This document shows positions 1 to 64,000 of a stretch of DNA of 64,000 nt, piece by piece. A model generated the notes under the pieces. That model was not told where the DNA came from and ran no database searches. It saw only the letters and a program-made list of their open reading frames with translations. This stretch comes from Selenomonas sputigena ATCC 35185. Its GTDB lineage: Bacteria > Bacillota > Negativicutes > Selenomonadales > Selenomonadaceae. The DNA lies in NCBI RefSeq assembly GCF_000208405.1, contig NC_015437.1, forward strand, positions 1,357,501-1,421,500, read 5' to 3'. Position numbers and translations under genes: made by a program. The stretch's first letter is position 1; each line of letters starts with the position of its first letter.

Positions 1-688
1 CGAGCATCTCTGCCGGAGCGAGTCCCAACTCCCTGTGCACGACGATGTTGAGCGCGGCGGCAGGCAGATGCTGCAGCTCCTCCGCCGTCTCGCCGCAGCC
101 GAGGACGGCGTTCACCTCATAGCCCGCCAAATGCAAAAGACGCAAAAGTTCTCGCGCGTCGTTCGCCCCGTTGCAGTAGCTAGCCGTCATGCCGAGAAGG
201 TTCACGCCATGCGGCTTCTCCTCCTTCTTCTCGGGCAGAAGCGCTTCGATTGCCGCACATGCAGCCTTGCTCCAGCCTGCGGCGAAGCTGCCCGCAAGGC
301 CGCTGCTGTCGACGGCGACGACAGGCGCTGCAATGCCCGCCGACCGCGCGATGGCGGCTACATCATCGCCGATCAGTCCTGCGGCGCAGCTGCTGACGAT
401 GGCCAAAAGGCGCGGCGGCTCAGCGATATAGGGCTGCAGGGCTTCCAGCAGATAGTCCTCCGCGCCGAAGACGATGGCATCGTTGTCGAGCTGCGTGCAG
501 CCTATGCGTCGCACGGCATCGCTCACGCCATGCTCGACGTGGCGCAGCGCGAAGTAATGGCACCACATGGGGCCGTTGACGATGACGGCGGCGTCTTGCC
601 AGGCGGCAAAAAATGCCATCGCGCCCGCGAGCGCACAGCTGTCCGTCCAAGCGCAGACATCATCGAAACGCCTTTCCTGCTCAGCCAT
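1..688 (-). CDS. Nitrogenase component 1-like protein (second copy), truncated by the window edge
   Basis: This is the 5' part of a NifD/NifK/BchN/BchB-fold protein; about 229 residues are visible and the frame is still open at base 1. Three cysteines sit where component-1 proteins bind an Fe-S cluster: C18 (SCALAGAM), C43 (NGPMWCHY) and C101 (SSCAAGLIGDD). The ATG at 688 overlaps the end of the preceding component-1 gene by 8 bp, which indicates translational coupling and suggests the two make a heteromeric pair reduced by the NifH-like protein. The rest of the protein cannot be seen, so any active-site cofactor ligands are unknown. Nitrogen fixation is unlikely because no nif biosynthesis genes are nearby. 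By context I infer reduction of a tetrapyrrole. Confidence 0.85.
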   Translation of the reverse strand, partial: MAEQERRFDDVCAWTDSCALAGAMAFFAAWQDAAVIVNGPMWCHYFALRHVEHGVSDAVRRIGCTQLDNDAIVFGAEDYLLEALQPYIAEPPRLLAIVSSCAAGLIGDDVAAIARSAGIAAPVVAVDSSGLAGSFAAGWSKAACAAIEALLPEKKEEKPHGVNLLGMTASYCNGANDARELLRLLHLAGYEVNAVLGCGETAEELQHLPAAALNIVVHRELGLAPAEML

Positions 689-1982
689 AGATCAGACCTC
701 CCCGGCTTTCGTGACGACAGACGATATGAACCATATCGCGCAGGAGCTTCTTTTCCATCGACCAGCCGACGGATGGCATGAGCGCGAGGAAGATCTGCCG
801 CAGCCTTGCGTCGGTAAGCTCGTGCGTCGTCAGGACGAAATCCGCCGCTTTGAAAAGCGCCTCCGCCTCGCGGCTTCCCTCATGGGCGATCGGCGCATCC
901 GTCAGACGCGCGACCTCTTCTTCCATGACCTCGCGCCGTCCGGGCAGGAACGAATCAAGGAGGACGACGCCCGCCAGTTCTACGCCCGCCTTCTTCAGAA
1001 GGCGCATGATGATCTTCGGCTGAAACCAGTCGAGGTCGCGCCCGATGGCGAATGTCACGCGCCTTTCTGCGAGGGTCGGCCGCACCTCGTCCACGGCGCG
1101 TTGAAACGCCGCTTCTTCCGCGCGAATCGCTTCTTCCGCTTCCCTTTCCCTGCCGCAAAGCCTGCCGACCGCACGCAGCCACTCCTTCGTTTCCTCCGAG
1201 CCGACCGCATAGACATCGGCAAGGTACGGCGTGCCGAAACGCTCATGAATGTGCCGCGCCAAGTCGACGAGAAGCGCCTGCTTCTCGTCGCTTCGCCGCC
1301 CGAGCACGATGAGAAGCTCCGCTGCCGGCACGACATCCATCTCAGACAGGGCGAGATACGACGGAAACTGCCCCTCGACGCGCAGGGAAAGAATCCCGAG
1401 CAAGCGGCACAATTCCTTCACGTACTCGCCGTGGACGCCGCCGCAGTCGCCGAGCAGCACGACGCTTCCCGCACGGCGCTCTGCCGGCTTCATGAAGCGA
1501 TCGACGAGCACGCGTGCAGCGTCAAGGTAGCCTGCATAATACTCGCCGTCAAGAAAGCCGTGCGCCGAGACGGCGCTGACGGGCAGGCCAAGCTCTTGCT
1601 CCATCTCCTCAGCCACGGCGCACGTATCGTCGCCGATGACGCCGCTCACACAGGAATTGGCGATAAATATCGCTTGCGGCTGATATTTTTCTGCGGCGAA
1701 GCGTATGCACTCGCGCAGACAATCCTCGCCGCCAAAAATCGCCTCTGCATCCGACAACGAGCTTGTCAGAAGCGGCACAGGCGAGAGGCGCACCTTCGTT
1801 CCCGCCGCACGAAGGCGATGGAAACTTCCCACATCCATGCCGTGGGCGATGTGAGCGCACGGACGCGGGCTGTGGAAGATGACGAGAGCGCCGCGCACGA
1901 AGGAAAGCGCACGCCAGACGCCCGGCATACTGCAGCTGCAATTCGTGCGGCGCATCACCACACGTTTCGCTTCAGTTCCCAT
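681..1982 (-). CDS. Nitrogenase component 1-like protein (first copy)
   Basis: A 433-residue component-1 family protein, a length close to BchN/BchB and NifD-like proteins. The Cys ligands expected for a cluster at the subunit interface are present: C15 or C17 (NCSCSMPG), C42 (SPRPCAHIA) and C111 ([11 protein letters not shown]). I chose the ATG at 1982, which overlaps the NifH-like stop by 11 bp; a longer in-frame start at 2012 would extend deep into the upstream gene. Family members accept electrons from a NifH-type ATPase and reduce N2, protochlorophyllide, chlorophyllide or Ni-sirohydrochlorin diamide. Which of these this resembles most cannot be decided by eye. It neighbours a CobN-like chelatase and CbiZ, which favours a tetrapyrrole substrate. 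Confidence 0.85.
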
Positions 1983-2784
1983 AGCTTTCCACCAGATCTT
2001 CCAACTCTTCAAACGCCATCGGCTTGGGGATGACTAGGTTTTTATTTCCCTCAATCGCCGCCGCAAGTTCTTCGTAAACCTTCGCCTGTGCGGAATCCGG
2101 CGCGTAGGCGATGAGCGTCTGCCGATGGATCTCCGCCTCGTGTACGGCGACAGAGCGCGGGATGTAGGCGATGAGCTTTGTGCCGAGGCGTGCGGCAAAG
2201 GCTTCCAAAAGCTCCTTCTCGCGTGTGACATCGCGCCCGTTGCCGATGATGCCGCCGAGCTTCACGACGCCTCGCGCAGCGAAGCGGCGCACGCCCTTGG
2301 CGATGTTGTTCGCCGCGTAGAGCGACATGAGCTCCCCCGAGGAAACGATGTAGATTTCCTCGGCATAGCCTTCTCGTATCGGCACGGCGAAGCCGCCGCA
2401 GACGACGTCGCCGAGTACATCGTAGATGGCGACATCGACATCGTCAAATGCATGGAGCGCCTTGAGCCTTTCGAGCGCCACGATGATGCCGCGCCCCGCG
2501 CAGCCGACGCCTGGCTCAGGGCCGCCCGCCTCAATGCAGCGCACACCGTTCCACCCCTCGTGCGCGATTTCTGCAAGAGAGAGCGCCGCGCCCTTCTTGC
2601 TGCGCTCTGCATCGAGCACAGTGAGCGGCGCGATACGCCCCAGGAGAAGCCGCGTCGAATCGTTCTTCGGGTCGCAGCCGATCTGACAGACCTTCTTTCC
2701 CCCGCGCGAAAACGCCGCCGATACATTGGCGGCAGTCGTCGATTTGCCGATGCCGCCCTTGCCGTAAAACGCAATCTTCTTCAA
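1972..2784 (-). CDS. NifH/BchL/CfbC-like ATP-dependent reductase
   Basis: A 270-residue homodimeric iron-protein homologue that would couple MgATP hydrolysis to electron transfer into the adjacent component-1 proteins. The P-loop GKGGIGKST lies at residues 8-16. The two cysteines that bridge a [4Fe-4S] cluster between subunits are C95 (VGCAGRG) and C129 (VVCGGFAVP). R98 matches the arginine ADP-ribosylated in classical NifH. The start appears to be TTG at 2784 behind a GGGGG ribosome binding site; no in-frame ATG precedes it. It lies 26 bp after a binding lipoprotein and overlaps the next gene. The cluster has NifH plus two component-1 genes without nifB, nifE or nifN, so a nitrogenase-like tetrapyrrole reductase is the better reading. 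Confidence 0.88.
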
Positions 2785-2810
2785 GCTTGCGGCCCCCTTT
2801 CTTTACATCT

Positions 2811-3812
2811 TTACTCCACCGCCGAGAGAAATTCCTGCCGTGACTGGCGAAAAGCGTCGCCGTAAAGAATCCATGCCGTTTCCTGCACGCCGAAGACGAT
2901 GTTCTGTGAAAGATTGTAGACGTAACGCGCCCACGGATGACCGATCTGCTTTTCCCGCACGGCTGTCATCTGCTGAAGAGACGGATCTTCCATGTACTGC
3001 CTGCCGTAATTCTCTTCACGCGTTTCCGCGTCCTCATAACTCGGCAAAAAAAGGTAGTCGGGATTCGCCGCGACGATCTGCTCCTTCGTCATCTCCTGCC
3101 CCATGCGGTTACCTGCGGCAGCCTTTGCATTGATCGACGCCGTATGGCTGCAAAGCTCATCGAAGGTGCAGCCGGCGCCGCCGTAGTTGGGCATGATGGA
3201 AATGAGCGCGATGCTCTTGTGCTTCTTTTCCTCGGGAACATCCTTCATCTTCTCTTCGATCTCCGCGAGCTTTTCCTCCATCTTCGCGATCAGTCGTTCG
3301 CCACGCTCCTTTTCATCGACGGCTGCTGCAAAGAGGCGGATGTTGGCATGGATGTCCTCCATAGTCGCCGCCGCGCGGCAGACGACGACCGGCACGCCAA
3401 GATCGCGCATGGCGTCGGCGTTTTCGCGCGAGAGCCACGGCGTGACGATGATGAGGTCGGGCGAGAGCGCGGCGACCTGCTCGACAGACGGACTGCGCGT
3501 GATGACCGTGGGAATTTTCCCGCGCACCCACGGCACATTCGTATGCTTCTCGTCCGCGAGCGAGTCATTGACTGCCGCCATGCGCTCCGGCTCGACAAGA
3601 CCGAGCATCATTTCGTCCGTGCCCGCGCTGATCGTCAAGATGCGCCGGGGCTTATGCGGAATCTCGACAACAGTTCCCTCCGCATCGGTCACACGGTACG
3701 CACTCGACGCCTCCTCCTTTTCGCCCATGCAGCCCGTCAGAAAGAGCGCAAAAAGGAGCACGGAGCATGCGACAACTGCGGCAAATCGCGGATACTTCTT
3801 TGTCTTATACAA
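2811..3812 (-). CDS. Substrate-binding lipoprotein, BtuF/FepB type (copy 1)
   Basis: A 333-residue periplasmic binding protein of the Peripla_BP_2 family, which binds cobalamin, haem or ferric siderophores for ABC importers. A signal peptide ends in the lipobox LTGC with C28 as lipid site. The domain opens with a PHKPRRILTIS segment and later shows YGGAGCTFDELC. The likely start is TTG at 3812, behind AGAGGG and overlapping the CobN-like stop by 8 bp; a longer ATG frame would run through the CobN-like gene. It is paralogous to the lipoproteins at 11689-12699 and 13772-14770. No ABC permease or ATPase is visible in the window. The ligand is unknown; the operon's B12 riboswitch points to a corrinoid. 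Confidence 0.85.
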   Translation of the reverse strand: MYKTKKYPRFAAVVACSVLLFALFLTGCMGEKEEASSAYRVTDAEGTVVEIPHKPRRILTISAGTDEMMLGLVEPERMAAVNDSLADEKHTNVPWVRGKIPTVITRSPSVEQVAALSPDLIIVTPWLSRENADAMRDLGVPVVVCRAAATMEDIHANIRLFAAAVDEKERGERLIAKMEEKLAEIEEKMKDVPEEKKHKSIALISIMPNYGGAGCTFDELCSHTASINAKAAAGNRMGQEMTKEQIVAANPDYLFLPSYEDAETREENYGRQYMEDPSLQQMTAVREKQIGHPWARYVYNLSQNIVFGVQETAWILYGDAFRQSRQEFLSAVE

Positions 3813-6800
3813 TTTGTTCCGCCCTCTCTTCCAAATCGCCCTCGATGGAGAGGAACAGCTCGCGCAATTCCTCCTTCGTCTCCTCACGCGCTTTCCACAA
3901 GCCGCGCTGCTCCGCCTCTAGCAGCGTTTCCGCCATGCGGTGCAGCGCCCAGGGGTTGACCTCCTGCAGCCACTCCTGCATCGACGCATCGAGCACATAC
4001 TTGCGCGCATATCCTTCGTACATCCAATCCTCCATGACGGCGCTCGTCGCATCCCATTGATAGCTGTGCGCGAGATAATTCGCAAGGTCGGAAGCTCCCT
4101 TGTAGCCATGCTCTTTCATGCCCTCGATGAATTTTGGATTCATCGCCTCGCCGCGGAACAGCCGCTCGGCTTCTGCGGCGACGGTGCGCACGACGATGCG
4201 CTGACGGTCGCTTGTATCGCCGCTGTAAGAGCGCGGCGCCTTGCCCGTGAGCGCACGCACGGTGGCGATCATGCCGCCGTGGTAGGCGTTATAATCGTCC
4301 GAGCTGAACATGTGCGTCTCGCGCGTGTCCTCGTTCTTGACCGTGACATCAAGCTCCTTCATGCGCCGCTGGAAAAGCTCGGGATCGTAGCCGCGCGCCA
4401 TGCCGTCCGCACCGTAAGCCGTGCCCGAAAAGCGCGTGTAGACAGCCGCAAGATCGTCGAGCGTCTGCCATGCCTTCGACTCCAAAAGGTCGCCGACGCC
4501 CGCGCCGTAAGCGCCCGGCGGGTCGCCGAAGATACGGCACGAGGCGCGTTCCCAAGCGAGAGTATGCTCTTCGCCCTGCTCTTCGAGCCATGCCGTGTCC
4601 GCGAGGATGTGCTTGCGCACGAAATTTTCATCTGCGCTCTCATCCTGCGCTGCTGCAAGCTTCACAGCCTCGTCGACCCAGCGGATGGCGTTCGGCACGG
4701 CATCGCGGAAGAGACCGCTGATGCGCGCCGTCACGTCGATGCGCGGCCGCTTGAGCTTGGCGAGAGGGATGACCTCAAGCCCGACGACGCGCTGCGACGG
4801 TCTCTGCCAGACGGGGCGCACGCCCATGAGGTAGAACAGCTCGGCTATGCACTGTCCATGACTGCGCATGTTTGAGCCTGCCCAGAAGACGATGCCGACC
4901 GCCTCTGGGTAGCGTCCCTCCTCGCTGATATACTGCTCGACGAGCGCATCGCCCAGTTCCTTGCCGTACTCCCACGCCGCGGGCGTCGGCAGACAGCGCG
5001 GATCGAGTCCGTAGAAGTTGCGTCCTGTCGGAAGGACGTCTGCGCCGTTCGTCGTCGGCGCTCCCGCCGGCCCCGGCTCGATGTATCCGCCCGAAAGGGC
5101 GCGGAGCGTGCCCGTCAGCTCCTCCTCCGTGCGCAGAAGGCGCGGCACGATCTTCTCCGTAACTTCGCCGAGCGCCGCCAGAAGTCCTTCCCTGCCTGCC
5201 GCACTGTACGAGGCGAACGGTTCCAAAGCCAACACTTCTCTCGCTGCCTGCGGCATGTAGGCGCGCGCGGCGATACGCACGAGAAGCAGGCGCATGACGT
5301 CTTCCATCGCATCGAGCTTTCTGCCGTACGTCATGCCGTCCTCCGTCATGCGTTCGCTGTGCTCCAAAAGCTCTTCGTAATCGTAGCCCTCTTCCTTGGC
5401 GATGAGACGCAGGAGTGACGGCTCGCCGCCATGCTCGACGCGCACGAGCGCGAGCACGAGATCCAAGAGTTTTTCAGCTTCCGGAACTTGCCCGAGGATA
5501 TGAAGTCCCGTGCGGATCTGCATGTTCTTGATGTCCGTCACATAATTGTGCAGAGCAGCGACATAGGCGTCGAAATCCTCGCCTTCCTCGATGGAATCCT
5601 CGAAATGGCAGAGCGCCGCCTTCTCGCGCACGATTTCTTGTACCACTGCCAGATTGTCAGGCTGAGCCGCACGGAAATGAACGTACTCGTCGAGCGCCTG
5701 CTCAAGCTCCTGCAGCTCGTCGAAAGCGCCCGCGAGCTGCATCGGCGGCGAAAGATGGCTGATGAGGCACGCTGCGCCGCGCCTTTTTGCCTGTATGCCC
5801 TCGCCGACAATCGTGATCCAGTAGGGATATACGTCGGGCAGATCACCGAGCGAGACGTCGGGATAGCATTCGTTCGAGAGCGCCGTGCTCTTGCCAGGCA
5901 GCCACTCCAAGGAGCCGTGCGTGCCGACGTGGACGACGGCGTCCGCCTGCCACAGATCGCGCAGCCAGTGATAAAAGCCGATGTAGTGATGCGTGGGCGC
6001 GGCGTCGGGCGAATGCAGCAGCTTGCCCGGATCCTCGCCGAAGCCGCGCAGCGGCTGCACCGTGAGAAAGATATTGCCGTTGAGCGTGCCGGGCACGAGC
6101 AGCGTGCCGTCGTAGTTGAACACCTCGCCCGGCGCTTCGCCCCAATCCTTCCTCAGATGTTCCTTGACCTTTTGCGGCAGCGCCTTGAAGAATCTTTCAT
6201 ACTGCGCCGCCGTAAGCTGTCCGTCGGCATTCTTTACCCGCTCTTCACTCATGAAGCGGCGGTCATTCGTCGCGTGATTCGTAAGAATATCCATGAGCTC
6301 TTGGCTGCTCTCCGGCACGAAATCGACGCGATAGCCCGCCTCACGCATTCTCGCGAGGAGGCGGCGCACGCTCTCTGGCGAGTCAAGCCCCGCCGCACTG
6401 CCGATATTCGCATTCGTCGGCGGATAGTTGTGAAAGACGATGGCTATCTTCTTCTCCTCGTTCGCCTTATGGCGCAGATTCGCCCACTTCTTCGCCTTTC
6501 GCGCCAGACGCTCCATACGCTCCTCAAGCGGCGCATAGCGAGGCGTTCCCGTCTCATCGAGCACCTTCGCCGCAATCGGCACGGCATGAAGGACGCCGTC
6601 GAACTCCGGCATACAGACGCTGAAGGACACCTCCATCGGGTCGAGTCCCGCAGGCGACCTTTCCCATTCTTCCTTGGGCGCAAGCACCGTATACGCTTCA
6701 AGAAGCGGCACGCCGAGCGCATAGAGATCTTCGATGCGCGTGCCGCCCGCCTTGATGGAAAACTTCATCGTCGTGATAATTGCGTCGACGACGGTCTCCC

Positions 6801-7497
6801 CTTCGCAGCAGAAGTATCGCTTCATGGCGTCGAAGAGCGTCGGCGACTCCACGCGCTCGTCGCGATAGGAATTGGAGAAGACCGCGACGGCATTGAGTCC
6901 CTGCGCCTCTATCGCACGAATCAATGCCGTGTGATAGGTGAAGTCCCCCGCGATCCATTCCGAACGATAGAAGATGACGCCGATCGTCCGCCGGCCGTCA
7001 CGGCAATGCGCGGCACGATATCCCTCAATGTCCTGGCAATCGCCATGCCAATCGGGATGGTATATGCCGTGCCAAGGCAGCGTGCGCGGCGGCTCCGGCT
7101 CAGCGGAAAGCCCGAACTTTTTGGCAAGATGCAGCAGAAAGTTTTTCATATTCTCCTCGCCGTCGTAGCGGAAATACTGCCAGGCGAGAGCGATTTCCTC
7201 TGCCGAGAAGCCATAGCTGACCTTGTCATGCTCGGCATTGTCCACGAGAATCAAATGCGGCGCACGGCTCTTCTGTAAAGTGCGCGACGCCTGCTGCAGG
7301 AAGGGATTGTCCAGCCCTGTGCCCATCCACAGGAACAGTGTGACATCGGCCTTCTCCTGCGCCTCGCGCCACGAATCCATGCCATCCGCTAGGCGGACAG
7401 CCATCGCCAGCGAGGGAACTGCCGACACGCACGCTTCCTGCACGCGATGGACGAGCGCAAAGACGCGCTGAATATTCGTATAGACTGCGATCTTCAT
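3805..7497 (-). CDS. cobN: CobN/BchH-like large chelatase subunit
   Basis: At 1230 residues this has the full length of the CobN/BchH family, the tetrapyrrole-binding subunit of cobaltochelatase or magnesium chelatase. The family hallmark HVGTHGSLEWLPGK lies near residue 520, and the FNYDGTLLVPGTLNGN and FWAGSNMRSHGQ segments are also typical. ATG at 7497 follows GAGGTG at good spacing. The protein would work with the ChlI- and ChlD-like AAA+ subunits of the same operon. Classical aerobic cobaltochelatase uses CobS/CobT; CobN with ChlI/ChlD is the alternative form known from comparative genomics. Some CobN-like proteins (HmuS of Bacteroidetes) act in haem iron removal, so demetallation is a real alternative to insertion. 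The symbol denotes the family, not a proven reaction. Confidence 0.9.
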   Translation of the reverse strand: MKIAVYTNIQRVFALVHRVQEACVSAVPSLAMAVRLADGMDSWREAQEKADVTLFLWMGTGLDNPFLQQASRTLQKSRAPHLILVDNAEHDKVSYGFSAEEIALAWQYFRYDGEENMKNFLLHLAKKFGLSAEPEPPRTLPWHGIYHPDWHGDCQDIEGYRAAHCRDGRRTIGVIFYRSEWIAGDFTYHTALIRAIEAQGLNAVAVFSNSYRDERVESPTLFDAMKRYFCCEGETVVDAIITTMKFSIKAGGTRIEDLYALGVPLLEAYTVLAPKEEWERSPAGLDPMEVSFSVCMPEFDGVLHAVPIAAKVLDETGTPRYAPLEERMERLARKAKKWANLRHKANEEKKIAIVFHNYPPTNANIGSAAGLDSPESVRRLLARMREAGYRVDFVPESSQELMDILTNHATNDRRFMSEERVKNADGQLTAAQYERFFKALPQKVKEHLRKDWGEAPGEVFNYDGTLLVPGTLNGNIFLTVQPLRGFGEDPGKLLHSPDAAPTHHYIGFYHWLRDLWQADAVVHVGTHGSLEWLPGKSTALSNECYPDVSLGDLPDVYPYWITIVGEGIQAKRRGAACLISHLSPPMQLAGAFDELQELEQALDEYVHFRAAQPDNLAVVQEIVREKAALCHFEDSIEEGEDFDAYVAALHNYVTDIKNMQIRTGLHILGQVPEAEKLLDLVLALVRVEHGGEPSLLRLIAKEEGYDYEELLEHSERMTEDGMTYGRKLDAMEDVMRLLLVRIAARAYMPQAAREVLALEPFASYSAAGREGLLAALGEVTEKIVPRLLRTEEELTGTLRALSGGYIEPGPAGAPTTNGADVLPTGRNFYGLDPRCLPTPAAWEYGKELGDALVEQYISEEGRYPEAVGIVFWAGSNMRSHGQCIAELFYLMGVRPVWQRPSQRVVGLEVIPLAKLKRPRIDVTARISGLFRDAVPNAIRWVDEAVKLAAAQDESADENFVRKHILADTAWLEEQGEEHTLAWERASCRIFGDPPGAYGAGVGDLLESKAWQTLDDLAAVYTRFSGTAYGADGMARGYDPELFQRRMKELDVTVKNEDTRETHMFSSDDYNAYHGGMIATVRALTGKAPRSYSGDTSDRQRIVVRTVAAEAERLFRGEAMNPKFIEGMKEHGYKGASDLANYLAHSYQWDATSAVMEDWMYEGYARKYVLDASMQEWLQEVNPWALHRMAETLLEAEQRGLWKAREETKEELRELFLSIEGDLEERAEQIV

Positions 7498-7524
7498 TTT
7501 GCTGCACCTCTCGTGTTCACTGCT

Positions 7525-8637
7525 TCATGCATCATCTGCATCCGTTTCCTCCGAAACTGCCCGAGCCGCACGCTCGACGACGGCACGCACGAGAAGCATC
7601 GCAAGGGACTCCATATAATCTTCCTGCATGAGCATGCCCTCCTGCGTCTTCAGGCGAAGCGCTGCCGCCATCTCTTTCAGCAGTTTTTCGGCTGCTTCCC
7701 AAGTCTCCTCCTTTTCCAGCAGTCCCCAAAGATGCTCATCATAGAGATGGATAAAGAGCACGCCCAAGGGGAAGAGCGCCGGCACAGCGGTCATTTTTTC
7801 CAAAGCTGCGATGAATTGCGCCTTGATTAAGGCATTTGCGCCCGCCTCTTCCTTATATCGCTGCCACAGCGCTTCTTCCGTGACGCCGAAGCGGCGCAGG
7901 CGGCGCAGCAGGTCGTGCTGCTGCGCGGGCGTAAGACCCGACTGCCTTTTGAGCGCTTCCTTGACTGCCGCCATGACGGCGAGACCGATGAGCTCGCCGA
8001 GCTTGGAATGTTTGCCCGCACCCTCGAAGAAGAGCGGCGATTCGCTGTTGGCGACGACGATCGTCTGATCCGTGCCCGAACCCGTGGCGAGTCCTGTGGA
8101 ATAGCGGCTCGGCGCCATGAGTTCCTGCAGCGCCGCCGTCTTCGCCTCCGTGCAGGTCACGAGAGCACGCGCAAGAATTCCGGGCGGCAGATCGGCGTCG
8201 ATGACGAGCATGATGTTGATCGTGCCGCATTTCTTCTCCGCCGTCTTGTAGTAAGACGCAGGATCGCCGACGCGCCCGCCGTTCGTTTCCACGCCGCCCG
8301 TTACGATCGCCGTCACGGTCAGTTCCTTGTAGCTTCGCGACACGATGGAGGCGTTTTCCATGTGCGCCGCCGTACCCATGCCCGAGGTCAATTCCGGTGC
8401 AAGACCGAGCCGCTCCGCCACGATCTTCATGCTCTCGACGTACGTCGGTGCAAAGGATTCGCAGGGCATTCCCGATCCCTGCGTCATATCGCGGTTGAAC
8501 ACCGCTTCGAAATCCTCATGGTAGCCGCCGTTGTAAAGCGAAGTGCTGAGTACCTTGCGCCGCCCGCTGAAAACCAAAACGATGCTCTTGTCATAGTGAT
8601 AAGCGACGTCGCCCGTCGTCAGTCTTGCCAATTCCAT
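7525..8637 (-). CDS. cbiZ: Adenosylcobinamide amidohydrolase (CbiZ family) with a C-terminal extension
   Basis: CbiZ cleaves the aminopropanol side chain of adenosylcobinamide, or attacks pseudo-B12, to give adenosylcobyric acid during corrinoid salvage. Family features are VTGGVETNGGR near residues 110-120, INIMLVIDADLP, CTEAKTAALQEL near 160 and GSGTDQTIVVAN near 190. The CbiZ core seems to end near residue 235. The remaining 130-140 residues are an alpha-helical extension I do not recognise; typical CbiZ proteins are near 220-240 residues. ATG at 8637 is preferred because GGAGGGG precedes it at good spacing; ATG at 8655 is also in frame. It lies 27 bp from both neighbours and gives the strongest functional link of the operon to corrinoids. 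Confidence 0.85.
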   Translation of the reverse strand: MELARLTTGDVAYHYDKSIVLVFSGRRKVLSTSLYNGGYHEDFEAVFNRDMTQGSGMPCESFAPTYVESMKIVAERLGLAPELTSGMGTAAHMENASIVSRSYKELTVTAIVTGGVETNGGRVGDPASYYKTAEKKCGTINIMLVIDADLPPGILARALVTCTEAKTAALQELMAPSRYSTGLATGSGTDQTIVVANSESPLFFEGAGKHSKLGELIGLAVMAAVKEALKRQSGLTPAQQHDLLRRLRRFGVTEEALWQRYKEEAGANALIKAQFIAALEKMTAVPALFPLGVLFIHLYDEHLWGLLEKEETWEAAEKLLKEMAAALRLKTQEGMLMQEDYMESLAMLLVRAVVERAARAVSEETDADDA

Positions 8638-8664
8638 CTGCTCTTGCCCCTCCATCACGCACCA

Positions 8665-10611
8665 TCACTCTTGCATATCGCGAAAACGCCGCACGACTTC
8701 CAATACGCCTTCGGCACAAAGGCGCTCCAGCGTGGCGTAGCCGGCATTCATGCGCTGCGCAATCTCAGGCGCCAGTCCCACCTTCGGAAAGTTCTTCTCC
8801 GTATCGAGCACGATGCAGTGCGCGTCTCTTCGCGCGATCTCCTCCGCTGCGCGCAGCGCCTCCTCCTTCGCCTTCCCCGCTGCAGAAACATTCGTCCTGC
8901 CGTCTGTCACGAGCACGAGCACCGTCTCCGCGCCTTCCTTGCGACTGAGCTCATCCATCATCTTGAGCGCGGCGGCAAGTCCTTCCGCGAGCGGCGTCTT
9001 GCCGCCCGTCGGCAAAGAACGCAGCGCCTTTTCCGCCAGTTCCACGCTTCGCGTCATCGGCAAGAGCGTCTCGGCGCTCGTGCGGCGAAAGGCGATCAGT
9101 CCCACGCGGTCACGCTTTTGGTACGCTTCGCGCAGGAGGGCGAGCACCGCGCCCTTCACCATCTTCATGCGCTCCTTCGCGCCCATGGAGCCGCTCGCAT
9201 CGACAAGGAAGAGGATGTTCGCAGAGGCACGACGCGCCCGAATCCACACGCGCAGATCCTCAGCGCGTATGACGACGGCCTGCTCGCCATGCCGCTGGCG
9301 CTGATAGGGCGCCGCCGCGCGAAGCGTAGCGGCAAAGGCGAGGTCGATGCGCCGTCCGGTGCGCGGCAGCGATGTGCGCCAAGGACGTCCCGCCGGCACG
9401 TCAAGCTGCACGATGGCTCGTCTGCCGCTCTTGCCCTTCCTCACGCACACCGTTTCGCGCAGGAGAGAAAGCCGCGCCATAACCGCTTCTATGGAGTGCG
9501 TCTCATCTCTATCTTCGCCGCCCGAATCGCCATCCGCAGGCGACGCCTGCTCCTCGTCGGCCTGCGCCTCTTTTTCCTGCGATTCTCCTCTATCATCTTC
9601 CTGCTCTTTCGATTCGCCGCCCGTCGCATCTCTCGTCAAAACATCGTCCGGGCGCTCCTCCTGCGGCGCATCATCCGCCTCATCTTCCGACTCTTCCTGC
9701 GGCTCAGCTTGCGATTCCTGTGGCTCTCTCTGCCGTCTGCTGCTCTCTTCGCGCTGCTCCTTTTTTCGGCTCATGCGATGCGCGAGCACGAAGAGCGCCG
9801 CTTCCTCAATGTCCTGCGGCATCACATAGATGCGCCCGGCGAGCGCCGCCAAGGCGCGCGCCGCTTCCACGAGATAGATTTCGGCGCGATTTCCCACGCA
9901 AAGGGCACGTGCGGCGTACTGCGCAGCGAGATGCAGGATGGCACGGGAAACTTCCACAGCAGGAAGCATCTCTCGCGCTCGTGCCGCCTTCTGCTGCAGC
10001 TCGGCTTCCTGCTGCGCATACGCGCGGCAGAAAGCTTTTGGCGCACGCTCAAAAGCGAGCACGCGCCGCGCGATCTCAGTACGCTGCTCCGTCTCTTCCA
10101 CATCATCCATCGCCGCGAACATGCCGAAGCTGTCGAGCAGCACGGGCGAGAGCACGCCTTCTGCAGGATCCATCGTCCCGACAGGCAGACAGCTTATCTC
10201 CTCGACCGCCGATACGCCGTCGCGCTCCAAGGAAAACATCCCCGCCGACGCGCTCTCTAAGACAGACTTCAAGACCTCCTCGCGCAGGAGATTCACCTCG
10301 TCCATGTAAATGAGCGTATGCGCCGCGCGATGCAGGAGTCCATGGCGCAGACGACGCTCGCCGTTCCGCAGTGCCGCATCCACATCGAGGCTGCCGAAGA
10401 CCATATCGTCCGTCGCGCCAAGCGGCAGTTCGACGAGACTCCCTGTCGGCGTGAACGGCGCTGCCGCACGCACAAGGACGGATTTCGCCGTGCCGCGATT
10501 GCCTGAAATGAGCAAGCCGCCCGTGCGCGGATTCACGAGCGCGAGAAGAAGCGCCTTCTTTGCCTGCTCCTGACCGACGACAGCGGTAAACGGATAGCGC
10601 GGATATTCCAT
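8665..10611 (-). CDS. ChlD/BchD-like chelatase subunit (AAA+ plus von Willebrand A domain)
   Basis: A 648-residue protein with three parts. An N-terminal AAA+ module carries GNRGTAKS near residue 35 and the Walker-B-like segment LIYMDEVNLL. A linker at about residues 290-365 is dominated by Glu, Asp, Gln and Ser. The C-terminal VWA domain has the MIDAS motif DASGSMGAKE near residue 468 and TDGRTN further on. This is the organisation of magnesium-chelatase subunit D, which docks the I hexamer to the H (CobN-like) subunit. The ATG at 10611 follows GGAG at good spacing, 10 bp after the ChlI-like stop; ATG codons at 10617 and upstream are worse placed. As no chlorophyll genes are near, a cobalt chelatase or dechelatase motor is likely. 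Confidence 0.9.
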   Translation of the reverse strand: MEYPRYPFTAVVGQEQAKKALLLALVNPRTGGLLISGNRGTAKSVLVRAAAPFTPTGSLVELPLGATDDMVFGSLDVDAALRNGERRLRHGLLHRAAHTLIYMDEVNLLREEVLKSVLESASAGMFSLERDGVSAVEEISCLPVGTMDPAEGVLSPVLLDSFGMFAAMDDVEETEQRTEIARRVLAFERAPKAFCRAYAQQEAELQQKAARAREMLPAVEVSRAILHLAAQYAARALCVGNRAEIYLVEAARALAALAGRIYVMPQDIEEAALFVLAHRMSRKKEQREESSRRQREPQESQAEPQEESEDEADDAPQEERPDDVLTRDATGGESKEQEDDRGESQEKEAQADEEQASPADGDSGGEDRDETHSIEAVMARLSLLRETVCVRKGKSGRRAIVQLDVPAGRPWRTSLPRTGRRIDLAFAATLRAAAPYQRQRHGEQAVVIRAEDLRVWIRARRASANILFLVDASGSMGAKERMKMVKGAVLALLREAYQKRDRVGLIAFRRTSAETLLPMTRSVELAEKALRSLPTGGKTPLAEGLAAALKMMDELSRKEGAETVLVLVTDGRTNVSAAGKAKEEALRAAEEIARRDAHCIVLDTEKNFPKVGLAPEIAQRMNAGYATLERLCAEGVLEVVRRFRDMQE

Positions 10612-10621
10612 GCCCATCTCC

Positions 10622-11641
10622 TCAAACCAGTACATCATCCACGGCAGACCAGTCGACCTCGCCCTCCTCGAAGGGGCGGCGGCGCAGACGATGCGCGAGC
10701 ACGAGGCGGCTGACGGCCTTCATATCTTCCTTTTCGACCTCCGTGCGCCCCGAGAAGGCGGCATTCGCCATCGCCGCCTTGATGAGCGTGATGTCGGCGC
10801 GGTGTCCGTCGACGCCGAGCGCGAGCGAGATGTGCGCCGCCTTTTCCAGCATTCTATCTGCCACGGCGACGCTTTTGAGGAGAGCACGCGCCCTTTCGAT
10901 TCGCTCGCGCAATGCCTCCTGCTGCTCCCTGTAGGAAGCGGCAAAGCCCTCCGCATGCTGCTCATAAGCGATGCGCCTCTTCACCACCTCGATGCGATCC
11001 TTCGCCTCGCGCTCACCCGTCACCGTCACCGAAAGGGCGAAGCGGTCGAGCAGCTGCGGGCGTATGTCGCCCTCCTCGGGATTCATCGTGCCCACGAGCA
11101 CGAAGCGTGCAGGATGCGCATAGGAAATGCCCTCGCGCTCCACCGTATTGATGCCCATCGCCGCCGAATCGAGCAGGATGTCGACGATGTGATCGTCGAG
11201 CAAATTGATTTCATCGACATAGAGAATGCTGCGGTTTGCCTCCGCGAGAATGCCCGCCTCAAACTCCTTCCTGCCATGACGAATCGCCGCCTCTATATCG
11301 AGCGTGCCCACGACGCGATCCTCCGTCGCACTGACGGGAAGCTCCACGACGCGCATGGGAACGCTCTCCTCCTTCATGCGTGCGCCCGCTTCAGCCTTCC
11401 TGCGGCAATCGTCGCAAAAAAACTCCGGCGCCGCAGGGTCACAGCGGCACGCACAGCCCGCCACCGCCCGCATGGCGGGCAGCAGCCCCGCGGCGGCGCG
11501 GACGGCGGTCGACTTCGCCGTCCCCTTCTCACCCTTAATCAGCACGCCGCCTAAGGACGGCATGACGATATTGAGCAAAAGCGCCTTCTTCATCTCTTCC
11601 TGCCCCACGATGGCAGAAAAGGGATACGTCTTTTTCATCAT
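10622..11641 (-). CDS. ChlI/BchI-like chelatase AAA+ ATPase
   Basis: A 339-residue AAA+ ATPase that would form the hexameric motor of a class I chelatase. Walker A is GEKGTAKST, Walker B is [10 protein letters not shown], and the sensor region [11 protein letters not shown] follows. Between Walker A and the next strand is a four-cysteine insert (CACRC...CDDC), also seen in several ChlI proteins of anaerobes, that may bind a metal. The ATG at 11641 has GAGAAAGGG upstream; a second ATG follows directly at 11638. It is 47 bp from the preceding lipoprotein gene and 10 bp from the ChlD-like gene. A stand-alone magnesium chelatase for chlorophyll is excluded by the absence of bch genes here. Confidence 0.92.
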
Positions 11642-11688
11642 GCAGGTTTTCCCTTTCTCCAGATTTTGGAATCTATCTTTCGGCACAT

Positions 11689-12699
11689 TCACTCATCGAC
11701 TGCCGAAATATGCGCATCGGCCGGCAGATAAAACTCGTCGCCGTAAACCCTGTAGGCGATTTCCTGCACGCCGTAGACAAAGTCCTGCGAGCAGTTGTAG
11801 AGGAAGGACGAACGCGGCGATACAAGGCTGTGATTTTTAAGCGCCTTGAGTGTTTGAAGCGCCGGATCCTCGGTATAGCTGCGAATATATGCGTCGAGCC
11901 ATTCCTGACCCTTCCACGGATAATCGGGCAAGAAAAGCACATCGGGATCAATGGATAGAATCACCTCCTTCGTCACTTCCTGCCCGTTGCGCAGTCCATA
12001 GGCGGAAACGCCGTTGATGACGCCCGCATAGTGACAGGCGTCGTCGAAGCTCGATCCCTTGCCGCCGTACGTGGGCATGAGCGAGAGGAACACGACGCTC
12101 TTCCTCTTCTCCTGTGGAATGGCGTCGACCTTCGCCTTGATCTCCGCCAGCTTTTCATCCATCTTCTTGAGCAAGATTTCACCCCTTCTCTTCTCCCCGA
12201 TGGTTTCCGTCGCAAGGCGCACGAGATCCTTGACCTCTGCGAGATTATGCGGGCCTCTGCCGATGACGACTTTCAGTCCTGCATCGCGCAGCGGATCGGC
12301 AAGTTCCATATACTGCCAATCTGCAACAAGAACCACGTCCGGATGAAGGGAGACGATGTATTCTACGCTCGGCTGATGTATCGTCTCAGGTATTTGCGAA
12401 GCGAGCTCCACCATATTGGAATTGACGGATTCCTTCATGCTCGAATGAACGGCGACAAGCCTTTCAGGCGGCACGACGCTGAGAACGATCTGATCCAAGG
12501 TCGCCGACAAAGTGACGATGCGCTGCGGCGGAGTGTCGAAATGTATCGTGCGCCCCGTGATGTCCGTCACCGAATACGATGTCGAAGAATTCGCAGACTG
12601 CTCCTCCACATTCTTTTCGCCGCCGCACGATGTTGTCAGAAAAAGCAGCAAAACGACGACAACGAGGAGCGACGATTGCATGAAGACCTTACTCCGCAC
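11689..12699 (-). CDS. Substrate-binding lipoprotein, BtuF/FepB type (copy 2)
   Basis: A 336-residue Peripla_BP_2 protein. A long hydrophobic signal ends in LTTSC with C25 as lipid site, followed by a Ser/Asn-rich tether. Shared segments with copy 1 include [15 protein letters not shown] and a conserved [16 protein letters not shown] region. The GTG at 12699 lies behind GGAAGGG and overlaps the radical SAM stop by 11 bp; the ATG at 12681 is an alternative start that would shorten the signal. Copies 1 and 2 look closer to each other than either is to copy 3. The ligand is probably a corrinoid or another metal-tetrapyrrole, inferred from the operon alone. Confidence 0.83.
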
Positions 12700-13735
12700 G
12701 ATACCCTTCCTTTCCGAAAACTGCCGATGCTGCAGCCCTCTTCAACGCACATTCCGCCGCGCACGGCTCTTCTTGTTCCATTCCCAGCCAGCGCGCGAAG
12801 CAGCCGCCTCCGCAGGCGGCAAAATCGTGACATCGTCGGCAAAAATCCATGCTCCGCTGCATCTTGGCAGATACTTCCTGCAGACGACGCAAATTCACGC
12901 CCTGCATAACATTGCCTAGGAAGAAGCGCTTATCGCCGATGAAAGAGGAGCAAGCGTAGATGCCGCCATCGACGTCGACGTGGACGCCTTCGCCGTTCAT
13001 CGCATAGCAGTGGGAAAAGTCGCTCCCGCCGCGCCCTGCGATGTCTCTCGCCTGCTCCTCCTGCGATATGGCGAGGCGGCGTCCCGTCAAGCGATAAAGC
13101 GCCTCGCGCCGAGCGAAAACCTCGCGCATCGCCGCCGCCATATCGCTTTCTCGCGGCAAAGCGGCGTTCGTGCCGCGCCCCTGCGCACGCAGGAGGTCGA
13201 AACCGACGCGATGCACATTGCCGAAGTAATAGGCCATATCGACGACATCGGTCAGGCTGTGGACATTCTCCGCCGTCACGACGCACGTCAATCCGATGCC
13301 GACGCCACGCCGCGCAAGGCGCTCGATGCCCGCCGCCACGTCAGCGGCAGAACCTCTGCCGTCCGAATATTGCCTTTGGCGATCATGCACTGCCGGCCTG
13401 CCATCGAGGCTCACGCCGATGCCCATGTTGGAATCGCATAGGATATTCACCGCCTCTTCCGTCAGCAGCGTGCCGTTCGTCTGAACGGCCATGCGCGCCT
13501 TGATGCGATGATCGCGCACATAGGCGGCAATACGCGCAAGGAGCGGCAATGCAAGCAGAGGTTCGCCGCCCGAAAACTGCAGGAGGAACGGATCGCCGCC
13601 AGAGGCAGCCAGCTCGACAGCCCGCCGCGCCGTTTCCCATGCCATCATGCGCCTCGCTTGGCCGCTTGCATAGCAATAGCGACAAGCGAGGTTGCAGTCT
13701 CCCGTCAGGCTCAGCACCAGCATCTTCAGCCCCAT
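12689..13735 (-). CDS. Radical SAM protein with a C-terminal SPASM-like Cys cluster
   Basis: A 348-residue enzyme with the radical SAM motif CNLACRYC near the N-terminus, FSGGEPL, TNGTLL and a GVSLDG segment. The C-terminal part carries many cysteines (CYAMN, CSSF, CRRCHDFAACGGGC, CAAEC), as expected for SPASM auxiliary [4Fe-4S] clusters. This architecture occurs in anaerobic sulfatase maturases and peptide maturases. It also occurs in haem-pathway enzymes such as AhbC/AhbD and NirJ; the SLDG region looks more like the maturase group. I see no sulfatase or precursor peptide nearby. ATG at 13735 has AAAGGGG at good spacing; a TTG at 13768 is possible but poor. Its position between two binding-protein genes of a tetrapyrrole operon is unusual. 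Confidence 0.82.
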   Translation of the reverse strand: MGLKMLVLSLTGDCNLACRYCYASGQARRMMAWETARRAVELAASGGDPFLLQFSGGEPLLALPLLARIAAYVRDHRIKARMAVQTNGTLLTEEAVNILCDSNMGIGVSLDGRPAVHDRQRQYSDGRGSAADVAAGIERLARRGVGIGLTCVVTAENVHSLTDVVDMAYYFGNVHRVGFDLLRAQGRGTNAALPRESDMAAAMREVFARREALYRLTGRRLAISQEEQARDIAGRGGSDFSHCYAMNGEGVHVDVDGGIYACSSFIGDKRFFLGNVMQGVNLRRLQEVSAKMQRSMDFCRRCHDFAACGGGCFARWLGMEQEEPCAAECALKRAAASAVFGKEGYRAE

Positions 13736-13771
13736 CGCTCGCCCCTTTCCGGCACGCTTGCATATCAAGCA

Positions 13772-14770
13772 TCAATTTCCTGCACTCGCGCCGTCTTCAT
13801 TGGCAAAACGCTCGGGATAGACGGTCTTTGCCAGCACATAGACGGCTTCGACAGCATTTTGCGAAGCGCTGTAGCGGTACGTATCGGGCACGCAGTAGAG
13901 GCGGTTCTCACGCACCGCCTTTACATGCTTGAACAACGGGTCACTGCGCAGCTTCTCACGGAATTCTTCCGTCTTTTCCCCCTCGGCACTCCATGACGGC
14001 AGCAGGAACACGTCGGGGTCGAGCGCGACGACCTGCTCCATGGAGATGCTGTTGTCCTTCGTGAGACCCGCCATCGCTGCGCCGTTTCTGAGCGCGGCAT
14101 GGCGGCACATATCGTCGAAGAGGTCGTCGCGCCGCCCGAAGACGCCGCTGAAAGCGAAAGCGACGACAATCGGCCTCTCGTCTTCGGGAATGTCCGCCGT
14201 GCGCCGCGTCACATCCGCCAAGCGCTCATGCAGCCTTCCAGTCAAGGCCGCCGCTTCCTCTTCCCTGCCAATCACCTTGCCGATGGACTTGATGCGCGGA
14301 AAAACCGCCTCGATGCTCTTGGGTGTTTTGGAAACAAAGACCGTCAGACCCAGATCGCGCATACTCGCTACGAGCTCTTTCGGCACGCTGTCCGTCGTGA
14401 GCACAAGGTCGGGATGCTGTGCGAGCACGCGCTCAGGACTCTTGTCGTGTAGCTTGACGGGTACAGCTTTCGCCGCCTCTGCCATGCACGAAAGCCCCGC
14501 ATCATCCACATAAGAGGAAAGCGCCGCAATCTGTTCAGGCGGCGCGAGCGCGAGCAAAATTTCATCCGTACCGAGATTGAGCGAGACGATGCGCTGCGGC
14601 TTCTCATGCAGCACGATCTCCGTGCCCATATCGTCTGTGCCGCAAAAGAAATCGCCCGCTTCTTCCTCCACCGCCGTTCCCCCGCGCGCACATGCGCAGA
14701 GGAGGACGGTGACAGCGAGAAGGAGCGCCGGCACCACGCCGCGCCGCCATGCGTCAGAACGTATGCGCAT
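13772..14770 (-). CDS. Substrate-binding lipoprotein, BtuF/FepB type (copy 3)
   Basis: A 332-residue Peripla_BP_2 protein with a signal peptide ending in LLCAC (C27 lipidated). The N-terminal domain shows EKPQRIVSLNLGTDEILLAL, and the hinge-distal part shows FSGVFGRRDDLFDDMC. It is the most divergent of the three paralogues. The ATG at 14770 overlaps the TonB-dependent receptor by 17 bp. Directly behind an outer-membrane receptor, it is the natural periplasmic partner for the receptor's ligand. The ABC permease and ATPase expected with it are not in the window; they may lie beyond base 1 or elsewhere in the genome. Confidence 0.85.
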   Translation of the reverse strand: MRIRSDAWRRGVVPALLLAVTVLLCACARGGTAVEEEAGDFFCGTDDMGTEIVLHEKPQRIVSLNLGTDEILLALAPPEQIAALSSYVDDAGLSCMAEAAKAVPVKLHDKSPERVLAQHPDLVLTTDSVPKELVASMRDLGLTVFVSKTPKSIEAVFPRIKSIGKVIGREEEAAALTGRLHERLADVTRRTADIPEDERPIVVAFAFSGVFGRRDDLFDDMCRHAALRNGAAMAGLTKDNSISMEQVVALDPDVFLLPSWSAEGEKTEEFREKLRSDPLFKHVKAVRENRLYCVPDTYRYSASQNAVEAVYVLAKTVYPERFANEDGASAGN

Positions 14771-16730
14771 AGGTCAGGCGGAAGTTCAGCGGCAAATCGA
14801 GGTTGCCGTAGCGGTTCGAATAGTTCTCGCGATCGAGGAGATTGTAGATACCAAGCGTCACCGTATCATTCTTGCCGGCTGTATAGATAACATTCATATT
14901 AAGCTGCAGCTTATCCGGCACATCTTGTGCTGCCCCATATCTTTGAGCCGTATATTCACGATCTCCAAGATATTTGAGGTTCAAATTTCCCTGCCATTTT
15001 TTCATCTTATAATCAACACGTACGAGTCCTTCGATGCGTCCTGCATCCTGTACCCAGCCTTTACTTCCCGAAGGATCCTTGATTTCAGGATTGGAGAATC
15101 CTGCACCAAGGCTAAAGCTCCATGTATCATTGAAGCGTTTCGTATATTCGATTTCAAATCCCGTATTGCGAAAATCGCCCTTGTTCACTGCGTAATTTTG
15201 CTGCGTAGCCGGATTCAGAGCCCAGCCAATCTTATTCTTCATATCCATATGATAGACAGCAGCTTTCCACAGATCATTGCCACGCCTAATCTTAATGCCG
15301 GTTTCATACGTCCAGCCGCTCTCAGGCTTAAGACCTGTCGGATTGAAATTCTTATACCGGAAGCTATCATCTACCGTCGGCATCTGAAATGCTTTGCCAA
15401 CATTGATGTACCATGCTGTATTGCGATCGAATTGATAATTCGTCTGGAATTGCGGCATAAAGACGCTTTGATCCTCCTCGGGATCATTGATCCATTCACC
15501 ACGCAGTCCGAGTGTGAAATTGAAACGTGGCGTGAATTGCTTGCTGTATGAAGCATAAAGCGCATTTCCCGTGCGCACAGCCGTACGCTCTTTCGCCGGC
15601 GTATCGATGCCCTCACGCTTATAAGAATAGCCCAAAACCAGCGAATCTTTTCCAATCTTCCAGTTCTTTTGCAAGTCGAAAATCTGACCATCCATCGTTG
15701 CGTTGCTGTCATTTTTTTGATTTTTGATATAGTCATACCCATCTACCTGACGATAGTTATAACCAAGAACAGCGTGGATGCCATTTTCTTTCCCTTGGTA
15801 AACCAGACTAGCTGTATGGCGGCGATCATTATAGCGATAATTATATTTCACCCCCGTAGGAACAAGAGTATTTCCTGACTTCCTGTACTGGATTCCCCCG
15901 CGGGTAATATCACCTTCCATATAGTTGTAGTTCAGAGATATTTCTTCGGTCAGTTGTGCGATGAGTCCCACACGGCTTTTCTTTCCCTTGCCGACCCACC
16001 AATCAACCCATGAGATCTTATCAATGCCAAAGCCGTTGGAATGCGATAGATCCTTTGACCACTCACGACTCACATCGACGATGATACGATCTCCCATATA
16101 GGTTGCTTCACTTTTCTTGAAATAATTTCCAACCGTTTGATTTATTTGAAATTCTGGTTCTCCCTCCTTCGGCTTCTTCAAAATGATATTGATAACACCG
16201 CCCATAGCCTCGCCGCCGTAGAGTGTAGATGCAGCTCCCTTGACGATCTCGATGCGCTCGACCATCGCGGCGGGTATATTTTCAGTACTCGGGTAATTCT
16301 TGAGATTCATCGGCACGCCGTTGACCATGACGAGCGTACCCCTGTCATAGCCGCGCAGCGTGATGCGGCCGGCAGCAAAGCCGAAATCCTGCCCTGCCTC
16401 GCCATAGGATGTACTCGTTGAGCCGATCTGCTGGTCGATCGCCTCGAATACGTTGCGATAGCCCGCTTTTTCAATATCCTTCGCTGTGATGATTGTCGTC
16501 GTCGCGGGCGTATCGAGATCACTCTTTCGCCTGCGCTGCGCCGTCACGAGCGTATCGGGCAGATCATGACCGCCGCTTTCTGCAGTTTCCGCACTTTGTT
16601 CCTGCACCTGCGTCGTTTTCGCTGCCGCCTTTCCTGCCGCCGCATTTTCCGCCGCATACGCCTCGCCTGCAAAGCTCACGCCCGCGATTGCCGCAAGCAC
16701 CGCCCATGTCAGATGTTTCTTGCCTTTCAT
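14754..16730 (-). CDS. TonB-dependent outer-membrane receptor (BtuB/FepA-like)
   Basis: A 658-residue receptor: signal peptide ending near residue 27 (EAYA), a TonB-box-like DTLVTAQ segment near residue 60, a plug domain (ITLRGYDRGTLVMVNGVPM and STLYGGEAMGGVINII), then a 22-strand-type barrel ending in an aromatic residue (LTYAHTF). The protein imports a scarce ligand across the outer membrane with TonB energy. The cobalamin riboswitch directly upstream predicts a corrinoid. Base composition is visibly more A/T-rich over about 15000-16300 than in the neighbours. This may reflect barrel codon constraints or transfer of a receptor cassette. It is the first gene of the operon and proves a diderm host. 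Confidence 0.92.
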   Translation of the reverse strand: MKGKKHLTWAVLAAIAGVSFAGEAYAAENAAAGKAAAKTTQVQEQSAETAESGGHDLPDTLVTAQRRRKSDLDTPATTTIITAKDIEKAGYRNVFEAIDQQIGSTSTSYGEAGQDFGFAAGRITLRGYDRGTLVMVNGVPMNLKNYPSTENIPAAMVERIEIVKGAASTLYGGEAMGGVINIILKKPKEGEPEFQINQTVGNYFKKSEATYMGDRIIVDVSREWSKDLSHSNGFGIDKISWVDWWVGKGKKSRVGLIAQLTEEISLNYNYMEGDITRGGIQYRKSGNTLVPTGVKYNYRYNDRRHTASLVYQGKENGIHAVLGYNYRQVDGYDYIKNQKNDSNATMDGQIFDLQKNWKIGKDSLVLGYSYKREGIDTPAKERTAVRTGNALYASYSKQFTPRFNFTLGLRGEWINDPEEDQSVFMPQFQTNYQFDRNTAWYINVGKAFQMPTVDDSFRYKNFNPTGLKPESGWTYETGIKIRRGNDLWKAAVYHMDMKNKIGWALNPATQQNYAVNKGDFRNTGFEIEYTKRFNDTWSFSLGAGFSNPEIKDPSGSKGWVQDAGRIEGLVRVDYKMKKWQGNLNLKYLGDREYTAQRYGAAQDVPDKLQLNMNVIYTAGKNDTVTLGIYNLLDRENYSNRYGNLDLPLNFRLTYAHTF

Positions 16731-16755
16731 CTACATCACCCTTTCCCAAAATAAA

Positions 16756-16784
16756 GCGCCCCTCCTGCAAAGCAGAAAAGGCGC
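16756..16784 (-). other. Hairpin in the receptor leader
   Basis: On the minus strand GCGCC...CTGC pairs with GCAG...GGCGC around a three-base loop, about 25 nt upstream of the receptor start. The 3' arm contains GGAGGGG, a ribosome-binding-like sequence, but that sequence is too far from the ATG to serve as its main site. A role in mRNA stability or in the riboswitch expression platform is possible; no U-tract follows. Confidence 0.4.
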
Positions 16785-16797
16785 ATAAGGGCGGTGC

Positions 16798-16824
16798 AAA
16801 AAATTCCCGGCAGTTTCGCCGGGA
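16798..16824 (-). terminator. Intrinsic terminator of the cobalamin riboswitch
   Basis: On the minus strand a TCCCGGC/GCCGGGA stem with a six-base loop is followed by AATTTTTT. It stands between the aptamer and the receptor gene, where a ligand-controlled terminator is expected. Cobalamin binding would therefore cut transcription of the whole operon. Confidence 0.85.
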
Positions 16825-16898
16825 GGATTGCGTTCGTGCAACCGAAGAAACGCCAAACGGCGCTTCCTTAATCCCCTTCCCATCACTCGCAGGTCAAA

Positions 16899-17062
16899 TG
16901 GCGATTGTCCATCAGGCAGTTCTCCTGGCTCCAGCTCATCGCGCACCTGCGCCTTCCCAGGGCATTGCCCCAGTGACATTCCTTGCAGGCTGGCTCGCTG
17001 TTACAGTGGCGGGACCGCTCCGGCTTCTACCGGATTCCCTATTAAGTCTTACGACACCTGAT
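16899..17062 (-). promoter_or_regulatory. Cobalamin (B12) riboswitch aptamer
   Basis: The minus strand shows the conserved aptamer landmarks in order: AGGTGTC at the 5' side, AATAGGGAATCCGGTAGAA, GCGGTCCCGCCACTGTAA, and the B12 box GAGCCAGGAGAACTGCCTG. Such aptamers bind adenosylcobalamin or other cobalamins and repress transport and synthesis genes. The exact P1 ends are estimated. It lies between a consensus promoter and the terminator at 16798-16824, so the twelve-gene tetrapyrrole operon should be induced when cobalamin is low. Confidence 0.95.
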
Positions 17063-17086
17063 CCAACGATATAAAATTTCTATAAC

Positions 17087-17115
17087 AGGATAACACTGAT
17101 TTATCCCTATGTCAA
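17087..17115 (-). promoter_or_regulatory. Promoter of the riboswitch operon
   Basis: TTGACA (17110-17115) and TATCCT (17087-17092) are separated by 17 bp on the minus strand, about 30 bp upstream of the aptamer. The -35 is perfect and the -10 matches four of six consensus bases. Confidence 0.7.
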
Positions 17116-17158
17116 GAAAATAAATTCTATAGGAATCATTCTTATTATGGAAATTTCT

Positions 17159-18397
17159 CTATTCAACATAGTGGCTGAAACTGCCGATGACGAGTTGCGG
17201 AAACTCCCTCTTGAGCCGTTCCAAAAACTCTCTAGCGCCGACCGCCTCGCCCTGCGCTTCGGGCATAATTTCAAGGAAGGCGTCGGGATCGACATTGAGG
17301 TTGCGCACCTGCACCATGTTGACGGGCAATTCGCAAAAGAAGCCGCGCCACGCTTCGAGTTCTTCGGCGCGGTCATTAAAGCCCGGGAAGAAGAGCATAT
17401 TGAGCGACACATATACGCCGTGCGAAAGCGCGTAGCGGATCGACTCCTTGACGTCGGCGAGCGTGTAATTGCTGCGGTAGTACGCCGCATAGCTCTCCTC
17501 GATGGCGCTGATGATGCTCACACGCATGGAGTCAAGACCGGCATCGACGATCTTTCGGATGCCCTCAGTATAGCCGGCATTCGTGTTGATGTTGATCTGC
17601 CCGCGCTTCGTCTCAGCGCGAATCAGGCGCTCGGCTGCCGCAATCGCATCCGCCGCAAGCGATGGCTCGCCCTCGCAGCCCTGTCCGAAGCTCACGATGG
17701 CGTCGGGCGCAGTCGAAAGGTGGTAGATGCCGACCTGCGCGATCTCCTCGGGCGTCGGGCGGAACGCGATGCGGCTCTGCGGCGAAGGACAGCACTCGGC
17801 GGGCTGCAGGGAGATGCAGCCGAAGCAGTTCGCGTTGCAGACAGGCGACGTCGGTATGCCCGCTTCCCAGCGACGGTAAAAGAGATTCTGCGCCGTGCAG
17901 CAGTGCCACTTCAAGGAGCAGCCCGCCACCTGCTCGACGATGCGGTTGCCCGGCAGATCCTTCTCGACGCGGCGCACGAGTTTCTTGAGCTCTCGCGTGT
18001 TGTAGTATACGGGATCCCACTTCGTATTCTCATCCGTATAGAGAGCCGCCGCATAGAGATCATCCTTATAGAGCACGACAGCCGTATAACCGTAGAGAGC
18101 GAGCCTTTCAGCCCCTTCCTCTCGCTGAAAGGCAGGAAGAAAGAGTCTCGTGTAGCCTGCAGGCAGGATGGCGGCGACGGCGCGTCCCGCCAGAGGCAGC
18201 ATTTCGCCAGTCGCCGTCATTCCCATCGCCGCGCGATCGGGCAGGAACATCAAGTCCGCCGACTCGGGCAGCGGAATGAGATCGGCAGGAGTAAGCGGCA
18301 AGAGCGTATTGCCCGAGCGCCCCAGTCCCGCGATGCCCGGCGCATCGAAGATCGCCCCATCCTCATCGGCGTAAAGCGCACGTATTTCCGCCTTCAT
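17159..18397 (-). CDS. Radical SAM protein of unknown function
   Basis: A 412-residue protein whose CxxxCxxC motif (CNANCFGC, near residues 185-192) lies in the middle, behind a roughly 180-residue N-terminal region. Just before the motif is a second cysteine group, GCSLKWHCC, which could hold another Fe-S cluster. GQGCEGEP replaces the usual GGEP-like segment, and NINTNAGY and VSLNMLFFPGFND follow as in other radical SAM folds. ATG at 18397 sits behind AGGAGGG and overlaps the pth stop as ATGA, so the two are translationally coupled. Substrate is unknown. It precedes the riboswitch promoter by about 45 bp and need not belong to the tetrapyrrole operon. Confidence 0.8.
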   Translation of the reverse strand: MKAEIRALYADEDGAIFDAPGIAGLGRSGNTLLPLTPADLIPLPESADLMFLPDRAAMGMTATGEMLPLAGRAVAAILPAGYTRLFLPAFQREEGAERLALYGYTAVVLYKDDLYAAALYTDENTKWDPVYYNTRELKKLVRRVEKDLPGNRIVEQVAGCSLKWHCCTAQNLFYRRWEAGIPTSPVCNANCFGCISLQPAECCPSPQSRIAFRPTPEEIAQVGIYHLSTAPDAIVSFGQGCEGEPSLAADAIAAAERLIRAETKRGQININTNAGYTEGIRKIVDAGLDSMRVSIISAIEESYAAYYRSNYTLADVKESIRYALSHGVYVSLNMLFFPGFNDRAEELEAWRGFFCELPVNMVQVRNLNVDPDAFLEIMPEAQGEAVGAREFLERLKREFPQLVIGSFSHYVE

Positions 18398-19050
18398 GCT
18401 TCGCCCTCCTGCCTCTCGGCCTGCGGTACAGCGCTGCTTTTCTCCGCGCTTTCCCTCTCCTGCGCTTCCTGCTTTGCCGCCTTCTTCCTGCGCGGGTTGT
18501 AGCGGTTCATCGCCATGTCGATGCCATCCGTCACGATGCACTCGACGGCGGGCAATAAATAAGAAATCGCCTCTTGAATCTTCGGCGCGTCGTCTGCGGG
18601 AAACGGCGCAAGCACATGCTTGACGACCGTCCAACCGGGCAAGGGTCGCCCGATGCCAATGCGCACGCGCGAGAAGTCCTCCGAACCGATGTGCGCGAGA
18701 AGCGACTTGATGCCGTTATGACCGCCCGCGCTTCCCTTGCGCCGCAGACGAATCGTGCCCGCTGCGATGTCCATGTCGTCGTGCGCGACGATCAAATCCT
18801 CAGGAGCGAGCTTGTACCAATCGAGCAGAGGGCCTACCGCGCGTCCGCTCTCATTCATATAGGTCAAAGGCTTGACGAGCAGCACCTTCTGTGCGCCGAT
18901 GCGCCCTTCGGCTGTAAGCGCGTTGAACTTCTCACGCCAAGCATCGACACCAAGTCTTTCAGCCAAGGCGTCGACAAGCATAAATCCGACATTGTGCTTC
19001 GTACGTGCATACTCCGCCCCAGGATTTCCGAGGCCGGCAATGATCTTCAT
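18394..19050 (-). CDS. pth: Peptidyl-tRNA hydrolase
   Basis: Pth releases tRNA from peptidyl-tRNAs that fall off the ribosome. The start IIAGLGNPG with N9, the catalytic-histidine segment TKHNVGF (H19), the KPLTYMNESG motif and HDDMDI are all present. The protein is 218 residues, about 30 longer than usual, because of a charged Lys/Glu/Gln-rich tail after the NRYNPRRK end of the core. The start codon is separated from its consensus promoter by an inserted MITE-like element, giving an unusually long leader. A radical SAM gene overlaps its 3' end by 4 bp. Confidence 0.95.
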   Translation of the reverse strand: MKIIAGLGNPGAEYARTKHNVGFMLVDALAERLGVDAWREKFNALTAEGRIGAQKVLLVKPLTYMNESGRAVGPLLDWYKLAPEDLIVAHDDMDIAAGTIRLRRKGSAGGHNGIKSLLAHIGSEDFSRVRIGIGRPLPGWTVVKHVLAPFPADDAPKIQEAISYLLPAVECIVTDGIDMAMNRYNPRRKKAAKQEAQERESAEKSSAVPQAERQEGEA

Positions 19051-19070
19051 CGTATTCCTCCGAATGTTTC

Positions 19071-19239
19071 TAAAGGAATCGCTGATAAAATGAAGTTGCC
19101 CAGATTTGCACAGATACGCTGTTCCTGTCTAGGAGACAAACCGCAGGCGTAGCAGTGGCTACGTCGAGGATTTGTCGACGACGAGAGGACAGTGTAGATG
19201 TGTGAAGATGGGTAGCTGAATTTATCAGTGCTTCCTTAA
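19071..19239. repeat. MITE-like inverted-repeat element, long form
   Basis: About 169 bp with imperfect terminal inverted repeats: TAAAGGAATCGCTGATAAA at one end and TTTATCAGTGCTTCCTTA at the other. Pairing continues inward for roughly 30 bp. No ORF for a transposase is inside. A shorter relative with the same ends lies at 19343-19414. It sits between the pth promoter and the pth start, so it is part of the pth leader RNA and would fold into a long hairpin. Confidence 0.7.
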
Positions 19240-19277
19240 ACCTCGCCGCAAAACGCTGCGGCAAGTCTGCTACCACG

Positions 19278-19306
19278 ATTCTACCGTATGAAATGCGCCT
19301 TGTCAA
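19278..19306 (-). promoter_or_regulatory. Promoter for pth
   Basis: TTGACA (19301-19306) and TAGAAT (19278-19283) are separated by exactly 17 bp on the minus strand. The distance to the pth start is about 230 bp, explained by the repeat element inserted between them. Confidence 0.75.
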
Positions 19307-19314
19307 AACAACCT

Positions 19315-19343
19315 TTGCGCACGAGGAAAAAAGCGGGTAGAAT
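19315..19343 (+). promoter_or_regulatory. Promoter for the C_GCAxxG_C_C gene
   Basis: TTGCGC (19315-19320) and TAGAAT (19338-19343) are separated by 17 bp. The short repeat element begins at the end of the -10 box, so the transcript would start inside the element. Confidence 0.55.
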
Positions 19344-19414
19344 AAAGGAAGCGCTGATAAATAAGGTCGCGCAGATGTGTGAAGATGGGCGGCTGAATTT
19401 ATCAGTGATTCCTA
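19343..19414. repeat. MITE-like inverted-repeat element, short form
   Basis: About 72 bp that share both ends and the internal segment GATGTGTGAAGATGGG with the element at 19071-19239, but lack its central part. The sequence TAGAA occurs on both flanks and may be a target-site duplication. It lies in the leader of the plus-strand gene at 19441. Confidence 0.65.
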
Positions 19415-19440
19415 TAGAAAATGCAAGGAGGAAAATCATC

Positions 19441-19836
19441 ATGAATCATCATCTAGAAGAAGCAAAACTTCTACGACAGGAGCCGGGCGGCCGTCACTAC
19501 AACTGTGCGCAGTCGCTCCTCGTGCCCTTTGTTGCCGAAATCGGCATGGAAAAAGAAGAAGCCGACGCTCTCGGCGCGTTCTTCGGCGCGGGCATGATGC
19601 ACGGATCCGCCTGCGGCACGCTGACCGCCGCGCTGATGATCCTCGGCAAAGCGGGCAAGGATAAGGAAACGGCGAAGAAGCTTGTTGACGACTTCCTCGC
19701 CGCCCACGGCACGACGGACTGCCGATGTCTTCTCGCCGCCGCAGAAGAAAAAGGCATTGCACGCAAAGAAAACTGTGACGGACTTGTTTTTGACATGTGC
19801 CAAAAGCTTGCGGCACTTCTGACTGAAACAAAGTGA
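19441..19836 (+). CDS. C_GCAxxG_C_C family redox-type protein
   Basis: A 131-residue protein with the family's spaced cysteines: NCAQS, GSACGTL, DCRC and NCDG...MC. The family is widespread in anaerobes and thought to hold a redox or metal centre; the reaction is not established. ATG at 19441 follows a perfect AGGAGG. It is the first plus-strand gene after the repeat-rich divergent region, with mutY 54 bp downstream. No signal peptide or membrane segment is visible, so it should be cytoplasmic. Confidence 0.82.
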   Translation: MNHHLEEAKLLRQEPGGRHYNCAQSLLVPFVAEIGMEKEEADALGAFFGAGMMHGSACGTLTAALMILGKAGKDKETAKKLVDDFLAAHGTTDCRCLLAAAEEKGIARKENCDGLVFDMCQKLAALLTETK

Positions 19837-19890
19837 CCCTATGCCGCTCATCCGTATCACAGCGCAGCACCATGACCAGAGGAGACTTCG

Positions 19891-21105
19891 ATGGCAAAAA
19901 GACCGCAGGAAAACATCTTGAAAAACATAGAAACGCTCGACGAGATCGCCGAGCCTCTCTTGCGCTGGTTTCATAGCGAAAAACGCGCACTGCCGTGGCG
20001 TGAGGAGCCTACACCGTACCGCGTGTGGGTGTCCGAGATCATGCTGCAGCAGACGCGCGTCGAGGCGGTCAAACCATACTTCGAACGCTTCGTCGCCGCG
20101 CTGCCCGACGTACGCGCTCTCGCCCGAGCTGATGAAAACACGCTGATGAAACTATGGGAAGGTCTCGGCTACTACAGCCGCGCGCGCCATCTGCAATCTG
20201 CCGCGCGTCTCATCTGCAGCGACCATGGCGGCGAGATCCCCGCGCACTTCGACGGCCTGCTCGCTTTGCCCGGCATAGGCCGCTACACAGCAGGTGCCGT
20301 CGCCTCCATCGCCTTCGGCGAGCGCCGTCCCGCCGTCGACGGCAACGTGCTGCGCGTCATCATGCGCCTCCTCGCCTGCCCGGCCGACATCTTGAAAGAG
20401 AGTACGAAGCGCGCTGTCGAGGAAGCACTGATCGCTCGCCTGCCCGAAGATGCCGGAAACTTCAACCAAGCCTTGATGGAGCTCGGCGCCCTCATCTGTC
20501 TGCCGCGCGGCGCAGCGCACTGTCCCTCCTGTCCGCTTGAACGCCTATGCCTCGCCAAGGAAGCCAATCTGCAGGCGGAATTGCCCCAAAAAACGCCGCC
20601 CAAAAGGCGGCGCACGGAAAAACTCACGATCTTCCTGCTGGCGAAAAACGATAAAATAGCCCTCGAAAAGCGTCCCGCACAAGGACTTCTCGCGGGGCTT
20701 TGGGGCTTCCCTGCCATGGAAGGACACCTCAAAAAGAAAGAAGCGGAGGAGGCGCTACAAGCCATCGGCCTTATCCCCGCAAAACTTCACGCACTCCCCG
20801 CCGCACAGCACATCTTCTCCCATATCACATGGCAAATGGTCGGTTGGCGCGTCGAACTGGCCGAGCCTTTGAGCAAAGGCGGGACGTCTGTTCCGACATC
20901 CGCACCTGCTTCAAGCGAAAGCACCACCCCAAATGCACAGCCTAAGCGCTTGCTGCTTCAAGAAGCTGCCTCCCCCTACGACATTCAGAAAAAAACGCCG
21001 CCCCTCCTCTGGGCGACAGCGCGGGAGATCGCCGACACATACAGCGTGCCCGCCGCCTACCGCAGCTATTTCCCGTATATCCGATCATCGGTTGAGCTGC
21101 CCTAA
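19891..21105 (+). CDS. mutY: A/G-specific adenine glycosylase
   Basis: MutY removes adenine mispaired with 8-oxoguanine. The helix-hairpin-helix region LPGIGRYTAGAVAS, the catalytic-acid segment RPAVDGNV and the LQQTRVEAV motif are all present. The Fe-S cysteines are C-x7-C-x2-C-x5-C (CLPRGAAHCPSCPLERLC), one residue longer in the first gap than the common C-x6-C. The C-terminal NUDIX-like domain, which recognises 8-oxoG, carries a Ser/Thr/Pro-rich insertion of about 30 residues near residue 335. Total length is 404 residues, somewhat long for the family. It ends before a bidirectional terminator. Confidence 0.95.
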   Translation: MAKRPQENILKNIETLDEIAEPLLRWFHSEKRALPWREEPTPYRVWVSEIMLQQTRVEAVKPYFERFVAALPDVRALARADENTLMKLWEGLGYYSRARHLQSAARLICSDHGGEIPAHFDGLLALPGIGRYTAGAVASIAFGERRPAVDGNVLRVIMRLLACPADILKESTKRAVEEALIARLPEDAGNFNQALMELGALICLPRGAAHCPSCPLERLCLAKEANLQAELPQKTPPKRRRTEKLTIFLLAKNDKIALEKRPAQGLLAGLWGFPAMEGHLKKKEAEEALQAIGLIPAKLHALPAAQHIFSHITWQMVGWRVELAEPLSKGGTSVPTSAPASSESTTPNAQPKRLLLQEAASPYDIQKKTPPLLWATAREIADTYSVPAAYRSYFPYIRSSVELP

Positions 21106-21149
21106 GCCATTGCTCGAAACTTCAGCGGCAATCTACCTCGTAAAAGTGA

Positions 21150-21192
21150 CAGGAGAATAAAAAGCGCTCTCTCCCGCGCTCTTTTTCTCCTG
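21150..21192. terminator. Bidirectional terminator
   Basis: AGGAGAATAAAAAGCGC is nearly complementary to GCGCTCTTTTTCTCCT around a short loop, between convergent mutY and the nucleotidyltransferase gene. A/T runs on both arms suit termination in either direction. Confidence 0.7.
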
Positions 21193-21196
21193 CATC

Positions 21197-21832
21197 TCAA
21201 TCCCACGATTCCACAAATTTCAAAGCGCGCTCATAGTCGCCGTACGTATCAATATCGCAAACACGAATCTTGATGCCCGGCAGAGGAAGATGCGGCTCAA
21301 GCTGGTTGTATACATTCCCTGAAGTATAGGCGATGTGCTCCCGCTTCAAACAGCACGGACCCGTCCATTCATAGTCTCCCGACTCCCGCGAAAAGGACAA
21401 GACCTCACCGCGCTCATTGACGCGCACGAAGATGGCGTCATCCGACATCTGATCCGCATAGGCGATCCATTCGCCCTCTGCACTCCAAAGCTTCTTCATA
21501 TCGTCAGGATGCACGAGAAGATCGCCGTCATACTCCAATGCGTAAGCATTGCCGTCCCTCGCCCCCAAGCAGTAACTCGCCCCCGTCTTCGTTTCAAAAT
21601 AACTGTGATTGAATACAAAGATCGCATCGGGACGATATTGACGAACCTCTTCGATAACGTCATGCGCCCCGAAACCGACGACGACACGGATATCCTCCGC
21701 CTCTTGGAAAAGCTCCAACTGCCAGCGGATCAAGGATTTCCCGTGGATGTTGATCAGAGCCTTCGTCGTCCCCAGCCCCAAACGCGAGCCGATGCCCGCG
21801 CAGCTTATAACAACTGATTTAGCTGCCTGCAT
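21197..21832 (-). CDS. Nucleotidyltransferase of sugar/alcohol-phosphate type
   Basis: A 211-residue NTP-transferase fold protein. The N-terminal nucleotide-binding loop is CAGIGSRLGLGTTKALI, followed by GKSLIRWQLELF and a DGDLLVHP metal-binding-like region. Relatives activate sugar phosphates, phosphocholine or glycerol phosphate as CDP- or UDP-derivatives for surface polymers. The start overlaps the HAD phosphatase gene by 28 bp, which is large but forced by the fold's first strand. With the phosphatase and the broken glycosyltransferase remnants upstream it looks like what is left of a surface-polysaccharide locus. Confidence 0.75.
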   Translation of the reverse strand: MQAAKSVVISCAGIGSRLGLGTTKALINIHGKSLIRWQLELFQEAEDIRVVVGFGAHDVIEEVRQYRPDAIFVFNHSYFETKTGASYCLGARDGNAYALEYDGDLLVHPDDMKKLWSAEGEWIAYADQMSDDAIFVRVNERGEVLSFSRESGDYEWTGPCCLKREHIAYTSGNVYNQLEPHLPLPGIKIRVCDIDTYGDYERALKFVESWD

Positions 21833-22404
21833 AATGCCACCTCATTCAACACGAGATAATCCGCCACGGAAATGACACTCGCCGTCGGTGCATGCGTAAG
21901 CCCCGAGGCGATGGCGACATCGGCAGCGCGCATCGCCTCAACGTCGTTGTTGCCGTCGCCGATGAAAACGACACGATGCCCCTCGGCGCGATACTTTTCG
22001 ACGACGCTCTCCTTCTTGAGGATATCTGTGAGCTTGACTACCTGATTATTCTCAATCTGCCCCTCAGAGCAATAGACCTCACAGCCCAGCCGCTCGACGA
22101 GCTTCGCGACCCAGCACGAAAGATTTCCCGTGGCGATGGCGCAGTTCTCACGATGCCGACGAATGAAGTCCGCTACCTCCTCATGGAGAGCCACATCCGC
22201 CAAAAGCACGTTGATTTCATCAATCGGCAGTTTTCCCAAGATAAAGACGCGGCGAATGAACGATTCGACGAAGGGAATATGCCCCATGACCGTCTGCTTC
22301 GTGAGCTTTTCAATCTCTTCTTCCACAGAGAAATGCTTGGCGATGATGGGAAGCGTTTCTTCCTTTGTGACCGTCCCGTCGAGGTCGAAGATAAATTTCG
22401 TCAT
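21805..22404 (-). CDS. HAD-family phosphatase (SerB-like)
   Basis: A 199-residue HAD hydrolase: motif I FDLDGTVTKEE with nucleophile D8, motif II in AIATGN, and motif IV GDGNNDVEAM. The cap and length resemble HAD-IB phosphatases such as phosphoserine phosphatase, but the substrate may be a phosphorylated sugar or alcohol given the adjacent nucleotidyltransferase. It starts 3 bp after the pseudogene's stop, with GGAG at good spacing. Its promoter would have been upstream of the decayed genes, so expression now may depend on read-through. Confidence 0.78.
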   Translation of the reverse strand: MTKFIFDLDGTVTKEETLPIIAKHFSVEEEIEKLTKQTVMGHIPFVESFIRRVFILGKLPIDEINVLLADVALHEEVADFIRRHRENCAIATGNLSCWVAKLVERLGCEVYCSEGQIENNQVVKLTDILKKESVVEKYRAEGHRVVFIGDGNNDVEAMRAADVAIASGLTHAPTASVISVADYLVLNEVALCRQLNQLL

Positions 22405-22407
22405 GAT

Positions 22408-22946
22408 TCAAACTCCAATCGCATGCACGATGTCGTCATAAATGAACTGCATCGCCGATTTGCCGTGATCGTCGGCATAGTCAAGAACTTGCCGGAAGAA
22501 ATTCTCCCGTGTCTCTCTCAGCGGATCGCTTTCCAGCAGCACGTCAAGAAAGTGCTCGACAGAAGCGGAGTCCGTTCCTGCCACACGATAGAGGACGGAA
22601 GCGATCGTCTCGCCAAACTCGTTGAAGCGTTCACCCTCACGCGTGAGGAACAACGCGGGCTTGTGAACGTACAAATACTCTGCCATAAACGATACGCTGT
22701 CGAGAATCATCGCATCCGAACTTGCAAAATACGCTAGATACTCGCCCATCACCACCTCAGCGTTCGGCAAAGCGTCCCAAGCGCGGCAATATGCGTCGTA
22801 CTCTTCCCATCGTCCGCTATAATGATTTCAAAAGAACAATTTTTCTGCCGCAGAATAGATTCCAACGTCAATCCCAGCTCTGTGTAATCGGGCTTGTACG
22901 TCGTGATGCAAACGGAAACAAGGAAAGGATATGTCTTCATTGACAA
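22408..22946 (-). pseudogene. Fused remnants of a GT2 glycosyltransferase and a CDP-glycerol-type transferase
   Basis: The 5' part encodes the start of a family 2 glycosyltransferase ([10 protein letters not shown], then [10 protein letters not shown] and FEIIIADDG). Just after that segment the frame changes, and the downstream part encodes the C-terminal end of a CDP-glycerol glycerophosphotransferase-like protein (SSDAMILDSVSFMAEYL, HKPALFLTREGERFNEFG). The first frame stops near 22749. The simplest explanation is a deletion that joined two neighbouring genes out of frame. The 3' frame could still be translated from a late ATG as about 120 residues but would lack the catalytic core. Confidence 0.7.
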
Positions 22947-23286
22947 ACACTCCGCCTCCTCTCATCAGCTTCTTCCATGTTAATCCATTGTACTTGGAAA
23001 AGCAAGCGACCATACGAAAAAGGAAATTATGCAATTTGCTATTGCAATCAAGCAAGTCCACAAGAATCTGCATCCATAGCGACGATTTCGTAAAGCTGCC
23101 GTCCGATCCGATTCATGCAGCAGCTTCTCATCTTTGCAGGGAAAAGGAGGCTTTGCGCGAATAAGGAAAAGAGCAAAATTTTAGCGTGAAGTCCCAAGAT
23201 GCCAAGCCGAAGGCGCAGTCCCATCGTCCGGGTTTATGCAAGGCGCGCAGTTACATGTTCAACACGAAGGCAGAAAGGTGGTTCCC
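22947..23286. other. Intergenic stretch without a recognised gene
   Basis: This 340-bp stretch is poorer in G/C than its surroundings and lies between the pseudogene and a divergent HAD gene. Short frames exist on both strands but none has recognisable content or a convincing ribosome binding site. It may be further debris of the deleted polysaccharide locus plus the promoter of the plus-strand gene. Confidence 0.5.
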
Positions 23287-23961
23287 ATGCAATATAAATC
23301 TGTGATTTTCGACCTCGACGGCACGCTCATCGACTCCTTGGAGGATTTGGCGGACAGCGTGAACCTCATGCTGGAAAGCTACGGCTTTCCCACGCACGAG
23401 GTCGAAAAGTACCGTTATTTCGTCGGCAATGGCTCCATGAAGCTCATAGAGCGTACGTTGCCGAAAGAGCAAGCGGCCTCTGCCGAATTTGTCGAAGAAG
23501 CCCTCGCGAAATACAAGGCGATCTACAAGGAACATCTGCTCCGAAAGACACACCCCTATCAAGGCGTGCAAGAAATTCTTGCAGAGCTGAAGAAACGCCA
23601 CATACCATTGGCAGTCTGCACGAACAAGCATAACGACGCGGCGCTGACCATCGTGAAGATGCTCTTCGGACAGAACACCTTCGACGAGGTGATCGGCGGC
23701 CGAATCGGTCATCCGAAGAAGCCCGATCCGAGTGTTCCTCTGGAGATTGCCGCAACTCTGGGAGCAAAGCCCGAAGAGGTCGCTTACTTGGGCGACACCT
23801 CGGTCGATATGGAAACCGCCGTACGCGCGAGATTCCTGCCCATCGGCGTTCTCTGGGGATTCCGTCCCGAGAAGGAGCTTATAGAAAGCGGCGCCAAGGT
23901 ATTGCTCAAAAAACCGTCGGAACTCTTGGAGAAGGTGGACATTGACGCCTGCAGCGTTTGA
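23287..23961 (+). CDS. gph: Phosphoglycolate phosphatase-like HAD hydrolase
   Basis: A 224-residue HAD phosphatase with motif I FDLDGTLIDS, the helical cap, motif II VCTNKH, motif III lysine in HPKKPDPS and motif IV LGDTSVDMETA. This matches the Gph/PGP group, which dephosphorylates 2-phosphoglycolate and related phosphates. Paralogues such as pyrophosphatase PpaX are similar, so the substrate is not certain. ATG at 23287 has AAAGGTGG upstream; an earlier in-frame start at 23236 has no such site. It is followed at 38 bp by rlmD. Confidence 0.82.
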   Translation: MQYKSVIFDLDGTLIDSLEDLADSVNLMLESYGFPTHEVEKYRYFVGNGSMKLIERTLPKEQAASAEFVEEALAKYKAIYKEHLLRKTHPYQGVQEILAELKKRHIPLAVCTNKHNDAALTIVKMLFGQNTFDEVIGGRIGHPKKPDPSVPLEIAATLGAKPEEVAYLGDTSVDMETAVRARFLPIGVLWGFRPEKELIESGAKVLLKKPSELLEKVDIDACSV

Positions 23962-23999
23962 GACGTGAATATTCGATGAAATCGAAGGAAAGAGAAGCG

Positions 24000-25376
24000 A
24001 TGAAAAAAGAAATCCCCGTGCAGCAGGGAAAAAAATACGAAATCACCATCCAAACGCTCGGCACGAGCGGCGAGGGCGTGGGACGCGCAGCAGACTTCAC
24101 CGTCTTCGTGCCTGACGCCCTGCCCGGCGAGCGCGTGCTCGCACGCATCGATGAGGTCAAGAAAACGTATGCACGCGGAAAACTTGTAGAGGTTTTGGAG
24201 AAAAGTCCTGAGCGCACAGAGCCTCCTTGTCCGATTTACGACTCATGCGGCGGCTGTCAGCTGCAGCACCTCTCCTACGGAGGGCAGCTGCACTGGAAGC
24301 GTCAGCAGGTCGTCGATGCAGTCGAGCGCATCGGAGGACTTTCCGGCATCGAGGTGCTGCCCGTTTTAGGTGCGAAAGAGCCGTGGCTCTACCGCAACAA
24401 GATGCAGTTTCCCGTAGGCAAAAAGCGCGGGAAAACCGTCATCGGCTGCTTTGCCAAAGGCTCGCATGACATCATCGACACGCGGGACTGTCGGATTCAA
24501 AAGGACGGCAACAACACCATCGTCAACGTCATGCGCGAGATTGTCGAGCGCCTGCACATTCCCGTCTACGATGAAGATCGCCACACGGGCGTCCTGCGCC
24601 ACATCGTCGGCCGCATCGGAGAAAACGGCGAGGCCATGGTCGTCCTCGTCACGGCGACGAAGGATCTGCCCAAAGCAAAAGAAATCACGCGCCTTCTCAG
24701 AGAGCGCGTGCCGAATCTCAAGAGCGTGCAGCAGAATATCCAAACGTACCGCAACAATGTCATATTGGGGCGCGAAACGAAACTCCTCTGGGGAAAGCCG
24801 ACGATTCCCGACCGCATCGGCAGACTGCGCTTTTCCATCTCGGCGCGATCTTTTTTTCAAGTCAATACGGAGCAAGCCGCCGTCCTCTACGAAAAGGCGC
24901 TTGAATACGCCGACCTCAGCGGCAAAGAGACCGTCATCGACGCCTACTGCGGTACGGGAACCATCACGCTCTTCCTGGCACAAAAAGCGCATCGCGTCTA
25001 TGGCATCGAGATCGTCAAGCCGGCGATTGAGGACGCGAAGAAGAACGCACGCGACAATCACATAAAGAATGCCGCTTTCCTCGTCGGCGACGCCACAGAG
25101 CTCATGCCGCGCCTCTGTCACGAAAACATTCGTCCCCATGTCATCGTCGTCGATCCGCCGCGCGCCGGCTGTACGGAAACCGTTTTGAAAACCTTCGCCG
25201 GCATGCGCCCCGACCGCATTGTCTATGTGTCATGCAATCCCGCAACGCTGGCGAGAGATCTAGCGATTTTGGCAAAACTCGGATATTCGGCAAGGGAAAT
25301 ACAGCCGGTAGACATGTTCCCGCAAACCTCACATGTAGAAGCAGTCACAAAACTCATCCGAAACGACTTGCTGTAA
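24000..25376 (+). CDS. rlmD: 23S rRNA (uracil-C5)-methyltransferase, RlmD/TrmA family
   Basis: A 458-residue SAM-dependent RNA m5U methyltransferase. It has an N-terminal TRAM domain, the [4Fe-4S] cysteines CPIYDSCGGC, the SAM loop DAYCGTGTITLFLA, the DPPRAG motif and the catalytic cysteine in YVSCNPATLARDL. I chose ATG at 24000, preceded by AAGGAAAGAG; ATG at 23976 would also be in frame. Whether the target is U1939, U747 or both cannot be told from sequence; Firmicutes often use one enzyme for both. It ends 6 bp before a long terminator hairpin. Confidence 0.93.
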   Translation: MKKEIPVQQGKKYEITIQTLGTSGEGVGRAADFTVFVPDALPGERVLARIDEVKKTYARGKLVEVLEKSPERTEPPCPIYDSCGGCQLQHLSYGGQLHWKRQQVVDAVERIGGLSGIEVLPVLGAKEPWLYRNKMQFPVGKKRGKTVIGCFAKGSHDIIDTRDCRIQKDGNNTIVNVMREIVERLHIPVYDEDRHTGVLRHIVGRIGENGEAMVVLVTATKDLPKAKEITRLLRERVPNLKSVQQNIQTYRNNVILGRETKLLWGKPTIPDRIGRLRFSISARSFFQVNTEQAAVLYEKALEYADLSGKETVIDAYCGTGTITLFLAQKAHRVYGIEIVKPAIEDAKKNARDNHIKNAAFLVGDATELMPRLCHENIRPHVIVVDPPRAGCTETVLKTFAGMRPDRIVYVSCNPATLARDLAILAKLGYSAREIQPVDMFPQTSHVEAVTKLIRNDLL

Positions 25377-25382
25377 AAAGGA

Positions 25383-25422
25383 GGGGCAGTGCATGAGTCA
25401 GATCCGACTCATGCACTGCCCC
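25383..25422. terminator. Bidirectional terminator, perfect 17-bp stem
   Basis: GGGGCAGTGCATGAGTC and its exact complement GACTCATGCACTGCCCC flank a six-base loop between convergent rlmD and gatB. U-tracts are weak, but the stem is unusually long and stable. Confidence 0.8.
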
Positions 25423-25435
25423 TTCAAACACTTTA

Positions 25436-26875
25436 TCAGCTCAGCTTGTCCGCGAGCAGCTGGTTGACCATCTGCGGATTCGCCTTGCCCTTCGACTGCT
25501 TCATGACCTGGCCGACGAGAGCGCCGAGCGCCTTCTTGTTGCCGCTCTTGTAGTCGGCGACAGGCTTCGGATTGGCGGCGATGACGGCATCGACGATCGC
25601 CTCGATCGCCTTCGTGTCCGTGATCTGCACGAGTCCCTTGTCCTCGACGATCTTCTCGGGCGCGTCGCTCGACGTCCACATCTCGGCAAAAACCTTCTTG
25701 GCAATCTTCGACGAGATCGTGCCCTTTTCAATGAGCGCGAGCATCTGCGCGAGGCGTGAGGCTTCGACCGGCGATTCCTCAATCGTCTTGCCCTCGGCAT
25801 TGAGGTTCTTTGCAAGGTCGCCCATGATCCAGTTCGCCGCGCTCTTCGCGTCGGCGCCGCCCGCCAGGCAGGCTTCGAAGTATTCCGCCATCGCCCGCGA
25901 CGCCGTGATGATGCCCGCATCGTAAGCCGACAGGCCGAACTCCTTCATGTAGCGTTCGCGGCGTGCATCGGGCAGCTCGGGCAGACCCTTGCGGTACGCC
26001 TCGATTTCCTCTTCCGTGGTCACGATGGGCACGAGATCCGGTTCCGGCATGTAGCGGTAATCATGCGCCTCTTCCTTCGAGCGCATGGACTTCGTGACGC
26101 CGCGCTCGGGATCCCATGTGCGCGTTTCCTGCACGATATGACCGCCGTCTTCGAGGATTTCCTCCTGGCGCTCAATCTCGTAGGAAAGAGCGTCCTCAAC
26201 CGCCTTGAAGGAGTTGATATTTTTCATCTCCGCCTTCGTGCCAAGCGTCTTCTCCCCCGCGGGACGAAGCGAGATATTGAGGTCGGCGCGCAGATTTCCC
26301 TCTTCCATGCGGCAGTTGGAAACGTCGATGTATTCGAGGATCGACTTGATCTTCTCCATGTAGGCGCGCGCTTCGGCGGGCGTCGACATGTCTGGCTCGG
26401 AAACGATCTCGATGAGCGGCACGCCCGTGCGGTTGTAATCGACGTTCGATGTCAGAGAGTCCGTGATCGTCGCGCCTGAATGGACGAGCTTGCCCGCATC
26501 CTCTTCCATGTGGATGCGCAGGATGCGGATGCGCTTCGTGCCATTTTCCGTCTCAATATCGACGTAACCGTGCTCGGCAATCGGCAGATCGTACTGCGAA
26601 GTCTGGAAGTTCTTCGGCAGATCGGGATAGTAGTAGTTCTTTCGGTCGAATTTGCTGTACTTGTTGATCGTGCAGTTGAGCGCAAGACCCGCTTTGATGG
26701 CAAACTCGACAACGCGCTTGTTGAGCACGGGCAGGACGCCGGGCAGCCCCAGGCAAACGGGGCAGACATGCGTATTCTGCTCGGCGCCGAACTTCGTGGC
26801 GCAGCCGCAGAAAATCTTCGTGTTCGTCTTGAGCTCGCTGTGAATCTCAAGACCGATGACTGCTTCGTAATTCAT
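25436..26875 (-). CDS. gatB: Glu-tRNA(Gln)/Asp-tRNA(Asn) amidotransferase subunit B
   Basis: A 479-residue GatB. It phosphorylates the misacylated tRNA's side chain and transfers ammonia delivered by GatA. The start [13 protein letters not shown], the zinc-binding cysteines CGC...CPVCLGLPG, the [14 protein letters not shown] region and the C-terminal YqeY-like tail are all typical. The ATG overlaps the gatA stop as ATGA. With gatA and gatC it forms the complete complex, implying that Gln-tRNA, and perhaps Asn-tRNA, is made by transamidation in this organism. Confidence 0.98.
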
Positions 26876-28344
26876 GCCTTCGTCCCTCCGATCTCCGCCC
26901 TGTCCTCATGGAAGGAATGCGCCTGCTCATAAGCATAGGCGGCGCGCAGAATCGTTTCCTCCGCCAGCGCCTTGCCGATGATCTGCAGACCGATGGGCAT
27001 GCCCTTCGCCGAGTAGCCGCAGGGCACGGAAATACCCGGCAGACCTGCGAGGTTCAAAGGCACGGTGCAAATATCCTGCAGATACATCTTCAGCGGGTCG
27101 GAAACCATCTCGCCGATCTTGAAGGCCGGCGTCGGCGCCGTCGGCGCCATGATGACATCGACCTTTTTGAAGGCGTCGGTGAAATCCTGCTGCACGAGCG
27201 TGCGCACCTTCAGCGCCTTGAGATAGTACGCATCGTAATAGCCCGCCGAAAGCGCGTAGTTGCCGATCATGATGCGGCGCTTGACCTCCTCGCCGAACTT
27301 CTCGCTGCGCGTCTTCGTCATCATCTCGACGATGTCCGCACCGTCGACGCGTGCACCGTAGCTCACGCCGTCGTAGCGCTCAAGGTTCGTCGCGGCTTCC
27401 GCCGGCGCGATGAGGTAATATGTCGAAATCGCATAATCCGTATGCGGCAGAGTGATTTCCGTGACCTCAGCGCCCATCGCCTCAAAATCCGCAATCGCCT
27501 TGCGGATCGCCTTTTCTACGTCAGCGTCCATTCCCTTGACGAAGTATTCCTTCGGCAGACCGATCTTGAGGCCCTTCACTTCCTCAGTCAGCGCCTTCGT
27601 ATAATCGGGCACGGGCGCAGTGCTGGAGGTCGAATCCATCACATCGTGTCCGGCGATGACATTCAGCACATGCGCGCAATCCGTCACATCGCGCGTCACG
27701 GGGCCGATCTGGTCGAGCGACGACGCATAGGCGACGAGTCCGTAGCGCGAGACGCGGCCATACGTCGGCTTCATGCCGACGATGCCGCAGAACGACGCCG
27801 GCTGGCGGATCGAGCCGCCCGTATCGGAGCCGAGCGCCCAGATGGCCGTACCTGCAGCGACAGCCGCCGCGCTGCCGCCCGAACTGCCGCCGGGCACGCA
27901 GTCGAGATTCCACGGATTATGCGTCTTCTGATAGGCGGAATTCTCTGTCGAACCGCCCATCGCGAACTCATCCATGTTGAGCTTGCCTAAGATGACGGGA
28001 TGCTCTGCGGCGATCTTTTCCATGACCGTCGCATCGTAGGGAGGCACGAAATTCTCCAAGATCTTGGAAGCGCACGTCGTCTTGACGCCCTTCGTGCAGA
28101 TGTTGTCCTTGATCGCGCCGGGGATGCCCTCCAAAAAGGCGATCTGCTCGCCGCGCGCGATCTTCTCATCGGCGCTTGCTGCCTCTCGTAGCGCCGTCTC
28201 GCGTGTCTGCGTCAAATATGCCCCGACTTCTCCCTCGACCTCGTCCATGCGTGCGAGCACGTCCTTCGTCAGTTCGGTCGAGGAGATTTCTTTCCTTTGC
28301 AGCAGATCATGAAGCTCATGCGCCGCCTTGTCGTAAAGTTTCAC
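26872..28344 (-). CDS. gatA: Glu-tRNA(Gln)/Asp-tRNA(Asn) amidotransferase subunit A
   Basis: A 490-residue amidase-signature glutaminase. The Ser-cisSer-Lys triad region is visible as the lysine in GAIKDNI, the [14 protein letters not shown] loop and [12 protein letters not shown] with the nucleophilic serine. It releases ammonia from glutamine for GatB. The start is GTG at 28344 behind GGAGGAACCTAG, 9 bp after the gatC stop. There is no in-frame ATG in a better position. Confidence 0.98.
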
Positions 28345-28356
28345 CTAGGTTCCTCC

Positions 28357-28647
28357 TCAGCCTTCCAGAATCTTCGGCACTTTGAAATACCCGTCGTCCG
28401 CCAAAGGCGCATTGGAAAGCGCCGCCTCTCGTGCGAGCGAAGGCTTCACCTCGTCGGCACGAAAGACATTCTGCATCGGCAGGGCATACGTCGTCGGCTG
28501 AACCTCTGCCGTATCGACGCCGTCAAGATTCTCGACATACTGCAAAAAGGCGTCGAGCTGGCCAAGATACTTGTCCCTCTCCCCCTCAGCAATCGAGAGG
28601 CGCGACAAAATGGCGACATCCGCCAAATCCTTCTCCGTAACTTTCAT
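28357..28647 (-). CDS. gatC: Glu-tRNA(Gln)/Asp-tRNA(Asn) amidotransferase subunit C
   Basis: A 96-residue GatC that wraps around GatA and GatB and stabilises the complex. It begins MKVTEKDLADVAILSRL and contains the LDAFLQYVENLDGVDTAEV segment and the C-terminal DGYFKVPKILEG typical of the family. ATG at 28647 with GGTGAG upstream matches the family start; ATG at 28662 would add five residues. First gene of gatCAB. Confidence 0.95.
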   Translation of the reverse strand: MKVTEKDLADVAILSRLSIAEGERDKYLGQLDAFLQYVENLDGVDTAEVQPTTYALPMQNVFRADEVKPSLAREAALSNAPLADDGYFKVPKILEG

Positions 28648-28688
28648 CTTCTCACCATCCATACAATAACTGTCGTCACACGCTTTTC

Positions 28689-28697
28689 ATTATAGCA
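28689..28697 (-). promoter_or_regulatory. Extended -10 promoter for gatCAB
   Basis: TGCTATAAT on the minus strand is a perfect extended -10 element about 40 bp upstream of gatC. No good -35 box is seen at 16-18 bp; the extended -10 can compensate. Confidence 0.6.
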
Positions 28698-28773
28698 CAT
28701 CTCTTTCGCTCAAGCCATGCAGATGAATACGGTTTGCAGATAAATCTCCGGTAAATCGCAGACAAATCACCAT

Positions 28774-28817
28774 AAAAAGAAGCCTCACCCCTTGCAATAT
28801 AAGGGATGAGGCTTCTT
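28774..28817 (-). terminator. Terminator of the leu/ilvB operon
   Basis: On the minus strand AAGCCTCATCCCTT pairs with its near complement around an eight-base loop, and TTTTT follows. It begins at the ilvB stop codon and ends the leuCDB-ilvB transcript. Confidence 0.85.
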
Positions 28818-30479
28818 CTATTTAAATTCGACAAATTCATTGAGTCTGGCGCCGCCCTTGATCATCGGCTCGACGAAGCTCTTCGCAAGTTTCAGCACGA
28901 TGACACGCGGCCCGTCGGCCTGCATGGCGCGGCTGAACGCGCGGATGAACTCCTCCTGCGTCTGCACGGCTTCGGCTTCTATGCCGAAGCTTTTGGCGTA
29001 GGTGACGAAGTCCATCGGATGTGCGAGTTCGCAGGCAATGTAGCGCTCCTTGTACATGACCTTCTGCAGCTGGCGGATCATGCCGAGAGCGCAGTTGTCC
29101 ATGACGAGTGAAATCACGGGAAGCTTGAGCCTTGCGATCGTATACAGCTCGTTTCCCGTCATGCGCATGCCGCCGTCGCCTGCGATATGAATGACGCGAC
29201 GGCTCCTGCTATAGGCGACCTGCGCCCCCATGGCGGCGGGCAAGCCGAATCCCATCGTGCCGAGACCGCCCGAGGTCAGCCACGATCTCGGCTCTTCAAT
29301 CCGCAGGTGAAGCGCCGCCCACATCTGATGCTGTCCGACATCGGTCGCAAATGAGTACGGCTTACCTGCCGTAGCGAGCGCTACATGATGCATTGCCCAC
29401 GGCACGCTCAGATCTCCCGCGTCGTAGTCGTAGGCGTATTTCGTACGCCATTGACGGATGCTCTTAAGCCATTCCTCGGTATGGTGCAGGGATTCCGGCT
29501 TCATCAAGAGATGCAAAATCGTCTTCATGTCGCCCGCAAGGCCGATGGAGCTTGGGATGTTCTTGTCGATCTCCGCCGGGTCGATGTCGACATGGATGAA
29601 CGTCGTGCCCTTCATGTACTTGACAACATTGCCCGTCTGGCGGTCTCCGAAGCGACTGCCGAGCGCAATGACGACATCGGATTCGGCAATCGCATGATTC
29701 GCCGCCTTGTGTCCATGCATGCCGGCAAAGCCGACGCACAGGGGATGCGACTGCGGCAGAGAACCAAGACCCATCAAGGTCTGCACGACAGGGATGCCGT
29801 AGTGCTCAGCAAGAGCGGCCAGCTCTTTCGAGGCTCCTGCATAGATGACGCCGCCGCCCGCGATGATGACGGGCTTTCGCGCCTGCCGAATCGCTTCCGC
29901 CGCCTCCGCCGCACAGATGAGGAAGTCCGCGTCGGGTTTTCCGGGCGTCTTCTCTTCATAGATGCAGCTTTCGTACTTCACGTCGGCAAAGAAGAGGTCT
30001 CGCGGAATGTCGACGAGCACAGGCCCGGGTCTGCCGCTGCGCGCGATGTCAAACGCCTCGCGCAGGGTCGGTATGAGTTTCGCCGCGTCCTTGACTTTGA
30101 AATTGTGCTTCGTCACAGGCATCGTGATGCCGAGGATGTCCGTTTCCTGAAAGGCGTCGCGCCCCAGAAGCCCCGTATCGACCTGCCCTGTGATTGCTAC
30201 CATGGGGATGGAATCCATGAACGCCGTGGCGATACCCGTCACGAGATTCGTCGCGCCAGGCCCCGATGTCGCAAGACAGACGCCTACCTTGCCCGTCGCA
30301 CGCGCATAGCCATCGGCGGCGTGCGCTGCGCACTGCTCGTGCGAGGTGACGATCTGACGAATATTTCTTTCATCGTAAAGCGCATCGTAGAGCGGCAAGT
30401 TCATGCCGCCCGGATAGCCGAAGATCGTGTCGACGCCCTGCTCCTTCAGACATTCGACAACTGCTTTCGCGCCTCTCAT
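28818..30479 (-). CDS. ilvB: Acetolactate synthase, catalytic (large) subunit
   Basis: A 553-residue ThDP/FAD enzyme that condenses pyruvate to acetolactate, or with 2-oxobutyrate to acetohydroxybutyrate, in valine, leucine and isoleucine synthesis. The N-terminal FGYPGG and the catalytic-glutamate segment TSHEQCAAHAADGYAR, the central FAD domain and the ThDP motif GDGGMRMTGNEL are visible. ATG at 30479 lies behind GGAGAGG. Unusually, the gene is last in the block and separated from its regulatory subunit ilvN by four genes. It is somewhat shorter than E. coli IlvB/IlvI. A catabolic AlsS role is less likely given this context. Confidence 0.93.
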   Translation of the reverse strand: MRGAKAVVECLKEQGVDTIFGYPGGMNLPLYDALYDERNIRQIVTSHEQCAAHAADGYARATGKVGVCLATSGPGATNLVTGIATAFMDSIPMVAITGQVDTGLLGRDAFQETDILGITMPVTKHNFKVKDAAKLIPTLREAFDIARSGRPGPVLVDIPRDLFFADVKYESCIYEEKTPGKPDADFLICAAEAAEAIRQARKPVIIAGGGVIYAGASKELAALAEHYGIPVVQTLMGLGSLPQSHPLCVGFAGMHGHKAANHAIAESDVVIALGSRFGDRQTGNVVKYMKGTTFIHVDIDPAEIDKNIPSSIGLAGDMKTILHLLMKPESLHHTEEWLKSIRQWRTKYAYDYDAGDLSVPWAMHHVALATAGKPYSFATDVGQHQMWAALHLRIEEPRSWLTSGGLGTMGFGLPAAMGAQVAYSRSRRVIHIAGDGGMRMTGNELYTIARLKLPVISLVMDNCALGMIRQLQKVMYKERYIACELAHPMDFVTYAKSFGIEAEAVQTQEEFIRAFSRAMQADGPRVIVLKLAKSFVEPMIKGGARLNEFVEFK

Positions 30480-30506
30480 GCAAAGCCTCTCCTTTCCTGA
30501 CCGCGC

Positions 30507-31574
30507 TTATATATTCGCGAGCACCGCTTCCGCCATCTGCTCGGTGTTCGCCTTCTTGAAACCGTCCTTCCAGAGGTCTGCCGTGCGCCAGCCGTCGGCG
30601 AGCGCCGCATCGACGGCCGTTTCGATTGCCTGCGCCGCTTCTTCTTCGGCGAGCGCATAGCGCAGCAGCATCGCCGCCGAGAGAATCGTGCCGACGGGAT
30701 TGGCAATGCCCTTGCCCGCAATATCGGGCGCAGAGCCGTGAATCGGCTCGAAGAGGCTCGTCTTTTCGCCGATGCTCGCCGACGGCATCATGCCAATGGA
30801 GCCGCCGACGACCGCCGCCTCGTCCGACAGGATATCGCCGAAAAGATTGCCCGTGACGATGACGTCGAACTGCGTCGGACGCACGGCAAGCTGCATGGCA
30901 CAGTTGTCAACATAGAGATTCGTAAGCCCGACATCCGCGTAGTCCTTCGCGACCTCAGCCACCGTGCGCCGCCAGAGGCGCGAGGTCGCAAGCACGTTCG
31001 CCTTGTCAACGCTCGTGACATGGCTGCGGCGCAGCTTCGCCGTCTCGAACGCGAGCTTTGCGATGCGCTCGACTTCGGACACGGAATAGTTTTCGAGATC
31101 CCATGCCCTCTCGTGGCCGTCCTTGATCTCCGACTCGCACTTCTCGCCGAAGTAGATGCCGCCGATCAGCTCGCGCACGATGACGAGGTCAGCGCCCTTG
31201 ACAAGCTCGGGCTTCAGCGGTGAATACTCGACGAGTGCATCAGCGACCTTCACGGGACGCAGGTTTGCGTAAAGGCCGAGACCTTTCCGAAGACCCAAGA
31301 TCGCCTTTTCAGGGCGCAGAGCAGGCTCTACCGCATCCCACTTGTCGCCGCCGACAGCGCCGAAGAGCACGCCGTCCGCCGCCTGCGCGGCGGCAAGCGT
31401 CGCCTCCGGCAGCGGCGTGCCACACTTGTCGTAAGCCGTACCGCCCGCATCATGCTCCTCATAGGAGAGCGCCAGATGGAACTTTTCCGCTGTCTTTTTC
31501 AGCACGGCGACGGCTGCATCCGTGATTTCTCTGCCGATGCCGTCGCCCGGTATCACCACGATCTTCTTTGCCAT
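30507..31574 (-). CDS. leuB: 3-Isopropylmalate dehydrogenase
   Basis: A 355-residue NAD-dependent beta-decarboxylating dehydrogenase converting 3-isopropylmalate to 2-oxoisocaproate. The start KKIVVIPGDGIGREI, the substrate-binding RKGLGLYANLRPV, the DKANVL region and the GSAPDIAGKGIANPVG nucleotide motif are diagnostic for LeuB. The ATG shares one base with the leuD stop (TGATG), with GGGGGCG upstream. Co-transcribed with leuC, leuD and ilvB. Confidence 0.97.
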   Translation of the reverse strand: MAKKIVVIPGDGIGREITDAAVAVLKKTAEKFHLALSYEEHDAGGTAYDKCGTPLPEATLAAAQAADGVLFGAVGGDKWDAVEPALRPEKAILGLRKGLGLYANLRPVKVADALVEYSPLKPELVKGADLVIVRELIGGIYFGEKCESEIKDGHERAWDLENYSVSEVERIAKLAFETAKLRRSHVTSVDKANVLATSRLWRRTVAEVAKDYADVGLTNLYVDNCAMQLAVRPTQFDVIVTGNLFGDILSDEAAVVGGSIGMMPSASIGEKTSLFEPIHGSAPDIAGKGIANPVGTILSAAMLLRYALAEEEAAQAIETAVDAALADGWRTADLWKDGFKKANTEQMAEAVLANI

Positions 31575-32068
31575 CAGAGCGCCCCCTTTTCCTTGATGTA
31601 ATTGATCAGGCCGCCCGCTTCGGCGATCTCCTGCACGAATCCCGGCAGAGGATGCGCCTGAAAGACGTCACCCGTCGTGAGATTCTCGATCTTGCCCGTT
31701 TCCGTATCGACGCGCAGCTCGTCGCCCGCGCTGATCTTCTCCACATCATCGCCGATTTCCAGGAGCGGCAAGCCGATGTTGATGCCGTTGCGATAGAAGA
31801 TGCGCGCGAAATCTGCCGCGATGATCACGGGGATCCCTGAGGCCTTGATGGCGACGGGCGCGTGCTCGCGCGACGAACCGCAGCCGAAATTCTTGCCGCC
31901 GACCATGATGTCGCCTTCCTGCACGTTTTTCGCGAAACTCTCATCAATGTCAACCATGCAGTGCTCCGCCAGCTCCTTCGGGTCGAAGCTGTTCAGATAG
32001 CGCGCGGGAATGATGACGTCCGTATCGATATTGTCGCCGTAGCGCCAGACTTTTCCTTGCAAACTCAT
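31574..32068 (-). CDS. leuD: 3-Isopropylmalate dehydratase small subunit
   Basis: A 164-residue swivelling domain of isopropylmalate isomerase, the short LeuD2 type found in Firmicutes and archaea. It contains [18 protein letters not shown] at the start and the [10 protein letters not shown] substrate loop. It pairs with LeuC, whose stop is 1 bp upstream of the leuD start, and overlaps leuB by one base. The enzyme isomerises 2- to 3-isopropylmalate. Confidence 0.96.
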
Positions 32069-32069
32069 C

Positions 32070-33332
32070 TCACTTTACCTCCTCCGGCGCGGCGATCCTG
32101 CCCAAGATGGCACTCGCAGCCGCCACATGCGGGCCTGCCAGATAGACCTCGCTGTCGACATGCCCCATGCGCCCGCGGAAATTGCGGTTCGTCGTAGAAA
32201 CGCAGCGCTCGCCCGCCGTCAAGATACCCATATAGCCGCCGAGGCAAGGACCGCACGTCGGCGCAGCGACGGCGCAGCCCGCATCGATGAAGACGTCGAT
32301 GTAGCCGAGGTGCATCGCCTCCTGATAAACCGCCTGACTGCCCGGAATCACGATGCAGCGCACATCGGGATGCACCTCGTGCCCCTTCAATAGCCCTGCG
32401 GAAATCTCAAGGTCTTCCAAGCGCCCGTTCGTACAGGAGCCGATGACCACCTGATCGATCTTGATCGGCTCAGCGATGTCCATGACGCGCTTCGTGTTGC
32501 CCGGCAGATGCGGGAAAGCAACGACGGGACGCAGAGATGAGAGGTCAATTTCGACGGTGCGGCAATACTTCGCATCAGCGTCCGAGGTCACAGGCTCATA
32601 CGCGCCTTTGACGCGGCCTTCAACGTACTCCTTCGTCTTTTCATCGAACGGGAAGATGCCGTTTTTCGCACCCGCTTCAATCGCCATGTTGGCAATTGTC
32701 AAACGATCCGTCATCGTCAGTGCGGCGACTCCTTCACCCGTGAATTCCAGTGACTTGTAGAGTGCGCCGTCGACACCAATCATGCCGATGAGCGTTAGGA
32801 TTACGTCCTTGCCATTGACATCGGCAGGCTTCTCTCCCGTCAGATGCACCTCGATCGTCTCAGGCACTTTGAACCAAGCCCGCCCCGTCGCCATGCCGAC
32901 GGCGAGATCGGTCGTGCCGACGCCCGTCGAAAAGCCGTTCAATGCGCCATACGTACAGGTATGCGAGTCCGCGCCGATCGTCAGCATGCCCGGTCCCACA
33001 AGACCGAACTCAGGCAGGATGACATGCTCAATGCCCACGCGACCGATCTCAAAATAATTCTTGATCTTGTGCTTTTTCGCGAAGTCACGCACGATCTTGC
33101 CGAGTCCCGCCGCCTTGATGTCCTTCGCCGGCTGGAAGTGATCGGGCACGAGCGCAATCTTCTCGTTGTCGAACACAGGGCGGCCGATGCGTTCGAACTC
33201 CTTGATCGACGGCGGCGCCGTGATGTCATTCGCGAGCACCATGTCAAGCTGACAGGTAATCAGCTGCCCTGGCTCGACATGCGAAAGTCCTGCATGACGC
33301 GCGAGAATCTTCTCCGTCATATTCATTCCCAT
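32070..33332 (-). CDS. leuC: 3-Isopropylmalate dehydratase large subunit
   Basis: A 420-residue aconitase-superfamily protein of the shorter LeuC2/HacA-like type. Cluster ligands are seen in [11 protein letters not shown] and in [27 protein letters not shown] is the catalytic segment. ATG at 33332 sits behind GGAGGAAATTTC, with two more in-frame ATGs just downstream. Only about 100 bp with a hairpin separates it from ilvC. No separate promoter is obvious, so leuCDB-ilvB may be read from the ilvN promoter past an attenuating terminator. leuA is not in the window. Confidence 0.96.
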
Positions 33333-33361
33333 GAAATTTCCTCCTGGATAAGTCGAAAGAA

Positions 33362-33404
33362 AACGGCTTACACCTCATTATACCATAAAGGAGTGTAAGC
33401 CGTT
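33362..33404 (-). terminator. Hairpin between ilvC and leuC
   Basis: AACGGCTTACAC and GTGTAAGCCGTT form a perfect 12-bp stem; a T/C-rich run follows on the minus strand. As leuC lies 30 bp downstream in the same direction, it could be a partial terminator that lowers leu/ilvB expression relative to ilvNC. Confidence 0.7.
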
Positions 33405-33434
33405 CCAAGATTCAAAAGTTATGGTCGTTCAAAA

Positions 33435-34959
<1,525 letters not shown>

Positions 34960-34987
34960 CTGAAATCCTCCCAACGCATAACCCTAG

Positions 34988-35003
34988 TGTAAACATGTAT
35001 ACA
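34988..35003 (-). promoter_or_regulatory. Palindromic operator candidate at the ilvN transcription start
   Basis: TGTATACATGTTTACA is a 16-bp palindrome with 14 of 16 positions symmetrical. It sits immediately downstream of the -10 box, where repressor binding would block initiation. No regulator gene is adjacent, so the cognate protein is unknown. Confidence 0.5.
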
Positions 35004-35031
35004 TTATGGCAACATCGCTTCGGTTTGTCAA
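35003..35031 (-). promoter_or_regulatory. Promoter of the ilv/leu block
   Basis: TTGACA (35026-35031) and CATAAT (35003-35008) are separated by 17 bp on the minus strand. The -35 begins only 14 bp from the end of the upstream EF-G-like gene, so that gene has no terminator of its own. Confidence 0.8.
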
Positions 35032-35044
35032 CAAGATTTTTTCC

Positions 35045-37123
<2,079 letters not shown>

Positions 37124-37206
37124 TTGATCAACTCCTCGTTATTTTATGTTTTCTTTATTCTCTGAAAATGAGATATATCCTGCTTTTTACAGCGAGATAA
37201 TTTTCC

Positions 37207-37246
37207 AAAAAAATACCGCCATCAAGCGACCCTTGCCTGATGGCGG
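37207..37246 (-). terminator. Terminator after the adenosyltransferase gene
   Basis: CCGCCATCA and TGATGGCGG form a perfect 9-bp stem with a 13-base loop; on the minus strand a run of seven T follows. It ends the gamma-CA/ndk/adenosyltransferase transcript. Confidence 0.85.
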
Positions 37247-37274
37247 CATCTCTTCTTCCTTCACGTTCCTCTGC

Positions 37275-37775
37275 TCAATCTTCCGCTTCCTCCAAGCGCA
37301 TCAGCATGAAGCAGTAATCGGAGAGGCGGTTGAGAAAGACGCGGTCTTCCTCATGGAGATCGGCCTCTTTCGCCAAGGCGCAGAAGCGTCTCTCAGCGCG
37401 GCGCACGGACGTGCGTGCAAGATCGAGCATCGCGCCCGCCTGCGTATCGCCGGGGATGAGGAAGTGCGCGAGCTTCGGCAGCTTCGCATCGATGGCATCG
37501 ATGTCCTTCTCCATCATCTCCGAATCCTCGCGCGTAATCATCGGTTTTTCACCAAGACTCGCGATATCGGCCATGAGAAGCGGCAGCTTCTTGAGCAGCA
37601 CGAGAATCTTCTCCCGCACCGCTTCCTTTGTCGCAAAAGCGCGCGCCATGGCGAGCGCCGATCCCGCTTCATCGACCGAACCGTACGTCTCGACACGCAG
37701 CGCATCTTTATCGACACGCTCGCCCGTATATAGGCTCGTCTGCCCCTTGTCACCTGTCTTCGTATAAACGCCCAT
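37275..37775 (-). CDS. Cob(I)alamin adenosyltransferase, PduO type
   Basis: A 166-residue PduO-family enzyme that transfers adenosyl from ATP to cob(I)alamin, making coenzyme B12. The N-terminal VYTKTGDKGQTSLYTGERV, the VDEAGSALAMARA helix and the C-terminal DYCFMLMR segment with RTSVRRAERR are diagnostic. ATG at 37775 follows GAGGTG at good spacing; a GTG three codons earlier is possible. It lies 52 bp downstream of ndk. It shows that the cell uses adenosylcobalamin, which fits the B12-controlled operon at the other end of the window, though the two are not linked in position. Confidence 0.93.
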   Translation of the reverse strand: MGVYTKTGDKGQTSLYTGERVDKDALRVETYGSVDEAGSALAMARAFATKEAVREKILVLLKKLPLLMADIASLGEKPMITREDSEMMEKDIDAIDAKLPKLAHFLIPGDTQAGAMLDLARTSVRRAERRFCALAKEADLHEEDRVFLNRLSDYCFMLMRLEEAED

Positions 37776-37827
37776 CTCTTTCACCTCAATGCTGTCAAAC
37801 TTTCAGAAATCATGCGGCAGGAAAATA

Positions 37828-38247
37828 TCAGTCGAGGACTTCGATCGCGCTGAAGAAAATGGCGATTTCGCGCGCCGCGCTCTCAGGGCTGTCGGAAGCG
37901 TGGACGGCGTTCTTGCCAACGCTTTCGGCGTAGAGCTTGCGAACCGTTCCTTCGGCGGCCTCCGCCGGATTCGTCTTGCCGTTGATCTCGCGCACGCGTG
38001 CGATGGCGTCATCACCTGCGAGCACCATGGCGACGAGCGGTGCAGACGTCATGAATTCTTCCAGCTCCGCATAGTAGGGGCGTCCGATATGCTCGGCGTA
38101 GTGCTTCTGCGCCACGCGCGGCGTCATCTGCATGAGCTTCATCGCGAGGATCTTGAGTCCCGCCTTTTCATAGATGGCGATGATATCGCCCGTGTGCTGC
38201 TTCTCGAAAGCGTCCGGTTTGATGAGTACCAAAGTCTTTTCCTGCAT
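37828..38247 (-). CDS. ndk: Nucleoside diphosphate kinase
   Basis: A 139-residue NDK that moves the gamma phosphate between nucleotides through a phosphohistidine. The start TLVLIKPDAFEKQ, the HYAEHIGRPYYAEL segment, VREINGKTNPAEA and the active-site histidine in NAVHASDSPESA are present. ATG at 38247 is better spaced from AAGGAG than the ATG at 38253. It is 14 bp from the gamma-carbonic-anhydrase gene. The KPDA start replaces the common KPDG/KPDA alternation and has no evident effect. Confidence 0.96.
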   Translation of the reverse strand: MQEKTLVLIKPDAFEKQHTGDIIAIYEKAGLKILAMKLMQMTPRVAQKHYAEHIGRPYYAELEEFMTSAPLVAMVLAGDDAIARVREINGKTNPAEAAEGTVRKLYAESVGKNAVHASDSPESAAREIAIFFSAIEVLD

Positions 38248-38261
38248 CTTCATATCTCCTT

Positions 38262-38801
38262 TTACTTCCCTTGATGTTCCCGCGCTTCGCGCTCCTCCCG
38301 ATAGACTCGGGCCAGCTTGCAGTAATTCATCGCCGAGGCATGAACCGCCTCGACCTCGTCCTCGCGTAGCGCACGGATGATGCGCGATGGATTGCCGTAG
38401 ACCAGGGAATCGTGCGGAATCTTCTTGTGCTGCGTCAGAAGCGTCGCTGCTCCGATGATCGTATTTTCACCGATCTCCGTGTAGCCGAGCAAGGTGGATC
38501 CCATGCCAATCAGACAGTTGTTGCCAATCTTGCTGCAGTGAATCAGCGTGTTATGGCCGATCGTCACATAATCGCCGACAATCGTCGGCGCATCGCCCAT
38601 GACATGGATCGTCGCATTGTCCTGAACGTTCGTGTACCTGCCGATGACGACGGGCTGCAGATCGCCGCGGATGACCACATTGAACCAGATGTTCGCCCCT
38701 TCCATGATCGTCACATCGCCGACGATCGTAGCGTTCGGTGCAATGAGCGCCGTCGGGTCGATCTTCGGCACTTTGCCTTTGTAAGGCAGGATGACTGCCA
38801 T
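38262..38801 (-). CDS. Gamma-carbonic anhydrase-like hexapeptide-repeat protein
   Basis: A 179-residue left-handed beta-helix protein of the YrdA/PaaY/CaiE group. Hexapeptide repeats run from PTALIAPNATIVGDV to about residue 140. The three zinc-ligand histidines of gamma-carbonic anhydrases have counterparts in NATIHVMG and IGHNTLIHC. Whether it is active as a carbonic anhydrase is not known for most members. First gene of a three-gene operon behind a consensus-like promoter. Confidence 0.88.
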   Translation of the reverse strand: MAVILPYKGKVPKIDPTALIAPNATIVGDVTIMEGANIWFNVVIRGDLQPVVIGRYTNVQDNATIHVMGDAPTIVGDYVTIGHNTLIHCSKIGNNCLIGMGSTLLGYTEIGENTIIGAATLLTQHKKIPHDSLVYGNPSRIIRALREDEVEAVHASAMNYCKLARVYREEREAREHQGK

Positions 38802-38843
38802 GCGAACCCCTCCCTTTTCCTTCTTCCCTTATCGGACAGAACT

Positions 38844-38872
38844 ATTATAAGGAATTTTTTCGCGCTTGTAAA
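38844..38872 (-). promoter_or_regulatory. Promoter of the gamma-CA/ndk operon
   Basis: TTTACA (38867-38872) and a perfect TATAAT (38844-38849) are separated by 17 bp on the minus strand, about 45 bp upstream of the hexapeptide-repeat gene. Confidence 0.8.
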
Positions 38873-38943
38873 GGAGACGCCCGCATTCATGCCGACTCAG
38901 ACCTCAGACAAATCCATTTCAAAAGCGCACTTCATAGCAGACC

Positions 38944-40170
38944 TCATGTTGGAAGCAGCTGCGCCAAGCGTCGCACCCTTTCTTCACGCAGCCATTTCCC
39001 CACGTCCGCGCCGCGAAGTTCGGGCGGCGCCTCCGTACCGCGCACTTGAAGCATTTTCCGCAACAGCTCTTCCCCATGCACCAAATGGTACGGCAAAGTG
39101 CCATGGTCGGCGCAGATGATACGACGAAAATCGGCGAAGGAAAGCCCCGATTTTTCGACCGCAAGCAAAAGATCGGCAATCTTTCCCGTCTTTTTCAAAA
39201 GCGGTGCACGCATGTGCTCCTTGATGACGAAGTACGCCGCCATAAGCCACGATTTTGGCAAGGTCATGCGCTTGTTCCACGCATCGAGTACGAGGAGTCC
39301 GCGCTGCTCGTGCCCGTAATGATGCGGCAGCATTTCCTCGGGAGTCTTCCCTTTGCCGATGTCGTGCACGAGAGCGGCAAAGCGCGCTTCGATCGTCTGC
39401 GTCTTTCGCGCTACGACATCGACGATCTGCATCGTATGGCAGTAGGCGTCGCCCTCGGGATGATACTGGGGCGGCTGGGTCTTTCCCTTCAGGGCGAAGA
39501 TTTCCGGGAACACCGATTCCAAGAGGCTCGCGTGCGCAAGAGCTTCAAAAAAAAGCGAGGGCTGCGGCGCGGCAAGCGCACGCGAAAGCTCGTGCACAAT
39601 GCGCTCTGTCGGTTCTTCCTCAAGCTCTGTCGCACAATCCGCCATCAGTGTCCGCGTGCCATCTTCGATGACAAATCCCAGTTCCGCCGCTTGACGCGCT
39701 GCACGAAGAGCCCGCACGGGGTCTTCGGAAAAATGATGCGACGTCGCGCGAATCACGCAATGCGCAAGGTCACTCCGTCCACTGTAGGGATCGATGAGTT
39801 CCATCGCGGGCAGACGATAAGCCATGCTGTTGATGCGCGTATCGCGGCGAAAGAGATCGTCTTCGATCGTGACTTCCGCCCCAAAATCTACGGCAAAGCC
39901 GCGATAGCCATGCCCCGATTTCCTCTCGCGACGCGCGAAGGAAACTTCCGAGCGTACGCCGTCGATTTCTACGAGATAGACAGGAAAGGCGTGACCGATG
40001 AGAGAAGCTGCAGGGAAAAGCTCTGCGAAAGCCTCCCTTTCCAGCCCCGTGATGACGAAGTCCTTATCCCGCGGCGTTGCGCCTCTAAGATGATCGCGCA
40101 CCCAGCCGCCGACGAGGTAGACCGTACCTCCCGCCCCTTCCACTGCCTTGACGAACTCCTCCTCACGCAT
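38944..40170 (-). CDS. cca: CCA-adding tRNA nucleotidyltransferase with HD domain
   Basis: A 408-residue class II nucleotidyltransferase. The VYLVGGWVRDHLRG loop and the catalytic DKDF acidic pair start the protein; RRDTRINSMAYRL and the EDPVRALRAARQAAELGF region follow. An HD phosphohydrolase domain with ALVHDIGKGKTP lies in the C-terminal half, as in the E. coli-type multifunctional enzyme. Poly(A) polymerases share the fold, so the assignment rests on the HD-bearing architecture. ATG at 40170 has GGAG upstream. It is 34 bp downstream of thrB in the same direction. Confidence 0.9.
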   Translation of the reverse strand: MREEEFVKAVEGAGGTVYLVGGWVRDHLRGATPRDKDFVITGLEREAFAELFPAASLIGHAFPVYLVEIDGVRSEVSFARRERKSGHGYRGFAVDFGAEVTIEDDLFRRDTRINSMAYRLPAMELIDPYSGRSDLAHCVIRATSHHFSEDPVRALRAARQAAELGFVIEDGTRTLMADCATELEEEPTERIVHELSRALAAPQPSLFFEALAHASLLESVFPEIFALKGKTQPPQYHPEGDAYCHTMQIVDVVARKTQTIEARFAALVHDIGKGKTPEEMLPHHYGHEQRGLLVLDAWNKRMTLPKSWLMAAYFVIKEHMRAPLLKKTGKIADLLLAVEKSGLSFADFRRIICADHGTLPYHLVHGEELLRKMLQVRGTEAPPELRGADVGKWLREERVRRLAQLLPT

Positions 40171-40204
40171 ACACGACTCCTTCACCTTCGACACATTTCC
40201 TGCG

Positions 40205-41128
40205 TCAGCGATGTTTCAAAATTCTCGCACCATGCGCATCAAGAGAAAGCTGCAGTGCGTGTGCCTCGATTTCATGCTCTCTAAAGGCTTCAACCATCGC
40301 CTGTCCCACCGACTCTTCATTCTCCAGCGTATAGGCGATGAGGCACGGCCCCGCGCCGCTGAGGCTTGCGCCGAGCGCACCTGCCCGGCATGCGGCACGA
40401 AAGACGTCCTTCATGCCGGGGATGAGCTTTTCTCTGTACGGCTGGTGCAGGGCATCGGCGAAGGCGTTGCGCAAAAAACGCGGCTGTCCCTTCGTCAAAG
40501 CAGCGACAAGAAGCGCCGCACGGCTAACGTTGAAAACGGCATCCTTCATCTTCACCTGCTCGGGCAGAACACTTCTGGCAAGCCGCGTCGAAAGCGGAAA
40601 CTCCGGCACGGCGACGACGAGCTTCAACGGCATGCGAGGCATCAAAGAGAAGCATTCGACCCTGCCGCGCGTGACGACGCTGATCGTGAAGCCGCCAAAA
40701 ATGGCGGGCGCCACATTATCGGGATGACCTTCGATGTTCGTCGCCATCTGCAGGAGCTCGCGCCTGGAAAAGCGGTTGCCTAAGAGGGCGTTCGCCGCCT
40801 TGAGTCCTGCAACGATCGCCGCCGCACTGCTGCCAAGACCGCGCGATAAGGGGATGTGGTTCGTCATGCGGATATGGAAGCCCTTGACCTCATCTTCCCG
40901 GTGCGCGCGCTTCAAGATCGTGCGGATGGCGCGAAGGACAATGTTGCGCTCATCAGCGGGGATATTGGCCGCACCCTCTCCCTCGATTTCGATGACGAGC
41001 CCCTCTTCCCCTTTCAGCGTAAGCTCCAGATCGTTATAGATCGTACAGGCGACCCCTATGGCGTCGAAGCCAGGCCCGCAGTTCGCACTCGTACCCGGCA
41101 CGCGAACGCGGATCGTTCGATTCAGCAT
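40205..41128 (-). CDS. thrB: Homoserine kinase
   Basis: A 307-residue GHMP-family kinase that phosphorylates L-homoserine for threonine synthesis. VRVPGTSANCGPGFDAIGVA starts the protein, the ATP loop PLSRGLGSSAAAIVAGL lies near residue 95, and the third motif GAGPCLIAYTL is near the C-terminus. It overlaps hom by 7 bp, so the two are translationally coupled. thrC is not in the window. Confidence 0.97.
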   Translation of the reverse strand: MLNRTIRVRVPGTSANCGPGFDAIGVACTIYNDLELTLKGEEGLVIEIEGEGAANIPADERNIVLRAIRTILKRAHREDEVKGFHIRMTNHIPLSRGLGSSAAAIVAGLKAANALLGNRFSRRELLQMATNIEGHPDNVAPAIFGGFTISVVTRGRVECFSLMPRMPLKLVVAVPEFPLSTRLARSVLPEQVKMKDAVFNVSRAALLVAALTKGQPRFLRNAFADALHQPYREKLIPGMKDVFRAACRAGALGASLSGAGPCLIAYTLENEESVGQAMVEAFREHEIEAHALQLSLDAHGARILKHR

Positions 41129-42426
41129 GCGCCGTCCTCCTGCGGATTTTCCACGCGGATGATGCTGCGAATCTCACTGACGACAGCAAGCTTCTCAAGA
41201 TCCGCCGCCGCCTCCTGCATCTTCCTGTGCTTGACGACATGCGTGACCGCGACGATTTCCGCACGTTCCTTATATCGTCTCGTCTGAATGACGGATTTCA
41301 GACTGACCTTGTGGTTGCCGAATGCCGTCGCAATGGCAGCGAGAACGCCCGGCTCATCATCGACAAGAAGGCGCACATAGTAGGACGCTTTCGTTTCCTC
41401 CACGGGGCAAAGCGATTTGTGCGCATAGCATGTGCAGTGCAGTCGCCCGAACGTATCGAGCTGCATGTCGCGCGCGATGTCGATGACGTCGGCGACGACG
41501 GCTGAAGCCGTCGGCAAAGAGCCTGCACCGCGTCCGTAGAACATCGCCTCGCCGATGGCGTTGCCGCGCACGAAGATCGCGTTGTAGACGTCGTTGACGG
41601 AGGCGAGCGGATGCGCCTTCGGCAGGAATACGGGGTGCACGCGCACATCGACGCCCGCCTCTCCGCAGTCACGCCCGATGGCCAGAAGCTTCACGACATA
41701 GCCGAGAGCCTTTGCGTACTCAATGTCCTCGGGCGTGACCTTCGTGATTCCCTCGACGGAGACATCCTCGAAGCGGATGCGCGTATTGAATGCGATGGAC
41801 GCGAGGATTGCAATCTTGCGCGCTGCGTCGAGACCCTCGACGTCAGCCGCAGGATTCGCCTCGGCATAGCCCTTCGCCTGAGCCTCCTTGAGCACGCTGT
41901 CGTAGTCTGAGCCGTTCTCTGCCATCTGCGAGAGCATGTAGTTCGTCGTGCCGTTGATGATGCCCATGATTTCCGTGACGCGATTCGCCGTCAGGCACTG
42001 CTTCAGCGGCATGACGATGGGAATGCCGCCGCCGACGCTCGCTTCAAAGTGGAAGTCCACGCCGTATTTTTCCATCGCCTCGAACATGTCCTTGCCGAAC
42101 TGCGCCACGACGTCCTTATTTGCCGTCACGACGTTCTTGCCCTTCTCCATCGCGACCAGCATGTACTCGCGCGCCGGATGGATGCCGCCAAGAAGTTCGA
42201 TGACGATGTCGATTTCCTCATCGTTTAGGATTTCATCCACATTCTCGGTCAGATGCAGCCCCTCCATATAGGGGCGCTCTTTCTTCGCGTCGCGCACGAG
42301 CACGGACTTCAGCGTGAGCTTCACGCCCGCCTTCGCCGTGATCTCGCGCTCGTTCTCGCGAAGCACGCGCACGACGCCCGTGCCGACCGTGCCGAAGCCC
42401 AGCATGCCGATCTTGATCTCTTTCAT
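41122..42426 (-). CDS. hom: Homoserine dehydrogenase
   Basis: A 434-residue monofunctional enzyme reducing aspartate semialdehyde to homoserine. Domains in order are an NAD(P)-binding fold (IGMLGFGTVGTGVV), the catalytic domain (GTTNYMLSQM, EANPAADVEGLDAARK) and a C-terminal ACT domain for threonine feedback. ATG at 42426 with AGGTG upstream is chosen over an ATG six codons earlier. It stands 14 bp after the ACT-protein gene and overlaps thrB. Confidence 0.97.
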   Translation of the reverse strand: MKEIKIGMLGFGTVGTGVVRVLRENEREITAKAGVKLTLKSVLVRDAKKERPYMEGLHLTENVDEILNDEEIDIVIELLGGIHPAREYMLVAMEKGKNVVTANKDVVAQFGKDMFEAMEKYGVDFHFEASVGGGIPIVMPLKQCLTANRVTEIMGIINGTTNYMLSQMAENGSDYDSVLKEAQAKGYAEANPAADVEGLDAARKIAILASIAFNTRIRFEDVSVEGITKVTPEDIEYAKALGYVVKLLAIGRDCGEAGVDVRVHPVFLPKAHPLASVNDVYNAIFVRGNAIGEAMFYGRGAGSLPTASAVVADVIDIARDMQLDTFGRLHCTCYAHKSLCPVEETKASYYVRLLVDDEPGVLAAIATAFGNHKVSLKSVIQTRRYKERAEIVAVTHVVKHRKMQEAAADLEKLAVVSEIRSIIRVENPQEDGAC

Positions 42427-42440
42427 CTCTTCACCTTTCA

Positions 42441-42914
42441 TCATGCCTGTCCGAGGACTTCGAGACGCTTCACGCCGTCCACCATGCGCAGCTTGTCGAG
42501 AAGCGCTTCAAGATCCACCGAGAGGTTCGCCGTCTCAATGGAAACCGTCGCATTCGCCACACCCTGCAGGGGGATGCCCTGATTGATCGTCAGAACGCTG
42601 CCCGAATCCGCCGAGATCGTATTGAGCACGCTCGAAAGGACGCCCTTCTTATGCTCCAAGAGGAGCGTCAGCGAGATGATCTTGTTGCGGCTCGCTTCAT
42701 AGAAAGGAAAGACATAATCCTTGTACTTGTAATAAGCGCTGCGGCTCAATCCCATACTGTCGACCGCCTCGTTGATCGTGCGTGCGTCACCGCGCTTAAG
42801 CATCTCCTTCACGCGGATTGTCTTCTTGATCGCCTCGGGCAAGATCTGCTCCTGCACGAGGAAGAATCCACTCTGCGCCTTCTGTTCCGTGTTTTCTTTG
42901 CGTTCTCTTGGCAT
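42441..42914 (-). CDS. ACT-domain protein (PheB/UPF0735 type)
   Basis: A 157-residue protein with an N-terminal helical region resembling a helix-turn-helix (RTINEAVDSMGLSRSAYYKYKDYVFPF) and a C-terminal ACT domain (ISLTLLLEHKKGVLSSVLNTIS). Such proteins frequently precede hom in Firmicutes. An amino-acid-sensing regulatory role in threonine/methionine supply is inferred, not shown. Strong AGGAGG lies upstream. It is the first gene of the hom-thrB-cca operon. Confidence 0.85.
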   Translation of the reverse strand: MPRERKENTEQKAQSGFFLVQEQILPEAIKKTIRVKEMLKRGDARTINEAVDSMGLSRSAYYKYKDYVFPFYEASRNKIISLTLLLEHKKGVLSSVLNTISADSGSVLTINQGIPLQGVANATVSIETANLSVDLEALLDKLRMVDGVKRLEVLGQA

Positions 42915-42935
42915 AAAAATTCCTCCTGCCGCATA

Positions 42936-42979
42936 AATTCCACGCTTGGAATTATACCATTGTCCAACACTATTGTACA
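42936..42979 (-). promoter_or_regulatory. Promoter and inverted repeat upstream of the ACT/hom operon
   Basis: A perfect TATAAT (42951-42956) follows TGTACA (42974-42979) at 17 bp on the minus strand. Overlapping the -10 and the expected start point is a perfect inverted repeat, AATTCCA and TGGAATT with a four-base centre (42936-42953), which could be a repressor site or a 5' mRNA hairpin. Confidence 0.65.
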
Positions 42980-43025
42980 GTCCCTATAGACATTTTGCGA
43001 GAAAAGAATTCTCAAATACTCCCTC

Positions 43026-43616
43026 TCAACGATGCCCCGCCTTGATCTTGCTCTCCGTGCCATTCAAGAGGCGCGTGATGTTCGTATGGTGACGCACGAT
43101 GACGAGAACGGCGGCGAGGACGCCAAAGACCGTGTATTCCGTTGGGCAGCCGAAGAAGAATGCGAGCACGGGCACGAGCGCCGCGCCGACGATGGAGCCG
43201 AGCGAAACGTAGCGCGTGACGAGCACGATGACGAGCCACGCGAAGAAGACGACGCCCGTCACCGCCGGCATGAGCATCGCTATGACGCCCAGCCCCGTAG
43301 CGACGCCCTTGCCTCCCTTGAAGCGCAAAAAGACGGACGCCGAGTGTCCGAGAATAGCGGCGATGCCGCCCAAGACCATGGAAAGCGGCGTGCCGACGAG
43401 AAGCATGGCGATATAGACGGCGAGGAATCCCTTGAGGAAATCGAGCGCGAAGACGAGCGCTCCCGGCCCCTTGCCCAGCGTGCGGTAAACATTCGTCGCG
43501 CCGATGTTGCAGCTGCCATATTCGCGGATGTCAATGTGCCAGATGGCGCGGCAAAGAAGCAGACCGTTCGGCACAGAACCCAGAAGGTAGGCGATGATGC
43601 AGGCGAAAAGCGTCAT
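43026..43616 (-). CDS. plsY: Acyl-phosphate:glycerol-3-phosphate acyltransferase
   Basis: A 196-residue membrane protein with five or more hydrophobic segments. It makes lysophosphatidic acid from acyl-phosphate in the inner membrane. PlsY motifs are the SVPNGLLLCR start, SCNIGATNVYRTLGKGPG, and LRFKGGKGVATGLG. The start overlaps the der stop as ATGA. Pairing with plsC (48493-49107) gives the first two steps of phospholipid synthesis within this window. Confidence 0.96.
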   Translation of the reverse strand: MTLFACIIAYLLGSVPNGLLLCRAIWHIDIREYGSCNIGATNVYRTLGKGPGALVFALDFLKGFLAVYIAMLLVGTPLSMVLGGIAAILGHSASVFLRFKGGKGVATGLGVIAMLMPAVTGVVFFAWLVIVLVTRYVSLGSIVGAALVPVLAFFFGCPTEYTVFGVLAAVLVIVRHHTNITRLLNGTESKIKAGHR

Positions 43617-44941
43617 ATCTCTTCCTCCTCCCTGCCGCGCACGATGAGGCGCAGCGGCGTCCCCTCGAAGCCGAAGCTCTCGCGCAGCTTGTTCTCAATG
43701 TAGCGCAGATACGAGAAGTGCATGAGCTCAGGCTCGTTCACAAAAACGATAAACTTCGGCGGACGGATGTCCGCCTGCGTCATGTAGCGGATCTTGAGCT
43801 GCTTACCCTTGTGCGCGGGCGGCGGATTCACGGCGATCATATCGCGCACGAGGTCGTTCAGGATGCTCGTCTTGACGCGCATCGACGCCTGATCCGCCAC
43901 ATACTTGACGAGATCGGTGACGCGCGCGACGCGCTGGTGCGTGAGAGCCGAAGTATAAAGGACGGGTGCGTACTGCAGGAAGCCGAGTTCTATGCGCAGT
44001 TCATCCGTGAAGCGCAGCGTAGACTTTTCATCCTTGTTTTCGTAGATGTCCCACTTGTTCACGATGAGCACGACCGCCTTGCCCGATTCATGGGCATAGC
44101 CCGCGATCTTCTTGTCCTGCTCGGTGATGCCCGCCGTGGCGTCGAGCACGACGAGCACGACGTCGGCGCGGTCGACGGCGCGAAGCGCTCGCATGACGCT
44201 GTAGCGCTCGATCGGCGCATCGATCTTTCCCTTGCGGCGCATGCCCGCCGTGTCAATGAGAATGAACTTCGTGTCCTCCGCCATAAAGTGCGTGTCGATG
44301 GCGTCGCGCGTCGTGCCCGCGACGTCGCTGACAATGACGCGCTCCTCACCCAAGAGTGCATTAACGAGCGAGGACTTGCCGACGTTCGGACGGCCGATGA
44401 CGGCGATGCTGATCTCATCCGACTCTTTCTCCTCCTCTGCCCCTTCGGGAAAGAGCGCCACGAGAGCATCAAGCAGATCGCCGAGGTTCATGGCGTTCGT
44501 CGCAGAAATCGGCACGGGATCGCCAAGGCCGAGGTTGTAGAACTCGTAGACGTCCGACTCCTGCTTTGGCGAATCAATCTTGTTCACGGCCAAGAGCACG
44601 GGCTTCTTCGTCGTGCGCAACATCTTGCCGACTTCCTCATCGGCAAGCGTCAAACCTGCGCGACCGTCAACGAGAAAGAGGATGACGTCCGCCTCCTCCA
44701 TGGCGATCTGCGCCTGCTGGCGCATCGAGCGCAGGATGACATCGCTCGTATCGAGTTCGATGCCTCCCGTATCGATCATCGTGAATTCCTTGCCGAGCCA
44801 TTCGGCATCAAGGTAGATGCGGTCGCGCGTGACGCCCGGCAGATCATCGACGATGGACACGCGCTTCCTGCCCAATTTATTGAAGAGCGTGGACTTGCCC
44901 ACGTTCGGACGTCCCACGATCGCTACGATCGGCTTGCTCAT
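43613..44941 (-). CDS. der: Ribosome-assembly GTPase Der (EngA)
   Basis: A 442-residue protein with two tandem G domains and a C-terminal KH-like domain, required for 50S subunit maturation. The P-loops GRPNVGKSTLFN and GRPNVGKSSLVN mark the two domains, each followed by DTGG or DTAG and NKxD motifs. ATG at 44941 overlaps the upstream DUF512 gene by 4 bp; an upstream in-frame start would add 19 unrelated residues. plsY follows with a 4-bp overlap. Confidence 0.97.
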   Translation of the reverse strand: MSKPIVAIVGRPNVGKSTLFNKLGRKRVSIVDDLPGVTRDRIYLDAEWLGKEFTMIDTGGIELDTSDVILRSMRQQAQIAMEEADVILFLVDGRAGLTLADEEVGKMLRTTKKPVLLAVNKIDSPKQESDVYEFYNLGLGDPVPISATNAMNLGDLLDALVALFPEGAEEEKESDEISIAVIGRPNVGKSSLVNALLGEERVIVSDVAGTTRDAIDTHFMAEDTKFILIDTAGMRRKGKIDAPIERYSVMRALRAVDRADVVLVVLDATAGITEQDKKIAGYAHESGKAVVLIVNKWDIYENKDEKSTLRFTDELRIELGFLQYAPVLYTSALTHQRVARVTDLVKYVADQASMRVKTSILNDLVRDMIAVNPPPAHKGKQLKIRYMTQADIRPPKFIVFVNEPELMHFSYLRYIENKLRESFGFEGTPLRLIVRGREEEEI

Positions 44942-46350
44942 TCCATCCTCTCCTTTTCCTCTTTCCTCGGTTTCGTATACGCCGCGTTGCTCTGCCACAT
45001 ATACGAGGCCTCATCATCCGACGCCCCTCGATAATGCGCCCAATCAAGAAGGGCGCGCGCGAGATCGCCGCCGCCCTGCGCCGTCTCGACGCGAAGGTGC
45101 GGCACGGCGCTGCGAAATGCATCGAGCGTCATATCATCGAGCAGAACGTTCTCGCCCGTGCGCAGGGCGCACTCAGGCAGGAGAACGCCCTGCGGCGCAT
45201 CGGCAATCTCTCGCAGTGCGCGCAGCATGTCCTCACCCGTCAGAAGTCCCGAAACATTGACCGTCCTGCCAAAGTAATCGTTTTCTACGCCGAGACAACG
45301 AACGCGAAGCCCTGGTACAGAAAGCCCAGCCACAAGCTCCTCGAAAAGCGGTGCGACAGACGTGCCCGAGAGGATCACGAGATGCAGCGGCTCTTCATAT
45401 CCCTCGGGCGCAGGCAGCTTCTGCAAGGTATTTTTCCATTCCTCGATGAAGCTTCGCGCAAGCCCAATGCCGTTGTCGAGCTGCGGGAAACCATCGTATT
45501 CCTCCACAGGCGGCACGGGAAGGCCCGCGAGAAAGTAGAATTCATCGCCCAAGTAGACGAAACTATTGCCCGTCTCCTCTCGCGCACGCCGCTGCCATGA
45601 TGCAATCTGGTGAATGACGGCGGCCGCACCCTTGCGGTCAAACATCTGCAGCGGATAGCATCCCTCGCGAAAGCGCGTGAGCCCGACGGGCACGACGGCG
45701 AGCGACAGCGCGTGCGGTCGCCTGGCCATCAATTCCTCCACCGTGCGGTCAAGCTCCCTGCCATCGTTGAGTCCTGGGCAAAGCACGACCTGCGTATGGT
45801 ACTCGACATCCGCCGCCTCCAAGCGATCGAGATGGTTTGCAATCTCGGCCGCCCGCCGCGTGTTGAGCATGGCGGCGCGCAGATCGGGATTCATCGCATG
45901 GACGGAAACGAAGAGCGGCGACAGGTGATAGCGTTCGATCCGCTGGAAATCCTTTTCGCGCATATTCGTCAGCGTGACGAAGTTGCCATAGAGGAACGAC
46001 ATGCGATAATCGTCATCCTTGACCGACAGACTCTTTCTCATGCCAGGCGGCACCTGATCGACGAAGCAGAAGTAACAGCGGTTGCCGCACGATCGTATAC
46101 CATCGAACACGGCGGAGGCGAACTCTGCGCCAAGTTCTTCATCATAGTCCTTGTCGAAGGCAAGCAATTCCTGCTCACCGTCTGCATGTTCGACGAGAAG
46201 CTCGATCTCCTCTTCGGCGAAAGCAAAGCTCAGATCGATGATGTCGCGCAGTTCCTGCCCATTGACGGCAAGGATCTTGTCTCCCGCTGCAAGCTCCAAT
46301 TCTTCCGCCAAGCTTCCCGGCGCTACGCGTATGATTTCCCCTGACAACAT
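44938..46350 (-). CDS. DUF512 family protein with PDZ and radical SAM domains
   Basis: A 470-residue protein conserved before der in many Clostridia and Negativicutes. It starts with a PDZ-like domain (VAPGSLAEELELAAGDKILAVNG), then the radical SAM motif CGNRCYFC near residue 88, a TIM-barrel portion (YHLSPLFVSVHAMNP) and the DUF512 C-terminal half. The reaction is unknown; the steady linkage to der and plsY suggests a role in translation or envelope biogenesis. The ATG follows GGAACAGC; the first gene of this operon. Confidence 0.85.
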   Translation of the reverse strand: MLSGEIIRVAPGSLAEELELAAGDKILAVNGQELRDIIDLSFAFAEEEIELLVEHADGEQELLAFDKDYDEELGAEFASAVFDGIRSCGNRCYFCFVDQVPPGMRKSLSVKDDDYRMSFLYGNFVTLTNMREKDFQRIERYHLSPLFVSVHAMNPDLRAAMLNTRRAAEIANHLDRLEAADVEYHTQVVLCPGLNDGRELDRTVEELMARRPHALSLAVVPVGLTRFREGCYPLQMFDRKGAAAVIHQIASWQRRAREETGNSFVYLGDEFYFLAGLPVPPVEEYDGFPQLDNGIGLARSFIEEWKNTLQKLPAPEGYEEPLHLVILSGTSVAPLFEELVAGLSVPGLRVRCLGVENDYFGRTVNVSGLLTGEDMLRALREIADAPQGVLLPECALRTGENVLLDDMTLDAFRSAVPHLRVETAQGGGDLARALLDWAHYRGASDDEASYMWQSNAAYTKPRKEEKERME

Positions 46351-46398
46351 GCTGTTCCTCTGACTTTCCCCGGGGACATGCCCCGCTCTGATGAATAA

Positions 46399-46424
46399 GG
46401 GAGTGATGAATATTCATCACTCCC
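46399..46424. terminator. Palindromic hairpin downstream of rpsA
   Basis: GGGAGTGATGAAT and its exact complement ATTCATCACTCCC abut to make a 26-bp perfect palindrome about 37 bp after the rpsA stop. There is no clear U-tract on the minus strand, so it may act as an mRNA end-stabilising hairpin as well as a terminator. Confidence 0.6.
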
Positions 46425-46460
46425 CGACTTCTTACTTATTCAGCTATGAGGCTTGATCCT

Positions 46461-47597
46461 TCAGTCCTCGCCGCCCTCTTCGTGGGTGACAGGCTCGTCC
46501 TTGTAGTAGGAAACGTCCGAAACCTCGGCATCCCGCTGTGCCCTCGTGATGGAGAGCGAAATGCGCTTGCGCTTCATGTCGATGTGCAGGATCTTGACCT
46601 TCACGATGTCGCCGAGCTGCACAGCCTCGTCGGCACGCGCAATGCGGCGGTCAGCAAGCTCGCCCATCGGAATCAGGCCATCGAAGCCCGGCTCAATCTC
46701 CATGAAGGCACCGAAATCCGTGAGCTTGATGATCTTGCCCTTGATGTGCGTTCCCTCTGCATAGCGCTCCGCCTTGTCGAGCCACGGATCGCGCATCGTG
46801 TCCTTGACGGAAAGCGAGATACGCTTCGTCTCGGGATCGAAGTTCTTCACATAGACGTCGACCTCATCGCCGACGGAAAGAACGTCGGACGGCTGCTTCA
46901 CGCGATGCCATGCGAGATCCGAGATATGCGCAAGTCCGTCTACGCCGCCGATGTCGATGAAGGCGCCGTACTCGACGAGACGCTTGACCGTACCGCGGAT
47001 GATCTGCCCGACTTCAAGCTTCGAGAAGACCTCTTCCTGCTTCTTCTCGCGCTCTTCCTCCAGGAGGCTGCGGCGCGAAAGAACGAGGCGCTGCTTGCGG
47101 ATGTCGATCTCGATCGGCAGGGCTTCCACCGTCTGCCCGACGTAGATGGAAAGATCCTTGACGAAGTGAAGCTCCATCTGCGACGCGGGAATGAAACCGC
47201 GCAGACCGCTGACAGACGCGACGAGACCGCCCTTGACGACCTGCGTAATCTGCGCCTGAACCGTCTGGCCGTCCTCTTTCAGCGCCTCGATCTCTTTCCA
47301 TGCGACCATACGGTCGGCACGAACCTTGGAAACCGTAGCGCCATTCTCGCCGCCGAGACTCACGACGAAGACCTCGATCTCGTCGTCGACCTTCACGACA
47401 TCCTTAGCGGAATCCGGCTCAGGCGAGGCAAGCTCCCTCTTCGAGATGGGGATGTCCGCCTTGAGACCAGCGATATTGACATAAGCCTGACCATCGTCGA
47501 CAGCGACGACCGTAGCCTTGACGACATCGTGTTCCCTTACCTCCTGCATGGACTCCTCTTCAGCCTCAAGCAAACTCTTCATGTCCTGTTCTTGCAC
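46461..47597 (-). CDS. rpsA: 30S ribosomal protein S1 (four-domain, Firmicute type)
   Basis: A 378-residue protein with four S1 OB-fold repeats, about residues 25-95, 110-175, 195-265 and 280-350 (for example GTVKRLVEYGAFIDIGGVDGLAHISDLAW). It helps mRNA reach the ribosome; Firmicute forms have four repeats rather than six. I favour the GTG at 47597 because AGGAGG precedes it by ten bases, overlapping ispH by 19 bp. The ATG at 47582, which overlaps the ispH stop as ATGA, is the alternative. It is the last gene of the long operon from dnaE. Confidence 0.93.
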   Translation of the reverse strand: MQEQDMKSLLEAEEESMQEVREHDVVKATVVAVDDGQAYVNIAGLKADIPISKRELASPEPDSAKDVVKVDDEIEVFVVSLGGENGATVSKVRADRMVAWKEIEALKEDGQTVQAQITQVVKGGLVASVSGLRGFIPASQMELHFVKDLSIYVGQTVEALPIEIDIRKQRLVLSRRSLLEEEREKKQEEVFSKLEVGQIIRGTVKRLVEYGAFIDIGGVDGLAHISDLAWHRVKQPSDVLSVGDEVDVYVKNFDPETKRISLSVKDTMRDPWLDKAERYAEGTHIKGKIIKLTDFGAFMEIEPGFDGLIPMGELADRRIARADEAVQLGDIVKVKILHIDMKRKRISLSITRAQRDAEVSDVSYYKDEPVTHEEGGED

Positions 47598-48409
47598 TTT
47601 TGATATACCTCCTTGATAATCCAGTCCGGAGTTGAAGCCCCGGCTGTAATACCAATTTTTTTGATTTTATCAAACCATTCGTCCTGCAGCTCCGCCACAG
47701 TCTCGATATGATAGGTTTGGCATTCCTTGGCGCACAACTGCGCGAGGCGCGTCGTGTTCGCACTGTTCTTGCCGCCGATGACGAGCATCAGATCCACTTG
47801 CCGCGCAAGCTTGATCGCTGCCTCCTGACGCTGATCCGTAGCCGTGCAGATCGTACGGACGATGCGCACGTCGTTCGACTTGTCCAGCAGATGGAGTACG
47901 ATCTCCTTGAACTTCGCACCGGAAAACGTCGTCTGCGCGACGATGCCCAAGCGCGCACATGGTGCGACAGCTTCGGCTCCCTCGACGGAATCCACGATGA
48001 CGGCATCGCCGCCTGCCCATTCGAAGATGCTCCTGACCTCCGGATGAAGCTTCTCCCCTACGATAACGACAGAATACCCTTCTTGAAAAAGCTCATGCGC
48101 CGTGGACTGTGCCTTCTTCACATGCGGACACGTCGCATCGACGAGAGAAAGCCCTCGCTCCTTCGCTTCATCATAGACGAGGGGACCAACCCCATGCGAG
48201 CGTATGATGACCGTCCCTTTCTCCATATCGGGCAAGGCATTGACCATGCCGACGCCCTCCTCCGCCAGACGCGAAACCATCTGAGGATTGTGGATGATGG
48301 GACCGAGCGTGCAGGAAGTTCCGTCGGGTGCGGCCTGTTCGCGCGCAAGTTTAATCGCACGCTTCACGCCATAGCAGAAGCCAAGGGATTCTGCCAGAAA
48401 TACTTCCAT
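47579..48409 (-). CDS. ispH: 4-Hydroxy-3-methylbut-2-enyl diphosphate reductase
   Basis: A 276-residue Fe-S enzyme for the last step of the MEP isoprenoid pathway. The three cluster cysteines lie in LGFCYGVKRAI, DATCPHVKKA and RTICTATDQRQ; the catalytic-region motifs SHGVGP and TAGASTPDWI are also present. It overlaps rpsA. In several clostridia IspH and S1 are joined in one polypeptide; here they are separate and in different frames. Confidence 0.97.
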   Translation of the reverse strand: MEVFLAESLGFCYGVKRAIKLAREQAAPDGTSCTLGPIIHNPQMVSRLAEEGVGMVNALPDMEKGTVIIRSHGVGPLVYDEAKERGLSLVDATCPHVKKAQSTAHELFQEGYSVVIVGEKLHPEVRSIFEWAGGDAVIVDSVEGAEAVAPCARLGIVAQTTFSGAKFKEIVLHLLDKSNDVRIVRTICTATDQRQEAAIKLARQVDLMLVIGGKNSANTTRLAQLCAKECQTYHIETVAELQDEWFDKIKKIGITAGASTPDWIIKEVYQKCKNRT

Positions 48410-48492
48410 ATATCTACCACCAAATATCCAATGTATCGCAGAAAGGCAGTTTCTCCCTATTTCTGCAATCTACGCTATATTATAGCATAAAA

Positions 48493-49107
48493 TCAATCAC
48501 TTATGCTATCATTTTTTATCATTGCGTAAATTTCATCCATTATTTTTTGCGAAAAATCCTGCAGCGCCTGCTTATCCTGCTTTTCTCCTTGGAACATCAA
48601 GGGTTTTCCATAAATGACGCGAAGCTTCGGCAGGAAGCCGCCATTGGCAAAAACATGGTCGGTGCCAATGATGGCGGCGGGCACGACGGGAGCTTTTGCC
48701 ATGGCCGCGAGCAGCGCGACGCCCGGCTCCGCCTTCTTCCTCTCTCCGTGGCGGCTGCGCGTTCCCTGCGGGAAAACACCGAGGCAGCGTCCTTTCTTGA
48801 GTTCGGCGAGAGCCGCCTTGATCGCGCCCCTATCCGCTGCACCGCGCTTGACGGGAAACGAGTGACAACTCCTCAAGATGTAGTCCGCGATAAAATTGAA
48901 GAAAAGTTCCTGTTTCGCCATGTAGCTGACGGGACGCGCGAGAAACGTCGCCAAGAGCGGCGGATCCCAGTTGCTCATGTGATTCGCCGCCAAGATCACA
49001 GGCCCTTCGTTCGGCATATTTTCCCTGCCCTCGATCTTGGCGCGAAAAACAATGGAAAAGAACATGGCAAAAGTGATTTTCAACAGAGCGTAAATCATTT
49101 GCCGCAC
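48493..49107 (-). CDS. plsC: 1-Acyl-sn-glycerol-3-phosphate acyltransferase
   Basis: A 204-residue PlsC-family acyltransferase that makes phosphatidic acid. The HX4D box is NHMSNWDPP, and FPQGTRSRHGERKK is the glycerol-phosphate-binding motif. A hydrophobic N-terminal segment anchors it in the inner membrane. The ATG lies within the last codons of cmk (13-bp overlap). An inverted repeat (ATAGCATAA and TTATGCTAT) spans its stop codon, without a U-tract. Confidence 0.95.
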   Translation of the reverse strand: MRQMIYALLKITFAMFFSIVFRAKIEGRENMPNEGPVILAANHMSNWDPPLLATFLARPVSYMAKQELFFNFIADYILRSCHSFPVKRGAADRGAIKAALAELKKGRCLGVFPQGTRSRHGERKKAEPGVALLAAMAKAPVVPAAIIGTDHVFANGGFLPKLRVIYGKPLMFQGEKQDKQALQDFSQKIMDEIYAMIKNDSISD

Positions 49108-49757
49108 CTTTCTACGATAGCACGCACGACGGCGGCGATATCCATGCCTGTCGTATCGAGCAGGTCTGCATCCGGCGCCTGCACGAGCGGCGAGATCTCG
49201 CGCTCGCTGTCCGCCTTGTCGCGCCGTGCGATGTCCGCTTCAAGCTCTGCGAGCGTCATGACGTAGCCCTTTTCCTGCATCTCCTTCCAGCGGCGTTTTG
49301 CACGCTCCGCCAAGGAGGCCGTGAGGAAAATCTTCACGTCAGCGTTCGGCAGAACATGCGTGGCGATGTCCCTGCCATCCATGAGCACGCCGCCCGCGTC
49401 TGCCATGCGCCTTTGCTGCTCGACCATCTTCTCGCGCACGGGCCCCAGGCGCGCCACTTGCGATACGACGGCGCTGATCGCAGGCGTGCGGATTTCGTTC
49501 GTAACCTCTTCACCGTCGACGAATACCTGCGTCCGCTTCCCATCATAGCGCAGACTGACCGCGATATCGGCGACGGCTGTGAGAATCTTCTCATCTGTCA
49601 GAGGCTCCCCTGCCTTGAGTGCCTTCCACGCGACGGCGCGGTACATCGCGCCCGTGTCGATGTAAGTGTAGCCGAGTTCCTTCGCAGCGAGCTGAGCGAC
49701 CGTGCTCTTGCCCGCGCCCGCCGGCCCGTCGATCGCCACCACGAGTTTCTTTGCCAT
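49095..49757 (-). CDS. cmk: Cytidylate kinase
   Basis: A 220-residue CMP/dCMP kinase. The P-loop IDGPAGAGKST starts the protein, with GYTYIDTGAMYRAVAWK, the DGRDIATHVLPNADVKIFL segment and the RRDKADSEREISPL lid typical of Cmk. Two adjacent ATGs (49760 and 49757) follow GGGGG; the second has better spacing. It lies 11 bp after aroA and overlaps plsC, a conserved Firmicute order. Confidence 0.97.
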   Translation of the reverse strand: MAKKLVVAIDGPAGAGKSTVAQLAAKELGYTYIDTGAMYRAVAWKALKAGEPLTDEKILTAVADIAVSLRYDGKRTQVFVDGEEVTNEIRTPAISAVVSQVARLGPVREKMVEQQRRMADAGGVLMDGRDIATHVLPNADVKIFLTASLAERAKRRWKEMQEKGYVMTLAELEADIARRDKADSEREISPLVQAPDADLLDTTGMDIAAVVRAIVERCGK

Positions 49758-49768
49758 CATCTTTCCCC

Positions 49769-51073
49769 CTATTGCACAAGTCCATCCAATGTCTGATAAA
49801 AGGATGGATATGAGATATTGACGCAGGATGGCGCATCGAGCGTCACGCCCTCTCCTACGGCGCCTGCCACGGCGAGCGACATCGCCATGCGATGATCGTC
49901 GTAGGTGCGGCAGGAAGCTGGCGAAAGCGTGCGCCCGCCATGGATGACCATGCCGTCCTCCTTCGCCTCGACAGCCCCCGGGGCGAAACGATTGAGTTCT
50001 GCCGTCACCGCTGCAAGGCGGTCGGTCTCCTTGACGCGCAGTTCCGCCGCGCCTGAAATCACGGTGTCGCCGTCTGCAAAGAGAGCCGCGACAGCGAGGA
50101 TCGGGATCTCGTCGATGAGGCGCGGAATGATCTCGCCGCCAAATGATGCTCCGCGAAGAGCCGCCGACCGCACGCGGATGTCAGCGAGCGCCTCACCGCC
50201 GCTTTCACGCTCGCTGCAAATCGTGATATTCGCACCCATGTCGGACAATACATCGAGAATACCCGTGCGCGTCGGATTGACGCCTACATCCTGCAGGATG
50301 ATGTCGCTTCCCTCAATCAGAGACGCTGCAACGAGCCAGTACGCGGCAGAGCTGATGTCGCCGGGCACACAGATTTCCTCGGGCGCAAACAGTTCGTCGG
50401 CCGGCTCGATCGTCACCTTTGTCCCCTCGCGCTCAATCCTTGCACCGAAGGCGCTGAGCATACGTTCCGTATGGTCGCGCGAAAGTGCCGGCTCCGTCAG
50501 ACAAGTCGCTCTTTCCGCATAAAGACCCGCAAGAAGCACCGCCGACTTCACCTGTGCGCTCGCGACGGGACTTTCATAGTCCATCGCGCGAAGCGATCCC
50601 TCATGCGGCAGTACGGCGAGCGGCAGGAAACGATCCGAACCGCGCCCCCGAATCGCAGCCCCCATGCGTGTGAGCGGTTCGACGACACGCCCCATGGGGC
50701 GACGCGAGAGCGATGCGTCGCCCGTAAGCGCCGAGAAAAACGGCTGCGCCGCAAGAATCCCCAGCAGAAGACGCAGCGTCGTGCCGGAATTTCCCGCATC
50801 GAGGACGCCCTGCGGCTCTTTCAAGCCATGCAGGCCGACGCCCGTGACGAGGAGGGAACCGTCCGCCTGCCGCTCGACGCCTGCGCCGAGCGCCCTCATG
50901 CACGCCGCTGTCGAAAGACAGTCCGCCGCTTCGAGGAAGTTTCGGACGTGTACCTGCCCCTTCGCTATGGCGGAAAACATCACGCTGCGATGTGAAACGG
51001 ACTTGTCTCCGGGCACGCGGATCTTCCCCGTCAGCCCCCTCTTTGCCGGACGGATTTCTTTTCCTTCAGCCAT
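49769..51073 (-). CDS. aroA: 3-Phosphoshikimate 1-carboxyvinyltransferase (EPSP synthase)
   Basis: A 434-residue EPSP synthase of the shikimate pathway, adding enolpyruvate from PEP to shikimate 3-phosphate. VPGDKSVSHRSVMFSA, the PEP-site LDAGNSGTTLRLLLG, the GDASLSRRPMGRVV segment and the C-terminal ELRVKETDRLAAV and TYDDHRMAMSLAV motifs are intact. ATG at 51073 is better spaced from GAGGGG than the ATG at 51079. The LDAGNSGTT form with alanine resembles class II enzymes, a subtle point not confirmed here. Confidence 0.96.
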   Translation of the reverse strand: MAEGKEIRPAKRGLTGKIRVPGDKSVSHRSVMFSAIAKGQVHVRNFLEAADCLSTAACMRALGAGVERQADGSLLVTGVGLHGLKEPQGVLDAGNSGTTLRLLLGILAAQPFFSALTGDASLSRRPMGRVVEPLTRMGAAIRGRGSDRFLPLAVLPHEGSLRAMDYESPVASAQVKSAVLLAGLYAERATCLTEPALSRDHTERMLSAFGARIEREGTKVTIEPADELFAPEEICVPGDISSAAYWLVAASLIEGSDIILQDVGVNPTRTGILDVLSDMGANITICSERESGGEALADIRVRSAALRGASFGGEIIPRLIDEIPILAVAALFADGDTVISGAAELRVKETDRLAAVTAELNRFAPGAVEAKEDGMVIHGGRTLSPASCRTYDDHRMAMSLAVAGAVGEGVTLDAPSCVNISYPSFYQTLDGLVQ

Positions 51074-51100
51074 ATACATCTTCCCCTCAAAATCATGCTT

Positions 51101-52363
51101 TCAAATTTCTGCCTCTCCCGCACGAGCGGCGCTCCAGCGTCCCGCTGCCGCCCCCATGGAAAATGCTGCCTGCAAGTTGTATCCGCCCGTGAAGCCGTCG
51201 ACGTCGACGACCTCGCCGGCAAGGTAAAGCCCCGGCACAAGCTTTGATTCCATCGTCTTGGGATCGATCTCCTTCGTCGAGACGCCGCCCGCCGTCACGA
51301 TGGCCTCGGCGAGAGGCCGCGTCTTCTCAATCGTGAGCACGAGATGCTTGATCACCTCGGAGATTCTCATGCGCTCTTCGCGACGCAAGTCGTGCACGGG
51401 CTTTTCGGGAGACAAATACGCCGCATCGAGCACGGGCGCGATGAGTTTCCCGGGCAAAAGATCGCGCATACCATTCTTCAGCGCCTTGTTCCGGTATTTT
51501 TCAAAGTCGCGCTGCACTCGCGCCGCAAAGACTTCAGGCGTCAGGGCGGGCTTCAAGTCGAGCACAAGCTCCACGAATTTCCCCGCCGCAAGCGCCTGCG
51601 CCGCCATGCGGCTCAAAGACAGAACGATGGGCCCTGTCACGCCGAAGTGCGTGAACATCATCTCGCCGAACTCCTCGCCGATTCTCCTGCCGTCGGCGAG
51701 AAGCGTCACGCGCACGTTGCGCAGGGACAGCCCCTGCGCCTCTTTGACCCAGTCCTCCTCCGTGACAAGCGGCACGAGCGACGGCAAGACATCCGTGATC
51801 GTATGCCCCAACGCGCGCGCCATTGCATAGCCGTCGCCCGACGATCCTGTGCCCGGGTATGACGCGCCGCCCACCGCCAGAACGACAGCGTCGGCACGCA
51901 TCTTCGCGCCGCTCGCGAGCACGACGCCCGCCGCATGTCCCTCTTCCACGAGGATCTCAGCGACGCGCGCCTCCGTCTCGATCTTCACGCCAAGCTCATG
52001 AAGGTGCCGGACGAGTGCCTCGACCGCATCGGCGGCGCGGTCGCTGACGGGAAAGACGCGCCCGCCGCGCTCCACTTTCGTCTCCACGCCAAGTTCTCGG
52101 AAAAAGTCCCGCACATCCTCGTTGTCAAAGGCGTGCAGGGCGCTGTAGAGAAAAGAACCGTTGCCCGGAATATTCTTGACGATCTCGGCGACGGGCGCAA
52201 CATTCGTGATATTGCAGCGCCCCTTTCCCGTGATCATCATCTTGCGGCCGAGCTGCTTCATCTTCTCCAAAAGGAGCACGGAAGCGCCTGCTTCCGCCGC
52301 CTTGGCCGCCGCCATAAAACCCGCAGGTCCCGCGCCGACGACGAGGACGCGCCGCGCACTCAT
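51101..52363 (-). CDS. HI0933/BaiN-family flavoprotein
   Basis: A 420-residue FAD-dependent protein. The N-terminal Rossmann motif is VLVVGAGPAGFMAAAKAAEAG, followed by KGRCNITN, the VGGASYPGTGSSGDGY loop and a C-terminal GEVVDVDGFTGGYNLQAAF segment; all are typical of the HI0933-like family. The family is annotated variously as aminoacetone oxidase or NAD(P)/FAD-dependent oxidoreductase, and the true substrate is uncertain. ATG at 52363 overlaps the rluB-type stop by 4 bp; a longer frame would overlap that gene by 130 bp. Confidence 0.88.
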   Translation of the reverse strand: MSARRVLVVGAGPAGFMAAAKAAEAGASVLLLEKMKQLGRKMMITGKGRCNITNVAPVAEIVKNIPGNGSFLYSALHAFDNEDVRDFFRELGVETKVERGGRVFPVSDRAADAVEALVRHLHELGVKIETEARVAEILVEEGHAAGVVLASGAKMRADAVVLAVGGASYPGTGSSGDGYAMARALGHTITDVLPSLVPLVTEEDWVKEAQGLSLRNVRVTLLADGRRIGEEFGEMMFTHFGVTGPIVLSLSRMAAQALAAGKFVELVLDLKPALTPEVFAARVQRDFEKYRNKALKNGMRDLLPGKLIAPVLDAAYLSPEKPVHDLRREERMRISEVIKHLVLTIEKTRPLAEAIVTAGGVSTKEIDPKTMESKLVPGLYLAGEVVDVDGFTGGYNLQAAFSMGAAAGRWSAARAGEAEI

Positions 52364-53088
52364 CGCTCTTCTGCGAGACGATAGAGCGCCTCGACCTCCG
52401 CCTTCGTCAGCGGGCGCGAAGCGCCGCGCTTGACGCCGTCCAGCGTGAGCTGCGCAAAGCGCGTGCGCTTCAGGGCGCGCACGTCGCATCCCACGGCTTC
52501 GAACATACGGCGCACCTGACGATTCCTGCCCTCGTGCAGCGTGACTTCGACATCGCTGAGCCCCTTTTCCGTCACGCCGTAGACGCGCACCTCCGCCGGC
52601 GCCGTCATGCCGTCCGCAAGCTCGATGCCGCTTCGGAGCTTCTTCAGAGCCTCGGGCGTAAGCTCGCCCGCCACCTTCGCACGGTACGTCTTGTGCACGA
52701 GAAAGCGCGGATGAAGAAGAGCCTGCGTCAGCGTGCCGTCATTCGTCAGAAGAATCAGCCCTTCCGTATTCTGGTCAAGCCTACCCACCGGATAGACGCG
52801 CACGTTCTTCACGGGCAGGAGGTCGAGCACCGTGCGCCTGCCGCGCTCGTCGGAAACGGTCGAAACGCAGCCCTTGGGCTTGTTCAGCAAGAAGTAGACG
52901 AGACGCTCCTCTGCTGGAATCCGTTTGCCGTCCACCTCGATGCGTGCGGTTGACGCATCCGCCTTCGTTCCCGGCTCACGCACCACCGCGCCGTCTACCG
53001 TCACGCGCCCCGCCGCAATGAGTTCCTCCGCCTTGCGGCGTGACGCCACGCCCGCGCGGCTGATGATTTTTTGCAATCGTTCTTCCAT
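52360..53088 (-). CDS. rluB: rRNA pseudouridine synthase, RluB/RsuA family
   Basis: A 242-residue enzyme with an N-terminal S4 RNA-binding domain (RLQKIISRAGVASRRKAEELIAAG) and a pseudouridine synthase domain with the catalytic aspartate in VGRLDQNTEGLILLTNDG. The closing segment RNRQVRRMFEAVG is typical. Firmicute members of this position modify 23S rRNA (RluB type), but RsuA- and RluF-type enzymes share these motifs. The ATG follows a CGGGTAAGGGTGAAGT leader; it is co-transcribed with the flavoprotein gene. Confidence 0.92.
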   Translation of the reverse strand: MEERLQKIISRAGVASRRKAEELIAAGRVTVDGAVVREPGTKADASTARIEVDGKRIPAEERLVYFLLNKPKGCVSTVSDERGRRTVLDLLPVKNVRVYPVGRLDQNTEGLILLTNDGTLTQALLHPRFLVHKTYRAKVAGELTPEALKKLRSGIELADGMTAPAEVRVYGVTEKGLSDVEVTLHEGRNRQVRRMFEAVGCDVRALKRTRFAQLTLDGVKRGASRPLTKAEVEALYRLAEER

Positions 53089-53140
53089 ACTTCACCCTTA
53101 CCCGTAAACTCTTATTGGACGCATCCGACGCGCACCTCGT

Positions 53141-53332
53141 TCAGAGATTCGCCATATTGCAGACGATGTCGCGCGCCTCTTCCACTTCCGAGGCGAGGAC
53201 GCGTATCTCGAAGTTCGCCTTGCGCTGGCTGCCGACGGATTTCCGATCCGTCAATATGCCTTCCGCCTCCAGCCTTTCGCAGATCTTCTCCGCCTGCCCC
53301 TTCGTTGCAGCCACAAAGATCGATGTCCACAT
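53141..53332 (-). CDS. Small conserved-looking protein of 63 residues
   Basis: ATG at 53332 follows a strong GGAGGAAATTTTC site, 20 bp after dnaE. The product begins MWTSIFVAATKGQAEKICE and has alternating helix/strand character with a VGSQRKANFEIRVLASEVEEA middle part. It looks like the DUF2007-type putative signal-transducing fold, at low confidence. No signal peptide or membrane segment. The good ribosome binding site and tight spacing in the operon make it a real gene. Confidence 0.7.
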   Translation of the reverse strand: MWTSIFVAATKGQAEKICERLEAEGILTDRKSVGSQRKANFEIRVLASEVEEARDIVCNMANL

Positions 53333-53352
53333 GAAAATTTCCTCCTTCGGCG

Positions 53353-56300
53353 CTATCTCTGCAGCACCGAGTTTTTGCCGAGCAAGGCCTCGATTTCCTG
53401 CACGACGGCGGGAGATGCGTCGAGCCAATACTGCGGCTCCAACTTTTGCCAACGTCCCTTCCGATTCAAAAAGACGACATGTTCGCCCCTGTGCATCGCG
53501 AAAATACCGTAGAGCGCATCGAGCGCAGCCGCTTCCTCGTGCTCTGCAGCAAGCGTGATGTAATAGTCCTGCCGATAATCGTCGAGCGCGGTAATCGTAT
53601 CAGCAAGCACCTTGACGCCGTCATCCGTGAAATTCACGCGCCCCTGCACGACGATGGCCGCATCGGGAACAAGGAGGTTCACATGCGGGTAGAAGACCGC
53701 TGGGAAGACGACGACTTCGACGGAATGCGTGTAGTCCTCCAATTCCAAGAAGCACATCGTGTCACCCTTCTTCGTCGCAATCCGCTTCGCCGAGGAGATG
53801 AGGCCGCCGATGCGCACGAGTTGGCGCTCCTTTTTCTTGCCGTCTAAGATATCCCCGATGGGCACGAGATTCTTGATCTTCTTCTCATGGCGATCGAGCG
53901 GATGTCCTGTAATGAAGAAGCCTGTGTTCTCCTTCTCCCACGCGAGTCGCTGCACCGAGTCTGCCTCATCGATGTCGGGAAGCGCGACGTCCTCAGCCTC
54001 CTGCATCGCCGCCTCGCCGAAAAGGCCGATCTGCCCGCTCGCTGCATCCGCATGCTTTCGTGCAGCGACATCGATGACGCGCTCCAAGACGGCAAGAAGC
54101 TGCGAGCGGTGCGCGCCGAGCGAGTCGAACGCACCGCATTTGATGAGACTTTCAAGTACGCGCTTATTTGCCGTGCGCATATCGACGCGCGTGCAGAAGT
54201 CCAGGAGCGACGTGAAAGCGCCGCCTTCCTCGCGCACGGCGGCGAGACTCTTGATTGCCGCCTCGCCGACATTTCGCACGGCGGCGAGACCGAAGCGGAT
54301 GGCCGCACCGTCGACGCTGAAATTCGCCTCGCTCGCGTTGACGTCGGGCGGCAGGATCTTGATGCCCATGCGGCGGCAAAGCTCGATGTAGACGCCGACC
54401 TTGTCGTTCGTATCCATGATGCTCGTGAGCATCGCCGCCATGAACTCCTGCGGATAATGCGCCTTCAAGTACGCCGTCTGCCACGCCACGAGCGCGTACG
54501 CCGCGCTGTGCGACTTATTGAATCCGTAGTCGGCAAAATGCGTCAGAAGATCGAAGATCTTTTCTGCCAAAGCATCATCAATGCCGTTCTCCCGCGTTCC
54601 CTTCATGTACGTCTCGCGCTGCGACATCAGGACTTCATGCTTCTTCTTGCCCATGGCACGGCGCAAGATGTCCGCCTGCCCGAGCGTGAAGTTCGCGAGC
54701 ACCTGCACGACCTGCATGACCTGCTCCTGATAGAGCACGACACCGAACGTCTCCTTCAAGATCGGCTCCAAGAGAGGATGCAGGTAGGTCACCTTCTTCT
54801 TGCCGTGCCTGCCCGCAATGAAATCCGTCACCATGCCGCTGCCCAAGGGACCCGGCCGGTAGAGCGCGACCGTCGGGATGAGGTCTTGGAAGTTTTTCGG
54901 CTGCAAGTCCTTGACGAGATTCGTCATGCCCGCCGATTCCATCTGGAAGACCGCACCCGTATCGCCGCGGCAGAGCATCTCGGCTGTCTTTTCGTCCTCA
55001 AGCGGCATCGTGTCGATGTCGATCGTGACGCCACGGCTCTTCTTGATGTTCTTCAAGGCGTCGGCGATGACCGTGAGCGTGCGCAGACCGAGGAAGTCCA
55101 TTTTTAAAAGGCCGAGTTCTTCCACGTGATCCTTATCGTACTCCGTCACGAGCGTGCCGTCGGAAACCTGCACAGGCACATAGTCGGTCAAGGGATTTCG
55201 CGCGATCACGACGCCCGCCGCGTGCGTCGACGAGTGGCGCGGCAGCCCTTCAAGGTCGCGCGCGAAGTCAATGAGCCGCTTCGTCTCGTCGCTCTCCTCA
55301 TAGATGCTGCGAAAATCCTGCGAATCGGCGAGCGCACGGTCGAGCGTGATGCCAAGCTCCGACGGCACAGCCTTCGCCACGCGGTCGACGCTCGCATACG
55401 TCATTTCGAGCGCACGCCCGACGTCACGGATCGCGCCCTTCGCCGCCATCGTGCCGAAGGTGATGATCTGCGCGACATGATCGGCGCCGTAGCGGCGCTT
55501 CACATAGTCGATGACCTCCTCGCGGCGAATGTAGCAGAAGTCGATGTCGATATCGGGCATCGTCACGCGCTCCGGATTCAAAAAACGCTCGAAGAGCAAT
55601 TCGTACTTCAGGGGATCGAGGTTCGTGATGCCCAGGAGATAGGCGACGATGCTGCCCGCCGCCGAGCCGCGCCCGGGGCCGACGGCGATGCCCTCGCCGC
55701 GCGCATACTTGATGAAATCCCAAACGATCAGAAAGTAGCTGTCATAGCCCATGCGATGGATGATGGAAAGCTCGTAGTCGAGCCTTTCGCGCACGGCGGG
55801 CGTAATCTTTTCATAGCGAAGGGACAGATTCTCCTCGCAGAGCTGTCTCAAGTAGGCATCGTCCGTCATTCCCTCTGGCAGAGGAAAGTTCGGCAGATGC
55901 AGATGCCCGAACTCGAAGTCGACCTTGCATCGCTCGGCGATCTTCTGCGTATTGGCGAGCGCCTCCGGGTGATCGTGGAAAAGCTCCTGCATCTCCTCGG
56001 GCGAGCGCATGTAGAACTCCCCTTCGGCATAGCGCATGCGCGTCGGATCATGGACGCCCTTGCCCGTCTGAATCGCGAGCAGGACGTCGTGCGCCTCCGT
56101 GTCCTCCTTATGCACATAGTGGATGTCGTTCGTCGCCACGAGTCCGACGCCGAACTTCTCCGCCAGCTCTATGACGCCCGCGAACGCCGTCTTTTCATCG
56201 GGGATTCCATGGTCTTGAATCTCAAGGAAGAAGTTCTCTCGTCCAAAGATGTCGATATACTCCTCGACGAGCTTTTCCGCGCGCTCTCGCTCGCCGCGCA

Positions 56301-56748
56301 GAATCGCCTGCGGAATCTCACCCGCCACGCAGGCGCTGAGGCAGATGAGTCCCTTATGGTACTTGCGCAGGATATCCTTGTCGACGCGCGGCTTGTAGTA
56401 CATGCCCTCCGTATTGGCGAGCGAAACGAGTTTCACGAGGCTTCGATAGCCTTCATCATTCTCCGCAAGAAGAATCAAATGATAGTAGCGCGTGCCGCGC
56501 ACCTCGGTACGGTCAAAGCGCGACTCAGGCGCAAGATACGCCTCACAGCCGATGATCGGACGGATTCCCTGCTTCTTCGCTTCCTTATAAAAATCAATGA
56601 CGCCGTACATCGCCCCGTGATCGGTGATCGCGACGGAATCCATGCCAAGCTCCTTCGTGCGTGCGATAAGCTCTGGGATGCGGCTCGCACCGTCGAGAAG
56701 GCTGTAGCATGTATGAACGTGCAAATGCGCAAAAGGAATCTTCGTCAT
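53353..56748 (-). CDS. dnaE: DNA polymerase III alpha subunit
   Basis: A 1131-residue replicative polymerase of the DnaE type. Domains in order are a PHP domain (FAHLHVHTCYSLLDGAS), the palm with catalytic aspartates in MPDIDIDF and GPGRGSAAGS, fingers, the helix-hairpin-helix region and an OB domain near the C-terminus (RIGGLISSAKRIATKKG). ATG at 56748 has GGAGG at good spacing; an earlier in-frame start at 56781 is poorer. It leads the long operon ending at rpsA. A PolC-type polymerase is expected elsewhere in this phylum. Confidence 0.97.
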   Translation of the reverse strand: MTKIPFAHLHVHTCYSLLDGASRIPELIARTKELGMDSVAITDHGAMYGVIDFYKEAKKQGIRPIIGCEAYLAPESRFDRTEVRGTRYYHLILLAENDEGYRSLVKLVSLANTEGMYYKPRVDKDILRKYHKGLICLSACVAGEIPQAILRGERERAEKLVEEYIDIFGRENFFLEIQDHGIPDEKTAFAGVIELAEKFGVGLVATNDIHYVHKEDTEAHDVLLAIQTGKGVHDPTRMRYAEGEFYMRSPEEMQELFHDHPEALANTQKIAERCKVDFEFGHLHLPNFPLPEGMTDDAYLRQLCEENLSLRYEKITPAVRERLDYELSIIHRMGYDSYFLIVWDFIKYARGEGIAVGPGRGSAAGSIVAYLLGITNLDPLKYELLFERFLNPERVTMPDIDIDFCYIRREEVIDYVKRRYGADHVAQIITFGTMAAKGAIRDVGRALEMTYASVDRVAKAVPSELGITLDRALADSQDFRSIYEESDETKRLIDFARDLEGLPRHSSTHAAGVVIARNPLTDYVPVQVSDGTLVTEYDKDHVEELGLLKMDFLGLRTLTVIADALKNIKKSRGVTIDIDTMPLEDEKTAEMLCRGDTGAVFQMESAGMTNLVKDLQPKNFQDLIPTVALYRPGPLGSGMVTDFIAGRHGKKKVTYLHPLLEPILKETFGVVLYQEQVMQVVQVLANFTLGQADILRRAMGKKKHEVLMSQRETYMKGTRENGIDDALAEKIFDLLTHFADYGFNKSHSAAYALVAWQTAYLKAHYPQEFMAAMLTSIMDTNDKVGVYIELCRRMGIKILPPDVNASEANFSVDGAAIRFGLAAVRNVGEAAIKSLAAVREEGGAFTSLLDFCTRVDMRTANKRVLESLIKCGAFDSLGAHRSQLLAVLERVIDVAARKHADAASGQIGLFGEAAMQEAEDVALPDIDEADSVQRLAWEKENTGFFITGHPLDRHEKKIKNLVPIGDILDGKKKERQLVRIGGLISSAKRIATKKGDTMCFLELEDYTHSVEVVVFPAVFYPHVNLLVPDAAIVVQGRVNFTDDGVKVLADTITALDDYRQDYYITLAAEHEEAAALDALYGIFAMHRGEHVVFLNRKGRWQKLEPQYWLDASPAVVQEIEALLGKNSVLQR

Positions 56749-56801
56749 GGCAGCCTCCTCCATCATTCTTCCATATTTCAATCAACCTCTCGGTTCTTCT
56801 C

Positions 56802-56830
56802 ATTATAGAGGAAAGCGCAAAGCATGTCTA
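56802..56830 (-). promoter_or_regulatory. Promoter of the dnaE operon
   Basis: TAGACA (56825-56830) and a perfect TATAAT (56802-56807) are separated by 17 bp on the minus strand, 54 bp upstream of dnaE. Confidence 0.75.
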
Positions 56831-56947
56831 TAGTGTGCTGCAGATGGCCTACAGCAGATCCGCACAACGAAAGAAACTTCACGAGGCGTACTGAAACAGC
56901 ATCATTTGAAGATTCCCAATAAATAAAAACTTTTTTCCTATAAAGAA

Positions 56948-56976
56948 TGGACGATTGGGGAAAATTCATGTATAAT
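56948..56976 (+). promoter_or_regulatory. Probable promoter of the EAL-domain gene
   Basis: A perfect TATAAT (56971-56976) has TGGACG at 17 bp upstream, a weak -35. It lies about 40 bp before the start codon in an A/T-rich stretch that separates this gene from divergent dnaE. Confidence 0.5.
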
Positions 56977-57017
56977 GGTATTGTACAATAAATGCTGCGA
57001 AGGGGTTGGAAAGAATC

Positions 57018-59267
57018 ATGGACTCCGTTTCAGAATGGCTCGATGAATTCTGTGAGAAACGCGAACTCTCTACGACTTTCTTAAAAAAAATCGTCGACAC
57101 GGAAGAATCTGACGAGGGGATTCTCTCGCTCTTCCAAACCATGGGCGATGCCTTTTCTTTGCATCGCATCATAATTTTCGAATGCAGGAACGAACACTAT
57201 ACACCTACATATACGTGGAGTGCCAAGGATACGAAACCATACCAACAGCCCGATGAGGAGACTGTACGCGCCGCCGTCGCCCTGACGAGCGACAGGTTGA
57301 TGAACGGCAGGCATGTCCTTTTCAAGGATACGCAGGCCTTTGCCGCGAAACAGCCCCTTGCCAGTCAATGCTTCGCCTCACTCGATCTCCATTCCCTGTC
57401 CGCTGTCCCGCTCTTCAGAGACGGCGAACCGACGGGTTTCATCACCTGCGACGTGCCCGACTGGAAAAACGCGCACGACATCACGGCAGCCCTGTACCTC
57501 GTCGGTCGCTTCGTCATGCGCGTCATCCGCATGAGAGATGTCCTGCGCAGTGCGGGGGGCGTGGCCGCAGAAATCGATGCCGATGCCGACAAGGGCGTCC
57601 TTTCTGCCTTCCTCCGAGAAAATCTCTTTGACTTTCCGAACTTTCTTGATTCCATCGAACTTGCCGACCAATATATCTACTTCGGTGACATGCAGTCGAA
57701 TCTCTTCTATATCAACGATCAGATGCGCGACGCCTTCGCCTTCAAGAGCAACATCGTCAAAAATTTCCTCGGTGAATGGGAAAAATGCATCCGCCGCCCC
57801 GACGATCTCGCCACCTATCGGGCGGACATCAAAGACATCATCGAGAGCAAACGGGATGTCCACGATCTTCGCTACCGTGTGACGGATCGAACGGGAACCG
57901 AATTCTGGATTCGCTGCTGCGGCATCCTGAAGTGGGACGCGGCGCGCGAGAAGCCGCTGTTTTTTTCCGGCAGCATCTCACGCCTCGCACTCGATTTCGT
58001 CGTCGATCCCATCACAGGATTCGCGCGTGAGAAAGGCGCGGAAATCAAACTGCAGGAACTGCAGAAGGAATATTCTTCCCTTTCCTTCATCGGCCTCCGC
58101 TTAAACAACTTCCGTGAAATCAACGAGATGCACGGCCGAAGCCATTCTGACGCACTTCTCAAGGACATCGCAGCAGGACTCACGAACCGCTTCCGCGACA
58201 GCCTTCTGATCTACCGCCTCGACGGTCTGCGCTTCCTCGCCATCCTTTCGCCCGAAATCACAGAAGATCCGAAGGTGATCCTCGACTTCATCAATCTGAC
58301 CGTGCGCAACCTCTACGCCATCTACGGTCTCGCCGTACAGACGCCCTCCTCTCTCGCTCTCATGAAAGACATTCCGAGCGACACGGCATGCGGCGAAATC
58401 ATCGCCAACATGCTGAGCCTGCTGGATCTGGCGAAAGAATCGCCGGATGAGCCATACGCTCTCTTCTCCCCGCAGAATCTCGAAACGCGCAAGAACCTGA
58501 GTCGCTTCCTGCTCGCCATCAACGAGGATGTCGAACGCGGCTGCACGAACTTCCGCACGGTCATCCAGCCGACAGTCACCACCGACGGTTTCGGCATCGT
58601 CAGCGGCGAACTTCTGTGCCGCTGGTCACACGAGGGCACGAACATATCGCCTGCCGTATTCATCCCCATCTTGGAGCGCACCCAGCAGATCCGCGCTGTC
58701 GGACGCTGGATCTTCGAGCAGGCAGTCATCCATGCCAAGCGCATACGCCGCACGAATCCGAACTTCTCCCTGAACTTCAACGTCAGTTATCATCAAGTGC
58801 TCGATCCCGAGTTCCTGCCCTTCATGCGTCAGACCCTTGACCGCCACGAAATGGACGGCAAGAATCTCGTCGCGGAACTCACGGAAACGAACTACAACGA
58901 AAGCCCCGCCACTCTGCAGACCTTCATCGAAGCGTGCCGCGACCTCGGCATTCGTCTCGCGCTCGACGACTTCGGCACAGGATATTCCTCCTTGGAGCTT
59001 CTCTTGAAGCACCCGTCCGACATCGTAAAACTCGATCGTAGCTTGATGAAGGAAATGGCGTATTCCAAGAACAGCAGCGACTTCATATCAAGCATCGTCT
59101 ACTCCTGCCATAAGTTCGGCAAGAAGGTCTGCGTCGAAGGCGTGGAAACGGCTCAGGAACTTCAGACCGTTCTTGAGGCAGGCTGCGACTATATCCAAGG
59201 CTTCTACTTTCACCGGCCGATGGAGATTTCGGACTTTTTCTCTCTGCTGGAAAAGACGACGAAGTAG
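57018..59267 (+). CDS. EAL-domain cyclic-di-GMP phosphodiesterase with GAF-like, PAS-like and degenerate GGDEF regions
   Basis: A 749-residue cytoplasmic signalling protein without membrane segments. The first 180 residues look GAF-like, about 200-310 PAS-like, then a GGDEF-fold domain whose signature is replaced by RLDGLRF, so cyclase activity is unlikely. The C-terminal EAL domain keeps the key acidic residues and lysine: GELLCRW, VAELTETN, LALDDFGTGYSSL, DIVKLDRSL, CVEGVET and YIQGFYFHRPM. Hydrolysis of cyclic-di-GMP is therefore probable, with input from the N-terminal sensors. ATG at 57018 lies behind GGAAAG; a TTG at 57006 is less likely. Transcribed alone. Confidence 0.85.
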   Translation: MDSVSEWLDEFCEKRELSTTFLKKIVDTEESDEGILSLFQTMGDAFSLHRIIIFECRNEHYTPTYTWSAKDTKPYQQPDEETVRAAVALTSDRLMNGRHVLFKDTQAFAAKQPLASQCFASLDLHSLSAVPLFRDGEPTGFITCDVPDWKNAHDITAALYLVGRFVMRVIRMRDVLRSAGGVAAEIDADADKGVLSAFLRENLFDFPNFLDSIELADQYIYFGDMQSNLFYINDQMRDAFAFKSNIVKNFLGEWEKCIRRPDDLATYRADIKDIIESKRDVHDLRYRVTDRTGTEFWIRCCGILKWDAAREKPLFFSGSISRLALDFVVDPITGFAREKGAEIKLQELQKEYSSLSFIGLRLNNFREINEMHGRSHSDALLKDIAAGLTNRFRDSLLIYRLDGLRFLAILSPEITEDPKVILDFINLTVRNLYAIYGLAVQTPSSLALMKDIPSDTACGEIIANMLSLLDLAKESPDEPYALFSPQNLETRKNLSRFLLAINEDVERGCTNFRTVIQPTVTTDGFGIVSGELLCRWSHEGTNISPAVFIPILERTQQIRAVGRWIFEQAVIHAKRIRRTNPNFSLNFNVSYHQVLDPEFLPFMRQTLDRHEMDGKNLVAELTETNYNESPATLQTFIEACRDLGIRLALDDFGTGYSSLELLLKHPSDIVKLDRSLMKEMAYSKNSSDFISSIVYSCHKFGKKVCVEGVETAQELQTVLEAGCDYIQGFYFHRPMEISDFFSLLEKTTK

Positions 59268-59336
59268 AATGCCCTTGGACGAACAAAAAGACACGCCCCC
59301 GCACATCGATCATCGAAGCCGATGTGCAAGCACGAA

Positions 59337-59376
59337 AAGAGGACGCCTGCGGTACGAATTCCGCAGACGTCCTCTT
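59337..59376. terminator. Bidirectional terminator
   Basis: AAGAGGACG-C-CTGCGG pairs with CCGCAG-A-CGTCCTCTT around an eight-base loop, between the convergent EAL-domain gene and tmRNA. T-rich tails follow on both strands. Confidence 0.85.
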
Positions 59377-59406
59377 CTTTATCCCAGCGGCCTTACCGCT
59401 TCCCTT

Positions 59407-59760
59407 CTGGTGGAGACGAGGAGAATCGAACTCCTGTCCGAAAGCATTGTTTCATCGGCTTCTCCGAGCGCAGTCTGTGGTTTGCTTTAAGAATCTGAAC
59501 GCCCACAGACAGGCTTCCGTCATCCGATTCCGCAAAAGTTTCCCCTTCGAGCCTGCGAAAATCAGCTCTCGGGTATCCCGCAGTTGTCCTCTTATCCGCT
59601 CAGGCGGGAGCTAAGCGGACAGAGGCTGGCGTCAAGCCGCCAGAGCGTAGTCTTCGTTTGCTTTTATGTTTAAATAAAAGTTTCACCTTGCTGACGGGAT
59701 GGTGACCCCCCGGCTCGCTGCCCATGCACCATCTACCCCCGTCGAAACCTTTACGTCCCC
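59407..59760 (-). ncRNA. ssrA: Transfer-messenger RNA (tmRNA)
   Basis: About 354 nt on the minus strand. The 5' end GGGGACG pairs with the 3' CGTCTCC to form the acceptor stem, followed by discriminator A and an encoded CCA. The 3' T-arm contains GTTCGATTC. The tag frame after the resume codon GCA reads ANEDYALAA and stops at TGA. tmRNA rescues stalled ribosomes and marks the nascent peptides for proteolysis; with the uncoded alanine the tag is AANEDYALAA. Confidence 0.97.
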
Positions 59761-59823
59761 GTTGGCATGCACATGAAGCGCATGCTGAAAAGACTCTTAT
59801 GAACCTTCTCAGCTTGAATACGT

Positions 59824-59852
59824 AGTATACCGCATTTTCGGAAATTTTGCAA
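59824..59852 (-). promoter_or_regulatory. Promoter of tmRNA
   Basis: TTGCAA (59847-59852) and TATACT (59824-59829) are separated by 17 bp on the minus strand. The start of the mature RNA is about 60 bp downstream, implying 5' processing of a precursor. Confidence 0.75.
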
Positions 59853-59924
59853 GAAATATTTTTCCAAAGCCATATCGTTCTTGTGCAAACACGAGGGACA
59901 GCAATCCCGCCGCCCTCTCGCCGC

Positions 59925-60878
59925 TCATATCACATAAAACCACGGAGCTTCTCCCTCGAAATCGACCTGTTCCAATTCGTCGCGCGACTTGTCGTAGCGT
60001 AGTTCCTGATTCTTCACGCTGATCTGTGTGCCCGGCGCGACGGACTTCGTGATGAAAGCATTGCCGCCGATGATTGCGCCCTTGCCGATGACGGTCTTGC
60101 CGCCAAGGATCGAGGCGCCCGAATAGATCGTCACATGATCCTCGATCGTCGGGTGGCGCTTCTTGTCCTTCAGGGAGCGGCCGCCCTTTGTCGAGAGCGC
60201 CCCCAAGGTCACGCCCTGATATATCTTCACATGCTCGCCGATCTCTGTCGTCTCGCCGATGACGACGCCCGTCGCATGATCGATGAAGAAGCTCCTGCCG
60301 ATCATCGCGCCTGGATGGATGTCGACGCCCGTGCGGCTGTGCGCATGCTCCGACATGATGCGCGGGATTACGGGCACGCCGAGCACATGAAGCTCATGCG
60401 CGAGGCGATGCACGCAGATCGCGTAAAGACCTGGATAGGAGTAGATGATCTCGGCCTCGCTCGACGCTGCGGGATCGCCCTCGAACGTTGCCTGAACATC
60501 CAGTTCGATGTAGGAGCGAATCTTCGGTATGGCACGAAAGAAGGCGAGCGTGATCTCCTGCGCGCGATCGGCAATGACCTCTTCCGACTGCATAGACGCA
60601 CATTTGCACGGCAGGGCGATGGCAATCTGCTTGTTCAGCAGATAAGCGACATCTTCCATGACCATCGTCATATTGTTCTCGACGCTGTAGACACGGTAGT
60701 GCTCGTCCTTGAAGTAGCCGGGAAAGACGATGCGCACGAGCTTGTCGAGGATATCGATGACCGACTTCTTGTCGGGACGACAGAACACGTCCATCTTGTC
60801 GATGATGCGATCCGTCTTGTAGTCGGCGAGGATGTCGCCGATGACGCCGTGCAAATTTTCCGCTATGATGTCCGCCAT
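59925..60878 (-). CDS. cysE: Serine O-acetyltransferase (long EpsC type)
   Basis: A 317-residue enzyme making O-acetylserine for cysteine synthesis. The N-terminal alpha-helical domain is long (about 150 residues), as in the EpsC-type forms of anaerobes, and the C-terminal left-handed beta helix has VDIHPGAMIGRSFFIDHATG, GVVIGETTEIGEHVKIYQGVTLG and KGGRSLKDKKRHPTIEDHV. The catalytic histidines lie in these segments. The tail after the helix, expected to mediate CysK binding, ends in APWFYVI, whose terminal isoleucine fits that interaction. Transcribed alone on the minus strand. Confidence 0.93.
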   Translation of the reverse strand: MADIIAENLHGVIGDILADYKTDRIIDKMDVFCRPDKKSVIDILDKLVRIVFPGYFKDEHYRVYSVENNMTMVMEDVAYLLNKQIAIALPCKCASMQSEEVIADRAQEITLAFFRAIPKIRSYIELDVQATFEGDPAASSEAEIIYSYPGLYAICVHRLAHELHVLGVPVIPRIMSEHAHSRTGVDIHPGAMIGRSFFIDHATGVVIGETTEIGEHVKIYQGVTLGALSTKGGRSLKDKKRHPTIEDHVTIYSGASILGGKTVIGKGAIIGGNAFITKSVAPGTQISVKNQELRYDKSRDELEQVDFEGEAPWFYVI

Positions 60879-60954
60879 TTCTTCACTTCTCTTTCTTTCA
60901 GAAAATGCGGCGCATTGCCGCTGCTTCTCTCTTCCCTAAGAACAAAGTCTTCCT

Positions 60955-61695
60955 TCACCTGCCGAGCACGTAGGGCAGGAAGTATACAAGCTGCTTTTTC
61001 CACCATTCCCAGCCATAGTCGACGTCCGCCCCCCAGAAGTCAACCCATGCGTTTATGCCCCTCTCGTGCAGCACGGAGCGCAGGAGATCCGTCGTGCGGC
61101 GTGGCTCATCAAGCCCCTCGCCCTGCCCCGTGCAGAAGACCATCCTCCTCGCGTTGTAAATCTCAACGTAGGGATGCTCGTTCGCCATATTGGGCAGGAA
61201 GTCGAGCGGTGAATTGTCGTAGAGCCGTGCATTGAGCCAACCGCCGAAAAACGTCTTGGCGTCGTAAGAACCGGCAAGCGAGATAAGTCCCGCAAAAAGA
61301 TCGGGGCGGCGCAGGAAGAGGATCGCCGCATGAGTGCCGCCGAAGCCGCAGCCAACGGAGAGGGGCAGGCGCGTCCAATCGCTCAGCGAGCGCACAAAGG
61401 GCACGACTTCTTCGGCAACATATTCGTAGTAAGCCTCCTGCCGATTGGCACGCCACTCACGATCATCCGCACTGAACCAGCTCTCGGAGTCAATCGTATC
61501 GACCGTCACGAGCCGGATCATGCGCCCGTCGAGCCAGCGTGCGAGCGTTTCTGTTACGCCCGCCGCTTCATAGGCATCGGAAAGCATCTCTCGCGGCGGG
61601 AAGGCGAGCACGGGCGTGCCGTCTGTCCCATACGTTCGGACAGTCATTTCTTTCTGCAGCCGTTCGCTGTACCAGCGATCCACTCTCGTTTCCAT
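60955..61695 (-). CDS. Esterase D-family protein lacking the nucleophilic serine
   Basis: A 246-residue alpha/beta-hydrolase of the PF00756 esterase type. The fold landmarks are present: VLAFPP, YVAEEVVPFVRS, RRPDLFAGLISLAGSYDA and the C-terminal WEWWKKQLVYFLPYVL. At the nucleophile elbow, where relatives have GxSxGG, this protein has GCGFGG: the serine is a glycine, preceded by a cysteine. It is therefore probably not a normal serine esterase; a binding role or a different nucleophile is possible. ATG at 61695 is better spaced from GGAGG than the ATG at 61701. It has its own promoter. Confidence 0.75.
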   Translation of the reverse strand: METRVDRWYSERLQKEMTVRTYGTDGTPVLAFPPREMLSDAYEAAGVTETLARWLDGRMIRLVTVDTIDSESWFSADDREWRANRQEAYYEYVAEEVVPFVRSLSDWTRLPLSVGCGFGGTHAAILFLRRPDLFAGLISLAGSYDAKTFFGGWLNARLYDNSPLDFLPNMANEHPYVEIYNARRMVFCTGQGEGLDEPRRTTDLLRSVLHERGINAWVDFWGADVDYGWEWWKKQLVYFLPYVLGR

Positions 61696-61727
61696 ATACA
61701 TCCCCTCCCCATTGTTCCCTAATCATA

Positions 61728-61756
61728 ACTATACTATACAACGCCTGTCGTGACAA
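61728..61756 (-). promoter_or_regulatory. Promoter of the esterase-like gene
   Basis: TTGTCA (61751-61756) and TATAGT (61728-61733) are separated by 17 bp on the minus strand, about 30 bp before the start codon. Confidence 0.7.
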
Positions 61757-61757
61757 G

Positions 61758-61797
61758 AAGAAACGGCTGCCGCAAAAATTTGCAGCAGCCGTTTCTA
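61758..61797 (-). terminator. Terminator after crcB
   Basis: GAAACGGCTGC and GCAGCCGTTTC form a perfect 11-bp stem just after crcB. It overlaps the edge of the esterase gene's promoter, so the two transcription units are tightly packed. Confidence 0.75.
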
Positions 61798-61807
61798 TTT
61801 TCCTCGC

Positions 61808-62197
61808 CTACAGTGCAGCGCGCACGAGCAAGAGTCCCGCCCATGCCGCCGCCACACCGAAGGCGACGTTCGCCAGTACATTCCAGAGCGCTGAAAGCGC
61901 ATTCGCGCCCTGCAGCAAGGTCAGCGTCTCCATGCTGAAGGACGAGAACGTCGTGAAGCCGCCGAGGAAACCGACAGCGAGCAGAAAGCGCAGGTTCTCA
62001 GGCAAAAGCGCGCCGCGCGGCAAAAGCGGCAAAACGCCGATAAGAAGTCCCATAAGGAAACTGCCTGACACGTTGACAAAGAGCGTGCCGTAAGGAAATG
62101 CCGACCCGAAGCGCACGGCGAAAAACGAGGTCGCCAAATAGCGGCAGACAGCGCCGAGGCCGCCGCCAAGAAAGACAACGATATACTGCACTCCCAT
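61808..62197 (-). CDS. crcB: Fluoride channel CrcB/Fluc
   Basis: A 129-residue four-helix membrane protein that exports fluoride as a dual-topology dimer. GGGLGAVCRYL, TLFVNVSGSFLMG and the GGFTTFSSFSMET stretch with the pore Thr/Phe residues are all present. ATG at 62197 comes 3 bp after the MFS stop, with GGAG upstream; the two are co-transcribed. A single full-length copy suggests a homodimer. No fluoride aptamer is recognisable upstream of the pair. Confidence 0.95.
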   Translation of the reverse strand: MGVQYIVVFLGGGLGAVCRYLATSFFAVRFGSAFPYGTLFVNVSGSFLMGLLIGVLPLLPRGALLPENLRFLLAVGFLGGFTTFSSFSMETLTLLQGANALSALWNVLANVAFGVAAAWAGLLLVRAAL

Positions 62198-62200
62198 CGC

Positions 62201-63547
62201 TTACGCTCCATGCGCCTCGCGGACATCGGAGAGATCTTCGAGCGTCTTCTGCTTACTTTCCTTGCCGCAGGCGATGACGACGATCGAAATCAGCACGAAT
62301 ACGGACGCGAACAGAGCGAAGATCGTCTCAATGCCGACGGAGCCGGCGAGCAGCACGCCGACGAGCATCGGCGCGATCATGCCGCCGATGCGTCCAAAGC
62401 CCGCCGCCCAGCCGCTGCCGAGCGCGCGCATCGCCGTCGGGTACTGCTCGGGCGTGTAGGTGTAGATGACGCCCCATGCACCGAGGTTGAAGAAGCTCAT
62501 GCCCGCGCCCCAGGCGAGAAGCGCCGACGACGATTCGGCAGCGCCGAAGAAGTAGCTGCAAACGCCCGACAAGAGCAGAAATGCGGACAATGTATACTTG
62601 CGTCCGATGACTTCCACGAACCACGCGGCAGCAAGATAGCCGGGCAGCTGCGCGAGCGTCATCATCAGCACATACTCGAAGGTCTTGACGACGGCGAAGC
62701 CCTGCGCGTAGACGAGCGACGGCAGCCACATGAAGATGCCGTAGTAGCTGAAGACGATGCCGAACCACGTCAGCCAGAGCATCGCCGTGCGCAGACGGAA
62801 GCCCTTTTGCCACAGAGCGGCAAATCCCGTCTCTCTGCCGCTCTCTCTCGGCAATAGTTCATCTGCCGTAAACGGACGGTTTGCGAGACCGAGCTTTTCC
62901 TCCAGATGGCAGACGATTTCCTTCGCCTCCTCGACGCGCCCCTTCGCGAGCAGGTAGCGAACGGATTCGGGCAAGTGCAGGCGGATGAGGAACACATAGA
63001 GTGCAGGCAGAGCGCCGAGGAGGAACGCGAGCTTCCAGCCGAACGTTGGAATGAAGAGATATGAGATGCAGGCGGCGACGAGCCAGCCGACGCCCCAGAA
63101 GCTCTCAAGAAGGACGATGAAGCGCCCGCGCAGCCGCGTCGGCGCATACTCGGTCATGAGCGTGACGGCGACGGGCAGTTCGCCGCCGAGGCCGAAGCCG
63201 ACGAGGAAACGGAAGACGAGCAGCGATTCATAGCTCCAAGCCAGGGCGCAAAGCCCCGTCGATACACTGTAGAGCAGAACCGTCGCAGTGAAGACCTTCT
63301 TGCGCCCCCAACGATCAGCCAGAGATCCTGCCACGACCGCACCGAGCGCCATGCCGATAAGTCCCACGGAGCCGATCCAGCCCGCCTGCGCGGGACTCAG
63401 CCCCCAATCCTTGACCAAGAGCGGCAGAACGAAGGCGATCAGCCCCGTATCCATCGCATCAAAGAGCCATCCCAGACCCGTGACAAGGAGCATCTTGTAG
63501 TGAAAAGAGCCAATGGGCAATTCTTCCAAACGACGCAGCATAAACAT
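62201..63547 (-). CDS. Major facilitator superfamily transporter (sugar-porter/NiaP-like)
   Basis: A 448-residue, 12-helix transporter of the inner membrane. The first-loop motif GSLADRWGRKKVF, RFLVGFGLGGELPVA, the PESVRYLLAKGR segment after helix 6 and the symmetrical EVIGRKYTLSAF loop place it in the sugar-porter-like group that includes NiaP niacin and aromatic-acid carriers. The substrate cannot be assigned. ATG at 63547 or 63541, both with AAGGAAG nearby. It forms an operon with crcB behind a clear promoter containing a possible operator. Confidence 0.88.
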   Translation of the reverse strand: MFMLRRLEELPIGSFHYKMLLVTGLGWLFDAMDTGLIAFVLPLLVKDWGLSPAQAGWIGSVGLIGMALGAVVAGSLADRWGRKKVFTATVLLYSVSTGLCALAWSYESLLVFRFLVGFGLGGELPVAVTLMTEYAPTRLRGRFIVLLESFWGVGWLVAACISYLFIPTFGWKLAFLLGALPALYVFLIRLHLPESVRYLLAKGRVEEAKEIVCHLEEKLGLANRPFTADELLPRESGRETGFAALWQKGFRLRTAMLWLTWFGIVFSYYGIFMWLPSLVYAQGFAVVKTFEYVLMMTLAQLPGYLAAAWFVEVIGRKYTLSAFLLLSGVCSYFFGAAESSSALLAWGAGMSFFNLGAWGVIYTYTPEQYPTAMRALGSGWAAGFGRIGGMIAPMLVGVLLAGSVGIETIFALFASVFVLISIVVIACGKESKQKTLEDLSDVREAHGA

Positions 63548-63606
63548 CCACTTCCTTTGAAAATAAAATCATATCTTCTCCGCCCTGAACAAAGGCGTCG
63601 CCCTCT

Positions 63607-63634
63607 ATTGTACCACCTATGCACCACAGGTCAA
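63607..63634 (-). promoter_or_regulatory. Promoter of the MFS/crcB operon with an inverted repeat in the spacer
   Basis: TTGACC (63629-63634) and TACAAT (63607-63612) are 16 bp apart. The spacer holds ACCTGTG-GTG-CATAGGT (63615-63631), an inverted repeat with six of seven positions matched, suitable as a repressor site. Confidence 0.65.
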
Positions 63635-63653
63635 GTCTTTCCTACAGGACGCA

Positions 63654-63685
63654 AAGAAGCGCCATCGCGAACGACGGCGCTTCTT
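63654..63685 (-). terminator. Terminator after nspC
   Basis: AAGAAGCGCC and GGCGCTTCTT form a perfect 10-bp stem with a 12-base loop directly after the nspC stop, upstream of the MFS/crcB promoter. Confidence 0.75.
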
Positions 63686-63686
63686 C

Positions 63687-64000
63687 CTAGGACAGGCGCA
63701 TCTTGAAATCCTCGTAGCCGAAGCGGCGCACGACCTGCCATGCGCCCGTTTCATCGACGGCGACGATCGCGGGCAGCGGCATACCGTTGAAGGTGTTGTT
63801 CTTCACCATCGTATAGATCGCCATGTCGCCGAAGACGATGCGGCGGGAGGCAGCAAGCGGCGCATCGAACGAGTATGTGCCGATCGTGTCGCCTGCAAGG
63901 CACGTCGGCCCCGCAAAGGTATAGGCGAAGGGCTTCTCCCCTGCCTCGCCCGCACCCAGAACGGGCGGGCGGTACGGCATCTCGATGACGTCGGGCATGT
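63687..64000 (-). CDS. nspC: Carboxynorspermidine decarboxylase, 3' part
   Basis: About 104 C-terminal residues of a PLP-dependent alanine-racemase-fold decarboxylase; the gene continues beyond the right edge. TFAGPTCLAGDTIGTYSF holds the PLP-enzyme GPTCxxGD motif, and VFGDMAIYTMVKNNTFNG is the characteristic NspC end. The enzyme makes spermidine or norspermidine from the carboxylated precursor, an alternative polyamine route found in many anaerobes. Its 5' end is not visible. Confidence 0.9.
   Translation of the reverse strand, partial: MPDVIEMPYRPPVLGAGEAGEKPFAYTFAGPTCLAGDTIGTYSFDAPLAASRRIVFGDMAIYTMVKNNTFNGMPLPAIVAVDETGAWQVVRRFGYEDFKMRLS

Follow-up and report, generated by a model that had tools for sequence, protein, structure and literature searches.

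Within the window, a 64,000-nucleotide stretch of the Selenomonas sputigena ATCC 35185 genome (NC_015437.1, positions 1,357,501 to 1,421,500), the gene for peptidyl-tRNA hydrolase (pth; 18394..19050, minus strand; PF01195) and the gene for a putative redox protein of the C_GCAxxG_C_C family (19441..19836, plus strand; PF09719) are separated by a spacer that holds two related elements. Two elements with common tips had been predicted here, and both were found where they had been placed, with lengths refined from 169 to 161 bp and from 72 to 66 bp. The medium element runs tip to tip over 19075..19235 and is assigned to the plus strand, the orientation in which G-U pairs strengthen its fold; its tips match exactly (GGAATCGCTGATAAA on the left, 19075..19089, plus strand; GGAAGCACTGATAAA on the right as read on the minus strand, 19221..19235). 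The short element occupies 19347..19412 on the plus strand, and the two are 93% identical over their right 41 nt and 95% identical over their left 19 nt. The only four exact tip matches in the window are the tips of these two elements, and a single tip with up to 3 mismatches matched 13 times (shuffle mean 4.85, maximum 9). A paired-tip pattern, which fits the short element only, gave 2 matches representing the two strands of one site and 0 in 100 shuffles. Imperfect 4-bp duplications border the medium element (TAAA at 19071..19074, where the sister species G001 reads TTTCTAAACAC, and TTAA at 19236-19239), and the duplication around the short element is also imperfect (TAAA at 19343-19346; TATA at 19413-19416).

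Each element is one hairpin, folding almost end to end. On the plus strand, the medium hairpin (19073-19237) reached -89.2 kcal/mol (z = -11.8) and the short one (19343-19412) -32.0 (z = -8.0), while the minus strand folded more weakly (-54.7, z = -5.9, and -17.3, z = -4.7, respectively). These values bear out the predicted hairpins; their proposed placement in 5′ UTRs is based on promoter-like matches. The sole match of a promoter scan was a predicted site for pth, TTGACA-17-TAGAAT (19306-19278, minus strand; 1 match found, 0.6 expected by chance), which is present in the sister species too (L130), and the medium element lies between this predicted promoter and pth, as proposed. The short element had been described as starting at the -10 box of the opposite gene; it begins 3 nt after a possible -10 hexamer, TAGAAT (19338..19343, plus strand), which was read by eye, is absent from the promoter-scan list and stands at the same site in the sister species (L130). 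From these promoter-like sites, shared with the sister species, we infer that the two elements probably add RNA hairpins to the leaders of both genes: one would lie inside the pth leader, the other at the very start of the redox-gene mRNA or close to it.

We used blastn to search the host genome (G000; 2,568,361 bases, one contig) with each element, obtaining 54 matching pieces each at E ≤ 10; 40 of 60 and 40 of 64 candidates were scored after the first look, and the copy counts are lower bounds. The 2.57-Mb genome holds at least 38 near-complete copies, namely at least 19 medium, at least 5 long and at least 14 short. Identity to the 161-bp element was 87-100% in at least 16 medium copies and 74-78% in at least 3; those other than the window's own (at least 18) range from 98 to 74%. 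The short near-full-length copies are 75 to 100% identical to the 66-bp element, and the long ones comprise four of 279-281 bp and one of 519 bp. With up to 2 mismatches allowed, the tip was found 150 times in the genome and the reversed pattern 10 times. The count shows that the repeats are dispersed in the genome and not confined to this locus. Many copies lie close to gene ends. Their orientation was 12 with and 7 against transcription in the 19 tandem contexts among 34 copies (codon-based gene calls), which is no clear bias relative to host transcription.

The copies fall into size classes of about 27, 66, 161, 280 and 520 bp. Among the loci examined, there were eight minimal hairpins of 27 bp, barely more than two tips, of which one is flanked by CTAG left and right; lengths of 40, 44 and 77 bp were each seen once. 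Read from the sequences, the 66-bp form is the 161-bp form minus its inner part, joined at an AGAT found on each arm; the junction of the 77-bp form is at the next AGAT and that of the 27-bp form at CTGA. AGAT opposite AGAT makes the stem's tandem G-A mismatch, and the mismatch sites are therefore also direct repeats, at which slippage would shorten the hairpin while keeping its register. The junctions suggest that slippage between short sequences repeated on the two arms (AGAT, CTGA) gave rise to the shorter classes, and that shortened forms whose tips survived could spread again. The arm junction at AGAT thus fits the original prediction of the short form as a deletion derivative, but descent from the 161-bp neighbour is not required, since the 66-bp form is an old amplified class with at least 14 near-full-length copies. 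The long class carries a 120-nt module with its own hairpins, once in four copies and three times in the 519-bp copy. In this last element (L021:1086-1604; G000:C1:323420-323938), the three tandem 120-nt modules have a C(UUCG)G loop. A diverged module at 175.1-175.3 kb shows a paired change in the loop stem, from GUCC/GGAC to GCCC/GGGC, a comparison of two sequences only. At G000:C1:175091-175821 (L024/L025), a fragment of the left end and a nearly complete medium copy, oppositely oriented, enclose other palindromic repeats (a CCGCAAGCGGTATGAGGTCACATGTGAC unit, twice) and lie near the only IS1182-type transposase.

To count target duplications, L116, L214, L176, L182, L189 and L193 were left out and the remainder was split into 62 GGAA-tipped and 20 GGGCG-tipped elements; a first count, with duplicates included and both tip kinds pooled, had given 33 of 84 exact at 4 bp. 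The flanks matched exactly over 4 bp in 31 of the 62 GGAA-tipped elements, from seven genomes, compared to 6.5% in a control in which left and right flanks were taken from different elements, and over 5 bp in 0 of 62. The commonest duplicated 4-mers were TTAA, CTAA, TTTA, TTAG and TGAA. The sister genome, whose Pth is 96% identical and in which pth, the redox gene and mutY stand in the same order, holds neither element at this locus. The medium-element site, which is GTTTCTAAA followed by the element and TTAAACC when filled, reads GTTTCTAAACACTCG when empty in G001; the empty site of the short element aligns less cleanly. These sites were read from the sequences directly; pairwise MAFFT misplaced the gap. 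None of the 14 G001 copies compared sits where a G000 copy sits. Either both elements entered the spacer once the two species had diverged, or both were lost from the sister species.

Together, these results support the original reading of the elements as miniature inverted-repeat transposable elements (MITEs): many dispersed copies, 4-bp target duplications, an empty locus in the sister species, and IS5-family relatives with the same tips, described below. At 161 and 66 bp, with 15-bp terminal inverted repeats and without a transposase gene, the two elements have the build of MITEs, and dispersal, target-site duplication and filled and empty sites were all observed, the duplications being imperfect at both window copies. 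The alternative raised at the outset was a conserved RNA structure at identical positions in distant species. The gene pth is present in 41 of 41 genomes, and we examined 30 pth loci, including the window's own; paired tips at up to 2 mismatches occurred in 0 of the 29 others, and a conserved cis-regulator of pth was rejected. A conserved RNA structure is moreover no alternative to mobility, as the family shows both mobility and a conserved structure.

No IS5-type transposase was found in the host genome by searches with the DDE_Tnp_1 profile and with the protein P0001, and the mobiliser is therefore deduced from relatives. The sole DDE_Tnp_1 match in the genome (176709-177467) was rejected as a mobiliser: it is an IS1182-type transposase with no tips flanking the gene, and the only GGAA-type tips in its 3.8-kb locus are those of the neighbouring medium copy L024. 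In relatives, paired tips GGAA-N-C-R-CTGAT(A/T)AA stand 1.2-1.3 kb apart around an IS5-type gene at eight loci (L225, L226, L228, L229, L230, L231, L233 and L244), with exactly matching 4-bp flanks at three of them (L225, L231 and L233) and stops in the reading frames of L231, L233 and L244. P0001 (L100, the same site as L225), an intact protein of 333 aa, scores 318 bits with NF033581 (IS5 family), whose cut-off is 140. Of the 151 genomes of the family, 19 have matches to P0001, and at E ≤ 1e-20 G000 and G001 have 0 each. The core of the element was present in 16 of the 19 P0001-positive genomes and in 59 of the 132 others (Fisher p = 0.0013, uncorrected for relatedness). The core model gave no match at E ≤ 0.01 in nine insertion-sequence loci with matching tips (L113 included), so the MITE is not a simple internal deletion of these insertion sequences. 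Thus, regarding the mobilising transposase that the original prediction proposed to find, same-tip IS5-family elements exist in related genera and none was found in this genome. The two window copies appear to have been moved as non-autonomous elements by an IS5-family transposase, which would act on GGAA-N-C-R-CTGATAAA tips and 4-bp targets, often YTAR.

A degenerate IS5-type insertion-sequence relic at G020:C1 ~1829.7-1831.1 kb (L116, L245) itself holds a medium element, with TTCA on both sides. The same core was also seen with other tips, GGGCGTGTTGATTAA or a variant differing at one base, in 19 elements of genus g3 (from G003 and G032) and in L195 (G028). TA flanks these copies on both sides in 20 of 20 and, being invariant, could belong to the element itself. 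In G032, the remnant of an insertion sequence (L113) has GGGCGTGTT ends, and its protein matches another IS5 model, NF033580, at 139 bits (cut-off 110). These sequences indicate that in genus g3 one core carries the tips of another IS5 group.

To follow the core by itself, we built a covariance model (R1) with the tips excluded, whose E-values are rough. R1 matched 75 of 151 genomes of the family, in 20 of 30 genera. In a sample of 300 genomes from the class (Negativicutes), it matched 67, and 23 of them lie outside the family, in seven other families; f6, f23 and f34 are each represented by a single weak match (E 1.8e-6 to 8.4e-6). Separate searches of twelve of the 23 yielded 260 copies (86 in G176, 45 in G045, 24 in G248, down to 1 in G313); 12 reverse-strand matches were left out of the class-wide core rows. 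Among the elements inspected from outside the family, GGAA-like tips were seen in f10, f15 and some of f11, and none in the f4 elements (L289, L291, L299). In family f4, G317 has two cores, one of them beside a T-box leader match (L289:943-1137; 77.8 bits, below the gathering score of 93) that lies ~360 nt from the core. Rfam covariance models had no match at E ≤ 1 in 18900-19600 of the window, and in 12 loci gave 4 matches at E ≤ 0.1, none overlapping an element. Carriage by plasmids or phages was rejected: a 165-bp query found no match in the collection of either. A 15-base pattern occurred in 16 viral contigs, of which one, L329, had a core match at E ≤ 0.01. The L329 contig (IMG/VR) ends inside that match (1-65, 47.7 bits). 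A full-length core (L159; JAFTCE010000076.1, 2130-2264; 148.6 bits) lies in a goat rumen contig binned as Desulfovibrio, likely a misbinning.

We then asked how far the fold of the core is conserved. In an alignment of 40 distinct cores (A1; 9 genomes, no more than 95.5% alike, tips removed), 96.0% of the 1511 cells at 38 base pairs were paired, compared to 82.8% in shuffles and 33-47% (maximum 47.3%) with slid partners. Double-sided changes that keep the pair were found at 25 of the 38 base pairs, and the covariation score was 0.450 against 0.202. For a larger set, 89 elements were extracted, nine were dropped (L116 and L214 as duplicates; L176, L182, L024, L189, L193, L199 and L223 for being long, incomplete or odd) and an identical row was merged, which left 79; the matches L215-L218 were too short. 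On a FastTree phylogeny of these 79 elements, we counted 63, 59 or 52 double-sided Watson-Crick changes, depending on the pair set, and 3-5 in four slid controls. Compensatory change thus exceeds the controls in both the alignment and the tree, as expected of a structured RNA; pairing itself is kept, in many genera, and the core is not filler. The stem has a further constant feature. The two positions of the main tandem G-A mismatch are kept in 79 of 79 and 78 of 79 elements, and those of two further tandem sites in 69 and 71, and in 73 and 53, of the 79 rows; the main site is missing in some cores from other families of the class. In the consensus register, the longest uninterrupted helix is 8-14 bp in all 79 elements.

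Breaks of pairing were distributed 15:62 and 27:88 between internal and terminal branches, and pooling the slid controls gave 111:158 (p = 4e-4 and 1e-3); this depletion on internal branches was non-significant against the +2 slide alone (p = 0.26 and 0.50). A plain comparison of double changes and breaks by branch gave p = 6e-9 and 2.5e-8 (Fisher), which is partly a branch effect because the slid controls, which also place their few double changes on internal branches, lean the same way (p = 0.054, 0.024, 0.003 and 0.64). These results give moderate support to the view that resident copies decay after insertion and that spreading lineages keep the fold. The strand is less clearly marked. The consensus fold is much stronger on the plus than on the minus strand (-70.6 versus -22.5), and G-T is the commonest state at 7 positions and A-C at none, a count biased by a register taken from the plus fold. 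The ratio of G-U to A-C was 461:51 on plus-fold pairs, 241:70, 78:40, 54:29 and 46:29 with other pair choices, and 62:183, the opposite skew, on the pairs of the minus-strand fold. Counted in a strand-neutral way on the tree, it was 28:11 on internal and 43:36 on terminal branches (slid controls, 27:11 and 20:6). We therefore rejected this skew as a proof of RNA, as it depends on the pair choice, is similar in the slid controls and reverses on the minus fold; with so weak a preference, RNA rather than single-stranded DNA is not proven.

The explanation that we favour, and consider probable, is that these elements are MITEs moved by IS5-family enzymes whose core hairpin is conserved by compensatory change and whose fold would ease insertion into transcribed spacers. 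One strand forms a long hairpin broken by conserved tandem G-A mismatches, and selection seems to act mainly on the lineages that go on spreading. RNase III prefers longer regular helices; a stem broken into helices of no more than 14 bp would be a poor substrate, and a folded transcript would keep the RNA added to a UTR compact and so make insertions into transcribed spacers tolerable. The function suggested for the hairpin is thus tolerance of insertion, through compact, RNase III-resistant RNA. A bolder version, to which we give less than even weight, makes the hairpin the sole cargo of a mobile RNA fold: its structure would be selected in the spreading lineage across the class, its 8-bp tips would be exchangeable among IS5 groups, and it would serve the element itself, by insertion tolerance or in mobilisation.

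Paired changes could also accumulate without selection on the fold, by template switching between the arms (quasi-palindrome mutation) in an ordinary MITE. The elements are long inverted repeats, their size ladder suggests slippage between arm repeats, and template switching would yield double-sided changes in a single step. However, mismatches should be lost under such a mechanism, whereas one tandem G-A pair persists almost without exception; the prevalence of G-T over A-C, with the bias in register noted above, also speaks against it, and it does not predict the moderately supported scarcity of breaks on internal branches. We consider this explanation unlikely. The copies could instead be RNA regulators or mRNA stabilisers recruited by the host and kept in place for its benefit, which we hold to be less likely still. 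Many copies do lie near gene ends, and in three locus pairs, each drawn from two genomes of a single genus in another family, the sequences to the left and right of the core correspond, which indicates that some copies stay at one site between species. In the L291/L299 pair, the element is better preserved (157/165 identical) than its flanks (273/315 and 271/300). In contrast, the element of L287/L298 differs about as much as its flanks do (150/165; 266/301 and 268/300), that of L295/L312 is 126/171 identical against 203/300 and 275/300 in the flanks, the sister species shares none of the compared sites with G000, and breaks accumulate on terminal branches. Least probable of all is that the hairpin acts as single-stranded DNA, for example by aiding transposition or replication, since, for all that G-T pairs and tandem G-A mismatches are tolerated in DNA hairpins too and that no clear orientation bias relative to genes was seen, DDE enzymes of the IS5 family are taken to act on double-stranded ends and the enzyme's own elements, to judge by the nine coreless insertion-sequence loci, do without the core.

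Conservation of the core hairpin in IS5-moved MITEs, the reading preferred here, can be set beside known repeats. Bacterial MITEs are usually regarded as a pair of tips around mere filler. Like the present elements, REP/BIME palindromes and Correia (NEMIS) elements, compared here by their general description, are short hairpins that recur many times between genes, frequently in transcribed spacers, but REPs are not known to have a DDE-type target duplication and are associated with Y1 enzymes. The tips and 4-bp target duplications of the present elements match those of IS5-family insertion sequences of relatives, as in other IS5-family MITEs; the differences are that the core was not found in nine such loci and that its structure is conserved. 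The nearest described case is bcr1 of the Bacillus cereus group, a MITE-like intergenic repeat of 147-167 bp, often in UTRs (PMC3446304), with a common secondary structure predicted for the family (PMC2267715). It belongs to another host group, the likeness is one of description and not of sequence, and the available text of those papers does not mention a mobilising insertion sequence, tip exchange or a size ladder. The BrickBuilt MITE of Porphyromonas gingivalis, as far as the available text describes it, has an internal tandem repeat like the long class here (one to three modules), but with a unit of 23 nt instead of 120 nt and in strains of one species (PMC4596501). Negativicutes are mentioned in two surveys of structured RNAs, whose available portions describe other motifs (PMC8632094, PMC6429828). 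We found no description of this core or family in the open-licence PubMed Central literature, including papers on MITEs and repeats of Selenomonas and Veillonella.

The kind of element, a MITE, is therefore already known, and the conserved fold of its filler is the new part of the finding. For S. sputigena, the two insertions provide a natural comparison of filled and empty sites for two leaders, one of them upstream of pth. For the family as a whole, hundreds of copies in many genera record how the filler has mutated in nature while its fold was conserved, and if the hairpin is indeed a mobile RNA fold, it would be a selfish non-coding RNA within a DNA transposon. With this record, it can be tested whether a lineage of transposons can be subject to selection on RNA structure.
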